Positions 1 through 64,000 of a stretch of DNA of 64,000 nt are shown piece by piece. The stretch is taken from positions 3,207,560 to 3,271,559 of the forward strand of contig OZ020525.1 in the NCBI GenBank assembly GCA_963971425.1. The letters are read 5' to 3'. The notes beneath the pieces were generated by a model. That model was not told the DNA's origin, did no database searches, and was given only the letters and a program-made list of their open reading frames with translations. This stretch comes from Bryoerythrophyllum caledonicum. Its lineage: Eukaryota > Streptophyta > Bryopsida > Pottiales > Pottiaceae. Position 1 is the first letter of the stretch. The number at the start of each line of letters is the position of its first letter. Both the position numbers and the translations under genes were made by a program.

Positions 1-961
1 CTAGAGAATAACTCCCTAATCACTACGCAATCACTAGAGAATAAATATGGAATCACTATACAATAACTATACATGTGCATGTCATTTATAAAAAGTAATT
101 ATGTGTTACAAAAATAACTTAAAATAGTATAGTAATAGTGTACAGTAACTGTAAAATAACTAGACAGTGCATTTATTAACTTCATCCAATAAAAATGCCA
201 CCACATAAAAATAAGTGGGTTCTAGAAGAGACATTAACTATGAATGAGAAGATGACACATAAGCTTTCACATAGAATTACACATTAGTGCGGGAACTAGC
301 TCATCAACCACATCCATTGCCACCATAAATTCCATGTCATATCGAAATCCATGTCAATAGCTACCTCATTATCCCTTGAAGATGATGGTCCACGTAAGCA
401 GATGGATGAGAAACCAACGTGGCAAAAAGAATTATTACATAAATAAATACTTCACAAAAATTACTCTGCTTGACCAATTTTTTTTTAGTAATTCTCATAG
501 TAATATGGGTCATGTATAACTGAACAAAGGAAAATTTTCCAGTTTTAAAAAAGGTCCTATGTTTCTAGTAGTGTAGATCACAAGAAACAAAACTTGGTTT
601 GTTTATTCTTCAAAATCAAGTTCCAAAGAAGAAACGTTCAAATAGTGGTGAGATGCAACTCTTGAGGATCATATTGGATTACTAGGAGAAGAATAGTAAA
701 ACAATTTGATGTATGTGTACCTTTGACATCATCTACAATTGATGTCAATAAGTGGAGTATTTTAAGATCAGATAATGGTGGACATCAAAGTCAAATTTTC
801 CTTCCCTCAAAAGGTGGACATATTTTCATAAAAACAATTCAAGATCATGTGGATGAAATAATTATATTAGCATTTCTGGGCACTGGTACATTACATACGA
901 TGAAGGCAAGGGATGATTATCTCCGTATTGACGTGAGTTGTGTTTTTGACATGATCGCATC

Positions 962-1309
962 CAGGCCTTTTTTTTGGCGACCTGAGGCCAAAAAGCGAAA
1001 TTTTATTTCCAAAAATAGAATATTCCCGAAAAACTGGGAAATCTTAAGATTTTATATCGCGAAAACTTCATTGATGGCCGTTGGCATATCGCCATATTGC
1101 TACTAATGAACTCCAACTTGTCGCCAAAAACGATGTACAAATCTATGTTTATAGAGATGAATTCTCCAAAATGGATATTTATAGAGAAAATTTGGTTTTG
1201 TACGGTTTTGAGAGAAAATTTGTGTCGCCAAACTTGCCGTCGTCAAAAAGTTTGTGTCGCCACTCTGGCCAAACCTGGCTAAAACTCTGAAACCAAAAAA
1301 AAAGGCCTG
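962..1309. mobile_element. hAT-like non-autonomous element (348 bp)
   Basis: The element begins CAGGCCTTTTTTTTGG and ends with its near-exact reverse complement. It is flanked by perfect 8-bp direct repeats ATCGCATC (954-961 and 1310-1317). Copies B (about 12,590) and C (about 59,283) of the same segment have a single ATCGCATC and no insert, so the boundaries are proven within the window. An 8-bp target duplication and CAGG ends are typical of the hAT superfamily. Subterminal GTCGCCA-like motifs recur inside on both strands. It has no coding capacity. Confidence 0.88.
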
Positions 1310-1903
1310 ATCGCATCACTTCTGGAGTCAAATATGGGAGATCATCCACCTCCAATAATGTTGGAGCAAGCAATGGGTACAACATATCATAGATGAATGT
1401 ATGTGAGGCACAAAAACTAGTCAAACATGTGCAATTTTTGGAAGGTGTAAAGACAAATATACAATTATGTGTTTATTTGTGACTATGTGAATGTGTATGA
1501 GTTTTTTCTATAAAGGATAAGATTTATTACAATAAGTTTTTGAATAATATAAATATGATGGTATTTGATTTTAACTCTTTTTGCAATATGAAAAAACTCC
1601 AACATTATCATAGGTATCATGCTTTCTATAGAAGTGGGTTTTATTCTTAGATTGATTTCCCAACTTTTGAAATATTGGGATGTGGTATCTACTATAGATA
1701 TATGTATATAATGATATATGAAGAAAAATACATCAAAACTTGGATATAAAATGATGAAAATATTATACATATATGTGTATGTATCCACAATGTTTTTTTT
1801 CTTTTTGTATATAACCTTTTATATGTGAAGATTACCTAAAGGATACAAGTGGACTTGTTTGCGTCTTTTTTTTTTTGCAAAAATTGTGTTTCTACTTCTT
1901 TGA

Positions 1904-2827
1904 CCCCTAAATTACCAAGCCATTTCCAAACCAAAAACATTTCAAAATTGCTAGTTTTAGTGCAATGAGTAATGAAGAAAAGGAAAACTTATAGTTTTAA
2001 CTCTGAGATCTCAATAAAGACTTACTGAGTAACATACTCACAAAATTTCATAAACTTCGAATACACAAAAGATTATAGTGTTTGAAGTACAGAAAAGGGT
2101 TCAATTTCTTCTCTGTGTTTTGTGGATGAGTAGACTTTGACTTCACTTGCTGTCCAATTTTGGCACTACACAAGGTCTAAAGTCATTACTACCATGTTAA
2201 GCATAATATTAGTTACTTGTATACAGATTTTTTAGAGGTAAACAAAAAGGTGAAGCATATTCAATAAAATTGTGCAAGGAATGGAGGTTCAAAAATTGTC
2301 AATACACGTTTTCATTTTGTGAACTAAATGTGTTTTAGAATGAGAATCTAAATGGTCAATGAAAAGTGTTACACTACATAATGCCGTGGGGAAAATAAAA
2401 AGTAAAATTATGAAGATCTTTAAGTTTTATGTGGAAAGGAAGAAGACTTTTTGGGTACCTTGCCCGACAATGTGTGACAATGTTTGACTTGGATTAATAT
2501 GCTATTTTTCACCAAAGACAAGTGATTTTTGTGGACAATGTGAAAGGAAATAATATTATTAGCTACCATTGAAAATCTCACATTCAATAGAGTGTCCTAG
2601 CAAAAGTTTTTACAGTTGCCCAACGTGCCCGCTCTCCCCATTTGAACTTCAAAACGCTATAACTTTTTCATCAAATGTCTGATTGAGGAAAAAATTGGAC
2701 TCACACAAAGCTTTTAGTAATTTCCATTTGCAGTAAAAAATTCAAAAAACAACGTTATAATTTGACACAAGAGGAACCTGCCCAAACCTTCAAGAGTCCC
2801 CCGAGGGGACTCTTGGTAGTTTAGGGG
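1904..2827. mobile_element. TTAA-flanked element, family 1, copy A (inverted orientation)
   Basis: It starts CCCCTAAATTACCAAG and ends CTTGGTAGTTTAGGGG, imperfect terminal inverted repeats. The left flank is TTGA (a decayed TTAA) and the right flank is TTAA. It is about 924 bp with no ORF of note. Internal sequence is the reverse complement of the family-1 element at 3,373-4,307. An 11-bp perfect stem with a CGA loop (2,791-2,815) sits just inside the right end. Orthologous copies are at 13,166-14,088 and 59,880-60,812. Confidence 0.72.
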
Positions 2828-3372
2828 TTAACACAAGTAACAAGTGCTTCCAAAAATCCTTCAAAGCCATATTATAATGGTGAAGGTTTTCTAGATGGGA
2901 AGAAGAACAACCATATCCCATAAAATCTCTGATTATTTTTCACCAAAAACACTTCAAGAATCTCATATTGGTGCAAAGAGTTGAAATAAACAAGAAGTTT
3001 CGTGATTCTATCCCAACCATAAGATCTTACTCTCTACTAAAAGCATGTGCTCACATATTTTCAGAGCATTTATCTAAAGAGATGAGAAGATTTTTGTGCT
3101 TGAAGTGAAGATAAAGAACTTCTTTCTTCCTATACTCCCAATTGTTTGTCACATTTTGCGTTGTAAAAGTTCAAAAAATTTAGACCAATATGATGTACAT
3201 GACGTTAGTTCCATGTAAAATAATTTTTGGAGGAAGAAAGAAGTGAAGCATTTTCAGAACAATTGTGCTAGAAACGAACGTTTAAAACTTGCCAAAATAT
3301 AACTAGTTTTTAATGAACTAATTTCTATATAAATTGAAATTAACTATTTAACATGCTCATGACACTTTTTAA

Positions 3373-4307
3373 CTCCTAAAGGCCCAAGACTCCCCTCGGG
3401 GGAGTCTTGAAGGTTTGAGCAAGTTCTTATGGTATCAATTTGTATCATTCCTTTTTGGAATTTCTAGTGTAGATGGACATTGCTAAAAGCTTTTTGTGAG
3501 TCCAACATTTCCCTAAATCCAACATCCTATGCAAAAGTTATAGGGTTTTGAATTTCAAACGGGTAGAGCGAGCACATCGGGCACCTCAAAAACGTTTGCT
3601 AGAACACTCTACTGAATGTGAGATTTTCAATACTAAAAGATAGTATTATTTCCTTTCACATTGTCAACAAAAATCTCTTGTCTTAGTAGAAAATAGCATA
3701 ATAATCTAAGTCAAAAAATTTTACGCATTGTCACACTTTGTCAGGCAAGGTACAAAAAATCTTCTTCCTTTCCAGATAAAACTTGGAGATCTTCATTTTT
3801 ATTATTATTTTTCCATAGCATTATGTGGTGTAAACCTTTTCATTGACCATTTGGATTCTCATTCTATAACATAATAACTTCACAAAAATAAAACGTGAAT
3901 TGTCAATTTTTGAACCTCCACTCCTTGCACATATGTTTTGAATACACCACACCCCTTCTCTACCTCTAAAAATTGGTGTACAAGGAATTAACATCATGAG
4001 TAACATGATGGTAATGCTTTAAGACCTTGTGTAGTGCAAAAATTTGACACCAAGTGAGGTCAAAGTCTGCTGATCCACTCAATGCAGGGAAGAAAAAGAA
4101 CTGATTTCTCTAATTCAAACATTGTAATCTTTCCATCCGTGCGGTCAAAGTTTATTAAATTTTGTGAGGATGTTAAAAAATAAGTCTTAGTTTAGATCCT
4201 ACGGTTAGATGTTGAAATAAAAGGTTTTGATTACCTCAATACTCATTGAACTAGGACGAGGAGTTTCAAAGTGTTTTTGTTGTGAAAATGCCTTGGGCCT
4301 TTAGGGG
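3373..4307. mobile_element. TTAA-flanked element, family 1, second insertion, copy A
   Basis: TTAA at 3,369-3,372 and 4,308-4,311 bound a 935-bp element. The left end is CTCCTAAAGGCCCAAG and the right end is CTTGGGCCTTTAGGGG, inverted repeats of about 16 bp. A stem CAAGACTCCCC / GGGGAGTCTTG (3,385-3,409) lies next to the left end. It has no coding capacity. The TTAA duplication and CCC-type ends match piggyBac-like structure; Sola3 also uses TTAA but has different termini. Confidence 0.78.
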
Positions 4308-4311
4308 TTAA

Positions 4312-4770
4312 AGTATGAAAAAAAAAAATATTAAAAAAATGATCTTTTATTTTTATGAACAAGTTGAAAGTTTCTTTTTGCACCTTGTCCAACAAGGTAA
4401 GAAAACTTTGCCTCCCCTTAGAGTGAAACTTTTATACTATGAAAGAGTAGTCAATAAGGAACTGAATATTTTAAATTGCAATAAAGCAATCATCCAAGCC
4501 CAATTCTAAATATTTATGAGTCTATTTGAAGTATTTTTATTGTCCTCTATCTCTTAAAATGAATTGTTATTAAGATTTCAACTTTTCTTTTACTTTAGTT
4601 TCTTTCTCTTCATCTAGTTTTTTCATATTCCTTTTACTTTACTTACTTACCTTTCATTTGATGTTTCTTTTTCTTTCCTCCTGTGTACTTAAATTGCATT
4701 CTCATTTTACTTTTACCTTTACTTTAACTTCCTTAAATACTTAAAATGCTCCAATAGCCCATTTTACTCC
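4312..4770. other. T-rich spacer, shared with copy B
   Basis: No gene is visible. From about 4,500 to 4,760 the + strand is pyrimidine-rich with many CTTTTACTTT-like runs. The same stretch is at 16,290-16,690 in copy B. In copy A a deletion of roughly 340 bases joins this spacer directly to the middle of the C2-domain remnant. Confidence 0.5.
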
Positions 4771-5238
4771 TCTGACGAGCTTAGTAAACGAGAAAGTAAC
4801 CTTCTGGAAGGCAAAAATCCCATTTGGAACACAACACCCGAAATCATCTGTGAAAAGGAACATGTATTTTCAAACAAGACCCAACTCAACATTCAGGTTC
4901 TGCATATAGTCTCAAAAGTTGGGGACAACAAACCTTTGGGAATGGCAACATTTGATTTGAAGGATGTACTATTCTCCGGCTTTCCTTCAAAGGTATTCAC
5001 ATACCCACTTCATCATAGTGATGGCAAAGAAAGGGGCGTGGTTCATTTCACCATCACCATGAAGCCTTGTCAAGTACCTCAACATGTGAACCGAGGCGTA
5101 TCATTGTCAAGTACAACAATGGATGAAATGGACGAGCCCGTTTTCACAAGTTTTGTAGATCCTGCTGTCTGTGATGGTATTCATGGATTCGTCAATTGCA
5201 GAGAAATGGAGAATTTACAGATGTATGTCTTTACGTAA
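4771..5238 (+). pseudogene. C2-domain protein remnant, copy A (5' end deleted)
   Basis: The open frame encodes a C2-like beta-sandwich in the style of plant SRC2 proteins: NPIWNTT (the NPxWN motif), then LNIQVLH, GMATFDLKDV and GVVHFTI strands, ending in YVFT and a stop at 5,238. The N-terminal strands present in copy B (16,857-17,040) are missing because about 340 bp are deleted, so no natural start exists; the first methionine is at 4,936, well inside the domain. Identity to copy B is high. C2 domains bind membranes or phospholipids, sometimes with calcium; calcium ligands cannot be judged here. It is very likely non-functional. Confidence 0.72.
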
Positions 5239-6421
5239 TTCTGTTTAGAAACACAACACTGAGAAGCGATGTAAGGTAAGCCTCCCCTATAACCAACAAC
5301 AACCCATAGCAAACGCGTGTAAAATTGGGGTATATCCAACCCCCTTCCATCCCATTACCACCAACTCAGCTTCAAATGGAGGTTTGCTATTAGTCAAGAC
5401 CCTTACTTTTGGTCGTTGCTTATGGAGGGTACGTACTAATGGCCACTCACTAAACATGGCTGCACAGTTTAAAAATTCATTACTAATTCAGTTTCCATCG
5501 AAAATATGAAATCACTTGGGTTGGAATTGTAATTCTATTGGCTATCACTGAAAAATAATAGTATAATAATCTCCTCTCTCCGTATATGCACATTCTTTAA
5601 CTTGTCGGCTTTAGGGGGCTTCCCTTGAGTAGAGGAGAAGAAGATACACTCATCTATCCTATACAGCCAAATATGGTGCCGGTGGATGAAGGAGGTAAGA
5701 AGTTAGTAGAGGTTAGAAATTAGTACTAGATTTAGTAGAAGGCTTGGTAACTTCACCCAATTCCACCTTCACGGTTGAGAGGTGCAACCGTCATCATACT
5801 TTAAAGGTAGAGTGAGGTTGGCGCGAAGACAGGAGAGGAGACTGGAGGTGGACACAGAGGCAGGAGCACTGGTGAGGCCGTAAGCAATGGTTATGAGGTT
5901 ATATTAGTCGAGGTTTTAAATTATCGACATAACTTATTGGAGGTAAAATTTATGAGGGATGAGTGTAAGAATTAAAGTCCTGAGCCCTTAACAGTAAATA
6001 CAACAAAATTCTATCACTCTTCCTTTGAATCAATCATAATCAGTCAATGGCAAATTGCTTGTACTTTTAAATAAAGTGCCAAAAAAGATTTCACAAGAAT
6101 CCTCTTCCTAATTTATACCCTGAACCCTTGTTCTTAAAAGCACCACAGCTCAAGCACAAAATCCTACTTCTTTGTCCAATCTCAACACCTTTGTTGCCTT
6201 AGTTGTTGTTTCCAGCCCTCCAAGAGTGACCAAGCTTAGTGCAAGTCGATTCTCTAAAGGAATAAGAATCTCTTGGCAAACCAGTAGTAAACCATGTAGT
6301 GTGGACACACTAAATGTCATTTTTAGTGTACTCCTATATCATCATAATCCATGGTTGTTCCTTCTCATTGTCAAAGAAAGAGAAAAAAATGATAATGATT
6401 ATAAATCTAGATCCTTGATTA

Positions 6422-6655
6422 CCTCACGCATTGGTTGGTTTTGTACACGATTAATTCAAAATTGAGATTGTCCAAATTCTTTGGAAAATATAAAATATTT
6501 GTCTAAGGTGATATCCATGTAATGCCAAGTTCATACCTTTGTAATATCTAGGAAATACTCATGTAATACCTACGTGATACCCATTGTGTCCAAATCAGTG
6601 TCTTAAAAAAAATTGGTTCATAATGGGGGTGTCCAAATGAGACTAATGCGTATGT
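6422..6655. mobile_element. TA-flanked short inverted-repeat element, copy A
   Basis: Inverted ends CCTCACGCATTGGT and, on the other strand, CATACGCATTAGTC bound about 234 bp without coding capacity. The left flank is TA; the right flank has decayed. The same element is at 25,400-25,633, and an internally deleted 103-bp version with both TA flanks is at 18,326-18,428. A relative sits inside a TTAA element at about 52,768-53,013. The 2-bp TA target suggests a Tc1/mariner-type MITE, by inference only. Confidence 0.6.
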
Positions 6656-6850
6656 TGATATAAAATTCTCACACCAAGGAGAAGTTGAAATATCCTAGTC
6701 AATTTTTATATTTGAAAATAATAAAAAATTTAAACACAATAATTTTTAGCCCATGTAGGTAACTCTAAAGAATTTTTAAAGCAAGTGCTCTCAATAGTCA
6801 AAATCGAGATCATACATTTTCAGCATGTATACAACTCTAATTTCTTTTAA

Positions 6851-7470
6851 CCTCTAAAATACCAAGACTATGTTTCACTGTAACCACTCCAAAATTGCCT
6901 CTCTAAGATGACATGTTGCAAAACTAATTTAAACAACTTTTTATAATATTCAACTATAAATCATCATGTCAACTATTACAAGAAGGCACTCAAAAACTTT
7001 TTAAAACCTTGATAGCACAAATTGTAAGATACATGCATTTGAAGAGTGGATTTCTTCCCTGCATGTATAGGGTCAACGTACTTTGACTCAAAATAATGGC
7101 ATATTTTTCCACTACATATTGCATAAATTTTATGGATCTTTGTTTTGCCTTGTGTTAGGTCATTGCATGCCAAAAATCACAAGTAATGGAGGTATTTAGA
7201 ATAGAAGCAATGGACTTGCAATGACTAGGGGAATGAAAAGTAGCCATTTATAATGGAAAAAGATATAGATTTCTCAAATAAAGAATACTTGTTGGATCCA
7301 AAATCCATATGGTGTATACAATCACTATGCATTTTTCTAGTAGAAGATATTTGTGAAATAAAAATTAAACAATGAGGATTGCAAAGAACTTGCATGCACT
7401 ACTACCCACTACAAAAAATTGCACTATTGAACTCTATAATAGGTTTATTCAAACTCTATAGTAGTATTAT
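6851..7470. mobile_element. TTAA element family 2, 5' part, copy A
   Basis: The element begins TTAA then CCTCTAAAATACCAAG. Its internal sequence (for example ATGCATTTGAAGAGTG) matches the more complete element at 19,689-20,541. The right terminus is missing. The break is near 7,470, where the sequence continues into unique delta DNA. Equivalent starts are at 18,621 and 25,828. No gene is present. Confidence 0.5.
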
Positions 7471-7541
7471 TGAGCTCAGTAGTTGGTTTATATGCCCAAT
7501 TCAACTATTTCTGGACAATGAGGTAAATTCTGGACTAAGGA

Positions 7542-7892
7542 CTAAAATAATGATCCGGAGATATGATGCGTGATAAAAGATAACGAAGCATAAAAGTCCA
7601 GGAGTTTAGAGTACTTTTCAAGCATTAAATGCATCTGACTAATGATACTTATGAAGGAAGAAATGGCTAGTGTAACGAAATTTGAATTTTGACAACACGT
7701 GAGTCCGCAACATGCAGCCAGATATCTCCGGCTGAATATCAAAGTGGGCTTCAGAAGAAGAACTGAGTCCTCAAAACAGAAGCTGATGGACATACTGAAC
7801 ATCACAGGGGTGCCCATACATGACATCCCATGTGTCGTAGGGAAAACTGGGACAGAGATGCCGACAAAAATTTCTCGCAATTGATAGAACAT
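7542..7892 (-). CDS. Uncharacterised ORF kept open in two copies (116 aa)
   Basis: I do not recognise this protein. An ORF of 116 codons on the minus strand is matched by a 115-codon ORF at 26,537-26,884 in copy D. The two differ by many substitutions and one in-frame change of length, yet neither has a stop. The + strand ORF over the same DNA has a stop in copy A, which mildly favours the minus strand. The product would be rather hydrophobic and rich in Ser, Phe and Ile, without a clear domain. Against it: no splice signals or promoter are evident, and chance openness is possible. Confidence 0.2.
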   Translation of the reverse strand: MFYQLREIFVGISVPVFPTTHGMSCMGTPVMFSMSISFCFEDSVLLLKPTLIFSRRYLAACCGLTCCQNSNFVTLAISSFISIISQMHLMLEKYSKLLDFYASLSFITHHISGSLF

Positions 7893-9428
7893 GCAACTGG
7901 ATATCTCCGGAAGAATTCAGAAAAAGAGTTCAGTAGTTCACTATTTTATTATAAAAAAGTGTCATTCAGTAAATAAAGGGTGCCCGTTGTTAACATCCGC
8001 GTGTAATCTAGGAAAATTTGATTCAACTATTCTAATTTAAGTGCTTTACAGATGCCCTCTACCCATCATGTATGGTGCCTCCCAAATGTTAGATAATGGA
8101 CTATTATAATAGCTATTCTAAGATTCTTGAATGGATCTAGGTCTGCAACAACGACACATTTAAGCCACAAATAATGCCTTGTTCTAGGATTAAATGAGGC
8201 ATTTCTAAAAATGTGGAGAAACCTAACATAGCTAGGCCTTCGAGTCTGTTTGCTGGCATAGAGAAAAAGAATATCTCATAAGATGTCTGAGGGCAATAAC
8301 ACCTGATAAGATTACCTGAACATCCTTCACATCTAAGGTGACCCCCCTAGTTAATAGTAACCAAATCTTATAAAACGACACTTGAGTATATCCAACCCAC
8401 TCCCAGCAAATGGAGGTTTGCCATCATCTACACAATACCCCTTAATTTTGGTTGGCGTTTATAGAGGTACCTATTGGCAGCCAGGAGCCAAATATGGCAG
8501 CACACTTTGAAAATTTGTAAGTAATTTACATCCCATCTGAAAAATATGAAATCACTTGGGTTAATATTGTAATTCTGTTGGCTATCACTGAAAAATAAAT
8601 GTATCATTATTTGTTCTCTCCATATAGGCTCATTGCTTAACTTGTCGGTCAAGCTGATGTATATAATCTGGGTTGCTGCTGGGTGTTGCTCTAGATCATG
8701 CTCTAGATCATGCTTCAATTTTCTGTGCACCTTGTGTAAGTGTTCCTTGCTAGACAATGCTCACAAGAAGTCGCAACATGGCTCTGATTGAATCTGTGGG
8801 AAGACCATAAAAACTGAGGTGAACGAGAAACTCTATTCACCTTCCTAAAGATGTAACAATCAGACCCAAATGACTTGCATTAGATATACACAAAACGCAG
8901 GTCGTGCTGTTTCCTAGCCACTTGATGTTAGCATGATGCCTGCTTCTATGAAACTGGCAGAATTCCATGTAGTTTCCAAACATAACACATATGATATTCT
9001 TCATAATAAATTCCTCACACAACAAAAATGAAGGTGAGCTTTACTTTCCAACAAAAGGAAAGGACTATCTCCAAGAGAGGCACAGAAGGCGTTGGACTTT
9101 ATCCTAGTATTTATGGTTCACTACACCTTCTACTACACTAAACACTGAATATAGTGTAGAGGGATTATTGATGTAAATCGCGCACACTAATTTCCATCAA
9201 AGCATCATGCCAAGTTCTGATTGGGTATTTGTTCTCAGGCAAGTGTGTGTCAGTCAACAATTGCTTGTAAATTTTCAATTAGTGTAGGAAATTTCAAATA
9301 GTCTAGTCTCCACTATATTCACGGAACGGTGTACCTGCTTCTCTGTACTCTTTACACTGATAGAGAATAAACCTGACAGATAGACAATAAATCTACACTA
9401 CACTTCTGACGTCAAGCCCCTTGAATAA

Positions 9429-10571
9429 TCAGAAAACTGGATCTGGAAAATGACAAGGGTCCCTATTTACCATCAATATCAAAATAAAAGTGTACTCATA
9501 AAAACCGAACTGGAGGGATTCAAAAAATAAACAAAAGCTTGGCCAACTCACCGTCCACAGTTTGGGAGGTCGTTTCCATATACTCTTCAGCAGCATTACC
9601 AATATTGTCAGGGCTTGATGAGCGGGGGAGATCAGCCACTGTGGAATGGATTAAATGAGACTTAAACAAAAGCCGTGATGGAAACATCATATCATATGAA
9701 TGAAACAACATAACCTAAGCTCTCTTCGGTGGAATGACCAGATGAGGCGCTCCAATTGCATATGAAATTTCAAAGATATCTAGAGCAATTTGAAAGGAAT
9801 AGAACAGGAAACCGATGCAACCAGCCCAGGATACATGTTCAATTAAAAAGAGAGAACTTTCATTATACCTTCACGGCTGTTCAAGGACCCCATTTCTATG
9901 TCATGCATGGCGTCAGCGTGAGGCAGGGATTGTTCACCAGAGTCAGCATCTGTTGGAGAAAACATCAACCAGATGAGAATCCTCACACCAAATTAGAAAC
10001 AAGGGAGCAAAGACATGTCTAGGATTCAGATGACAGGGGCCATGGCATAGTAAACTTGAGATTTTGGATGAATTTTGGATGGAAACAGAGCCTGCGAATT
10101 TGTACATGACGAGCCGCCCACTATTTCTGTCTCAATCCTACAAAACGTTGAAACGATTTTTGATCCACGAAACTCACTAGTATGGTTTAAACATAGAAAA
10201 ACATCCAGAAATCGAACCTTTGCGTAAAAGCATTCCTATCTACTCCAGTTGAGCATTTTGGAGCTAAAATGTTAGACAACATGAGATAGGCACACTTTAC
10301 ACAAAAGGGAGGTTGTACATGTTTTACCATATTGATCAGAATATTGTCTGCAGAACATCAAGTAGGATGAGATTCAAACAAGAATATTAGCTTGGTCCAG
10401 TGATGATATTTTACCCGGTGACGTTGGTCGAGTCCGAAGAGCTGCTCTACGAGCATGCCACCGTTTCAGAATGAGCTTGCAGAGAAAGCTGCAGAGAACG
10501 AGGAGGATGCCAGAGCCTAAGCCGATCAAGAGCTCCTGAAACACATCCTTCATCCACGCAGATATTTCCAT
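9429..10571 (-). CDS. Small single-pass membrane protein, copy 1 (4 coding exons, 112 aa)
   Basis: Exons, read on the minus strand, are 10571-10415, 9949-9869, 9638-9552 and 9442-9429; all three introns are phase 1 with GT..AG borders, and the frame stays open throughout. The start MEISAWMKDVF is followed by one strongly hydrophobic helix (about residues 14-32, LIGLGSGILLVLCSF), a basic patch KRWHARRAALR and a hydrophilic acidic tail ending VDDPVF. This reads as a tail facing the cytosol by the positive-inside rule. Leader exons upstream (for example one ending at GTAAGT near 10,650) appear non-coding. I know no family for it. An almost identical copy is at 28,999-30,161; the first coding exon encodes the same residues in both. 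Confidence 0.6.
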
Positions 10572-10982
10572 GTTTGCACTTGCGAGCGTGTAGGAACGAA
10601 CTAGTACAGCTGCGCAGAGATGCAAAAGAGCGAGTCAGAAAACTTACAATTCTGCGACAACAGAGCCAGTTGACATTTATTTCTAGAGCACTAGAGATCG
10701 ATAATTGCATGAGCAGGAGCTGAGACGCAAAGACTCGATATAGGATCAAATCAAGTGCAGCGTGGACAACTGCTGCAAAGCAATGGCAGCAGCGAACTTA
10801 CATGCTACCTTGTGCTGTGATTGCCAGTACGTCTTGAAGCAACTGAATTGTCGAAGGCTGGCCAGAGAAATGGCCAACAAGAGAACAAGGAGGAGTTGAA
10901 GCTTACAGCATTACTTGTACTAGTTTCAACATCCAATCCGTCGATGTTCTATGCCGTGAGAAAAAGTGAGCACGAATAGAAT

Positions 10983-11009
10983 GCCGTCTGATCAGGCGTC
11001 ATCGACGGC
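10983..11009. promoter_or_regulatory. Promoter palindrome motif upstream of membrane-protein gene copy 1
   Basis: An imperfect palindrome GCCGTCTGAT / ATCGACGGC around the core CAGGCGTC lies upstream of the leader region. A second copy is at 11,149-11,173, and two more are in copy D (30,571-30,597 and a perfect one at 30,743-30,768). The reverse strand of the core contains TGACGCC, resembling bZIP TGACG sites. A regulatory role is an inference from position and recurrence. Confidence 0.35.
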
Positions 11010-13165
11010 CGTGGGTTCTGGTAGGCACGCACAGCAGACAGTGGAGGGTTCTCGTAGGCACGCACAGCAGGAACAGCTTAGAAACATCAACCAATGAGAA
11101 TCCTCACAACCAGATGGTTAGCCACGTGTTCAGTGAGGCCTCCGTGAGCCGTCCGATCAGGCGTCATCGACGGGTTTATTCGTCCATACTGAGACAAGGT
11201 ATATTGTTCCATTCGGAGACAAGGTTTACTCTTCCATACGGAGACATACTTAGACATGACTGGACATGGAAGGACATGCATGTCTCTCTGAAGAAATGGA
11301 CGATCTCTATGCCTAGATGGCAAGCAAGTTGGGTCTCAATCAACCCGATTTTTTAATACTAGGATGTATTATGAAGCACTTTCTAGTGATTTCCGTGTTC
11401 ATAGTATACAATAACATTATCCAGGACTTCATTAGCAGATGTTGTAGTCATTTGTTTATACAACCACCATTGAATATTTGTTGAATGTGATAATAAATCA
11501 ATGTAAAATTTATTGTACAAGATATAAATTAACATATTACTGTATTTAGCACATTTGACGACCATGGGGTTTGAATCCAAGACCTTGGGGTTCTAAATTG
11601 AAGCCTCCATGCATGCACAAACCTTGACCGGAGGCTTTTCCAAGCCCCACTCCTCTTTGATGTCTTCCAATGTGACACAATCCGTAGATATATAGTTTCT
11701 CTAGTTTCGGCAATTTCATTAAATATTTTCCCACTTAATTTGGCAAGCAATTTTCTAATTACTAAACCCCGAACTAGAGGTTCACCTATGGTACAAGCAA
11801 TATTACATAGATCTAGCACAACCACTAGAGAATAACTCCCTAATTACTACGCAATCACTAGAGAATAAATATGGAATCACTATACAACAACTATACATGT
11901 GCATGTCATTTATAAAAAGTAATTATGTATTACAAAAATAACGTAAAATACTATAGTAAGAGTGTACAATAAGTGTAAAATAACTAAACAGTGCATTTAT
12001 TAACTTCATCCAATAAAAATGCCGCCACATAAAAATAAGTGGGTCCCAGAAGAGACATTAACTACAAATGAGAAGATGACACACAAGCTTTCACATAGAA
12101 TTACACATCTGTGCGGGAACTAGCTCATCATCCACGTCCATTGCCACCGTAAACTCCATGTCATACCCAAATCCATGTCAATAGCAACCTCATTATCCCC
12201 TGAAGACGATGCAAAATAGAGAATCTTCTTGAAGGATACATTTCAAGTCCAATTGGTAAATTTGGTGGATCTCTAACTTTCTTCCCAGACACGGCCTCAT
12301 CATCCTAAGTACAATTTGATGCAGGTGTACCTTTGACATCATCTACAATTGAAATTTGATGTCAATAAGTGGAGTATTTTAAGATCAGATAATGGTAGAC
12401 ATTAAAGTCAAATATTCCTTCCCTCAAAAGGTGGATTTATTTTCACAAAAACAATTCAAGATCATGTGGTGGATGAAATAATTGTATAAGCATTTCTGGG
12501 CACTGGTACATTACATACGATGAAGGCAAGGGATGATTATCACAAAATTGACGTGAGTTGTGTTTTTGACATGATCGCATCACTTCTGGAGTCAAATATG
12601 GGAGATCATCCACCTCCAATAATGTTGGAGCAAGCAATGGGTAAAACACATCATAGAGGAATGTCTGTGTGGCACAAAAACTAGTCAAACATGTGCAATT
12701 TTTGGAAGGTGTAAAGACAAATATACAATTTTGTGGTTATTTGTGACTATGTGAATGTGTATGAGTTTTTTCTATAAAGGATAACACTTACTACAATATG
12801 TGTTTGAATAATATAAATATGATGGTATTTGCTTTTAACTCATTTTGCAATATGAAAAAACTCCAACATTATCATAGGTATCATGTTTTCTATAGAAGTA
12901 GGTTTTATTCTTAGATTGATTTCCCAACTTTTGGAATATTGGGATGTGGTATCTATTACAGATATATGTATATAATGATATATGAAGAAAAATACATCAA
13001 AACTTTGATATCAAATGATGAAAATATTAAACATATATGTGTATGTATCCACAATGTTTTTATTTTTTTGTGTATAACCTTTTAAATGTGAAGATTACCT
13101 GAAAGATACAAGTGGACTTGTTTGCGTCTCTTTTTTATGCAGAAATTGTGTTCCTGCTTCTTTGA

Positions 13166-14088
13166 CCTCTAAATTACCAAGCCGTTCTCAAACCAAAAAC
13201 ACTTCAAAACTGCTAGTTTCAGTGCAATGAGTAACAAAGAAAAGGAAAACTTATAGTTTTAATCGTGAGATCTCAATAAAGACTTACTCAGTAACATACT
13301 CACAAAATTTCATAAACTTTGAATACACAAAAGATTATAGTGTTTGAAGTACAGAAAAGGGTTCAATTTCTTCTCTGCCTTTTGTGGATCAGCAGACTTT
13401 GACTTCACTTGCTGTCCAATTTTGGCAATACACAAGGTCTAAAGTCATTACCACCATGTTAAGCATAATATTAGATCCTTGTATACAAATTTTTAGTGGT
13501 AAAAAAAAAGGTGAAGCATATTCAATAAAATTGTGCAAGGAATGGACGTTCAAAAATTGTCAATACACGTTTTCATTTTGTGAACTAAAAATGTTTTAGA
13601 ATGAGAATCCGAATGGTCAATGAAAAGGGTTACACTACATAATGCTGTGGGAAAAATAAAAAGTAAAAATATGAAGATCTCAAAGTTTTATGTGGAAAGG
13701 AAGAAGACTTTTTGGGTACCTTGCCCGACAATGTGTGACAATGTTTGACTTGGATTAATATGCTATTTTTCACCAAAGACAAGAGATTTTTGTGGACAAT
13801 GTGAAAGGAAATAATATTATCAGCTAACATAGAAAATCCCACATTCAATAAAGTGTCCTAGCAAAAGTTTTTAGAGTTGCCCAACGTGCCCGCTCTCCCC
13901 ATTTGAACTTCAAAACGCTGTAACTTTTTCATCAAATGTCTGTTTGAGGAAGAAATTGGACTCACACAAAGATTTTAGTAGTTTTCATTTACAGTAAAAA
14001 ATTCAAAAAATAATTTAATAATTTGACACAAGAGGAACCTGCCCAAACCTTCAAGAGTCCCCCGAGGGGACTCTTGGTAGTTTAGGGG
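13166..14088. mobile_element. TTAA-flanked element, family 1 (inverted), copy B
   Basis: This is the orthologue of 1,904-2,827, with left flank TTGA and right flank TTAA (14,089-14,092). It is about 923 bp and non-coding. The hairpin of AAGAGTCCCC with its complement next to the right end is intact. Confidence 0.7.
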
Positions 14089-14572
14089 TTAACACAAGTA
14101 ACAAGTGCTTCCAAAAATCCTTCAAAGCCATATTATAATGGTGAAGGTTTCCTAAATGGGAAGAAGAACAACCATATCCATAAAATCCTTGATTATTTCT
14201 CACCAAAAACACTTCAAGAGTCTCATATTGGTGCAAAGAGTTGAAATAAACAAGAAGTTTCGTGATTCTATCCCAACCATAAGATCTTACTCTCTATTAA
14301 AAGCATGTGCTCACATATTTTCAGAACATTAATCTAAAGAGATTGGAAGATTTTTGTGCTTGAAGTGAAGATAAAGAACTTCTTTCTTCCTATACTATCA
14401 ATTGTTTGTCACATTTTGAGTTATAAAAATTCAAAAATTTAGACCAATATGATGTACATGACGTTATTTCCATGTTCATCAATTTTTGGAAGAAGAAAGA
14501 AGTGAAGCATTTTTAGAACAATTTTGCTACAAACAAACGTTTAAAACTTGCCAAAATATAACTAGTTTTTAA

Positions 14573-15508
14573 CCCCTAAAAGACCAAGTGTCAAAAATGG
14601 GCTTTTTGAAAGTTTGGTCTTGTTCCTATGGTGTCAATTTCCAACATTCCTCTTGGAAAATTTTACTATAGAAAGGCATTACCAAGACCTTAGTGCAAAA
14701 ACAATTTTTTTCCTAAATTAGGCATTTGATGAAAAAGTTATAGGGTTTTGAATTTCAAATGAGGAGAGCGGGCACCTTCAAAAAATTTTGCTAGGACACT
14801 CTATTGAATGTGAGATTTTCAAAACTTGCAAGTAATATTTTTTCCTTTCATGCTGTCAAAAAAAAATTCTTGTCTTTAGTGAAAAATAGCATACCAACCC
14901 AAGTCAAACATTTTCACACATTGTCACTCATTGTTGAGCAAGGTACCAATAACACTTCTTCTTTTCCACATAAAACCTGGATATCTTTATATTTTTCACT
15001 TTTTATTTTTTCCACAACAATATGTGGTGTAAACCTTCTTATTGACCATTCGATTTTCAATCGAAAACATATTTCATTCACAAAAAATTATAGTGTGAAT
15101 TGGCAAATTTTAAACCTCCACTTCTTGCATAGTTGATTCGAATATGCTACACCCGTCCTCTACCTCTAAAAATTAGGGTTAAAGGAATTAACATCATGCT
15201 TAACAAGATGGTGATGAATTTAGACCTTGTGTAGTGAAAAAATTTGACATCAAGTGAAGTCAAAGTCTGCTGATCCACTCAAAGTAGGGAAGAAAATGAA
15301 CCATTTGCTTAACTTGAAACACTATAATCATTCAATCCGTGTGGTCAAAATTTATGAGATTTTGGAAATATACTAATTAAAAGGTAATGATTGAGATCCT
15401 ATGGTCAAAACTAGAAACTAAAGTTTTTGCTTCCTTCTTTGTTCATTGCACTAGAATCCAACAATTTTGAAGTGTTTTTGGTGTAAAAATGTCACGGTAC
15501 CTTAGGGT
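14573..15508. mobile_element. TTAA-flanked element with demonstrable target-site duplication
   Basis: It begins CCCCTAAAAGACC and ends GGTACCTTAGGGT, flanked by TTAA at 14,569-14,572 and 15,509-15,512. Copy A at about 3,302-3,316 has the uninterrupted target CTAGTTTTTAATGAAC with one TTAA. The insertion therefore added 936 bp and duplicated TTAA. It has no coding capacity. Internal blocks are shared with other family-1 elements, for example ACACTCTATTGAATGTG. Confidence 0.9.
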
Positions 15509-15571
15509 TTAATGAACTAATTTCTATATAAATTGAAATCAACTATTTAACATGCTCATGACACTCTTTAA

Positions 15572-16242
15572 CTCCTAAAGGCCCAAGAGTCTCCTCGGGG
15601 GACTCTTAAAGGTTTGAGCAAGTTCTTATGGTGTCAATTTGTAACATTCATTTTTGGAATTTCTAGTGTGAATGGACATTGCTAAATGCTTTGTGTGAGT
15701 CCAACTTTTCCCTAGATCTGACATCCTATGCAAAAGTTATAGGGTTTTGAACTTCAAACGGGGAGAGCAGGCATGTCGGGCACCTCCAAAAACTTTTGCT
15801 AGAACACTCTATTGAATGTGAGATTTTCAATACTTAAAAAATAATATTATTTCCTTTCATTTTGTCAACAAAAATCTCTTGTCTTAGTAGAAAAGAGCAT
15901 AATAATCTAAGTCAAGCATTTTCACACATTGTCACACTTTGTCGGGCAAGGTACTAAAAAATCTTCTTCCTTTCCACATTAGACTTTGAGATCTTCATAT
16001 TTTTTATTATTATATTTCCATAGCATTATGTGGTGTAAGCCTTTATATTGACCATTTGGATTCTCATTCTAAAACATACCAACTTCACAAAAAATAAAAC
16101 ATGAATTGTCAATTTTTGAACCTCCACTCCTTGCACATTTATTTTCAATACACGACACCCCTTCTCTACCTCTAAAAATTGGTGTACAAGGAAATAACAT
16201 CATGATTAACATGATGGTAATGCTTTCTGACCTTGCGTAGTG
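15572..16242. mobile_element. TTAA-flanked element, family 1, right end deleted
   Basis: It starts after TTAA (15,568-15,571) with CTCCTAAAGGCCC and matches 3,373-4,307. The match stops near 16,242, where a run of A joins to sequence that in copy C lies just beyond the element. About 300 bp including the right terminus are gone. Confidence 0.65.
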
Positions 16243-16856
16243 CAAAAAAAAAATCCAAAGAAAAAAAATGATCTTCAATTTTTATCAACAAGTTAAAAGT
16301 ATTTTTTGCACCTTGTCCAACAAGGTGAGAAAACTTTGACTCCCCCTTAGAGTGAAAGTATTATACTGTGAACGAGTACTCAGTAAGGAACTGAATATTT
16401 TAAATTGGAATAAAGCAATCATCCAAATCCCAATTCTAAATCTTTATGAGTCTATTTGAAGTATTTTTATTGTCCTCTTTCTCTTCAAATAAATTGTTAT
16501 TAAGATTTCAACTTTTCCTTTACTTTAGTTTCTTTCCCTTCATCTAGTTTTTTCATATTTCTTTTACTTTACTTACTTACCTTTCATTTTGATGTTTCTT
16601 TTCCTTTCCTCTTGTGTACTTGAATTGCATTCTCATTTTACTTTTACTTTCACTTTAACTTGCTTAAATACTTTAAATGCTCCATAACCCATTTTACTTT
16701 GTAGTATCACCAATCACATACATAATATGATTTTTCAGTGTAATATTTCTAATATACATTTCCATGTTTCTAACACATAGTCTTTCAACTTCTAGACTCT
16801 CTTAATTTCTTCATTAAGAGCTATACAGAGGAGGTATATTGTACCAACGGAACAAT

Positions 16857-17500
16857 ATGGTATTGACAGAATTAGATCTCCTTAGAACAAAGACTTTAGA
16901 AGCCACAAACTGCCAAGTAATTATAGAGGCCAACATTCTCTCCGCCCAAGGTCTACAATGGCCACAAATCATGGTTTACAAAAACTGAAAAAATTATCAA
17001 CCATGAGGCCATATGCACAAGCATGGATCTCCTCTGACGAGCTTCAAAAAGGAGAAAGTAACCTTCTGGAAGGCAAAAATCCCATTTGGAACACAACACT
17101 CGAAATCATCTGTGAGAAGGAACATGTTTTTTCAAACAAGACCCAACTCAACACTCAAGTTCTGCATAGAATCTCAAAAGTTGGGGACGACAAACCGTTG
17201 GGAATGGCTACATTTGATTTGAAGGATGTACAATTCTCCGGCGTTCCTTCAAAGGTATTCACATACCCACTTCACCAATGTGATGGCAAAGAAAGGGGCG
17301 TGGTTCATTTCACCATCACCATCAAGCCTTGTCAAGTACCACAATTTGTGAACCAAGACGTATCATTGTCAAGTACAACAATGGATGAAATGAACGAGCC
17401 CGTTTTCACAAGTTTTGTAGATCCTGATGTCCATGATGGTATTCATGGATTCGTCAGTTGCAGAAAAATGGCAAATTTACAGATGTATGTCTTTGCGTAA
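16857..17500 (+). pseudogene. C2-domain protein, copy B (frameshifted near the N terminus)
   Basis: Two frames together give a plant SRC2-like C2 domain. The first frame (ATG at 16,857) encodes QVIIEANILSAQGLQ, the first strand, then runs into a stop. The second (ATG at 16,958) continues with KKLSTMRPYAQAWISS, NPIWNTT, LNTQVLHRIS, GMATFDLKDV and GVVHFTI to a stop at 17,500. At the switch, GGTCTACAA (16,950) and GGTTTACAA (16,973) are 23 bp apart, and both read GLQ in their own frames. A small non-triplet duplication may thus have broken the frame. If translated, the 180-aa product from 16,958 lacks strand 1. A C-terminal extension of about 55 residues is unlike the domain. Confidence 0.68.
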
Positions 17501-17539
17501 TTCCGTTTAGAAACACAACACTGAGAAGCAATGTAAGTG

Positions 17540-19210
17540 GAGCAGAAGTAGATACACTCTACAACCAAATATGGTGTCGGTGGATGGAGGAGGTAAGAAG
17601 TTAGTAGAGGTTAGAAGTTAGTAGTGGATTTTGTAAAAGGCTTGGTAACTTCATCCAATTCCATCTCCATCCACCTTCACCGTTGAGAGGTGCAACTATC
17701 ATCATACTTTAGAGGTTGGCGCGAAGACTGGACAAGAGGGTGGAGGTGGACGCGGAGGCAGGAGCACTGGTGAGGTCGTAAGCAATGGTTATAAGGTTAT
17801 ATTAGTCGAGGTTTTAAATTATTGACATAACTTATTGGAGGTAAAATTTATGAGGGATGAGTGTAAGAATGAAAGTCCTGAGCCCTAAACCGTAAATACA
17901 ACAAAATTGTATCACTCTTCCTTTGCATCAATCATAATCAGTCAATGGCAAACTGCACGTACATTTAAATAAAGTGCCAAAAAAGATTTCACAAGAATCC
18001 TCTTCCTAATTTATACCCTGAACCCTTGTTCTAAAAAGGACCGTAGCTCAAGCACAGAATCCTACTTTTTTGTCCAATCTCAACACCTTTGATGCCTTAG
18101 TTGTTGTTTCCAGCCCTCCAAGAGTGACCAAGCGCAGTGCAAGTCGTTACTCTAAAGGAATAAGAATCTCTTGGCGAACTCGTACCTTTTATAAACCATG
18201 TAGTGTGGACACACTAAATGTCATTTTTAGTGTACTCCTATATCATCATAATCCATGATTGTTCCTTCTCATTGTCAAAGTAAGAGCAAAGAATGATAAT
18301 GATTATAATTCTAGATCCTTGATTACCTCACGCATTGGTCAGTTTTGTACATAATAAATTCAAAATTGAGATTGTCCAAACTCAATTGGTTCATGTTGGG
18401 GGTGTCCAAACGAGACCAATGCGTATGGTAGTATAAAATTCTCACACCAAGTAGAAGTTGAAGTATCCTCTTTCCGGTATGTATGAAAAAAATTAAAATC
18501 TAAACACAATAATTTTTAGCCCATGTAGGTAACTACAAAGAAATTTTAAAGCAAGTGCTCTCAATAGTCAAAATCGAGATCATACATTTTCAGCATGTAT
18601 ACAACTCTAATTTCTTTTAACCTCTAAAAGACCAAGACTATGTTTCAATGTAACCACTCCAAAATTGCCTCTCTAAGATGACATGTTGCAAAAATAAGTA
18701 AACAACTTTTATAATATTCAACTATTAATCATCATGTCAACTACTACAAGAAGGCGGTCAACGGACTTTGACTCAAGATAATGGCATATTTTTCCACTAC
18801 AAATTGCATAAATTTTATGGATCTATGTTTTGCCTTGTGTTAGGTCATTGCATGCCAAAAATCACAAGTAATGGAGGCATTTAGAATAGAAGCAATGGAC
18901 TTGCAATGACGAGGGATATGGAAAGTAGCCATTTCTAATGAAAAAAAATATAGATTTCTCAAATATAGAATACTTGTTGGATCCAAAATCCATATGGTGT
19001 ATACAATCACTATGCATTTTTCTAGTAGAAGATATTTGTGAAATAAAAATTAAACAATGAGGATTGCAAAGAACTTGCATGCACTACTACGCGCTACAAA
19101 AAATTGCACTGTTGAACTCTGTAATATGTTTATTCAAACTCTATAGTAGTATTATTCAACTCTATAGTAGGTTTATTCAAAATCTATAGTAGTACTATTT
19201 AACTCTACAA
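17540..19210. repeat. Segmental duplication delta, copy B (partial)
   Basis: It aligns with 5,640-7,470 (A) and, from about 17,990, with 25,080-26,460 (D). The copy stops near 19,210; the rest of delta is missing here and unrelated sequence follows. It contains the 103-bp TA-flanked element and the start of a family-2 TTAA element (18,621). No gene is seen. Confidence 0.82.
18326..18428. mobile_element. Minimal TA-flanked inverted-repeat element (103 bp)
   Basis: Ends CCTCACGCATTGGTC and, on the other strand, CCATACGCATTGGTC lie between TA dinucleotides (18,324-18,325 and 18,429-18,430). Compared with 6,422-6,655 and 25,400-25,633, most of the interior is deleted and the termini are kept. 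Confidence 0.62.
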
Positions 19211-19688
19211 TAAATTACCTATGCCACTCTCCCTGATGAAATTCAAACTCTTGTAATTTTAGTTTCATGGGTTTGTTATTAATGATTTTCTCCCCCCTTG
19301 AAGCTAGCTGTCAAGGTATGTGGCGTCAGACGCATCACCGTGTCAAGCTCTGGTTAAGTAAATAAGCAGTCTACTTTTGGTAGTAAAATAGATCGTAGTT
19401 TATTTGAAGTGGTAGTGTTCACCATTCTTTTACTTTTTAAGTATGTATACCTGCAACCCCCCTTGGCTTGTCACTATTGTCAAGCCTAGCTTTGTGAATA
19501 TATTTGGATAGCTCATTAGTGGTAGCTTATGCCAAGAGCAAGCAAATTTGTTCAAAGGTGGAGCCACTTGCGTTAGACGTCATTCTACTAGTAAGTTTCA
19601 GCATCGTCAAAAGTGTCCCGAAATATAACCCGGAATTTGTCATGCAATGTTGTTATTAGAATCGGCTAAGAGTACCAGCACGTATTGA

Positions 19689-20541
19689 CCTCTAAAGGAC
19701 CGGGCCGTGTGCTTCACCAAAACCACCCCAAAACTGTCACTTTGAGATGAGATATTATTAGATTTATTCAAACCTCTTTTCACTATCTTCAACGGTTGGA
19801 TCTTCAAGAAAACTACTATAAGAATACATTCTAATTTTCTTGTAAACTTTGATCGTACGGATCAAAAGATATATGCATTTGAAGAGTGCAAAATAGTTTT
19901 TTCTACGGTGCTTGGGCTGGTTCAGCATACTTTGGCTCAAGATAATGGCATATTATTCCATTTTACATTGCATAAAGTCAATGGATTTATGTTTTGACAT
20001 GTGTTAGACCATCGCACGCCAAAAATCACAAGTAATGGAGGTGTTTACAATAAGAAAAATGGACCTGTAAAGACTAGGGGTTTGGAGAGTGGTTTTTAAC
20101 TTACGAAAGCAATTTTTTTAAAAAATACTTGTTGGGTTTAAAATTCAAATGGTGAATAGAACCATTATGTTATATTCTAATAATAGAAAATATTTTTTTT
20201 AAAAAAAAACCTTAATTTCTATGCGTTTTTAAGTGAAAACAATGAAGGTACCCAAGATCTTTCCTTCACTACTACTCGCCTCAATTAAGTGCAATTGTCA
20301 ACTCTTCAATAGCACTATTGTCTCTATAGTACCCTGATCAGATGCCACAAGAGTCAAGTTTTTTATGTTCGAAGCACCATAACTTTCTCCCTATAGGTCC
20401 CAAAAAATATAATTCCCCGCAAAAATAATCCGTATTTCTAATAGGAGTAAAAATTTCAAGAAGTTATCTTTAAAAATGGATTTTCAAGAACCTGCCCAAA
20501 AATCGATTTGTCCCCCGTATAAACACATTGTTGTTTAGGGG
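19689..20541. mobile_element. TTAA-flanked element, family 2
   Basis: The left end is TTGA then CCTCTAAAGGACC; the right end is AATTGTTTAGGGG-type sequence followed by TTAA (20,542-20,545). It is about 853 bp, related internally to 6,851-7,470, 18,621 onward and 25,828 onward, and non-coding. The left TTAA has one change, as in several other copies. Bases 19,210-19,688 just upstream hold no recognised feature. Confidence 0.55.
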
Positions 20542-20816
20542 TTAAGGATCTTCGGCTTTAGTTTTTTCTGGATGTCTTCCACGTTGCAAAGCAATTGCAT
20601 AATTTGATGCCCTTGGTCACATTTTTTTGTATCTATTCATTCTCTCTTGATAGGCGGTATTGACAGACTAGCCGTGCAGCCACGGCCAAAGCCAGCGAAG
20701 CCAGAGCCATAGTTTGTGATTTTTGTGGCCGTAGCCATAGCCATAGCCAACCATTTCCGGGGCCAGTCTAAGGAGCCATTGTTGTTGGCTCCTCCTCGTC
20801 TCCTTATGAAGAAGGT

Positions 20817-21239
20817 ATGAACTACAACGTGTTCCTCCACAACTTTGGGAGTGGTGAGAGTGTGAGCTTTGTGTTGAACTTGTATGACAAGCTCAAGTTG
20901 GTCGAGTTGAATCCGTTCTTGGAGGAGAAGGTGGACAATGGTGAAAATGTATACTCTCTTCTTGATGAGGCGCTAAGAAGGGCAAGGGTACATGAGCTTG
21001 TAATGTTAGTAGGCTACCCGGTGTCCAAGTACCGCTTACGAAATCCCAATGACATTTTGAGTTGCAGTAATCTGGTGATTTCTATGCTCTATAATGTGAA
21101 GCGCTTGTGGGGATCAGAGATGCTTCGTAAGTTATCTCAGCAAGCCAAGTCTACGTGCCTATTGGACATGCAATTTGAGTTTGTTGCTGAAGGGATGGGA
21201 AAAAAGAATAGATTCCACTTGTCTGATTATGAGCACTAG
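20817..21239 (+). CDS. Degenerate TIR-domain protein (140 aa)
   Basis: The start of a plant-type TIR domain is visible: YNVFLHNFGSGES resembles the YDVFLSFRG strand A/AA loop, then LYDKLKLVELNPFLEE and VDNGENVYSLLDEAL resemble strand B, BB loop and helix B, and LVMLVGYPVSKYRL resembles strand C. The catalytic Glu expected after the S/K..W.L region (CLDEL-like) is not visible. The frame is open upstream to 20,772 with a Ser-rich leader (SSSSPYEEG), common in front of plant TIR domains. There is no NB-ARC or LRR in the following 4 kb. It is either a truncated resistance-gene relative or a short TIR-only protein without NADase activity. Family membership is inferred by eye. Confidence 0.5.
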   Translation: MNYNVFLHNFGSGESVSFVLNLYDKLKLVELNPFLEEKVDNGENVYSLLDEALRRARVHELVMLVGYPVSKYRLRNPNDILSCSNLVISMLYNVKRLWGSEMLRKLSQQAKSTCLLDMQFEFVAEGMGKKNRFHLSDYEH

Positions 21240-24200
21240 TTGTTTTTTTACAAATGAATGTAAAATTATAAAATTCCATGTATATTATTGTGTTTTGTTT
21301 TTTATATGCAGCAATTATTTTCAAGTTGTATTGTAGGTAGATTAATGTGAAACAAGAGAAAGAATGAATACATCTATTCCTTATTAATATCTATTTTTAT
21401 ATTTCTACATACATGTGGATGTGTATATAATTGTGCATGGATGAGAAATATCAAATACACAGAGAAACGTGGAGCTTATAATTTATATTCGTAGTAGATA
21501 TCACACATTAGATTTTATCCGCACTGCATTATTGTACATAATAGGGGGTTATTATGAATTTATTAACTTGGCTTCATTCTGTACGTGAAGCTAGCTATAA
21601 TATTATTATAGCTTAAGGATGGATGTTTAATATATCTAACTAATGAGTTTTCTATCATTGATTCATAATTCTAACGGATGATAAAAAACTTACACGCAAA
21701 CTAGTGGATGTTATATTAAGCTTGATTTCTCTCTTGCAACTTGAAGTGAGTTGTAAGAAGTTTATTCAAAAGATATAGAATTGAATTTATGATTCATAAT
21801 GTTTTTTTAACATTGTGGTATATTTGTATAAAATTGGAATGATGTTGTCTTGGAATGGTAATGTACGTTGAATAGTAGGCCTTACAAATAATTCTAATTA
21901 TTTTGAATTATACTATTTCCATTTTGCAGGGTAATCATATGGCAGAAGTTGTTGGTGTTGGATTGCAATATGGTAAAGCAATTGTTGACCGTGGGATTTG
22001 TATAGAAGCCAAAGAAATTGAAAAAGAGAATTGGAAAAAATACAAGATGGAGAAAAAAGAGCATGTTTGAATTTGACAATGAAGGGCTTGAGGTGAAATT
22101 ATAGACAAAAGCATGAATAGAGGTTTATCAAAATAGTCGACATGAGGATCTTGCAACTTCATCAAATGTTGAAATCTTTCAAGAACATGCATCTAGGATT
22201 GCTAACAAACAAATACAAGTACCATTTCCTTAGGAGCTTTTTAAATTCTTCATCATAAGCAAAGTGGTGGTTGAAATTTATACAAAGTTTGGTGTTCAGA
22301 CATACAATATATTCATGCCTACGTATAAAGAGAATTTTTAGCTTTCATGTACAGTTTTAGATTTTAAGTGTGAGCAATCTTCCAAAAAGCTTTAAATGTC
22401 TTAAAAGTATGGATATGTAGAATGAAGAGTTGTTGAAATTCATTAATAGACATGAATAGGAAGAGCTTGCGATTTTTTGTGAAGGGTTGCAATCCTTCAT
22501 TAGAAATGGTAACCGCAAAGAAACTACCAATGAAGTTGAAGACTACTTATGGCCAAGATTTCGCCATTGTAGTTGCCACACAAATTATAATTGTTATAAA
22601 GATTTTTTCAAATGTCTGTCGTAGCTTAGAAGTCAAGCTAGTAATATTGTATTAGAATGAATCGAAATAATCTACGTCTAAGATAAAGCAAGATTAATTG
22701 TAGATTGTTCTAAAAACTATCTCAATGATGAGGAGGATTGACATAGAAATGGGGTATGCTGTTCTAAATGGGTTGGAGAGCCAGGCAAGGACGCCTCCAG
22801 ATGAGATGAAAATAAGAGACGTGGAGGTGCAACTCGGACCATGCATCCATGTTGATCTTCCAACAACAACGGTGCTGAAGCGACATCCGTCCAAAACTAG
22901 ACCTACAACAAGTTGAAAGAAAGGACACGTGAAGGCCGTCATAGCACAGTATGTGCTCCAAACGTTATTATCCATTGTTTAGGGCACCCGCAATGTGGCA
23001 CTACGTCCATCCTTCTCATAGTGAAGTGGCCTGTTGACATTAGCCTTTAAACCACACCTGAAGGAAGCCGCACCATCATCTGGCCGTCCATTACACTGCC
23101 ACAATAAACACCATATCATTACATTGAAAAATGTGGCAACAAATTGCGCTCTCCTCAAAAGGATAGCAACCTTTTTGACAACAACCTTTCTGGCGTCTCT
23201 TGTTGTCAAATTTTTGGAAGGTCTAAATTCATTACCAATGTACTATACATGGCGTTAGTTCTTGCTACAAAGAATGACAGGAAGTGGAGGAATGAAACAT
23301 TTTCAAAGCAAGTCATGTAAGGGATGAAGGTTGAAACTATAACTCATGCATCACGACGTACCTTTTGACGTAGTAATAGCAAAAATTAGCCAAGATAGTT
23401 GTCTGTACAATCTTTGAAAGGAGAACCATACCAGGCCATAATCCATATCCCAGTGCACTGAACACAAAACTGCGTCCGTCCAACACCTGAGAGCCAAACA
23501 AGGGCGTGCATCAGTGGGAAAACACCAGAAGTAAATCGATGATGCTTCAAGTAAATGAGACTACTAGTAGGTGTGACAACAAATCTACTTGAAGAATCCA
23601 GTGGGCACAGCTCAAAAACCGTGCAATTCCCAGAGCAAAGACATAGTGTGCAGTGAAAGGCTCGACAACCTACAAAACGATTCAGAAGCAAGTGAGAAGG
23701 GCCTGAAATTACCAAAAAAAGATGTGCAATGAAAGGTCACACAAGAAAAGCCTCTCAAGTTAGGCCTCATCTCGCTATATTGAGTCGATCATGACATTCT
23801 AGGATCAGTACTACGGTGGAATCTTTGAGGAGGATCATTCCTAAATGGGTTCGAAACTTCTTGAACCAAACCCAAAGAGCCTAATGACAATGAAGCAAGT
23901 GGCCATCAAGGGAAATGAGCATGGCCCATTATGAAAGGAATTATTGTTGCCTAGGAAATGTTGTAATTGGATCAACTGGAACGCAGAGGATAGTCTGAAA
24001 ATACATGATGAAATGTCCCAACACTAACCCTGGTGTTCTGCATCACTCGGAGCTTGGGCATGACAGAGACAGCTTCCAAATAGACACAGAAAGCCCACAA
24101 CACATGGTTGATGATGTGGTGGGATGTTTCTGGACGTATCAAAATGGCCAACAATGCACATGGAGCCAACTGCACAGTTTAACAATGTTAATCCTGGTAC

Positions 24201-25060
24201 CCCCAAAACCAGCATCTCATCCACCCCTCATGATTATTCCTTTTCTAGTAGGCCTTAATTGTTTCTTGTCTCAATAGTCATTTACACAATAGAGAAGGAT
24301 GTTTTTTTGTCTAACCAACTATAACGTTTTGAAGCCTATTCCTCATCTCAGTAATATATAATGCAAAGAAAAAGGGTTTCCTTAGACAAAAATATTCAAA
24401 TACATGTGTTTGAAACCAATTGTCCACATAAAAGTTGTCAGCGTGGTGGACATGTTCTTAGCAAAGTTGAGGTTCAAAGGTTTGAGGGTGTTAGAGTTAT
24501 ATGTAAAATCACCCAATTCGTAAGATTACCCCTCTTTTCTTACTACGATATATGGCCACTCTCAATAGTTATTGAATCAATGAATGAGCTTGGTGGTCTT
24601 CCAATTAGATCCTCGAAGACCGTGGTGGTCTCTAAACACAAGTCAAAATGATTTCAGCCATCTTTAAAAAGGAGTTTACCATGAGATACCGTGTTGAGTT
24701 TCCACTTTTCCATACAGGGTTTTTTCAGTACTTGGCTAAGTAAAAGTAAATGCCACAAAATTAGAATGACATTGGTCCAGATGAAGAAGAAATATTAAAA
24801 TGAAGAAATGAACTGACCACATAATAGATGGGGAGGTTGTCCAGGTCATCCGAAATGGTGGACTTGAGCTTCAACCGCATCATGTAGATCACCCACGCCT
24901 TAGTGAGGAATGTGCAGATGTGGAAACTTGAAAATAACCAATCTGTGCCAGAATGATATGATGCCCCATAAAACCTTTCAAAAACACACAATCAACATTT
25001 ACATACCTTCTATTAGAGTTGAGCCTTGAGGCTATGGTTGGTCCTTGGTTCTTGGTTACT
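21240..25060. other. Single-copy spacer, no gene recognised
   Basis: AT-rich from 21,240 to 22,700, less so from 22,700 to 24,300. Short ORFs occur (for example a Lys/Glu-rich one beginning MAEVVGVGLQYG at 21,939), but none is long, conserved elsewhere in the window, or recognisable. No terminal repeats or target duplications were found. Near 25,060 the sequence enters delta copy D. Confidence 0.4.
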
Positions 25061-25399
25061 GGGTACTAGTTAGTGATTCCTAATTTATACCCTGAACCCT
25101 TGTTCTAAAAAGCACCACAACTCAAGCAGGGAATCCTACTTCTTTGTCCAATCTCAACACCTTTGATGCCTTAGTTGTTGTTTCGAGCCCTCCAAGAGTG
25201 ACCAAGCGCACTGCAAGTCATTTCTCTAAAGGAAAAAGAATCTCTTGCCGAACTCATAGCTTTTATAAACCATGTAGTGTGGACACACTAAATGTCATTT
25301 TTAGTGTACTCCTATATCATCATAATCCATGATTGTTCCTTCTCATTGTCAAAGTAAGAGCAAAGAATGATAATGATTATAATTCTAGATCCTTGATTA

Positions 25400-25633
25400 C
25401 CTCACGCATTGGTTGGTTTTGTACATAATTAATTCAAAATTGAGATTGTCCAAACTCTTTGGAAAATATAAAATATTTGTCTAAGGTGATATCCATGTAA
25501 TGCCAAGGTCATACCCTTGTAATATCTAGGAAATACTCATGTAATACCTACGTGATACCCATTGTGTCCAAACCAATGTGTTAAAAAAAATTGGTTCATA
25601 ATGGGGGTGTTCAAACGAGACCAATGCGTATGC
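25400..25633. mobile_element. TA-flanked short inverted-repeat element, copy D
   Basis: This is the same element as 6,422-6,655: left TA at 25,398-25,399, ends CCTCACGCATTGGT and GACCAATGCGTATG. Non-coding. Confidence 0.58.
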
Positions 25634-26536
25634 TGATATAAAATTCTCACACCAAGGAGAAGTTGAAATATCCTAGTCAATTTTTATATTTGAAAATAAC
25701 AAAAAAATTAAACACAATAATTTTTAGCCCATGTAGGTAACTCTAAAGAATTTTAAAGCAAGTGCTCTCAATAGTCAAAGTCGAGATCATGCATTCTCAG
25801 CATGTATACAACTCTAATATCTCTTAACCTCTAAAAGACCAAGACTATGTTTCAATGTAACCACTCCAAAATTGCCTCTCTAAGATGACATGTTGCAAAA
25901 GTAATTTAAACAACTTTTTATAATATTCAACTCTAAATCATCATGTCAACTATTACAAGAAGGCACTCAAAAACTTTTTAAAACCTTGATAGCACAAATT
26001 GTAAGATACATGCATTTGAAGAGTGGAGTTCTTCCCTGCATGGATAGGATCAACGTACTTTGACTTAATATAATGGCACATTTTTCCACTACAAATTGCA
26101 TAAATTTTATGGATCTATGTTTTGCCTTGTGTTAGGTCATTGCATGCCAAAAATCACAAGTAATGGAGGTATTTAGAATAGAAGCAATGGACTTGCAATG
26201 ACTAGGGTATGGAAAGTAGCCATTTATAATGGAAATAAATATAGATTTCTCAAATATAGAATACTTGTTGGATCCAAAATCCATATGGTGTACACAATCA
26301 CTATGCATTTTTCTAGTAGAAGATATTTGTGAAATAAAAATTAAACAATGAGGATTGCAAAGAACTTGCATGCACTACTACGCGCTACAAAAAATTGCAC
26401 TGTTGAACTCTATAATAGGTTTATTCAAACTCTATAGTAGTATTATTGAGCTCAGTAGTAGGGTTATATGCCCAATTCAACTATTTCTCGACTATGAGGT
26501 AAATTTTGGACTGTGAGGTAAATTCTCGACTAAGGA

Positions 26537-26884
26537 CTAAAATAAAGATCTGGAGATATGCCTGATAAAAGATAATGAAGCATAAATGCCCAGGAGTTTA
26601 GAGCACTTTTCAAGCATTAAATGCATCTGACTAATGACACTTATGAAGGAAGAAATGGCTAGTGTAACGAAATTTGAATTTAGACAATACGTGAGTCTGC
26701 AACATGTAGCAGGATATCTCCGGCTGAATATCAAAGTGGGCTTCAGAAGAAGAACTGAGTCCCCAATACAGAAGTTGATGGACATATTGAACATCACATG
26801 GGTGCCCATACAGGACATCACATGTGTGGTAGGGAAAACTGGGACAGAGATGCCGACAGAAATTTCTCGCGATTGATAGAACAT
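26537..26884 (-). CDS. Uncharacterised ORF, second copy (115 aa)
   Basis: Counterpart of 7,542-7,892; begins MFYQSREISVGI. Both remain open despite divergence. An 80-codon + strand ORF on the same DNA (26,634-26,876) is interrupted in copy A. Nothing in the sequence identifies a function, and expression is unproven. Confidence 0.2.
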   Translation of the reverse strand: MFYQSREISVGISVPVFPTTHVMSCMGTHVMFNMSINFCIGDSVLLLKPTLIFSRRYPATCCRLTYCLNSNFVTLAISSFISVISQMHLMLEKCSKLLGIYASLSFIRHISRSLF

Positions 26885-28127
26885 TCAACCAGATATCTCC
26901 GGAAGAATTCGGAGAAAGAGTTCAGTAGTTCATTGTTGCATTATTATAAAAAGTGTCATACAATAAATAAAGGGTGGCCGTTGTTAACAACCGCGTGTAA
27001 TCTAGGAAAATTTGATTCAACTATTCTAATTTAAGTGCTTTACAGATGCCCTCTACCCATCCTGTATGGTGCCTCCCAAATGTTAGATAATGGACTATAG
27101 CCTTTCTAGGATTCTTGAATGGATCTAGGTGTGCAACAACGACACATTTAGGCCACAAATGATACCTTATTCTAGGATTAAATGAGGCCTTTCTAAAAAT
27201 GTGGAGAAACCTAACATAGCTAGGCCTTCGAGTCTATTTGCTGGCAGAGAGAAAAAGAATATCTCATAAGATGTCTCGGGGCAATAACACATGATAAGAT
27301 TACCTGAACATCCTTCACATCTAAGGTGACCTCCCTAGTTAATTGTAACCAACCAAAATCTTATAAAACGACACTTGGGTATATCCAACCCATTCCCAGC
27401 AAATGGAGGTTTGCCATCATCTACACAATACCCCTTAATTTTGGTTGGCGTTTATAGAGGTACCTATTGGCAGCCAGGAGCTAAGTATGGAGCACACTTT
27501 GAAAATTTGTAAGTAATTCACATCCCATCTGAAAAATATGAAATCACTTGGGTTAATATTGTAATTCTGTTGGCTATCACTAAATTAAAAATGTATCATT
27601 ATTTGCTCTCTCCATATAGGCTCATTGCTTAACTTGTCGGTTATGCTGTTGTATATAATCTGGGTTGCTGCTGGGTGTTGCTCTAGATCATGCTCTAGAA
27701 CATGCTCTAGAACATGCTTCAATTTTTTGTGCACCTTGTGTAAGTGTTCGTTGCTAGAAGATGCTCACAAGAAGTTGCAACATGGCTCTGATTGAATCCT
27801 TGAGAAGACCATAAAAATTGAGGTGGACGAGAAACTCCATTCACCTTCCTAAAGATGTAACAATCAGACCCAAACGACTTGCATTAGTTATACACAAAAC
27901 GCAGGTCGTGCTGTTTCCTAGCCAGTTGATGTTAGCATGATGCCTGCTTCTTTGAAACTGGCAGAATTCCATGTAGTTTCCAAACATAACACATATGATA
28001 TTCTTCATAATAAATTCCTCACACAACAAAAATGAAGGTGAGCTTTACTTTCCAACAAAAGGAAAGGACTATCTCCAAGAGAGGCACAGAAGGCGTTGGA
28101 CTATATCCTAGTATTTATAGTTCACTA

Positions 28128-28688
28128 CACTAAACATCGCATTTAGTGTCGTCTACACTAAATACAAACTCTTACACGAAGAGGAAGAATTACAAGTAGT
28201 GTAACGACACAACATTACACTAAATGTGAAGCGTTACACTATATGTGAATTGCAGTAAAAATGGGTGGTTTTTTTTTTTTTACTTGTGCACAATTAGTGT
28301 ATGAAAAATCTTGCCGCAGTGTATAAAATCAGCACTATTCAAAGGAGCATAAGTCACTCAAAAAGGATCCGAATTACAGTCATGAGATGTTTTTTGACAT
28401 CTAAATTTTCTGTAGATTTTAAAAAACATATCATATGTTTAATTTGAAGAAAATATGAGTAAGTTTTGGGCATTTCCAGATTTTGGTGATGTAAATTCAA
28501 CAAGAATAGTCAACATAGAGTAAACAAGAATAGTCAACATTGAGAATAAATACTTGACGGCTAGTAGGTGGTTGGTGGAGGCATCATTAATGATGTTGGC
28601 CGCTAACACTAGTTGTGAACAAGTTCGCAAATAGTGTAGAAGGGTAATTACACTATTTGTGTGACTACACTAAATGCGATGTTTAGTG
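28128..28688. mobile_element. TA-flanked inverted-repeat element with empty site (561 bp)
   Basis: Its ends are CACTAAACATCGCATTTAGT and the reverse complement, perfect for about 22 bp and then imperfect to about 40 bp. TA flanks both sides (28,126-28,127; 28,689-28,690). Copy A near 9,119 reads TTCACTACACCTTC with a single TA and no insert. Subterminal TACACTAAAT motifs recur inside. It has no coding capacity. The TA target fits Tc1/mariner-type integration, although the first bases read CACTA. Confidence 0.82.
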
Positions 28689-28998
28689 TACACCTTCTAC
28701 TACACTAAACACTGAATATAGTGTAGAGGGATTAATGATGTAGATCACTCACACTAATTTCCATCAAAGCATGTGCATGCCAAGTTCTAATTGGGAATTT
28801 GTTCTCAAGCAAGTGTGTGTCAGTCAACAATTGCTTGTAAATTTTCAAATAGTGTAGGAAAGTTCAAATACTCTAGTCTACACTATATTCACGGAACGGT
28901 GTACCTGCTTCTCTGTACTCTTTACACTGATAGAGAATAAACCTGACAGATAGACAATTAATCTACACTACACTTCTGACGTCAAGCCCCTTGAATAA

Positions 28999-30161
28999 TC
29001 AGAAAACTGGATCTGGAAAATGACAAGGGTGATTAAACGAAAAGAGCTACACGTCCCTATTTATCATCAATATCAAAATCAAAGTGACTCATAAAAACTG
29101 AACTGGAGGGATTCTAAAAATAAACAAAAGTTTGGCCATCTCACCGTCCACAATTTGGGAGGTCGTTTCCATATACTCTTCAGCAGCATTACCAGTATTG
29201 TCAGGGCTTAATGAGCGGGGGAGGTCAGCCACTGTGGAATGGATTAAACGAGACTTAAACAAAAGCCGTGATGGAGACATCATATCATATGAATGAAACA
29301 ACATAACCTAAGCTCTCTTCGGTGGAATGACCAGATGAGGCGCTCCAATTGCATATGAAATTTCAAAGATATCTAGAGCAATTTGAAAGGAATAGAACAG
29401 GAAACCGATGCAACCAGCCCTGGATACATGTTCAATTAAAAAGAGAGAACTTTCATTATACCTTCATGGCTGTTCAAGGACCCCATTTCTATGTCGTGCA
29501 TGGCGTCAGCGTGAGGCAGGGATTGTTCACCAGAGTCAGCATCTGTTGGAGTAAACATCAACCAGATGAGAATCCTCACACCAATTTAGCAACAAGGGAG
29601 CAAAGACATGTCTAGGATTCAGATGACAGGGGCCATGGCATAGTCAACTTGAGATTTTGGATGAATTTTGGATGAAAACAGAGCCTGCGAATTTGTACAT
29701 GACGAGCCGCCCACTATTTCTGTCTCAATCCTACAAAACGTTGAAACGATTCTTGATCCACGAAACTCACTGTGGTTTAACATAGAAAAAACATCCAGAA
29801 ATCGAACCTTTGCGTAAAAGCATTCCTATCTACTCCAGTTGAGCATTTTGGAGCTAAAATGTTAGACAACATGAGATAGGCAAACTTTACACAAAAGGGA
29901 GGTTGTACATGTTTTACCATATTGGTCAGAATATTGTCTGCAGAACATCAAGTAGGATGAGATTCAAACAAGAATATTAGCTTGGTCCAGTGATGATATT
30001 TTACCCGGTGACGTTGGTCGAGTCCGAAGAGCTGCTCTACGAGCATGCCACCGTTTCAGAATGAGCTTGCAGAGAAAGCTGCAGAGAACGAGGAGGATGC
30101 CAGAGCCTAAGCCGATCAAGAGCTCCTGAAACACATCCTTCATCCACGCAGATATTTCCAT
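28999..30161 (-). CDS. Small single-pass membrane protein, copy 2 (4 coding exons, 112 aa)
   Basis: Minus-strand exons are 30161-30005, 29542-29462, 29231-29145 and 29012-28999, with the same phase-1 introns and borders as copy 1. The predicted product differs from copy 1 at only a handful of residues (for example NSHE for NSRE, SLSPDNTG for SSSPDNIG). The hydrophobic helix, basic patch and VDDPVF end are kept. The gene lies head to head with the six-exon gene that starts near 31,450; perfect and imperfect copies of a GC-rich palindrome lie between them. Upstream, an ORF starting at 30,520 (MLKLVQVCCKL) could be a leader exon with its own signal-like helix, but it does not join in frame. Confidence 0.62.
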
Positions 30162-30742
30162 GTTTGCACTTGCGAGCGTGTAGGAACGAACTAGTACAAC
30201 TGCGCAGAGATGCAAAAGAGCGAGTCAGAAAACTTACTATTCTGCGACAACAGAGCCAGTTGACATTTATTTCTAGACCACTAGAGATCGATAATTGCTT
30301 GAGCAGGAGCTGAGACGCACTTCTCGATATACGATCAAATCAAGTGCAGCGTGGACAACTGCTGCAAAGCAATGGCAGCAGCGAACTTACATGCTACCTT
30401 GTGCTGTGATTGCCAGTACGTCTTGAAGCAACTGAATTGTCGAAGGCTGGCCAGAGAAATGGCGAACAAGAGAACAAGGAGGAGTTGAAGCTTGCAGCAT
30501 ACTTGTACTAGTTTTAACATCCAATCCGTCGATGTTCTATGCCGTGAGAAACAGAGAGCACGAATTGAATGCCGTCTGATCAGGCGTCATCGACGGCCGT
30601 GGGTTCTGTGATGGTCAGCGGCGGAGACTGCTGTTTCTAAGCTGTTTCTAATAGTCCTGAAAAAGATGTTTCTAATATTCCTGCAGGTGCAGTTTGTAGT
30701 ATTCCTGTTTTTAAGCAACGTGTTTAGTGAGGCCTCCGTGAG

Positions 30743-30768
30743 CCGTCCGATCAGGCGTCATCGGACGG
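30743..30768. promoter_or_regulatory. Perfect 9-bp palindrome between divergent genes
   Basis: CCGTCCGAT and ATCGGACGG flank the 8-bp centre CAGGCGTC. The imperfect version at 30,571-30,597 and those at 10,983 and 11,149 share the core. It lies between the minus-strand membrane-protein gene and the + strand six-exon gene, so a shared promoter element is plausible but not shown. Confidence 0.4.
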
Positions 30769-30929
30769 CGTGGGTTCTTTTGCATGGTGCATATTGGAGT
30801 GACCCGGAATTGGTACATGGCGTTAGTTAGGGGATCAATTCTAATTGGTCAGACTTGGGAATACCTGTTATCATGGTTCCTTTCGATCAACCCCCCACCA
30901 GAGGAATCTTGTGGCGGTGATCCTTATGG

Positions 30930-31105
30930 GATCACCGTATTCCACCCACACGCTCCAGAGTCGCTGCCCGGGCAGCTGCGGGGAGAAAATTTGCTCGTGA
31001 CCAATACCCGGGCGATACCCGGGCAGTCACGAAGGTCCCGCCCAAACCCTATCCGGAACAACTTTCTTCTGGTGTCACTGCTGTTGTTTCTCGGACCTGA
31101 TCCTG
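30930..31105 (+). promoter_or_regulatory. GC-rich 5' leader/promoter of the six-exon gene
   Basis: A GC-rich block with repeated ACCCGGGC motifs precedes exon 1. Diverged reverse-oriented copies lie at about 50,010-50,170 and 56,390-56,580, and the latter again precedes an exon-1 copy. Repeated association with exon 1 suggests a leader or core promoter. It contrasts sharply with the AT-rich surroundings. Confidence 0.45.
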
Positions 31106-31124
31106 AGTGCTGAACGATTTGCTT

Positions 31125-31800
31125 GCGAAACAACGTGGGGATCGTTTGTTGGCTGTTACTCGCCTGCGGCATTGCAGCGGGGTTGGTTGGCTCACGCAGC
31201 ATAGACCGCGGAAACCAGGGAAGCTCAAGGTGCTTACGGGATATCGCAACCCTCTTCTGGTGAGTATTGATCAGCTCCTGTCGGTTGTGTATGCTTGGTC
31301 TCACCTGGATCGGTTTAGGCGACCTATCTATGTGCTTTCACTAGATTTGAAGCATCTGATTGCGGCAGTCGAGCAACGTGCGGATCTCCGACACCGTCGA
31401 AGTCGAGAATTTTGACGTAATTTGTAATATGTAGGTTTGCGGGCTTTGCTGCGATTTATGATTGGAATTGCGAAACAACGTGGGGATCGTTTGCTGGCTG
31501 TTGCTTGCCTACGGCATTGCAGCGGGGTTGGTTGGCTCATGCAGCGTAGACCGCGGAAACCAGGGAAGCTCAAGGTGCTTACGGGATATCGCAACCCGCT
31601 TCTGGTGAGTATTGATCAGCTCCTATCGGTTGTGTATGTTTGGTCTCGCCTGGATCGATTTAGGCGACCTATCTCTGGTGTTGTGCGCATGTGCTTTCAC
31701 TAGATTTGTAATATCTGAATGCGGCAGTCGAGCAACGTGCGGATCTCCGACAGCGTCGAAGTCGAGAATTTTGACGTTAATTTGTAATATGTAGGTTTGC
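31125..31800 (+). repeat. Tandem duplication containing exon 1 (about 345-bp unit)
   Basis: Two head-to-tail copies start at 31,125 and 31,470 with GCGAAACAACGTGGGG. The left unit lacks a usable ATG (in frame: TGA then GTG at 31,107), and its downstream exon-2 acceptor reads TTTGCGG in place of TTTGCAG. The right unit acquires an in-frame ATG at 31,458 from the junction and is followed by an intact acceptor at 31,802. Confidence 0.8.
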
Positions 31801-33062
31801 AGGCTTTGCTGCGATTTATGACTGGAATTACTATTTGTTTGAATCGTGAAGAGGCGAACGTACTAAGTTCTAAGGTTAGTAGCTTGCAGTTATCTTTGGT
31901 TCTTCATATTATAAAGAGCTGCATATCTTCTACAATTATGTCTACACCTAACTTATGTCGCATGTCTGCATTAGGCTCTCAACTCGGATAATAATCAGGT
32001 CATTCAAGAAACTTCATGGTGTTTTTTAGGCCGTGGATGAAGCAGGTCAACAAGTTTTTGGTTTGAAAGTCCATGACGTGTTCTTGAGTATCAAGGATAC
32101 TGGTAAGCTTGCCGCTTCAAAATGGAACCACTAGTTGCATCTAATAGTACGAACATAATATTCTACATAATACTCACAGTTTTCTACATCATTCCTAAGT
32201 AAGTAGGTCATGCGCTAATTTGGACTAGGATTCATGCACATTAAAATACCTGGACGACTTTATTTTCATTGTTCTGCACCTGTGTCTTTGATGTGCAGAT
32301 TTTCAGTTGGAACTCTTGATGAAGCAGTTCAATTATGTTCGTGTGAGTTTAAGCGCTCCTTCTTGTTCTTCAACTCTTTTATCCCAGTTTTCTATTAGTC
32401 TCGCTGTCATCATTTTGAGATTATGCACGACGTTTCTAGCAGTTGCGAGGTGGTGATTGATGTGAGATGGCTGTTTTTGGCATGTCAAACCTTTTTTTAA
32501 AAAGAGTTAACGACAGATTTATTGGTCATAGAACTCTTTGTTACTAGGGATAATAGGTATGTTGAGCATTAGCATAGCTATCTATGTGCACGCTGTCTCA
32601 TCTCACCTCATCCTAAATTTCAGGCAAGTATAGCTGTGCAACGGAGCATTAGGACTATGACTCAGATCAAGGTAGGAGCCTTATCTCAGGTAATTACGTA
32701 ACCCCCGGGGAAAGCGACATTTTTCTTGATTTAGTTGAAAAAGCTCATCGTATTGAGGAGCACTTCACTGCATCCAACATGCTTCCCTTGTTTAGAGCTT
32801 TGTGTTTTTTTACTTTGTAGTTGATCTTTTCTCCTAGATTTCCTTGCGTGACTTTCAGACTGTATCTTCTTTTTTGACGGGTCACGACAGGGGATTCCTT
32901 CTTTGTTTTTGTCTTACATCAGAGGGGTTAGTTGGGATGAAAGATGTAAATTCTTAAGAAATTTTTTCTGGCTTTGTAATTTGCATCTGAATATAATCAT
33001 TTACAAATCTGCAGGGACATGTCAGAGCATCCTTCATGTACACTCGTGCAACCAAGCATTAA
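31458..33062 (+). CDS. Six-exon gene of unknown function (about 139 aa)
   Basis: Exons: 31458-31604, 31803-31874, 32030-32102, 32299-32340, 32634-32671, 33015-33062. Every border is GT..AG, the phases (0, 0, 1, 1, 0) fit, and the joined frame stays open to TAA. I chose the ATG at 31,458, made by a tandem duplication; the upstream exon copy at 31,107-31,259 lacks ATG. Exon 1 encodes the basic stretch RPRKPGKLKVLTGYRN, exon 3 VFGLKVHDVFLSIKD, exon 4 FQLELLMKQFNYV, and the end is ASFMYTRATKH. I recognise no domain. Displaced pieces lie at 46,950-47,070 (last exon), 50,010-50,170 (leader) and 56,130-56,580 (leader plus exon 1, with ATG). An alternative last exon (EPNFLKRK) could follow the AG at 33,387. 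Confidence 0.5.
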
Positions 33063-33639
33063 AATTCCTGATACAAATGTCAAACCGCCTGTTCCTGCTT
33101 TCGGTGAGGACGTTGACCTTCAGTTCTGAAGTTTTCGTAGCGATAGTCATAATAGTCGCTAATCATATTATTCAATGATTAAAGTACTTGTAGCTCATGA
33201 ATAGGGATTGATGAACAAGGATTGATTTGCTAACTTAGTTATTGAATATGATGTTGAGAAGGCCGCACAAGTTTCAATGGTTTTAGGGTCATAAATCTGT
33301 GGTATGTAAAGATGAAGATTATGCATTTTGTGAACTGAACTACAGTTTACTGTCATAAACTAAACCGTGGTTTTTTGTACTTGCAGGAACCAAACTTCCT
33401 CAAGAGAAAGTGACGCTGTGAAGAGTCATATTACCTTGATTAGAGAGCTTGTTCATGAAAACATACTCCACAATTTCACAATTTTGGATTTGGTTTTGAA
33501 TTTTTCTTTTTGCATTCTTCATTTTCTCGTCAAGAGTTTAGTGCATTGCTTCATCTTTTTAGCAATGAGTGAGCTTCAACCAATGACTAAGAAATCTAAT
33601 TTTTTGGATGCACTTTGTGACATGCAGGTGGTTTAGGAT

Positions 33640-34800
33640 ATTGCATTATGCCAACTACATTTTGCATCAATATATTATTATTTATTGACAACAATATATT
33701 ATTATTGACAACAATTTACATCAAGCCTAGGTGAATGCGGAGCAACAACGATTTACATCAAGCCTAGGTGCCTAGATATTGGAAGGAGTCATTTCTTTTC
33801 AATAGTGACAATGCAAGGGTATGTTCTAGATAAACTTTTTTTGCAATCTTAGGGTTTTTTCCGCATTTTCTTTTTTCACAATCATGCCTACAACCTTACT
33901 TATACAATTCAATTTAATTCATACAAAATCTATTTAATTCCTTCCATGTACTGTACAAACCACGTTGGACTCTTACATACAATGCTCAATGTTTATGGTT
34001 TGTCACATATTGTTTTTGTATGACATGGGGGTTCGTATTTTGTATGACATTGTGGTTTTGACTTTGAGATATAACATGGTGATTTTAATATTATATGACA
34101 TGGTGGTTCTAACATTTTATGGCTTCCTAGTCATTACTTGTTGATCTTGATTATTATTAGTACTTCACTTCATTTTTATCCTTACTTGGTGGACTTCATT
34201 TTGGTTACTACTTTTTGGTCTTTAATTTGGTTAGTACTTAATGGTCTTCATTTTGGTGAGTACTTAGTGGTGTCCATCTTGGTCACTATTTCGTTCTCTT
34301 CAATTTAATCATTACTTGGTAAGACAAGTTTTATGTTACCTTATCCAACAATATGTGATAATGTTTTCTCAATTCACTTTGACTTGTGAATAATTCTTTC
34401 ACTAATTGATAATATTTTTTCACATCAAAGATATGGAATAATAAAGAGTGGTGCATTGTATGATTTTCGCAGTATGGATTGGGTATTTATTATTTATTAT
34501 TTATTATTTTAAAGAAAAAATCCACTGTAGCTTAGAGTTATAGGAGGTTTATAAGAATTGTCAAAAGGCAAGTTTTTTTTTGGAATTTTGGAAGAATCAC
34601 TATCTTTTTTGACTTCACATGTGGTAAAGAATATTTTTGCTACATATTCAAAGTATGATCTTCTAATTGTTTTTTTAAAAATGTAGTCTCGTTGCTCAAA
34701 ACGTGGCAGAAGTAATAGAAGGAAAAACTAATGCTCACTATATCTATTTTCAATAATTGTTCTTCTAGTCTTCATAAATTCATTTATATAATTTTTTTAG
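33640..34800. other. Spacer with short direct repeats
   Basis: It holds two copies of ATTTACATCAAGCCTAGGTG (33,716 and 33,750), a run of TGACATGGTGGTT-type repeats (34,020-34,130) and TACTTGGTGGACTTCATTTT-type repeats (34,135-34,320). No gene is seen. The end is the acceptor region of the transposase gene (AG at 34,799-34,800). No terminal inverted repeat matching the region after 39,700 could be found. Confidence 0.5.
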
Positions 34801-34834
34801 GGATTTCGAAGATGGCGGAGGCTATGAACAAGAA

Positions 34835-37800
34835 ATGCCCATTTCTACGGAAGGTTTATCAAAATGTGTTCTGGATGGAGAAGAAGAGTGCATTTATTTG
34901 GGAGAAAATTCTCCATGGAAGGAAGGAGAAGTACAGCAATCATATGATTCTCCTCCTTTGAGTGACGATGTTACTATCCCACGTTCATCCAAAGGCTACG
35001 TACGTCGTAGTCGTGATGAAATAATAGAAGCATTGAGAGATAAGGTGCAAGTTCCAAATGCAAGAGCATTTGATAGGAAAGATTTGAAATGGGAAGTCGT
35101 GCAAAACAATGGTGGTGGGCAAAAAATTGACACTTTTGAAGCCATTATACCCTGGAACAGATTGAGGGACTTTGTAGAGGGTGAAAGTACAAACCGTGAT
35201 TTTCCATGTACATTCCTAGAGGCGTCTCTAAAGTGTGTACAAAAGGTTGGAGAAGGTGAAAAACCCCAAGCTAACAGTGCCGTTCAAAAGATTAGGTGAG
35301 TGTAATTTTATTGATTCTTGTTGATATTTGTAAGGTTTGAAACTTGGGTCGACTTACAAAACACCCAGGCTACACCCACCGTTAGGTTCGTTCTAGGGGA
35401 TGGTCTGGCGTCTAGACTTAGGTAGTTGACTCCAATTCCACTAATATATGTGTCAATTGTTGTTTGCTTTAAGGTTTTGAAGGTAAAAGTGTATCTATAA
35501 CCTACACTCTTAAGGATTTTTACTTATTATTCTTATACCCACAAGCATGTGCAATTATGACGTGAGCCTTGCTCATTGTCATTATTCTGTGAAGTGTCCA
35601 TCGACTTCTAACCTATACCCTCATGGGTAAATGGATTCTATCCATTTGGTACTCATTGCCAGTTCCTTAATTAATCCAAGTTAATAAATCACAATCTAAC
35701 CTCTAGCAATAAGCTCCAAGCTTCCTTATATCTTCACTTTATGCTTCCCATTATCACACCTTCAAACCACAAGTTAAAGCACAAACAACACACAAGGAAT
35801 AATTAACACTATTCTTTAAGTTTCAAAGTATTAAGTCTAATTCTTGTCTCAATTAACTAGATGCACTATTATTTCTTTAACTAGACTTCCTATACTTTGA
35901 ATATTTCTTTATATCAAAATTTTATTCCTTTGTTTAATTCTAACTTATTTACTAGACTATTATCCTTCGTATACTATTACAATTTCTAAGGATATTCTTG
36001 TAATATAAATCTTAATCAATTCCACTTCTTAGCTAGTCTTATAGATTAACTTTAAACACCATTAGACTTGATCTAAAATTTATAATTTAATTACTAGACT
36101 CACAAGTCAATGTAATTTCCACATTATGTGACCAACTCAACCATGTGTTGATCAAACATTAATAATCAAAATTATTAATTCTCAAATTAATAATTAATTC
36201 GTAATTGAAACTTCAATTCTCATGAATTCCAATTCCAATGATTCTGAATCACAAACTTCAAACAATCATTAGCTCATCACATACATAATGCATTTATTAT
36301 TGAAATTAATTATATGCAATTTAGAATTTATTTTATTTCCGATTGCAATTAATTTTACTTCAATTCTATGCATCAATGATTCAATTGTCTTGCATATTTT
36401 TTATTTATTTATTTATTTAATTTTATTTTTATATTTTTTACAATTTGTTCACAAATTGGTACTGTAGATATTCAATTTCTACTCTAACCAATTTCACTTC
36501 CAAAATTCACCAATTTAATTTATTTATTATAAATTCATTTCTAGTGAATTTTGTAATCTCATTACAATTCTCCTTCACATTTAACTTCCACAATTCATAA
36601 TTTTGAATATAATTCTTTACTTAATGTGTCTTATTACACATGAACAAATTTCACACAACAATTGCAATTATGTAGCTAACAACTCGTAGACTTACACATA
36701 ATTTAACAAATAAATATATTTCAAACAAATTTCTTACAAATCACATGTAAGAATTCTTTACCAGCTTCAATCCAAGCTAGGACTCACATAATTTTCTTCA
36801 AATGTGGTGTGATCATCATCACTTCCTATTCACTTATACTATCTTAATTATGAAAAGGTACCACTTTTCCTAATGACTTTTCCTATCACCTCTTTTAGTT
36901 TAATTTCAAAATCTTTTCATATCATTAGGAGTTATGTCCCTTCTTCGTACCTTTCTAATTCTCTTTTCTATTTATTTTAGTAATTTCTATTTTTTTTTTA
37001 AATTTTACTTCTACTTTTACTTTTACTTTATTCTTTTGAAGTTGTTTTTATAGCTTTTGAGCTCTAATTTTTTGAAATTTCACAACTTTATCATTTTGGC
37101 TCTACAATATTCATTCAAACTTAGCAACCGTTGTTGTCTCAATATTTTTGGTTTCTTTTCTAGTCTATGTATAAGATTCTTACTTTTATGTATTTGTTTT
37201 TTTTAAATGAATAGATTCCAATGTGAATTTGGACCTGAAGACAAAATACACAAGATGAAGGACGATGTTGAAAAGATCTTTGCTGGACACTTACAGAAGA
37301 AATTATCTACAAACCAAAAGATTGCGGCAAAGAGAGTAGCAAAGCAGGTTGCAAAAGCGACAAAAGATAGTGTTAAGGCTTCAAAGGTTGCACAGAATAT
37401 GACATTTTTTGAAGAAGCATTTGAAGTTGAAGCGCCTCCTATTGTCCCCCCATCTCCACCAAAACCATCTATACGTGCACGGAGAGCTTCAAAAGTTCAA
37501 GCTGGATTATCCAAGAAGAGAGGTTGTCTTTGTAAGTTTGACGCTAAACAATTGTATTTGGATACTACTTTATGTGCTATCCAATTTCATTGTTTCGATC
37601 ACATCAACAAACAATCAGAACCTTGCCATGGAAGTTCGTTTGCAGGTTTTAGACATTCAGTCGGTGCTAGATTGTCAGAAAGCACAAAGATATGGATTTG
37701 TAATTGTTTGGGTCAAGGGTTGACTCCTTCTCAGATAATGGCAAAGCATAAACAAGAGGTTTTAGATGCGGCTATGAAAGGTGAAAAATGTACACGAGAT

Positions 37801-39699
37801 ACGTTCATCATGCCAGATGATGTTTATAATATTGCAAAGAAAAGAGCATATGAATTATGGCAGATGCATGTGAAGGATGAACAAAGTGTTCGTATATGGG
37901 TTGAAGGAAATCCGGATATGGTCTCCTATTATCAAGAATTTGGTATTCCTCAAATGAATGAAATTCCAAAAACTGAAGAGGAAGCTCCTTTTTGTCTTGG
38001 AATACAAACTCCATGGCAACAAACCATGATGCTTCAACATGGTCATAATAGAGCCCTATCTATGGACTCTACATTTGGAACTAACGAGCCACGAGTAAGT
38101 GTCTTGCTTTTAGATATTTAGATTGTATAATTATAATTCTATTTCCTTTCATTATTATGGATTGATTGTTTATGTTTTTATTGATCCAGTATCCATTATA
38201 CACTATCCTCGCATTTGATGAATGGCAAAATGGTATTCCCGTCGCATTCATTGTTGTTGGAAAAGCGAAAGAGAAAGATATTACTCCGTGGCTTACAGAA
38301 CTTGATGCCCGTGCAAAAACTGTAAAACCGGATTGGAAGCCAAAGGCATTTGTTGTTGATAATGCCAAAGCAGAAATAAATGCTATCAAGTAAGTTTGTT
38401 ATAAAGTTATGCTCATTGATATTTTACTTGTTAATTTCTTTCTAAACTTTTGATAAACTCTATAACTGATTAAAGAAATGGTTGTGATTTTGTAGGAAAG
38501 TGTGGCCAGATATATCTATTTTGCTTTATTTATGGCATGTGAGGAAGGCCTGGAATGAAAATGCCATACGAAATATTCAAGATCCATTGCTACGGGCACA
38601 AGTTTTGAATGCCGTTGCAGGCATTATGTATTCATCAGATTTAAATCAAAGAGAAGCTGCTGTCAAGGCTGCAGAAGTGAAGATTAAAGAGTTCTCACAG
38701 TTGTATCCAGATGCTAAAGATTTTATAGAGTATTTTGAAGCTAATTGGATGGGAAAGACTTCTATGTGGGTGACTGGAAACAGAAATTTTCCACATTGTG
38801 GACATGATACAAACGCTGCTGTGGAATCGTACCATTGCAATTTAAAATCTATTCTTGCAATCACAAGAAATCGGCTTCTAGGACGGCGAATGGACTGGTT
38901 AATATACAATCTTGTCAATGATGTATTAAACCACTACTGGTATGGTGTCCAATGTAAAATCTATGGATTTACAAAAAACAGAAAAATGGAGGGTATAGTT
39001 GCTAGTACTGTCTTACGAGCTCGTGAGATTCCGAATGACTATGTCTCTATTTTTCCTAGTGGCAAAGACATTGTGCTAGTGATGTCCATGACATCATATC
39101 CACATGTGTGGACAGTGACGGCACCCAACTCTGATTGGGCGCAATGCGATTGTCCTCAAGGCGTACGTGGCTATATTTGCAAACATGTCATAAAGGCTAT
39201 AAAGATGATCCATCCGTGTGTCGAGGATGCTATGATTATCAAGCAGACGGGAACTTTATGTGGCACTATAGAGGGGGGATATGACACATCACAAATTGAT
39301 GCTTTCCAGAAAGGTAAATTGGTCCAACAGAGTGATGATTGTGATGTGTTGGGAGACAATTGTCAGGTTGGGAATACATCCGTAAATCATGCATCTAGAC
39401 AACCTCATATCTTGACTACACATGAGAAGCTTATTCAGGAGGCAAGAAAAATCCGGAGTGAGATTGAAAGTATGGTCATGGAAGACAGTGACATTGCAAT
39501 GACTGCAATAGCCCATCTTGCCGTTGTGCGAGGAAAATTGATCGATCGTCAAGCCTTAGATTCTACAGGTCTCTTACATCCAGCATCACAATCTTCTTTT
39601 CCCCTTGGCGAATGTGATAATCGAACACAACGCCAAAAGAGCTTCTTGGAGGGATCATCTAAGAGAGGGGATAAAAAACGAGCGCGTATTGAACAATGA
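34835..39699 (+). CDS. MULE-type transposase with SWIM zinc finger (4 exons)
   Basis: Exons are 34835-35295, 37215-38094, 38190-38389 and 38496-39699; intron phases 2, 0 and 2 agree, and the joined protein is about 914 aa. DDE candidates: Asp in MDSTFGTN, Asp in FVVDNAKAEI, and Glu in AAVESYHCN. A C-terminal SWIM finger CDCPQGVRGYICKHV follows. This is the organisation of Mutator-like transposases and ZSWIM-type relatives, which bind element ends and catalyse cut-and-paste movement in the nucleus. The frame is open upstream to an AG at 34,800, so a further 5' exon may exist; I used the first in-frame ATG. Intron 1 is 1.9 kb and AT-rich. No flanking terminal repeats are visible, so it may be an immobile or domesticated gene; the reading frame is intact. 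Confidence 0.85.
35296..37214 (+). other. Long AT-rich intron 1 of the transposase gene
   Basis: Donor AG|GTGAGT at 35,296 and acceptor ATAG at 37,214. The two other introns are about 100 bp. The + strand is C/T-rich and G-poor over most of its length, unlike the exons. No ORF or recognisable element lies inside, though its size and base bias suggest an insertion. Confidence 0.6.
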
Positions 39700-39989
39700 A
39701 TATATTTATAGGTACTAGTATAGGTAGAAGTATTGTTTTTGGATATGCAAGTACCGTGTGAAACATGCTTAGAGAGAAGTATGGTGGTTTTAACTACCAA
39801 GTGTAATGGTTTGCATATGTTTTGTTTTATAGTCAAATTTGTCTTAGTATTTTTCTTTATTCCAATATCAAATCTTCTATCAGTTTGTAGTATTTTTTAA
39901 ACATAAAATCTTAATTATGATTAACTAAGTTTCTTTCAATCTACCATAGTATACCTTAGTATATGTGTTAACTTACTTTGTTTTCCATT

Positions 39990-40411
39990 CTTCTTTAATC
40001 TAGTAGTCTCCAAAGGAAAAAATTCTCTCAACGACTTCTTGAAGGTTAGGTCATATTCCCATGGTATCAATCAAAAACCTTCCTCTACGAAATGTTTGTT
40101 ATAGATCAAGAAAATTTTAGACCTTCAAATTGGAAGTATAATTTCCTCCCAAATTTAATGAAAAATTTACATTGTTTTAAATTTCAAACGGGGAGGACGG
40201 AGTCATTGGAAAGTCCCCATTTATCACTTTGAGTGGTACTAACTTTCAAACCACAAATCCAAAAATAATAAAAATACCTCCAAATGGCTCTAACCAGAGA
40301 CAACATAGTATAAAAGTTTCCAAAACCAAGGATTTTTTTTCTTCAAATTTTAGGATCCTATCCAAAATCAAAAACACCCCCCCCTCAAAAAGAGATTTGG
40401 TACTTTAGGAG
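39990..40411. mobile_element. TTAA element fragment, right end only
   Basis: The right end is GGTACTTTAGGAG followed by TTAA (40,412-40,415). Internal TTTCAAACGGGGAGGACGG resembles family 1. No matching left terminus was found. Bases 39,700-39,990 are the 3' flank of the transposase gene without other features. Confidence 0.4.
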
Positions 40412-40462
40412 TTAAGCTATTCATAAATAAATTACTTTGATCAACATTACCACTAACCTACT

Positions 40463-40650
40463 ATACATGTTTCTAAATACTATATATATAATACTAAATA
40501 CTATTTATTATATAGTATATATAGTGTCAAATATTGACAAATATGTAGTATTTAGAAAAATAGTATCAAATATTGGAAAGTTATATAATAAAAATTTGTA
40601 ATACATAATATATTTTATATAAATTGTAATATAGTATTTAGAAACGTAGA
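40463..40650. repeat. AT-rich inverted repeat
   Basis: GTTTCTAAATACTATA near 40,467 is repeated inverted as TATAGTATTTAGAAAC near 40,630. The interior is extremely AT-rich. It may be a small foldback or MITE; a target duplication is not clear. Confidence 0.4.
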
Positions 40651-40814
40651 TATATGAATATTTGACACTATATATATATTGTATAGATTTGTTATTTGAA
40701 ATGCAAACTTTATATGTTAAAATCTTTAAACACAGAATGAAAAATGAAATCATAGGTGACAACCCTGCTACATAAATATGTTGTCCATTAAAATTAGACA
40801 ATGATAACTCTTAA

Positions 40815-42559
40815 CCCCTAAACATCCCTGATGTCGAAAAATGACATTCTGGATGAGCTCAGGGAAGTTCAAATGGCTGCCATTTTTTCATCCAAAATCT
40901 GTTTCATTCGTTTGTTTTTGGAAGTTACTGTAGACCGGGTGTAGTTTACTATGGAGTTATTTCCTTTACCCCAAGCATTACTGTGATTTTTGTAGGAAGG
41001 TTTTAGATGTAGGGGGTTTTTGTTTTGAAGCAATTTTTGGTGAAAATTATGGCAGCCATTTTGAGTTGGGGCAGTAGGGATTATTGCATAGATGAGGAAA
41101 GAAATTATGCTGCCCTTGGTGATTCAGTTCAAGAAAAATGAGTTTTTAGAAAGATAAGTAAATAGAGCTACTACTTACTATGACAGGGTGGTTGGACAAC
41201 CTCCAAAACAGGCTCCCTCATCAAATAGGGCAGATCTCAAGACAAGGAGGGGGAACTCCATCGTAACTCACACTTTTCACAACGGAGATAGGGATTTTTT
41301 TCGCAAGTAAGTAGAAATTCTTACATTTATTTCTTATTCCTACTTTTCATCTTATTTTCTGTTGAATACTTCTCATGTTTACTTGAATTTTCCTTGAATT
41401 TTATAGTATGATTTTTGGACTTGAGGGTCTGGTTTGGGTTGATTCCAGGGACTGAGAGCAAACTTGCTTTTTGTTCTGGACTCCACGGCCTCATTTTTGT
41501 TTGTGACTCCAGGGCCTTATTTTTTTTTGTGACTCCAGGGAGGGAGCTCTCGTCCCAGCAAAATCCGAAGCAGTTGGAAGGATAGGGTTTACCTAGCAAC
41601 AGTCGTTGTCGAGGATGGGTATGGAGTCATCTTGGGCGGTCGTTGCCGAAGACGGGTATGGAATTACCCTAGGCGGGATCAGGTGTGCGCCAGGTATACA
41701 GGTGTGCGCCTTGGTTGGCACACCACTAACGAGGAAGGCGAAACATACATCTGGCAAGGTCGATGCCTTTGTTGACAGTTTCAATGGCAAGGGCCTCTAG
41801 CAATAGTCGGGTTGGCCAGGTCGGCGTCCCAGGGATAAAGGTTGTCATGCCATCACCTTTGCCATTTTTTTTGTTTTTATAATAAGGAGAAGCCAACATA
41901 AGGAGGGAATTTATAACGTGACCCTATCATATATCCCCAATTTCTAGGAAGCTCATTGTAAGGACTCAGGCTATTTATTAGTTAAGTACAAGGACCGTTA
42001 TCTTATATTTATGGTGATTGTCATAAGATTGTGGCCTTGCACATACCAATCTCTGACAAAATTTTCGTCTTTTCCTTAGTGAAGGTGCCCATGTTTCTTT
42101 CTTTTTGTCAAACAGCCTACCCAAAGTTGGAAGGGCAACCTCCAAATAGTAGGAGAAAATATGACATATGTGTATTGTAAGGCGGATTGTGAACACATGA
42201 AACTTAAAAATAAATATCTGTTTTTGGAATTATCTTCCAAACCGACAAAGTCACGTTTATGTAGTTGACCATTTTTGGAAGTGGATTTTCAATGAAGGTG
42301 TATTTTCTCAAAAACTCCAAAAAGTAGGGTCTGCCCGACTAATTTCAGCCCCCAAACGTAACACTTTTTGGAGTGGATGGAAGTCCAAATCATGTCCAAA
42401 GTACACAAGAATTGGCTCACTTATTATTTGGCTATGTTTGAAGAGGATCTTACGGTTACTTTTTGAATATTTTTCTCTCATTGAGCTCTACATGGAATTT
42501 AATTTTGAGGGATTTTTTACTGTATTTCAGCGTTTCGACCCTCCAAGGACGTTTAGGGG
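40815..42559. mobile_element. TTAA-flanked element, family 3 (1,745 bp)
   Basis: TTAA at 40,811-40,814 and 42,560-42,563 bound ends CCCCTAAACATCCCTGATG and, on the other strand, CCCCTAAACGTCCTTGGAGG. The interior contains a GC-richer patch (41,440-41,880) with near-duplicate blocks GAGGATGGGTATGGA / GAAGACGGGTATGGA about 38 bp apart and a short ORF (41,606-41,800, begins SRMGMESSWAV) that I cannot identify; it may be captured host sequence. No transposase is present. Confidence 0.65.
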
Positions 42560-42563
42560 TTAA

Positions 42564-43265
42564 AGATCCAAGAAACCGCATATGGGTTGCAACATGATGT
42601 TTTATGTGTATTTGACATATAAGGTGTAAGAATTGGTTTATACAATAGTTTCTACTCTTTTTGTGTTGAGCCCGATCCAATGATACATGATAATTTGATT
42701 TAGATCATTATTGCACTACTACATGTTTGAGAAGTTCCAAAATGATCATGTATTACATGCATGGTGCCGCATTTGAGCATGATAAGGTTCAAATTTAAGG
42801 ATAATAGATTGGTGGAAACATTGCTTATTTGACCTTGAGCAACGTCAACTCTTAGATTGGGCAGCATGAACGTAAATCTGCAGATCTTACTTTCTCCCTC
42901 TTTATATAAGTTCTGCAGGCAAAGTGAAGGAAGTAGTGATGTATCACATATTTCAAATTTCACTTCCAGGACAATTACAAGGCATATGCAAGCAACAATT
43001 TCACAACTGATCATCAAAATGTATTGAATTGAAAAAGTCACTACAACAAAAACAAAATGAGACCATCTAAGCATGAAACTCATTGATTTGCTTGCACCTA
43101 CTTACTTCTCTGAGCCAAATAATATGATCTTGCAAAGATGAAGAGTAATTGCTTAGAAATATAGTCGTGCAATTCCACTGACTTTGCTGGCAAGGAAGCA
43201 ACGATATGGTTTGGGTGGGCATATGAAGGACGTGTCGAAGATGCTTGATGGTGTGAGAATCTTAA
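42564..43265. other. Spacer between TTAA elements
   Basis: Nothing recognised. A 127-codon minus-strand frame (42,700-43,083) is hydrophobic at one end but has no conserved copy or known motif. Confidence 0.35.
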
Positions 43266-44062
43266 CCCTTTGGCGCCCAGGGATGTTTCTAGAAAAACCA
43301 AGATTTCTGTTGATTTTTTTCTTTGAACCGGAATTGATGGAAATACAATGACTAATATTAATATCTAAACTTACAAAATTGAACTAAACCCATGATCTCA
43401 ACTTTGGAAAAATTTTGCACAACATCCAACCGTTGATGGAATAGATTATAGTGTTTAAAGTTACCGTATATTGGTAGTGAAAACTGTGGAATTTGGAGGG
43501 TGTACTACTTTAACTATCAATAGAGTCTTGCAAGAATTTTTTTACTTTGAATTAGAGCAGTCCACATGTGCACTAGCTTGATAGCTTCAATTGAAATATT
43601 ATATGTGAAGAAAATATTTATACCCAATTATTGGTGATTTTTTTTCTTTTTTCTACTTGGTTGTATACAAAAATGTTCCAACCTTATACGAATCAAAACG
43701 GAAGTTTCGTATGTGAGGAGAGAGATCAACTATTACAAAACAATGAAGAATGTCTTAGAGACCAAGTTCAATCAAAATTTAAGACCAAAATCAATGTGCA
43801 TGTGTGAAATACAACATAGTATGTGGCATAGTATTCAATGTATTCACTGTATTTTAGTGTAATTGGTGTATTTTTTGTTGCATTCCTAGCTTTTCCAAGA
43901 GTTCTATAAATCCAAATCATGATATGATTGTTGGAGAGTGTTCGTGTAATGAGTGCGCAAATCTGATCCTCGTATCTCGAAGCCTAGTTCCTCATGGATT
44001 TCATGCAAATTGAGTTTGAGCACCTCCGGAGTCCCATTTCGAGCTTCCTAGGCGCTAATGGG
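43266..44062. mobile_element. TTAA-flanked element, family 4 (797 bp)
   Basis: TTAA at 43,262-43,265 and 44,063-44,066 flank ends CCCTTTGGCGCC and, on the other strand, CCCATTAGCGCC. The CCCTTTG-type end is much like known animal piggyBac MITE termini. The interior is AT-rich and non-coding and unlike families 1-3. Confidence 0.62.
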
Positions 44063-44320
44063 TTAAGCTTGGTGGGCACGGGTGGTATTGGAAAGACTTC
44101 CCTTGCCATAGAAATGTGCATGTACAATCACCTTGTTCACATTGCTTGTTGAAGGATGTGCAGACAAGGTTGAGGATGGATGCATCGTAGTTGTAGCGGG
44201 ATCTAATGCATGGGATGGGTCATGGTGATTGTGATGTGAGGAGCACAAGGAAATATGAACGTATGTTGATGCATTGAGGTTGAAATAAAGAATACATGAT
44301 CCACACTTCACACCAGCTCC

Positions 44321-44521
44321 TCAATTGTCTGATGAAGTGCTTCGTCCTTTCTCCGAAACTTTTCTGGCAAACTTGGGGTCGTCCACCTTCCTGCGCACGA
44401 CCATCTTGCGGAGCGTGCTTTGGTCCAGAGCTTCCACGGCCTTGGCGGTGTCCGCGCCGTCTTTCAGGATCACCCGCGACAGCTGCCGGTTGCTGCCCGG
44501 CTTCAGTGGGCCCACCACCAA
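44321..44521 (-). pseudogene. GC-rich coding fragment of unknown gene
   Basis: A 66-codon frame with strong G/C third positions encodes GPLKPGSNRQLSRVILKDG, then KAVEALDQSTLRKMVVRRKVD and ends RSTSSDN. It starts at a GTG shortly after an in-frame stop, so the beginning is missing or lies in another exon. Base composition is far from the AT-rich neighbours, which suggests a captured or retroposed exon. I cannot assign a family. Confidence 0.4.
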
Positions 44522-44593
44522 TCATTGGGGCTCCAACGCAGGCTCATCCGCACACATGTGCGTAAGCTTATTGTTGGGTGGACTATGGTCGTA

Positions 44594-44679
44594 GGCACCA
44601 CGCCGGCATGGGGACTTGAACTCATAACCACCTCACCGGTGTGCCATGATCCCAATCACTACACCAAAGGGGTGGTGCC
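44594..44679 (-). mobile_element. tRNA-derived SINE head or tRNA pseudogene
   Basis: On the minus strand the 86-nt stretch starts GGCACCA and ends TGGTGCC, a perfect 7-bp terminal pairing. It contains an A-box-like TTGGTGTAGTGATTGG and a B-box-like GAGTTCAAGTCCCC. The spacing and the CATGxGTTCxAGTCCCC style recall plant tRNA-derived SINEs. A proper T-stem cannot be folded next to the acceptor, so it is not a functional tRNA. Confidence 0.45.
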
Positions 44680-44929
44680 TAATCTACCTAAATTCACATG
44701 TACATGCTATTTGGGGTCTAAACTTAAAAAATCAATATTAATCTCTATATGGAAAAAGTCCAGACGGAGGCTTTTTCAAATCTCGGGCACGTTCCCATGG
44801 TTGCAATTTATATTTGCAATTCTTGAAATTTCGTACAAAGATGCAAGAAGACCAGAGGTGCGTGGGAGTATAATTTATATTCTCATCTAACTCACAGAAA
44901 AAAAAGTTGATATGCCACCATAAAGAAAA

Positions 44930-45688
44930 AATTGTCAAGTGTGGGCATGTCCGACAACTCCAAAAACGTTTGCTAGGACACTCTAGTGAATTTGAGATTT
45001 CCAATACTAGCAAGTAAATTATTTCCTTTCATGTTGTCAAAAAACATTTCTTGTCTTTAGTGACAAAATGCATTTTATCCTAAGTCAAAGATTTTCTCAC
45101 GTTACCACACATTGTAGGGCAAGGAATAAAAAAAACTTCTTTTCCACAGAAATCTTTGAGATCTTCATTTTTTTCACTTTTAATTATTTCTATTACAAGA
45201 CGTGGTGTAAACCTTCTTATTGACCATTCGGATTATCATTCTAAAACATATTTTATGTCCAAATAATTAAAACGTGAAATTGCACTTTTTGAACCTCAAC
45301 TCCTTGCACACTTGTTTTGAATATGCTACACCCCTTTCTTTACCTCTAAAAATTGGTGTAAAAGGAGTTAATATCATGATCAACATGATGGTGTAAAATT
45401 TTGACTATGTGTAGTGCAAAAGTTTGATATCAAGTGAAGTCAAAGTCTATTGATCCACTCAATAGAGGGATGAAAATGAACCATTTTTTCTACTTCACAC
45501 ACTATTATCTTTCAATCCATGTGGTCGAAGTTGATGAAATCTTGAAAGTATGTTTTTTTATTAAGTTTTAAATGATATCCTACAGTTAAAACTAGAAATA
45601 AGATTTCTTATTTCCTTCCTTACTCATTGCACTAAAATTGACAGTTCTGAAGTGTTTTTAGTGTGAAATTGTCAAGGATATTTACGGG
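44930..45688. mobile_element. TTAA element, family 1, 5'-truncated
   Basis: The right end is GATATTTACGGG followed by TTAA (45,689-45,692). Internal blocks such as GAAGTCAAAGTCTATTGATC and CAATACTAGCAAGTAA match other family-1 copies. The latter block is the empty target of the small element nested in copy C at 61,544. The left end is missing. Confidence 0.55.
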
Positions 45689-45692
45689 TTAA

Positions 45693-46945
45693 CCAGCCTC
45701 TCTTATGAGGGAATTTCTCTCATGAGCCTCTCATGGACTCGGTCTGAACCAAAATCTCTAGAATGTAAGACCCGAATTTGATGTGTAGAATTATTTTATG
45801 TAACAGTCTCTAAAATTGGTAGAGAAAAGCAACCCTACCCAAGGTCCCACGCCTTTAAGAAATACAAATTACGACACTTCGGCTCCACGGTTTAGGGAGA
45901 ATGTGGGCATAATCAGCCATTATCCGCCACTTGACAGCTTCAACCGGCCATGGCCTGAATTTGACCGGTTTCCATTTGTTGCCCTTAATTTTGACCGGCC
46001 AATAAGGGAGCTAATTTCCTTTTCATTGCAATGTCAACCGGCCAAAAATTCGATCATTCATATTGAAGCCGATTTTACCTGTGTACCAAAATGATATCAA
46101 CAAACAACATACTTTATACAACATATGACAACAATGTTCAAAGAACAAATCAACATACATCAACAATATGTAAATGATATCAACATACAACAAAAATGAT
46201 CAACAATTTATCACCTACAGCAAACAACAACAATCTTCAACTGTTTATCTACAGCAGGAATTGAACCTTAACAAATCCATCAACCGGTTGATGGCCATGG
46301 ATTTACTTTTCTACCATACCTAGGTCTTAAAATATCTTGAGGCCAGAAGATGATAAAACAAAATTAAAAAACACAAAAACGACCTTCATTCTATATCATA
46401 CCTCGGACTCTACTCCATATCACAAATAGACATGCACACGAAGCTTTCCAAAAATCTTCATAATCCTAAACCTAAACCTGATCCATACACGAGATGCATG
46501 CATCATCACTTAAATCACAAACAAGACCATATGAAGAACCTAAAAACCTCCAACAAACATGAACAACAGACATGCACAATGAGCACAGACTGTTGAGATA
46601 AAAGACATAACTTACTTGTAGTGTAGAGATCCACTGCTACCGGAGCTGTCATGAAGAAGTATCTTACACACTGATGGCTTGCTGCAAACTCCAAACTTTG
46701 AAGGGTGCTGCGACCTCCAAACTTCGACACAGATCAAGACTGAACTTCAACATTTATTTCACTGAGGTGAACTTGACAATCGAGACTGAACTCGACTAAA
46801 CTCAAACTTCACTTGACAGATCTAATAATGCTTTGAACTAGTGCGATGCGATGCTGTGTAGCGATGCTGCAATGATGCGATGCAATGCGGTGAATAAACT
46901 TAGTGGCATATAGAGATTATCAAAGTTGACACACGACAAAAGTCT
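45693..46945. other. Spacer with ACCGG-rich and ATG-rich short repeats
   Basis: From 45,930 to 46,040 the motif ACCGGCCA/GACCGGT recurs, and from 46,090 to 46,210 CAACATAC/AACAATATG motifs recur. A GATGCGATGC-type repeat lies at 46,843-46,890. No recognisable protein is encoded; a 92-codon + frame at 45,816 has no support. Confidence 0.35.
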
Positions 46946-46949
46946 TTTA

Positions 46950-47255
46950 AAAATGGACGAAAACTTCAAAACTAAAGGTCAACGTCCTCACCAAAAGCAG
47001 GAACACGCGGTTTGACGTTTGGATCAAGAATTTAAATGCTTGGTTGCACGAGTGTACATGGACGCCGCGGCAGTGCTGCTGCGGCGCGTATTCCCCGGCG
47101 CTGGAGGTCTCTTGCGCGCGGGGAGAGGCGGGAGGATCTCGTCTGGAGCGCTCGGGAGCGCTGCGCCCATCTCTTTCTCGAATCTCGTCTTTAAGTCCTG
47201 GAACACCCGGATTTGCGCCAGTTTCTGCCACGAGAGTTTTTCCTAATAAATACCT
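46950..47255 (-). pseudogene. Displaced copy of a last exon plus GC-rich coding stretch
   Basis: Reading the minus strand, a GC-rich open frame runs VFQDLKTRFEKEMGAAL, then EILPPLPARKR and ends SMYTRATKHLNS and stop. Its last residues and the 80 bases after the stop match the end of the six-exon gene (33,030-33,140, MYTRATKH). The upstream part is not found there. The aromatic/basic stretch followed by PPLPARKR vaguely recalls a PX-domain proline motif, but this is weak. The frame is cut on its 5' side by the CACTA-like element beginning at 47,256. Confidence 0.4.
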
Positions 47256-48207
47256 CACTATAAGAAACCCGTGTTTTTTGTTATGTCCTTAATCATGTCA
47301 GCGTGTTTTTTTGATGTCTTGGAGCTAGCCAGTAATGTCCCCTTGAACGTGAGGATGTCCACGCGTCAATAATGAACAGTGGAGGTGGGAGGGTCCCGAA
47401 ACGCGCGTGCGAAATAGGAGACGCGACAATGTCTCCAACAACGCGCCGTCTCCGAGGACGTCATCGAGGACATCTTGGGTGACGCAAAACTGCCACGTTG
47501 GCAGCGGACAATCGTTTCACCTCGGGTAAGAATGTCGAAGTTACTGTTGTGCAAGGTAGAAAGCAGCCCAACGTTATAAAAAACAACGAAAGGGGCAGCG
47601 GTCTGCAAGAGGAGAAAAAATAGGCACGAGCCTTATAAAACTAGATTTTTTTTTTTAATAAAAAAAATAAAGTATATAAAATTGAAGAATATTCTGATTA
47701 TATTTATTAACTTTGATCCTCTGAAATTTTTAATTTGTCCACTTTGTATCAAAATGGTTTCCAAAATAAAATTTAATTTTAAATATTAAAAATACAAAAT
47801 ATTAATTAATATTATAATAATATTTTATAAAAACTGATTATTCTGTAATTAAAGCGGACATATTAAATTCAGTACTGTATATTTAAATATTAAATAATAT
47901 TTATTAATTAATATAATATTAAATTACCACTTTTCTACTAAAACCCGAATTATAAGGAATTTAGGGTGATTTTGTAAAGTTCTTGGTGGCTTACCCATGT
48001 GGACATATTATATATTTTGTAGTTTACAGCACTTCATCTACATGGCAAACACAATTCCATGTCGGACAAGGTGACACGTCATTCTGTGTATAGGTCCACG
48101 TCACTTGAGACATCCAATTGAAGATGTCTCGAGTAACGTCTACATGTCTTTGAGGACATCCTACAGAGACGTCTCTGAAAACATCGGCAGTGTTTGGCAA
48201 AAAAAAT

Positions 48208-48270
48208 GACATGTCCTGGAAAACATCGACATGTCCTGGAAAACATCATCGTGTCTTGCAAAACATAACC
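48208..48270. repeat. Short tandem repeat inside CACTA element (about 20-bp unit)
   Basis: Three tandem copies of GACATGTCCTGGAAAACATC, the last degenerate. The motif also lies in the subterminal zone where CACTA transposases typically bind. Confidence 0.6.
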
Positions 48271-48309
48271 ATCAAGTAGGATGAATTTTGTCAAGTTCAT
48301 TGGATGAAT

Positions 48310-48393
48310 AGAGGCGGCGAGGGTTAGCTGCTCCAGGCATAGTTAGGTCATGAGGCGGCTAGGGTTAGCTGCTGCAGCCATAGTTAGGTCATG
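48310..48393. repeat. Two 42-44 bp direct repeats inside CACTA element
   Basis: GAGGCGGCTAGGGTTAGCTG followed by a shared CATAGTTAGGTCATGAG-type tail occurs twice head to tail. Confidence 0.6.
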
Positions 48394-48454
48394 AGACCTT
48401 TAAGTAGAATTTGAGGTTGCACAAAGCTCACTTTGGCCTTCATTTCTCCAAGTA

Positions 48455-48612
48455 GTTAGAGTTTAGAATGTAGAGGTTGGAGTTTTAGAGTGTAGACTGA
48501 GTTTACAAGTTAGAATGTTAGAGTTTAGAGTGTAGAGGTTAGAGTTTTGAGTGTAGAGGTAAGAGTTTAGAGTGTAGAGGTTAGAGTTTTGAGTGTAGAG
48601 GTTAGAGTTTAG
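48455..48612. repeat. Minisatellite inside CACTA element (about 22-bp unit)
   Basis: GTGTAGAGGTTAGAGTTT repeats about six times with small changes. Confidence 0.65.
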
Positions 48613-48835
48613 ACGTGCAGTGTTGGACATGCAATGTGCTGTGAGCGACATATAGACGTGACCATGTTGTAGAAGACGTATGCCGCAGCACTTAGGAAAC
48701 GCAGGGACGTCTTTTGAAACATCCCCGTGTCTATGGAGACATATTTTAAATTGCGTGTATATCATATTACCACATTTGCAAGTAGGCCAGTAAGCATGAA
48801 TTTGGATGAATATACATGTTACATGTAAGATGAGG

Positions 48836-48908
48836 TATTCATGTCTTGTACTCATGTCTTGTACAACATACTCATGTCTTGTACAACGTATTCATGTCTT
48901 GTACAACA
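48836..48908. repeat. Minisatellite inside CACTA element (about 20-bp unit)
   Basis: ATTCATGTCTTGTACAACAT-type units repeat about four times. Confidence 0.65.
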
Positions 48909-49599
48909 TCTCTCAATGTCCCTCCAAAACACCATCACATACACAGCGTCAACAATACCATGCATCAGGGGATGTCACGTCAGACACGCATAAGTTCTTT
49001 GAGACGTCTGCGATGACACCCTCATTGCCGACGACCATGGGTTGGCAACGTATTGGAGGACGCGATCATGTCCATCGCCACGTCCTCTAGGGCATGGCGA
49101 TGTTCAACGAAATCAGCATCAAAATCCAGGTAGCGTTGACGTAGACGTCGAGCAGGACATCTCCACGTCAACCCGGGACGTCTTAAAAAACACAACCATG
49201 TTACCAATGACGTCCCCGCAATCACGAATCTGAAAAAAAAAACCACGCAAATCTCTACTGACATGGCCTGCCACGTCACTCTTTCCCGGGTCCAGGTTAA
49301 ACGCCACGTCAGATTCCACGTCACCATTGGATTGGATGAAATTCCCGGCCATGTGGCACTGCCCGTCATCGTGCCGCTTAGGTGTCGTCTACGTGGCGCC
49401 CAGTTGGCACCATTTCCAGCCTCCCAAAATCTCCGAAAATCGTCCCTGTCGTAGGGATGTCCTCGCGTTTTTGGTGATGTCCCCACGCGTAATAGCGTGT
49501 TACACGCGTTGGTACGTCAGAGGGATGTAAATTCGGATGTCTACATGTCTCCTGGGACATGATTCAGGACGTGAAAAAAAACACGGGTTTCTTATAGTG

Positions 49600-50500
49600 C
49601 TTGCCACCGACACAGCATGGTGAGGCATGTAGCCTACGGGTGGCTTCTAAAGTTATCAAGTTGGTACGATGGTGCAACAGATGCCCAACTCACCTTGAGG
49701 TTTGGGAATCTTGGTGTTGGTGTGGATGATTTGCGTTGGAGTGCAAATGATATTGACTGGAACGTTGTGAATCAGGAGTTTCTCCAGCGGAATGTCGTCG
49801 ACAAGTTGTTGATCGTGCACTGCATCCATGCGTTCATGCACTTTCAAGACATGAGCGACAAGTTTCCAACTGAACCTGGCTTGTCCTTCAAGAAGAAAAA
49901 TTCAAAAAGAAAAACTCAAAACCCTAGGAGCCGGAGTGTTGATTCAGAGCAGGAGCGGAGCAGGCAGCATGAGCGAGAATGCAGATCGAGAGAAAATGCG
50001 GGAGAATGAGGCTGCTCCGGATAGGGCTTGGGGGGGGACCGGAGCACCGTATTCCAAGTATCTCTTGGTATCGGGCACGACGTTTTTCTTTCCACGCAGC
50101 TGCACGAGCAGGGACTCGCGAGCTCCGCAACGACCGTGTCACAAAAATACGGTGCTCCCTTCCATTGGGACACCAAGGCTTTACATTTTCATTGCACAAG
50201 TGGTAGAGAAGGCATCGGCACATAACGTTCCGCAGGACATGAGATCCGTCGCTGCGTTTCGTGTGGTTTGCTCATGGTTGAATACGGGCGAAGCAAGTCG
50301 TCTGCTGATGACGTGCTCTCTCATCGTGACGTTCATCGGAAAAGAAAAGGGGAGAAGGAAAAGAAAAATAAATGCAAAGGAGAAGAGAGAAGGTGGAGGT
50401 AAGGAAATGGTGGTGCGGGATCCTATCGTATCCTACCCGGTGCTCACTTTTGGCACCTCTCTATCAAAAGAACTATTTTTTTTGACGCTATGATTTGGAC
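49600..50500. pseudogene. Gene remnant with leader copy, orientation uncertain
   Basis: Bases 50,010-50,170 are a diverged, reversed copy of the GC-rich leader of the six-exon gene. Below it, a minus-strand frame (KLVAHVLKVHERMDAVHDQ onward) ends at a good donor CTCAAG|GTGAGT (about 49,698), which would suit an exon reading toward the CACTA element. A + strand frame from 49,617 (MVRHVAYGWLLKL) is also open for 130 codons. I cannot decide between them. With the last-exon piece at 46,950-47,070, a minus-strand relative of the six-exon gene split by the CACTA element is possible. Confidence 0.3.
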
Positions 50501-52564
50501 CCATTGGTTATTGCTTGAATATGACATGGATATCACCTAGGCATTATACGGGGAGCACTTTGACAAGAAATTTATATTTTTCCAAAATTTTGGACAACCC
50601 TCCATTTTGAATTAATTATGTACCAAAGTGACCATGGTATAGGGTAGTAGTATAGCAGGGTCGCCATTCCTGAAATGAATGTTTAATAAGCTTCGTCTTC
50701 CTCTAAATATTTTTATAATGAATTGATTCCCTTTTAAGTTTGAAAACTTAAAAAAGGAAGGTTTATTGCGAATATGCCTCTGGGAGGCTCAAACCCTTTG
50801 GTTGTTGAGTCCCAAGCGCGTATGGAAAGACTTGATGAGAAAATCTCTTGATTTCAAGCCCACATGATAGACATGGTTGTGGGCAGTTACAAATACAATA
50901 TATATATATATTTTTACAATTTTAATATTTTCTCAAATTTGTCCTAGTGGCTTCTAAATCTCCCATTTTTGTCTTTGGAACTACTTCTTTTGGCAAATAT
51001 GCTATGGTTCTACAATATCATATATGGCAATATGCCCACGTTATCCATCTATATTATTGAATAAATTTTGTCATCTATATTGTAGTAGTCTGCCAGCTAG
51101 CTAGGACGCCTCCGATTGGCTTCAAGCAAGCTAAATACACACCATGTTCTATTCTCGAATGATTACCTTATCATATTCTTGATTCTTGATTGATTACCTC
51201 ACCATATTATGAAATTGCAATGATTATCTCACATTTATTAAGCATATTATGAGGTGCACCCTAGCCAGCTGGCCAAACCACTAGTCTTTACAGTGGGCCT
51301 AGCAGCCTATTTGTGTGCAAGAGTTTGTTGCGCCTACTACACAATCCGTATTGGGTTACACATCGTCACATATTTTGTTGCAACTTAATTTCATCAAGAA
51401 GTTAGACATTCATCCAAAATGCCACATCCTATCATTTGTTTATATATTCTCTAAATTAAATCAACTTTACTAGAGTAGTTAGAAAATAATGAACTCTACA
51501 AACATGAAATCAAAGTATACAAAACTTTGTGTTATTTGGGTTCCTTTAGATTTCAACAAGTTGCATTCTAGTGGAGTCTTGTCTTGCAACTTGACTCGTG
51601 TTTGTATCCTTGATTCTATCATGTTTTATCATTCCAACTTCATCAAAATGAGACTCTTGCTTTGTTGAAACGGAAAATTTGTTATGGCATTTAGAAATAT
51701 TGACTAGGGGTGTGAAAGATGGCATTTGCTTTAGCATATGGAAGAAATTTGTTGGAGTTTGAGATTCAAAACCCCACATGAATATTTCCAAGAAATCAGT
51801 TATATGCATGCTTGCACAAATGAATATCTCAAAAAGATAAAAGAAGGAGAAAAGGAAGAATAAGACTTGCCTTAAGAATAAAAAGTATGTTGGGATAGCA
51901 CTACTAATTGGCCATGAAGGCCTTTCCAAGAGATACAAGATAAGTTTTTTTTGTAAGCATTTGGAAATCTTCATCAAGGAATCTTTTGACTCCGTAGTAC
52001 AATATAATATAAGCATGAAAATGGATATCTTTATTACTTTTGCAATTTCATGCTTGCCAAATTGAGATCCCCATGAGTTTCAAAATATGCTAAAATAATA
52101 TTTATCTTTGGAGACCTAACATCTTAGTAAACTGCCGGTGTAGTGACCGATGAAATTAGATGGAATCATGTACATCGTAACTCAACTTGCATCAAAAATT
52201 GTATAGAATAGAGGTATTTTGAATCAACAATCTGCAATAACTTCAAACCTAATAAAGCCCTAACAGTTCTTGAACACTATAGGGTCTTGTTAGGTATCGC
52301 TAGAAGAATTTTTAATTTTATTTTAATAAAGAATTGACCGTACAGATTGAAAGATTATAGCATTTGAATTGAGTTGAATGATTGTATAGAACCATGATTT
52401 TATAGGCCAATACACTTTCTTTCTTTCACAAAATAAACCTTTTGCACTATGTAGAGTTGACACTCTTCATCATCACCATCTACATGTCATGTACTTTTCC
52501 ATCATTCATGTAAGATACTTTTCCACCAAATTATAGGTGTATAATAAAGAGTGTTTTGCACATT
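50500..52564. other. AT-rich spacer, no gene recognised
   Basis: No terminal repeats, conserved ORFs or copies elsewhere in the window were seen. A 156-codon minus-strand frame (51,546-52,016) is AT-driven and unrecognised. Confidence 0.35.
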
Positions 52565-52568
52565 TTAA

Positions 52569-53702
52569 CCCGTAAAGGAACCAAGTGTCAAAAATATTTA
52601 TTGTAAAAGGGCAATACTAAAACCTCCACGGAGGAACAAATTTTTCCTAAAACCAACATTTAATGAAAAAGAAATTGGGTTTTGAATTCCAAATGGGGAA
52701 AGCGGGCATGTCGGGCATCTCCAAAAACTTTTGCTAAGACACTCTATTGAATGTGAGACTTTCAATACCCTACACGTTGGTCGGGGCCATACATAGTTCA
52801 TTCAAAATGGAGGATGTCTAAATCTTTTTTGCAAAATATAAAATATTTGTCTAAGGTGATACCCATGTAATACCAAAGTAAAACCCTTGTAATATCTAGG
52901 CAATACTCATGTAATGCCTAGATGATACCCTTTATGTCCAAACCACTGTGTTAAAAATAAATAATTGCTTTGTACAGGTTCCAAGGGGTGTCCGAGCTAG
53001 ACCAATGTATACGGTACTTGGAAGTAATATATTTCCATTCATGTTGTGGAAGATTTTCTTGTCTTTAGTGAAACATAGCATATTAACCCAAGTCAAATAT
53101 TTTCACACATTATTACACGTTGTCGGACTAGGTACCCAAAAACCTTCTTTCTTTCTACATAAAACTAAGAGACCTTTGTATTTTTGACTTCTTATTTTTT
53201 CCACAATAAAATGTGGTGTAAACCTTTTTACTAACCGTTTGGATTATCAATCTATAACATATTAAATTCACAAAAAATTAAAATTTGAATTGGCAGTTTT
53301 TGAACCTGCACTCCTTGCACAATTGTTTTGAATATGCTACACCCCTCGTCTACCTCTAAAAATTGGAATGTAAAGAACCAACACGATGCTTAACAAGATG
53401 GTAGTGGCTTTAAACCTTGTATAGTGCTCAAATTGGACACCAAGTGAAGTCAAAGTTTGTTGATCCACTCAAAATAGGGAAGGAAATGAACCATTTGCTT
53501 GCCATTCAAACAGTATAATCTTTGAATCCATGCGGTCAAAGTTTATAAAATTTTGTGAGTATGTTACTTGATAAGACTTCCAAATTGAGATCCTACGGTC
53601 AAAACTAGAAATAAAAAGCTTTGTTTCCTCCTATATTCATTGCACTAGAATCCAACAATTTTGAAATGTTTTTAGTGTGAAATTGTCACGGTACCTTAGA
53701 GG
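52569..53702. mobile_element. TTAA-flanked element, family 1, with nested insertion
   Basis: TTAA at 52,565-52,568 and 53,703-53,706 bound ends CCCGTAAAGGAACCAAG and GGTACCTTAGAGG. It is 1,134 bp because a relative of the TA-flanked short element (about 52,768-53,013, shared AATATAAAATATTTGTCTAA block) is inserted into it. Non-coding. Confidence 0.7.
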
Positions 53703-53706
53703 TTAA

Positions 53707-54106
53707 AGAATATTGCAATGGCAACGGATATGGAGTTGAACAATATACCTGTTATTCATTTGTTGTCTCAAAATTTCTGAAATAGAAAATTGAAAATAAA
53801 GACTATTTTACTATAGTCACAAATTTTTTTTATGTAGAATCTCAAAAGAATGTTATGTTGGTTACTTGTATATAAAATCTCAAAGCTAGTGAAGAAACTT
53901 TGGATGATTATCCAAAATGCCTCCCTTAGAGAAGACTACTTTGTGTGATAAAAATTTCTTCATTGAATGTTTGGTATAGAAAGATATATTAAGATCCTAT
54001 GAAGCTAGACTAACAATAGCTTACCTTAATAAAGTTGTCAACAAATCACAATTGACATTGACATTGAAGGAAAAAGCCCATTATTGGACATTTGGTGCTT
54101 TAGGGG
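53707..54106. mobile_element. TTAA element right-end fragment
   Basis: The right end is CATTTGGTGCTTTAGGGG followed by TTAA (54,107-54,110). No left end was found between here and the previous element. AT-rich, no gene. Confidence 0.35.
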
Positions 54107-54308
54107 TTAAGATTCAAGGATCCACTATCTTTATATTCTTATATAAATGATATCATGGTGAAGAAGCACTTCTTCAATGCCTCTCAATGATCAAATGTCC
54201 ACAAATGGTCTTTTTGTAAAACTTTGCATGGTACTTTGGAGATTTCATGAAAAAGTTATGCTACACAAAGCACTTTCACTTTGAAGGCAAGCATTATGAG
54301 GAAATTTA

Positions 54309-55819
54309 TCACCACCTATGCAGACTATCGATGTTGAAACACCTCGCAAGCTCAACCCTAATTACCCTAAAAGTTGGCCTTGCAGACGCATTTTGCTGCC
54401 AACATCTTGAAATCAACTCCTTCACCCTACAATCAACATCATCAGGAAATGTAGGTCTCTCTCCACTAATCACCCGATCTTGATATACTTTAGCTCTTGT
54501 AAATCCTTCTCGCTCAAACGGAAGAAAGCCGGTGGCAATCTCATAGCATAACATGCCATAACTATACACATCAGACGCCTTTGTAAACAGAGATGTTGGA
54601 CAACGCCTTTTGATAGGATCCCTTATGCCCAACAACACTTCCAGGAATGGATATTGTATTAAAGCGGTAGATCAATACCAAAACCTTTAAATATTTGTGA
54701 AAAAAATAGGAGGCTCAACACCGATATGAAATGTTTGTGCTTGTGTTCTCCTACAACAATCTCTAAAACCCTGTTCCCATCACACCAAGTGCACATTCCC
54801 AATCGGATACGTTAGGTCTAACAACATGTCCCTCTAGCACATGACTCTCAATGTCAACCACATTACTCTCCCAAGCAGTTTGATTGTCAGGTGAAGCTTC
54901 CAACAAGACATTGGAGGCCTTGAGATCTCTATGCACCACCCAATCTATGAAACCGCTCCATAGACCTTGCAATGTAATACATTGTAGCTAAAGCTGTGAA
55001 GGCATCAAAGGGTGGTCCTTGATTGTGATTGGCTTGCTTCTTCAAGTCGATGAGCCGTCGCAAATCACCCCATTCTCTCCGCATCACCATTGCAATCCTC
55101 CCATCATTTGGCATCAACATCACATGCTCAACCCGAGTAGCAAAAAAATGAACATTTAACCATGAGGAACTCAGTGGCCATTGCTTAACAAGGTCTCGCA
55201 AATAATATCCTCATCCAAATACCTTCAACACAACATGCCTGCCCCGACAACCTTCCGGCATATTAGTGCGGATGCCTGCATAGATCGTGGCTTCCCCTCC
55301 CTCACCAATCTTCTCACCAATCTCATAAACCCCATCTTCTTCCTCCCAGAAACGATGCCCCCATAATTTATGCTTCCGGAGTTCGGTGATGGTTTCGATG
55401 TTGGCTTGCAATATCTCCTCGTCCAACTCTCTCTCATCATCTTCCTCGTCAGCCTCTGGACATGCAGTACGATCGACTTCATGTACAGAGATTCCTCCCT
55501 GTTGCACAGAGGTTCGATGCACCTTAGAACATTCAATTTCGAAGTCCACTCGGTTGGTATACTTGGCCCGATTCTCTATCATCCATTGAGTGCGTGCGGA
55601 GTAGTACTGGTTGCTCGAGGTTGATGCCGGCTTTAAGGCCGTCCCTCCACCTGCTGCTGGCCCTTCCGATGATGGCAGCACTTCAACTGCAGTGTAGAAA
55701 CTTGGGCAGACCTCTGACGCTGCCGTGTCTGCAGCATCCTCACACGTGTCTTTCGCAGCAACCGCACTCGCCATGGCACTCAACAAGCGCTTCAAATCAC
55801 CACCACGATATACACACAT
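54309..55819 (-). pseudogene. Protein kinase pseudogene (bryophyte-type)
   Basis: Read on the minus strand, the pieces give a full kinase order: glycine loop IGEGGEATIYAG, lysine strand VVLKVFG, RDLVKQWP, MVMRREWGDLRRLIDLK, catalytic loop VVHRDLKASNVLLE, SDWECALGVMGTGF in the DFG/activation region, ASDVYSYGMLCYEIATGFLPF (helix F), and RCWQQNASARPTF. It is broken: an in-frame TGA (55,211-55,213) right after VLKVFG, a net 2-bp loss near 54,938 just before the catalytic loop, and a TAG (54,763-54,765) where W of GTGFW is expected, followed by about 100 bp of unalignable sequence. The N terminus is an acidic, low-complexity region (from MASAV, 55,774, or 55,819). This architecture matches kinases abundant in mosses and relatives. 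Confidence 0.82.
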
Positions 55820-56119
55820 ACACACACCATTTCATTCATTAGCCGAGCCATCTGCTTTTGGCCGGACTACTGACCAAGTACTCAACAAGTGCACAACAAA
55901 TTCAACAAGCGTATTCAATCACCGAGCAGCCACGCAATCCTAACAGACCGCATAAGCACACAAGGCGCACAAGCCCTCGTCGCATACCATCCCCCACAAA
56001 GGAAAGAGTCAATCTTGACAAAACCAAGACAAGAGAACAATCCTAACAAAACCAAGACTCAATCTTGAAACGAACGGGACCAGCAACCACGCCTCCATTC
56101 CCGAACCCTAGCCCTCAAA

Positions 56120-56580
56120 TGCTTCAAATCTAGTGAAAGCACATGCGCACAACACCAGAGATAGGTCGCCTAAACCGATCCAGGCGAGACCAAACATACA
56201 CAACCGACACGAGCTGATCAATACTCACCAGAAGAGGGTTGCGATATCCCGTAAGCACCTTGAGCTTCCCTGGTTTCCGCGGTCTATGCCGCGTGAGCCA
56301 ACCAACCCCGCTGCAATGCCGCAGGCGAGCAACAGCCAACAAACGATCCCCACGTTGTTTCGCAAGCAAATCGTTCACCATTTAGGATCAGGTCCGAGAA
56401 ACAACAGCAGCGACACCAGAAGAAAGCTGTTCCGGATAGGGTTTGGGCGGGACCTCCGCGACTGCCCGGGTATCGCCCGGGTATTGGTCACGAGCAAATT
56501 TTCTCCCCGCAGCTGCCCGGGCAGCGACTCGGGAGCTCCACAACGACCGTGAGGGTGGAATACGGTGATCCCAACCATAA
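56120..56580 (-). pseudogene. Displaced leader plus exon 1 of the six-exon gene
   Basis: On the minus strand, the GC-rich leader (56,580-56,390) is followed by an exon starting with a true ATG (56,381, MVNDLLAKQRGD), through RPRKPGKLKVLTGYRN and the donor CTTCTG|GTGAGT. The copy continues about 100 bp into intron 1 and then ends. The later exons are absent, so it cannot make the full product. It shows what the start of the 31-kb gene looked like before its ATG changed to GTG. Confidence 0.6.
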
Positions 56581-56805
56581 GAATGGGATTTGGTGTTGGC
56601 CTTTTGCAGTACAGTAAAGGTGTCCTTTGCTTGTGTCAAAAAAGTAAATAAAAGTATGGGATCAGGCTAAATACGCTTATAAAATTAGCTTGTTCCTCTA
56701 ATGGCGCCAACCATAAGTATGGGATCTTGACCAGTAGCAAGCCTCAATTTGGAAGTGTGAAAGAGTATATGGGCGGAAATGGGACCATCTCTAGAGTGGC
56801 ACCAA

Positions 56806-57303
56806 GGGCCGCTTCACACCAGGCCGAGTCGAGGGTCCGTCCGTCAAAATTTCTGCCCAAACTATGGCGAGAGTCCAAACTTTTGGATTAAAAAAAAAAC
56901 ATTAAAAAATATATATTGACGCCATTGGGCATGAAGCTCCAAAGCCCAAGTCCAAAGTCCAAACCCCATATCATGACGCCAAAAAAAATCAGCCAAAATA
57001 ATCAGCCTCTTTCTTCGAACGGTCTAGATCTTGTTAGATTTTGATTGTTTTTTTGAAAAAATCGACGGACTCTTGAAGGAAGTTTGGGTAGACTAAAAAC
57101 GGCGACCCAAGTTTTTCTCGAGAGTCTGTCGCCATGGCGCCAAAACACTCCAAAAGTATGCCATTTAGGCACATTGGAAGACAACAGCCTTTGGACTTTG
57201 GCCTTTGGTGTGAACGCCTAGAGGCCGAACTTTGGCCATTCAAGCAATCTCATTGGTGGAAACCGACAAACTCTCGACTTGGGCGGTAGGTGTGAAGCGG
57301 CCC
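56806..57303. mobile_element. Inverted-repeat element with GGGCCGC ends (498 bp)
   Basis: The left end is GGGCCGCTTCACACC and the right end is GGTGTGAAGCGGCCC, perfect for 15 bp, with GAGTCGAG / CTCGACTT pairing further in. The flanking triplets are CAA and TAA. GGGCC ends with a 3-bp AT-rich target recall PIF/Harbinger MITEs; hAT cannot be excluded. No convincing ORF lies inside. Confidence 0.6.
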
Positions 57304-57931
57304 TAACAAGAAGATGGCCTTGAGGGGATAGATTACTTTACAACAAGGTACTCAAAACATTTCATAAACTATGACCACAAGGATTGTTAGGTACATGCAT
57401 TTGAAGAATGCAATATGCTTTTATTCTTCCATGCGGAGACAAGGTCAACGTTTTTCGACTCATGATAATGGCAAATATTTTATACTCTACATAGCAGAAA
57501 TCTTATGGAACTTTATTCTGAGTAAGTATATCATTACGTGATTAAGTTGCTTTCAAGTTTGCAAGGCGTGCAGACAATGGTGAGTACTTGTGCATGACTG
57601 GACAGGGGAGGGCATGCTGCTGTCTTTCTGAAGAAATGGACGATCTCTATGCAAGCAAGTTGGGTCTCAATCAACCTGATTTTTTAATACTAGGATGTAT
57701 TCTGAAGCACTTTGTAGTGATTTACGTGTTCATAGTAAACAATATCAGTATCCAGGACTTCATTAGCGGATGTTATAGTAATTTGTTCATACAACCACCA
57801 TTGAATATTTGTTGAACATGACAATAAATCAATGTAAAATTTATTGTACGAGTTATTAATTAATCACTATGGCTTTAGAATTTTTCTCGCATATTTTATA
57901 TGCAATCATCAAATATAACTATGTATAACTA

Positions 57932-58297
57932 TCGTAGGTGAACCTCTAGTTCGGCACCTCCATTCCGAATTATTAATTAAAGTGAGTAAAGGCCATTCAA
58001 CATCCAAAATAGAAATAAATTATTTTTTGGCAAGAAATAAGATATTACTGTATTTAGCACATTTCACGACCGTGGGGTTTGAATCCAAGACCTTGGGGTT
58101 CTAAATCAAAGCCTCCATGCATGCACAACCTTGAAGGGAGGCTTTTCCAAGCCCCACTCCCCTTTGATGTCTTCCAATGTGACAAAATCTGTAGATATAT
58201 AGTTTCTCTAGTTTTGGCAATTCAATAAATATTTTCCCACTTAATTCGGCAAGCATTTTTCTAATTAATAAACCCCGAACTAGAGGTTCATCAACGG
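57932..58297. mobile_element. TA-flanked inverted-repeat element (366 bp)
   Basis: TA at 57,930-57,931 and 58,298-58,299 bound ends TCGTAGGTGAACCTCTAGTT and, on the other strand, CCGTTGATGAACCTCTAGTT. The interior (for example GGGGTTTGAATCCAAGACCT) is related to the nested element at 61,544-61,890. Copy B keeps only the right part (about 11,529-11,791). Confidence 0.68.
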
Positions 58298-59879
58298 TAC
58301 AAGTAATATTACATACATCTAACACAACCACTAGAGAATAACTCCCCAATTACTACGCAATCACTAGAGAATAAATATGGGATCACTATACAATAACTAT
58401 ACATGTGCATGTCATTTATAAAAAGTAATTATGTATTACAAAAATAACTTAAAATACTATAGTAATAGTTTACAATAACTGTAAAATAACTAGAGAGTGC
58501 ATTTATTAACTCATCCAATAAAAATGCCGCTACATAAAAATAAGTGGGTCCCAAAAGAGACATTAACTACGAATGAGAAGATGACACATAAGCTTTCACA
58601 TAGAATTACACATCAGTGCGGGAACTAGCTCATCATCCACGTCCATTGCCACCGTAAATTCCATGTCATATCAAAATCCACGTCAATAGCTACCTCATTA
58701 TCCCTTGAAGATGATGGTCCACGTAAGCAGATGGATGAGAAACCAACGTGGCAAAAAGAATTATTACATCAATAAATACTTCACAAAAATTACTCTGCTT
58801 GACCAATTTGTTTTTAGTAATTCTCATAGTAATATGGGTCATGTATAACTGAACAAAGGAAAATTTTCCAGTATTAAAAAGGTCCTTTGTTTCTAGTAGT
58901 GTAGAACACAAGAAACAAAACTTGGTTTTTATTCTTCAAAATCAAGTTCCAAAGAAGAAACGTTCAAATAGTGGTGAGATGCAAGTCTTGAGGATCATAT
59001 TGGATTACTAGGAGAAGAATAGTAAAACAATTTGATGTATGTGTACCTTTGACATCATCTACAATTGATGTCAATAAGTGGAGTATTTTAAGATCAGATG
59101 ATGGTGGACATTAAAGTCAATTTTTCCTTCCCTCAAAAGGTGGATTTATTTTCACAAAAACAATTCAAGATCATGTGGTGGATGAAATAATTACACAAGC
59201 ATTTCTGGGCACTGGTACATTACATACGATGAAGGCAAGGGATGATTATCACCGTATTGACATGAGTTGTGATTTTGACATGATCGCATCACTTCTGGAG
59301 TCAAATATGGGAGATCATCCACCTCCAATAATGTTGGAGCAAGCAATGGGTACAACATATCATAGATGAATGTATGTGAGGCACAAAAACTAGTCAAACA
59401 TGTCCAATTTTTGGAAGGTGTAAAGACAAATATACAATTTTGTGTTTATTTGTGACTATGTGAATGTGTATGAGTTTTTTCTATAAATGATAACACATAT
59501 TATAATATGTTTTGAATAATATAAATATTATGGTATTTGATTTTAACTCATTTTGCAATATGAAGAAACTCCGACATTATCATAGGTATCATGTTTTCTA
59601 TAGAAGTAGGTTTTATTCTTAGATTGATTTCCCAACTTTTGGAATATTGGGATGTGGTATCAATTATAGATATATGTATATTATGATATATGAAGAAAAA
59701 TACATGCAAACTTTGATATAAAATGATGAAAATATTATACATATATGTGTATGTATCCACAATGTTTTTATTTTTTTTTGTGTATAACCTTTTATATGTA
59801 AAGATTACCTGAAGGATACAAGTGGACTAGTTTGCGTCTCTTTTTTTTTTTTGCAAAAATTGTGTTTCTACTACTTTGA

Positions 59880-60812
59880 CCCCTAAATTACCAAGCCATT
59901 CTCAAACCAAAAACACTTCAAAACTACTAGTTTCAGTGCAATGAGTAAGGAAGAAAAGGAAAACTTATATTTCTAGTTTTAACCGTGAGATCTCATTAAT
60001 GACATACCTAGTAACATACTCACAAAATTTCATAAACTTTGACTACACGGAAGATTAATAGTGTTTGAAGTACAGAACAGAGTTCAACTTCTTCCCTACG
60101 TTTTGTGGATTAGCAGATTTGACTTCACTTGTTGTCCAATTTTTGCACTACACAAGGTCTAAATTCATTACCACCATGTTACCACCATGTTAAGCATGAT
60201 ATTAGTTCCTTCTATACAGATTTTTAGAGGTAAACAAAAAGGTGAAGCATATTCAATAAAATTGTGCAAGGAGTGGAGGTTCGAAAATTGTCAATTCATG
60301 TTTTATTTTTTTGTGAACTAAATATGTTTTAGAATGAGAATCCAAATAGTCAATGAAAAGGGTTACATTACATAATGCCATGGGGAAAGTAAAAAGTAAA
60401 AATATGAAGATCTCAAAGTTTTATGTGGAAAGGAAGAAGATTTTTTGGATACCTTGCCCGACAATGTGTGACAATGTTTGACTTGGATTAATATGCTATT
60501 TTTCACCAAAGACAAGAGATTTTTGTGGACAATGTGAACGGAAATAATTATATTTGCTACCATTAAAAATCTCACATTCAATAGAGTGTCCTAGCAAAAG
60601 TATTTGGAGTTGCCCGCTCTCCCCATTTGAACTTCAAAATGCTATAACTTTTTCATTGAATGTCCGATTGAGGAAAAAATTGGACTTACACAAAGCTTTT
60701 AGTAATTTCCATTTACAGTAAAAAATTCAAAAAATAACATTGTAATTTGTCACAAGAGGAACCTGCCCAAACCTTCAAGAGTCCCCCGAGGGGACTCTCG
60801 GTAGTTTAGGGG
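59880..60812. mobile_element. TTAA-flanked element, family 1 (inverted), copy C
   Basis: Orthologue of 1,904-2,827. The flanks have decayed to TTGA and TTCA. The terminal hairpin is kept. Confidence 0.68.
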
Positions 60813-61291
60813 TTCACACGAGTAACAATTGCTTCCAAAAATCCTTCAAAGCCATATTATAATGGTAAAGGTTTTCTAGATGGGAAGAAGAACAACCATA
60901 TCCCATAAAATCCCTGATTATTTCTCACCAAAAACACTTCAAGAATCTCATAATTGGTGCAAAGAGTTGAAATAAACAAGAAGTTTCTTAATTCCATCCC
61001 AACCATAAGATCTTACTCTCTACAAGCATGTGCTCACATATTTTCAGAACATTTATCTAAAGAGATTGGAAGATTTTTGTGCTTGAAGATAAAGAACTTA
61101 TTTCTTCCTATACTATCAATTGTTTGTCACATTTTGCGTTATAAAAGTTCAAAAAATTTAAACCAATATGATGCACATGACTTTAGTTCCATGTACAACA
61201 ATTTTTGGAGGAAGAAAGAAGTGAAGCATTTTCAGAACAATTGTGCTAGAAACAAACGTTTAAAACTTGCCAAAATATAACTAGTTTTTAA

Positions 61292-62573
61292 CCCCTAAAA
61301 GACCAGGTGTCAAAAATGGGCTTTTTGAAAGTTTGGTCAGGTTCCTATGGTGTCAATTTCCAACATTCTTCTTTGAAAATTTTACTATAGAAAGGCATTA
61401 CCCAGACCTTAGTGGGAATTTTTTTTTCCTAAATTAGGCATTTGATGAAAAAGTTATAGGGTTTTGAATTTCAAATGGGCACCTCGGGCACCTCCAAATT
61501 TTTTTGCTAGGACACTCTATTGAATGTGAGATTTTCAATACTACCATAGGTCAAGGGCACCTTCGGCACTTGGACGCCGAATATTTAATTAAAGTCAAAA
61601 AAGTGGGTTCGGCTTTCTAAAAGATTTCGGGAGGAGTTCACATATTACTATAATTAGGCTATTTTGATGGGGATTAAACCTAAGACCTCAAGCTCACTTT
61701 GAGCTCTTTTGCACAGACTTCCAAGAATCAAGGCTTTCCAAGCCATAACTCCCCATTGATGTCTTTGATGTCCAAAGATTTTGTATATTAATACTTTCTT
61801 CAATTTCGGCATTTTCACTCAATAATTTCCCAAATAATTTGGCATGCCCCTTTTGAATTAATTATAGCCGAAGGTGCCCTTCACCTACGGTAGCAAGTAA
61901 TATTTTTTCCTTTCATGCTGTCAAAGAAAAAGTTCTTGTTTTTAGTGAAAAATAGCATACCAACCCAAGTCAAACATTTTCACACATTGTCACTCATGGT
62001 CGGGCAAGGTACCAAAAAAACTTCTTCTTTTCCACATAAAACCTAGATATCTTTATAATTTTCACTTTTTATTTTGTCCACAACAATATGTGGTGTAAAC
62101 CTTCTTGTTGACCATTCGGATTTTGAATCTAAAACATATTTCATTCACAAAAAATTAAAGTGTGAATTGGCAAATTTTGAACCTCTACTTCTTACATAGT
62201 TAATTCAAATATGCTACACCCGTCCTCTACCTCTAAAAATTGGTGTAAAGGAATTAACATCATGCTTAACAAAATGGTGATGAATTTAGACCTTGTGTAG
62301 TGCAAAAATTGACACCAAGTGAAGTCAAAGTCTGCTGATCCATTGCATACAGGGAAGAAAATGAACCATTTGCTTGACTTCAAACACTATAATCTTTCAA
62401 TCCGTGCAGTCATAATTTATGAAATTTTGGAAATATATCAACTACAACGTCTTAACTGAGATCCTACAGTCAAAACTAGAAACTAAAGTTTTTGCTTCCT
62501 TCTTTGTTCATTGCACTAGAATCCAACAATTTTGAAGTGTTTTTGGTGTAAAACTGTCACGATACCTTAGGGG
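61292..62573. mobile_element. TTAA-flanked element with nested TA element, copy C
   Basis: TTAA at 61,288-61,291 and 62,574-62,577 flank ends CCCCTAAAAGACC and GATACCTTAGGGG. It sits at exactly the same place as 14,573-15,508 in copy B, and the site is empty in copy A. It is 1,282 bp because of the nested element at 61,544-61,890. Non-coding. Confidence 0.88.
61544..61890. mobile_element. Nested TA-flanked inverted-repeat element (347 bp)
   Basis: The ends are CCATAGGTCAAGGGCACCTT and, on the other strand, CCGTAGGTGAAGGGCACCTT, about 24 bp with two mismatches. TA flanks both sides (61,542-61,543; 61,891-61,892). The unoccupied sequence CAATACTAGCAAGTAA is seen in the family-1 element at 45,003. 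Non-coding. Confidence 0.8.
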
Positions 62574-62636
62574 TTAATGAACTAATTTCTATATAAATTG
62601 AAATCAACTATTTAACATGCTCATGACACTTTTTAA

Positions 62637-63550
62637 CCCCTAAAGATTTGAGCAAGTTCTTATGGTGTCAATTTGTAACATTCCTTTTTGGAAGTTCTAG
62701 CATAGATGGACATTGCTAAAAGCTTCGTGTAAGTTCAATTTTCCCCTAGATTTGACATCCTATGCAAAAGTTATAGGTTTTTGAATATCAAACAGGGAGA
62801 GCGGGCACGTCGGGCACCTCCAAAAACTTTTGCAAGAACACTCTATTGAATGTGAGATTTTCAATACTAAAAAAAAAAAAATTCCTTTCACATTGTCAAC
62901 AAAAATCTCTTGTCTTAGTACAGTATAGCATAATAATCTAAGTCCAACATTTTCACACATTATCATACTTTGTCGGGCGAGGTACCAAAAAATCTTTTTC
63001 CTTTCCACATAAAACTTTGAGATCTTCATATTTTTTATTATTATTTTTCCATAGCATTATGTGAAATAAACCTTTTTATTGACCATTTGGATTCTCATTC
63101 TAAAACATACTAACTTCACAAAAAATAAAACGTGAGTTGTCAATTTTTGAACCTCCAATCCTTGCACATTTGTTTTGAATACACCACACCCCTTCTCTAC
63201 CTCTAAAAATTGGTGTGCAAGGAAATAACATCATGATTAACATGATGGTAATGCTTTCAGACCTTGTGTATTGCAAAAATTTGACACCAAGTGAAGTCAA
63301 AGTCTGTTGATCCACTCAATGCAGGGAAGAAATAGAACAAATTTCTCTACTTCAAACATTATAATCTTTCCATCCGTGCGGTCAAAGTTTATGAAATTTT
63401 GTGAGGACGTTAAATAATAAGTCTTAGTTTAGATCCTACGATTAGATGTAGAAATAAAAAGTCTTAGTTTAGATTACCTCAATACTCATTGCACTAGAAC
63501 GAGGAGTTTCAAGGTGTTTTTGGTGTGAAAATGCCTTGGGCCTTTAGGGG
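62637..63550. mobile_element. TTAA-flanked element, family 1, copy C (terminal hairpin lost)
   Basis: It matches 3,373-4,307. The left TTAA is at 62,633-62,636; the right flank has decayed to TTAG. About 30 bp just inside the left end, including the hairpin, are missing. Confidence 0.68.
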
Positions 63551-63650
63551 TTAGAGTATGAAACTAATAAAAAAATCCAAAATAAAATAAAATGATCTTT
63601 AATTTTTATGAACAAGTTAAAAGTTAATTTTTGCACCTTGTCCAACAAGA

Positions 63651-64000
63651 ACATGCAATTAAGCAATTATGCACTTAGCCAAGTGCATAAAACGGCGCTA
63701 AAAAACAACAAAATTTTCCTGTAAATTTTAATTTTTTAAAAAAAATAAATAAAAATTAGTTTCACTTTTGTACTAAACTTACATGTCTGTAGCGTTAAAT
63801 CTTGGCTTCTACATGTACATGTAAGAGATATACATTCTTTATTTGCTGGAACTTTTAAAGAATACATGATTATTAATATGATTTTTGTCCCTTTTAAGAT
63901 TGTAACAATGATGTATGTACTTACATTTTGTAGATACACGTTTGAATAATTATAAAATTTTAGAATACATCTCACTACAATACAATTTTTTAAAAATGCA
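63651..64000. other. AT-rich unique sequence at window end
   Basis: TGCACTTAGCCAAGTGCA at about 63,670 forms a small palindrome. No gene is seen. Confidence 0.35.

Follow-up and report, generated by a model that had tools for sequence, protein, structure and literature searches.

What kind of element is the insert of about 0.94 kb that lies between two TTAA tetranucleotides in this DNA, and is the matching site with a single TTAA in the same window an unoccupied target or a place from which the element has been lost? The window, by which we mean the whole stretch of 64,000 nucleotides analysed here (C14:3207560-3271559 of a 437-Mb genome), holds one locus in three states, called copies A, B and C, and their coordinates are collected with those of the other features in Table 1. 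As judged from sequence, the insert at B is very probably a MITE-like member of the piggyBac superfamily, short and non-autonomous, in the nuclear genome of a moss, since a TTAA anatomy is combined with termini like those of B on elements that carry a piggyBac transposase.

Table 1. Position, strand and boundaries of the elements and sites discussed in the text (window positions unless a contig is named).
Feature	Position	Strand	Length	Remarks
Copy A, empty target site	3303..3318	+		Reads CTAGTTTTTAATGAAC; single TTAA at 3310-3313
Copy B, very probable non-autonomous piggyBac-type element with TTAA duplication	14569..15512	+		TTAAs at 14569-14572 and 15509-15512
Copy C, insert of B at paralogous site, nested element inside	61288..62577	+		
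Inverted-repeat element of different type, nested in copy C	61543..61892	.	350 bp	TA-like duplication, by eye
Related family copy X1, adjoining the B site	13169..14092	-		Shares about 75% identity with B; right edge TTTAGGGGTTAA; equivalent copies at 1905-2831 and 59881-60778
Related family copy X2	3369..4311	+		TTAACTCCTAAAGG...CCTTTAGGGGTTAA; equivalents start at 15568 and 62633
Related family copy, partial	44955..45677	+		79% identical to B
Related family copy with additional internal stretch	52565..53706	+		Right edge TCACGGTACCTTAGAGGTTAA
P2 copy	C4:9618410-9628990		10,581 bp	
P2 copy	C3:16507305-16518193		10,889 bp	
P1 copy	C3:17753132-17759686		6,555 bp	Length includes unread bases (N run upstream of transposase)
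P1 copy	C9:9718676-9725151		6,476 bp	Length includes unread bases (N run upstream of transposase)

An earlier note on this DNA had taken copy A for the locus of B with one TTAA, and this has been confirmed at the site given in the table. The junctions of copy B read CTAGTTT-TTAACCCCTAAAAGACC...GGTACCTTAGGGTTTAA-TGAAC. The inserts of both B and C do stand between two TTAAs as the note had it, but the 1.28 kb that it gave for C includes a foreign element of 350 bp, so that the piggyBac part is about 0.94 kb long. Its description of the ends as CCCCTAA and TTAGGGG likewise needs adjusting: the full GGGG is present in C, whereas the right end of B reads TTAGGGT-TTAA. B and C agree at 92.3% in their inserts and at 92.1% in their flanks, and this near-equality is what would be expected if both descend from one shared insertion. 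B carries no gene, and the open-frame list of the window shows no frame of at least 150 aa within it. The foreign element nested in C has inverted repeats of its own (CCATAGGTCAAGGGCACC / GGTGCCCTTCACCTACGG), and parts of it reappear at 11632-11793 and 58139-58269.

A search of the genome with the empty-site stretch yielded ten copies of the locus among the 40 of 272 first-look candidates that were scored, all of them within 2.99-3.27 Mb of C14, six being filled and four empty. Three of the four empty copies (A included) read exactly CTAGTTTTTAATGAAC at the site and the remaining one reads CTTGTTTAAAATGAAC; on the left side all six filled copies have TTAA, and on the right side three have TTAA and three CTAA. 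An eleventh match (L101) is partial and stops short of the insertion site, and the remaining matches are weaker or shorter. piggyBac is capable of traceless excision, and A and its empty relatives could be sites from which the element vanished without trace, by excision or gene conversion, rather than sites as they stood before insertion. Excision at A was first favoured by pairwise distances, which did not set A outside the filled copies, and it is no longer the leading reading because of trees built from the flanks of the ten copies, in which the right flank was used to 735 bp only, as B diverges past about that point. In these trees A and two further empty copies (E2 and E3) are split from every filled copy, with bootstrap values of 83 for the left flank, 97 for the right flank, and 98 and 99 for two combined alignments. 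The remaining empty copy, E4, shows a weak affinity to filled copies, but a tree uniting all the filled copies is not rejected (AU p = 0.31), and a single insertion is enough. When L101 is tried as outgroup it joins F4, a filled copy, with bootstrap values of 55-63, a position that would root the tree among the filled copies; the root is therefore unsettled, and for lack of a trustworthy one from L101 traceless loss at A is kept as a rival, though we consider it unlikely. Gene conversion within the array may also have blurred the locus tree. The simplest course, we infer, is that the element entered this locus a single time, ahead of some of the rounds of segmental duplication, with six filled and four empty copies as the outcome. 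Insertion alone can explain copy A and the ten-copy tree, excision or conversion being possible and unneeded. Past copies B and A lie similar open frames (16886-17500, with a C2 domain match, and 4693-5238), which seem to be part of the segmental duplication that bears the insertion site, and the region of the duplicated locus also contains plastid psaA/psaB fragments (C14:2993356-3177201).

The preference for TTAA can be followed well beyond this locus. The note had spoken of many further family copies, and indeed B matches 12 places in the window besides B and C themselves (4 of these shorter than 200 bp), and matching termini number in the thousands genome-wide. With B as query, the genome yielded a list of 42 matches from the 39 of 11,432 first-look candidates that were scored, a figure that is not a copy number, and 37 of these copies were used for the study of flanks, B and four partial pieces being left out. 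Among the 37, 34 have TTAA at their left end, 31 have it close to their right end (a lenient count, as TTAA was accepted anywhere within a 26-base stretch) and 29 have it at both; of the eight copies in which one end or both depart from a perfect TTAA, seven do so by one base at an end. The 37 copies have 26 distinct 12-base left flanks. Twelve of them share nearly one common flank, which marks them as repeated pieces of a larger unit rather than as separate insertions, and two others (L029 and L030) sit at B's own duplicated locus; when these 14 are set aside, 17 of 23 copies have TTAA at both ends. On a larger scale, the exact terminal 15-mer CCCCTAAAGGACCAA occurs 3,897 times genome-wide (reversed control, 1), and the same 15-mer preceded by TTAA, TTAACCCCTAAAGGACCAA, is found 3,243 times in exact form in the 437-Mb genome against 0 for the reversed control, which excludes chance. 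Far from most genomic copies lacking TTAA flanks, an outcome that the note had named as fatal to its proposal, 3,243 of 3,897 exact termini (83%) follow a TTAA. Copy L054 is flanked by CTAA left and right and may have inserted into CTAA instead of TTAA.

The enzyme was sought with the profile PF13843 (DDE_Tnp_1_7) at a cut-off of 22.4 bits, 116 of 305 first-look candidates being scored. At least 120 matches were obtained in the genome, all above the cut-off and the best at 279 bits, some of these entries being pieces of one copy, and none was obtained in any of 14 control genomes. The three catalytic positions, aligned with 6x67, are occupied by aspartate in all 20 domains examined, and 13 of the 20 domain stretches are free of stops. 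The 20 domains sort into groups whose mutual likeness is 40-73%, rising to 80-91% for some that are closer. Within the window, tblastn with the 20 domains detected no transposase remnants at E 1e-3, B itself included.

Two families of coding elements, P1 and P2, could be bounded at both ends, each by two copies that run from TTAA to TTAA in differing flanks. The two P2 copies cease to resemble each other precisely at TTAA, left and right, and the two P1 copies do so at TTAA or at most 5 bases from it. These are the longer copies with shared termini for which the note had proposed to look (6.5 kb for P1, unread bases included, and 10.6-10.9 kb for P2), and the piggyBac transposase that it expected between such termini was found in both. 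The P1 copy on C3 has an open frame of 813 aa with the three catalytic aspartates and a long N-terminal part; its product matches PF13843 at 2e-81 and the solved piggyBac transposase 6x67/6x68 at 1.4e-28, and a Cys/His-rich tail can be recognized by eye after the domain, the Pfam scan of the frame giving PF13843 only. The P2 frame on C4 is open across the domain and meets a stop before a cysteine-rich tail. The P1 copies lie at two unrelated sites and are identical at 99.2% over 3,815 bp, 99.7% over 1,552 bp and 100% over 355 bp, a near-identity which suggests, and does no more than suggest, that P1 moved recently. Inside P1 there is a second TTAA-flanked pair of ends (L080:142-1028; CCCCTAAAGTCGAAA / TTTCGACTTTAGGGG), so that TTAA elements are here nested within one another.

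What ties B to these coding elements is the likeness of their ends. Over its terminal 50-70 bp, with CCCCTAAARG on one side and CCTTAGGGG on the other, B is similar to the corresponding ends of the larger elements with the DDD transposase: in one and the same orientation, B and P2 are alike at 95.5% over 67 bp at the 5' end and at 86.3% over 51 bp at the 3' end, and the ends of P1 are also similar (81% over 73 bp and 79% over 38 bp). Terminal inverted repeats starting with CCC are present at the ends of C and P2 (CCCCTAAARG / CCCCTAAGG), those of P1 are CCCCTAAAG / CCCCTAAAAG, and the 3' end of B reads ACCC. The core of B, about 830 bp, has a different distribution: in P2 it is present only as a nested family copy (L068:6109-7061), in P1 as a stretch without the ends of the family, and next to other transposases with no constant position or orientation. 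A derivation of B from P2 by internal deletion was considered and set aside, as the ends match but the core is absent from P2 outside the nested copy.

Sola3 and Kolobok duplicate TTAA too, and the family might belong to one of these superfamilies and be piggyBac-like in its target only; the Sola transposase differs from that of piggyBac. A 2022 review of land-plant transposons gives Sola1 for Physcomitrella, an element comparable to ours as a DNA transposon in a moss. However, elements with B-like termini at both ends encode transposases recognized by PF13843, unlike Sola, and the enzyme between the ends is piggyBac in all four bounded elements, which makes membership of Sola3 or Kolobok highly unlikely. 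The piggyBac interpretation of the note is thus supported by the PF13843 transposase of P1 and P2, whose two termini resemble those of B.

As a piggyBac-type element, B is short and non-coding, has many copies and shares its ends with the coding element P2, as a MITE does. We infer that a transposase of this kind moved B. In the proposed course of the reaction, a larger element would supply the transposase, which would bind the two ends of B, excise the element and join it into a TTAA, the four bases then standing on both sides. Animal piggyBac-derived MITEs are short, non-coding and TTAA-flanked, with ends like those of coding elements, and B is like them in each of these respects; it differs in residing in a land plant, in its length of about 0.94 kb, and in a core that its coding partner P2 contains only as a nested copy. 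With piggyBac of Trichoplusia ni and the superfamily at large, which is familiar chiefly from animals, the moss elements have in common the TTAA target, the termini starting with CCC and a PF13843 domain with three catalytic aspartates, as well as the match of the P1 protein to the solved transposase. They depart from T. ni piggyBac in the long N-terminal part of P1, in the moss host, in the thousands of matching termini and in the size of the bounded elements, which, with the unread bases of P1 counted, are 6.5 and 10.6-10.9 kb long as compared with the 2472 bp given for T. ni.

Might a contaminant, instead of the plant, be the source of the piggyBac sequences? Contig C7 carries a LEAFY gene whose DNA-binding part scores 239 bits against PDB chain 4bhk, which we take to be Physcomitrium LEAFY, and at most 170 bits against the other four LEAFY sequences; this closeness to 4bhk supports the land-plant host that the note had supposed. 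The assembly has two plastid psaA/psaB sets, on C894 and C821 (L085 and L086), whose PsaB proteins differ from each other and are both closest to one set of three PDB entries, presumably Physcomitrium (moss) photosystem I. On sequence likeness, LEAFY and PsaB together place the genome with the mosses. With two different plastid psaB genes in the assembly, the sample may include another moss, and to that extent contamination is conceivable, but both PsaB proteins point to the same trio of entries, transposase matches are spread across the large contigs C1-C4, C6-C12, C14 and C15, and C7 bears both LEAFY and copies of the piggyBac transposase. A foreign origin of the piggyBac sequences is therefore scarcely credible.

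The note had also held that piggyBac is rarely if ever described in land plants. The 2022 review of land-plant transposons counts six TIR superfamilies (Tc1-Mariner, hAT, Sola, MuDR, PIF-Harbinger and CACTA), with no mention of piggyBac found in its accessible text. On the other side, plant occurrence is stated in passing in animal and ciliate piggyBac papers, PiggyBac is among the superfamilies that a 2024 plant review enumerates in general terms, and in a fern repeat table 1,230 fragments are given as PiggyBac, amounting to 0.00% of the assembly (PMC6890710, PMC10813416, PMC10794571, PMC8086355, PMC10140906 and PMC9033089). In the accessible text of PMC10619864 both matches were to 'piggybacking'. 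No description of piggyBac in a moss was seen among the titles and abstract openings of the matches listed, a provisional result with most subscription papers and Repbase outside its scope. The novelty would provisionally be one of taxonomy and scale, that of a known superfamily in a lineage about which little has been written. The at least 120 transposase matches (some of them pieces of one copy) and the thousands of termini would back the passing plant mentions with bounded coding elements, and would open TTAA targeting, and perhaps clean excision, to study in a native plant host. That mosses have long housed autonomous piggyBac elements of diverse kinds, some of them recently moving and driving thousands of short TTAA elements, is a proposal for which we see about even chances; it draws support from the spread of identities among the 20 domains and from the near-identity of the P1 copies at unrelated sites over the three stretches. 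If it were true, it would mean a native plant system for cut-and-paste insertion, possibly with scarless excision.

Two further features of the window deserve mention. At 37207-38121 and 38488-39699 there are two long open frames, the second with a SWIM zinc-finger match just below the cut-off; the frames may be MULE-like, the second perhaps encoding a MULE-type transposase. Another TTAA-bounded pair of ends (TTAACCCCTAAACATCC ... GGACGTTTAGGGGTTAA) at 40811-42563 possibly delimits another piggyBac-type element, of about 1.75 kb.
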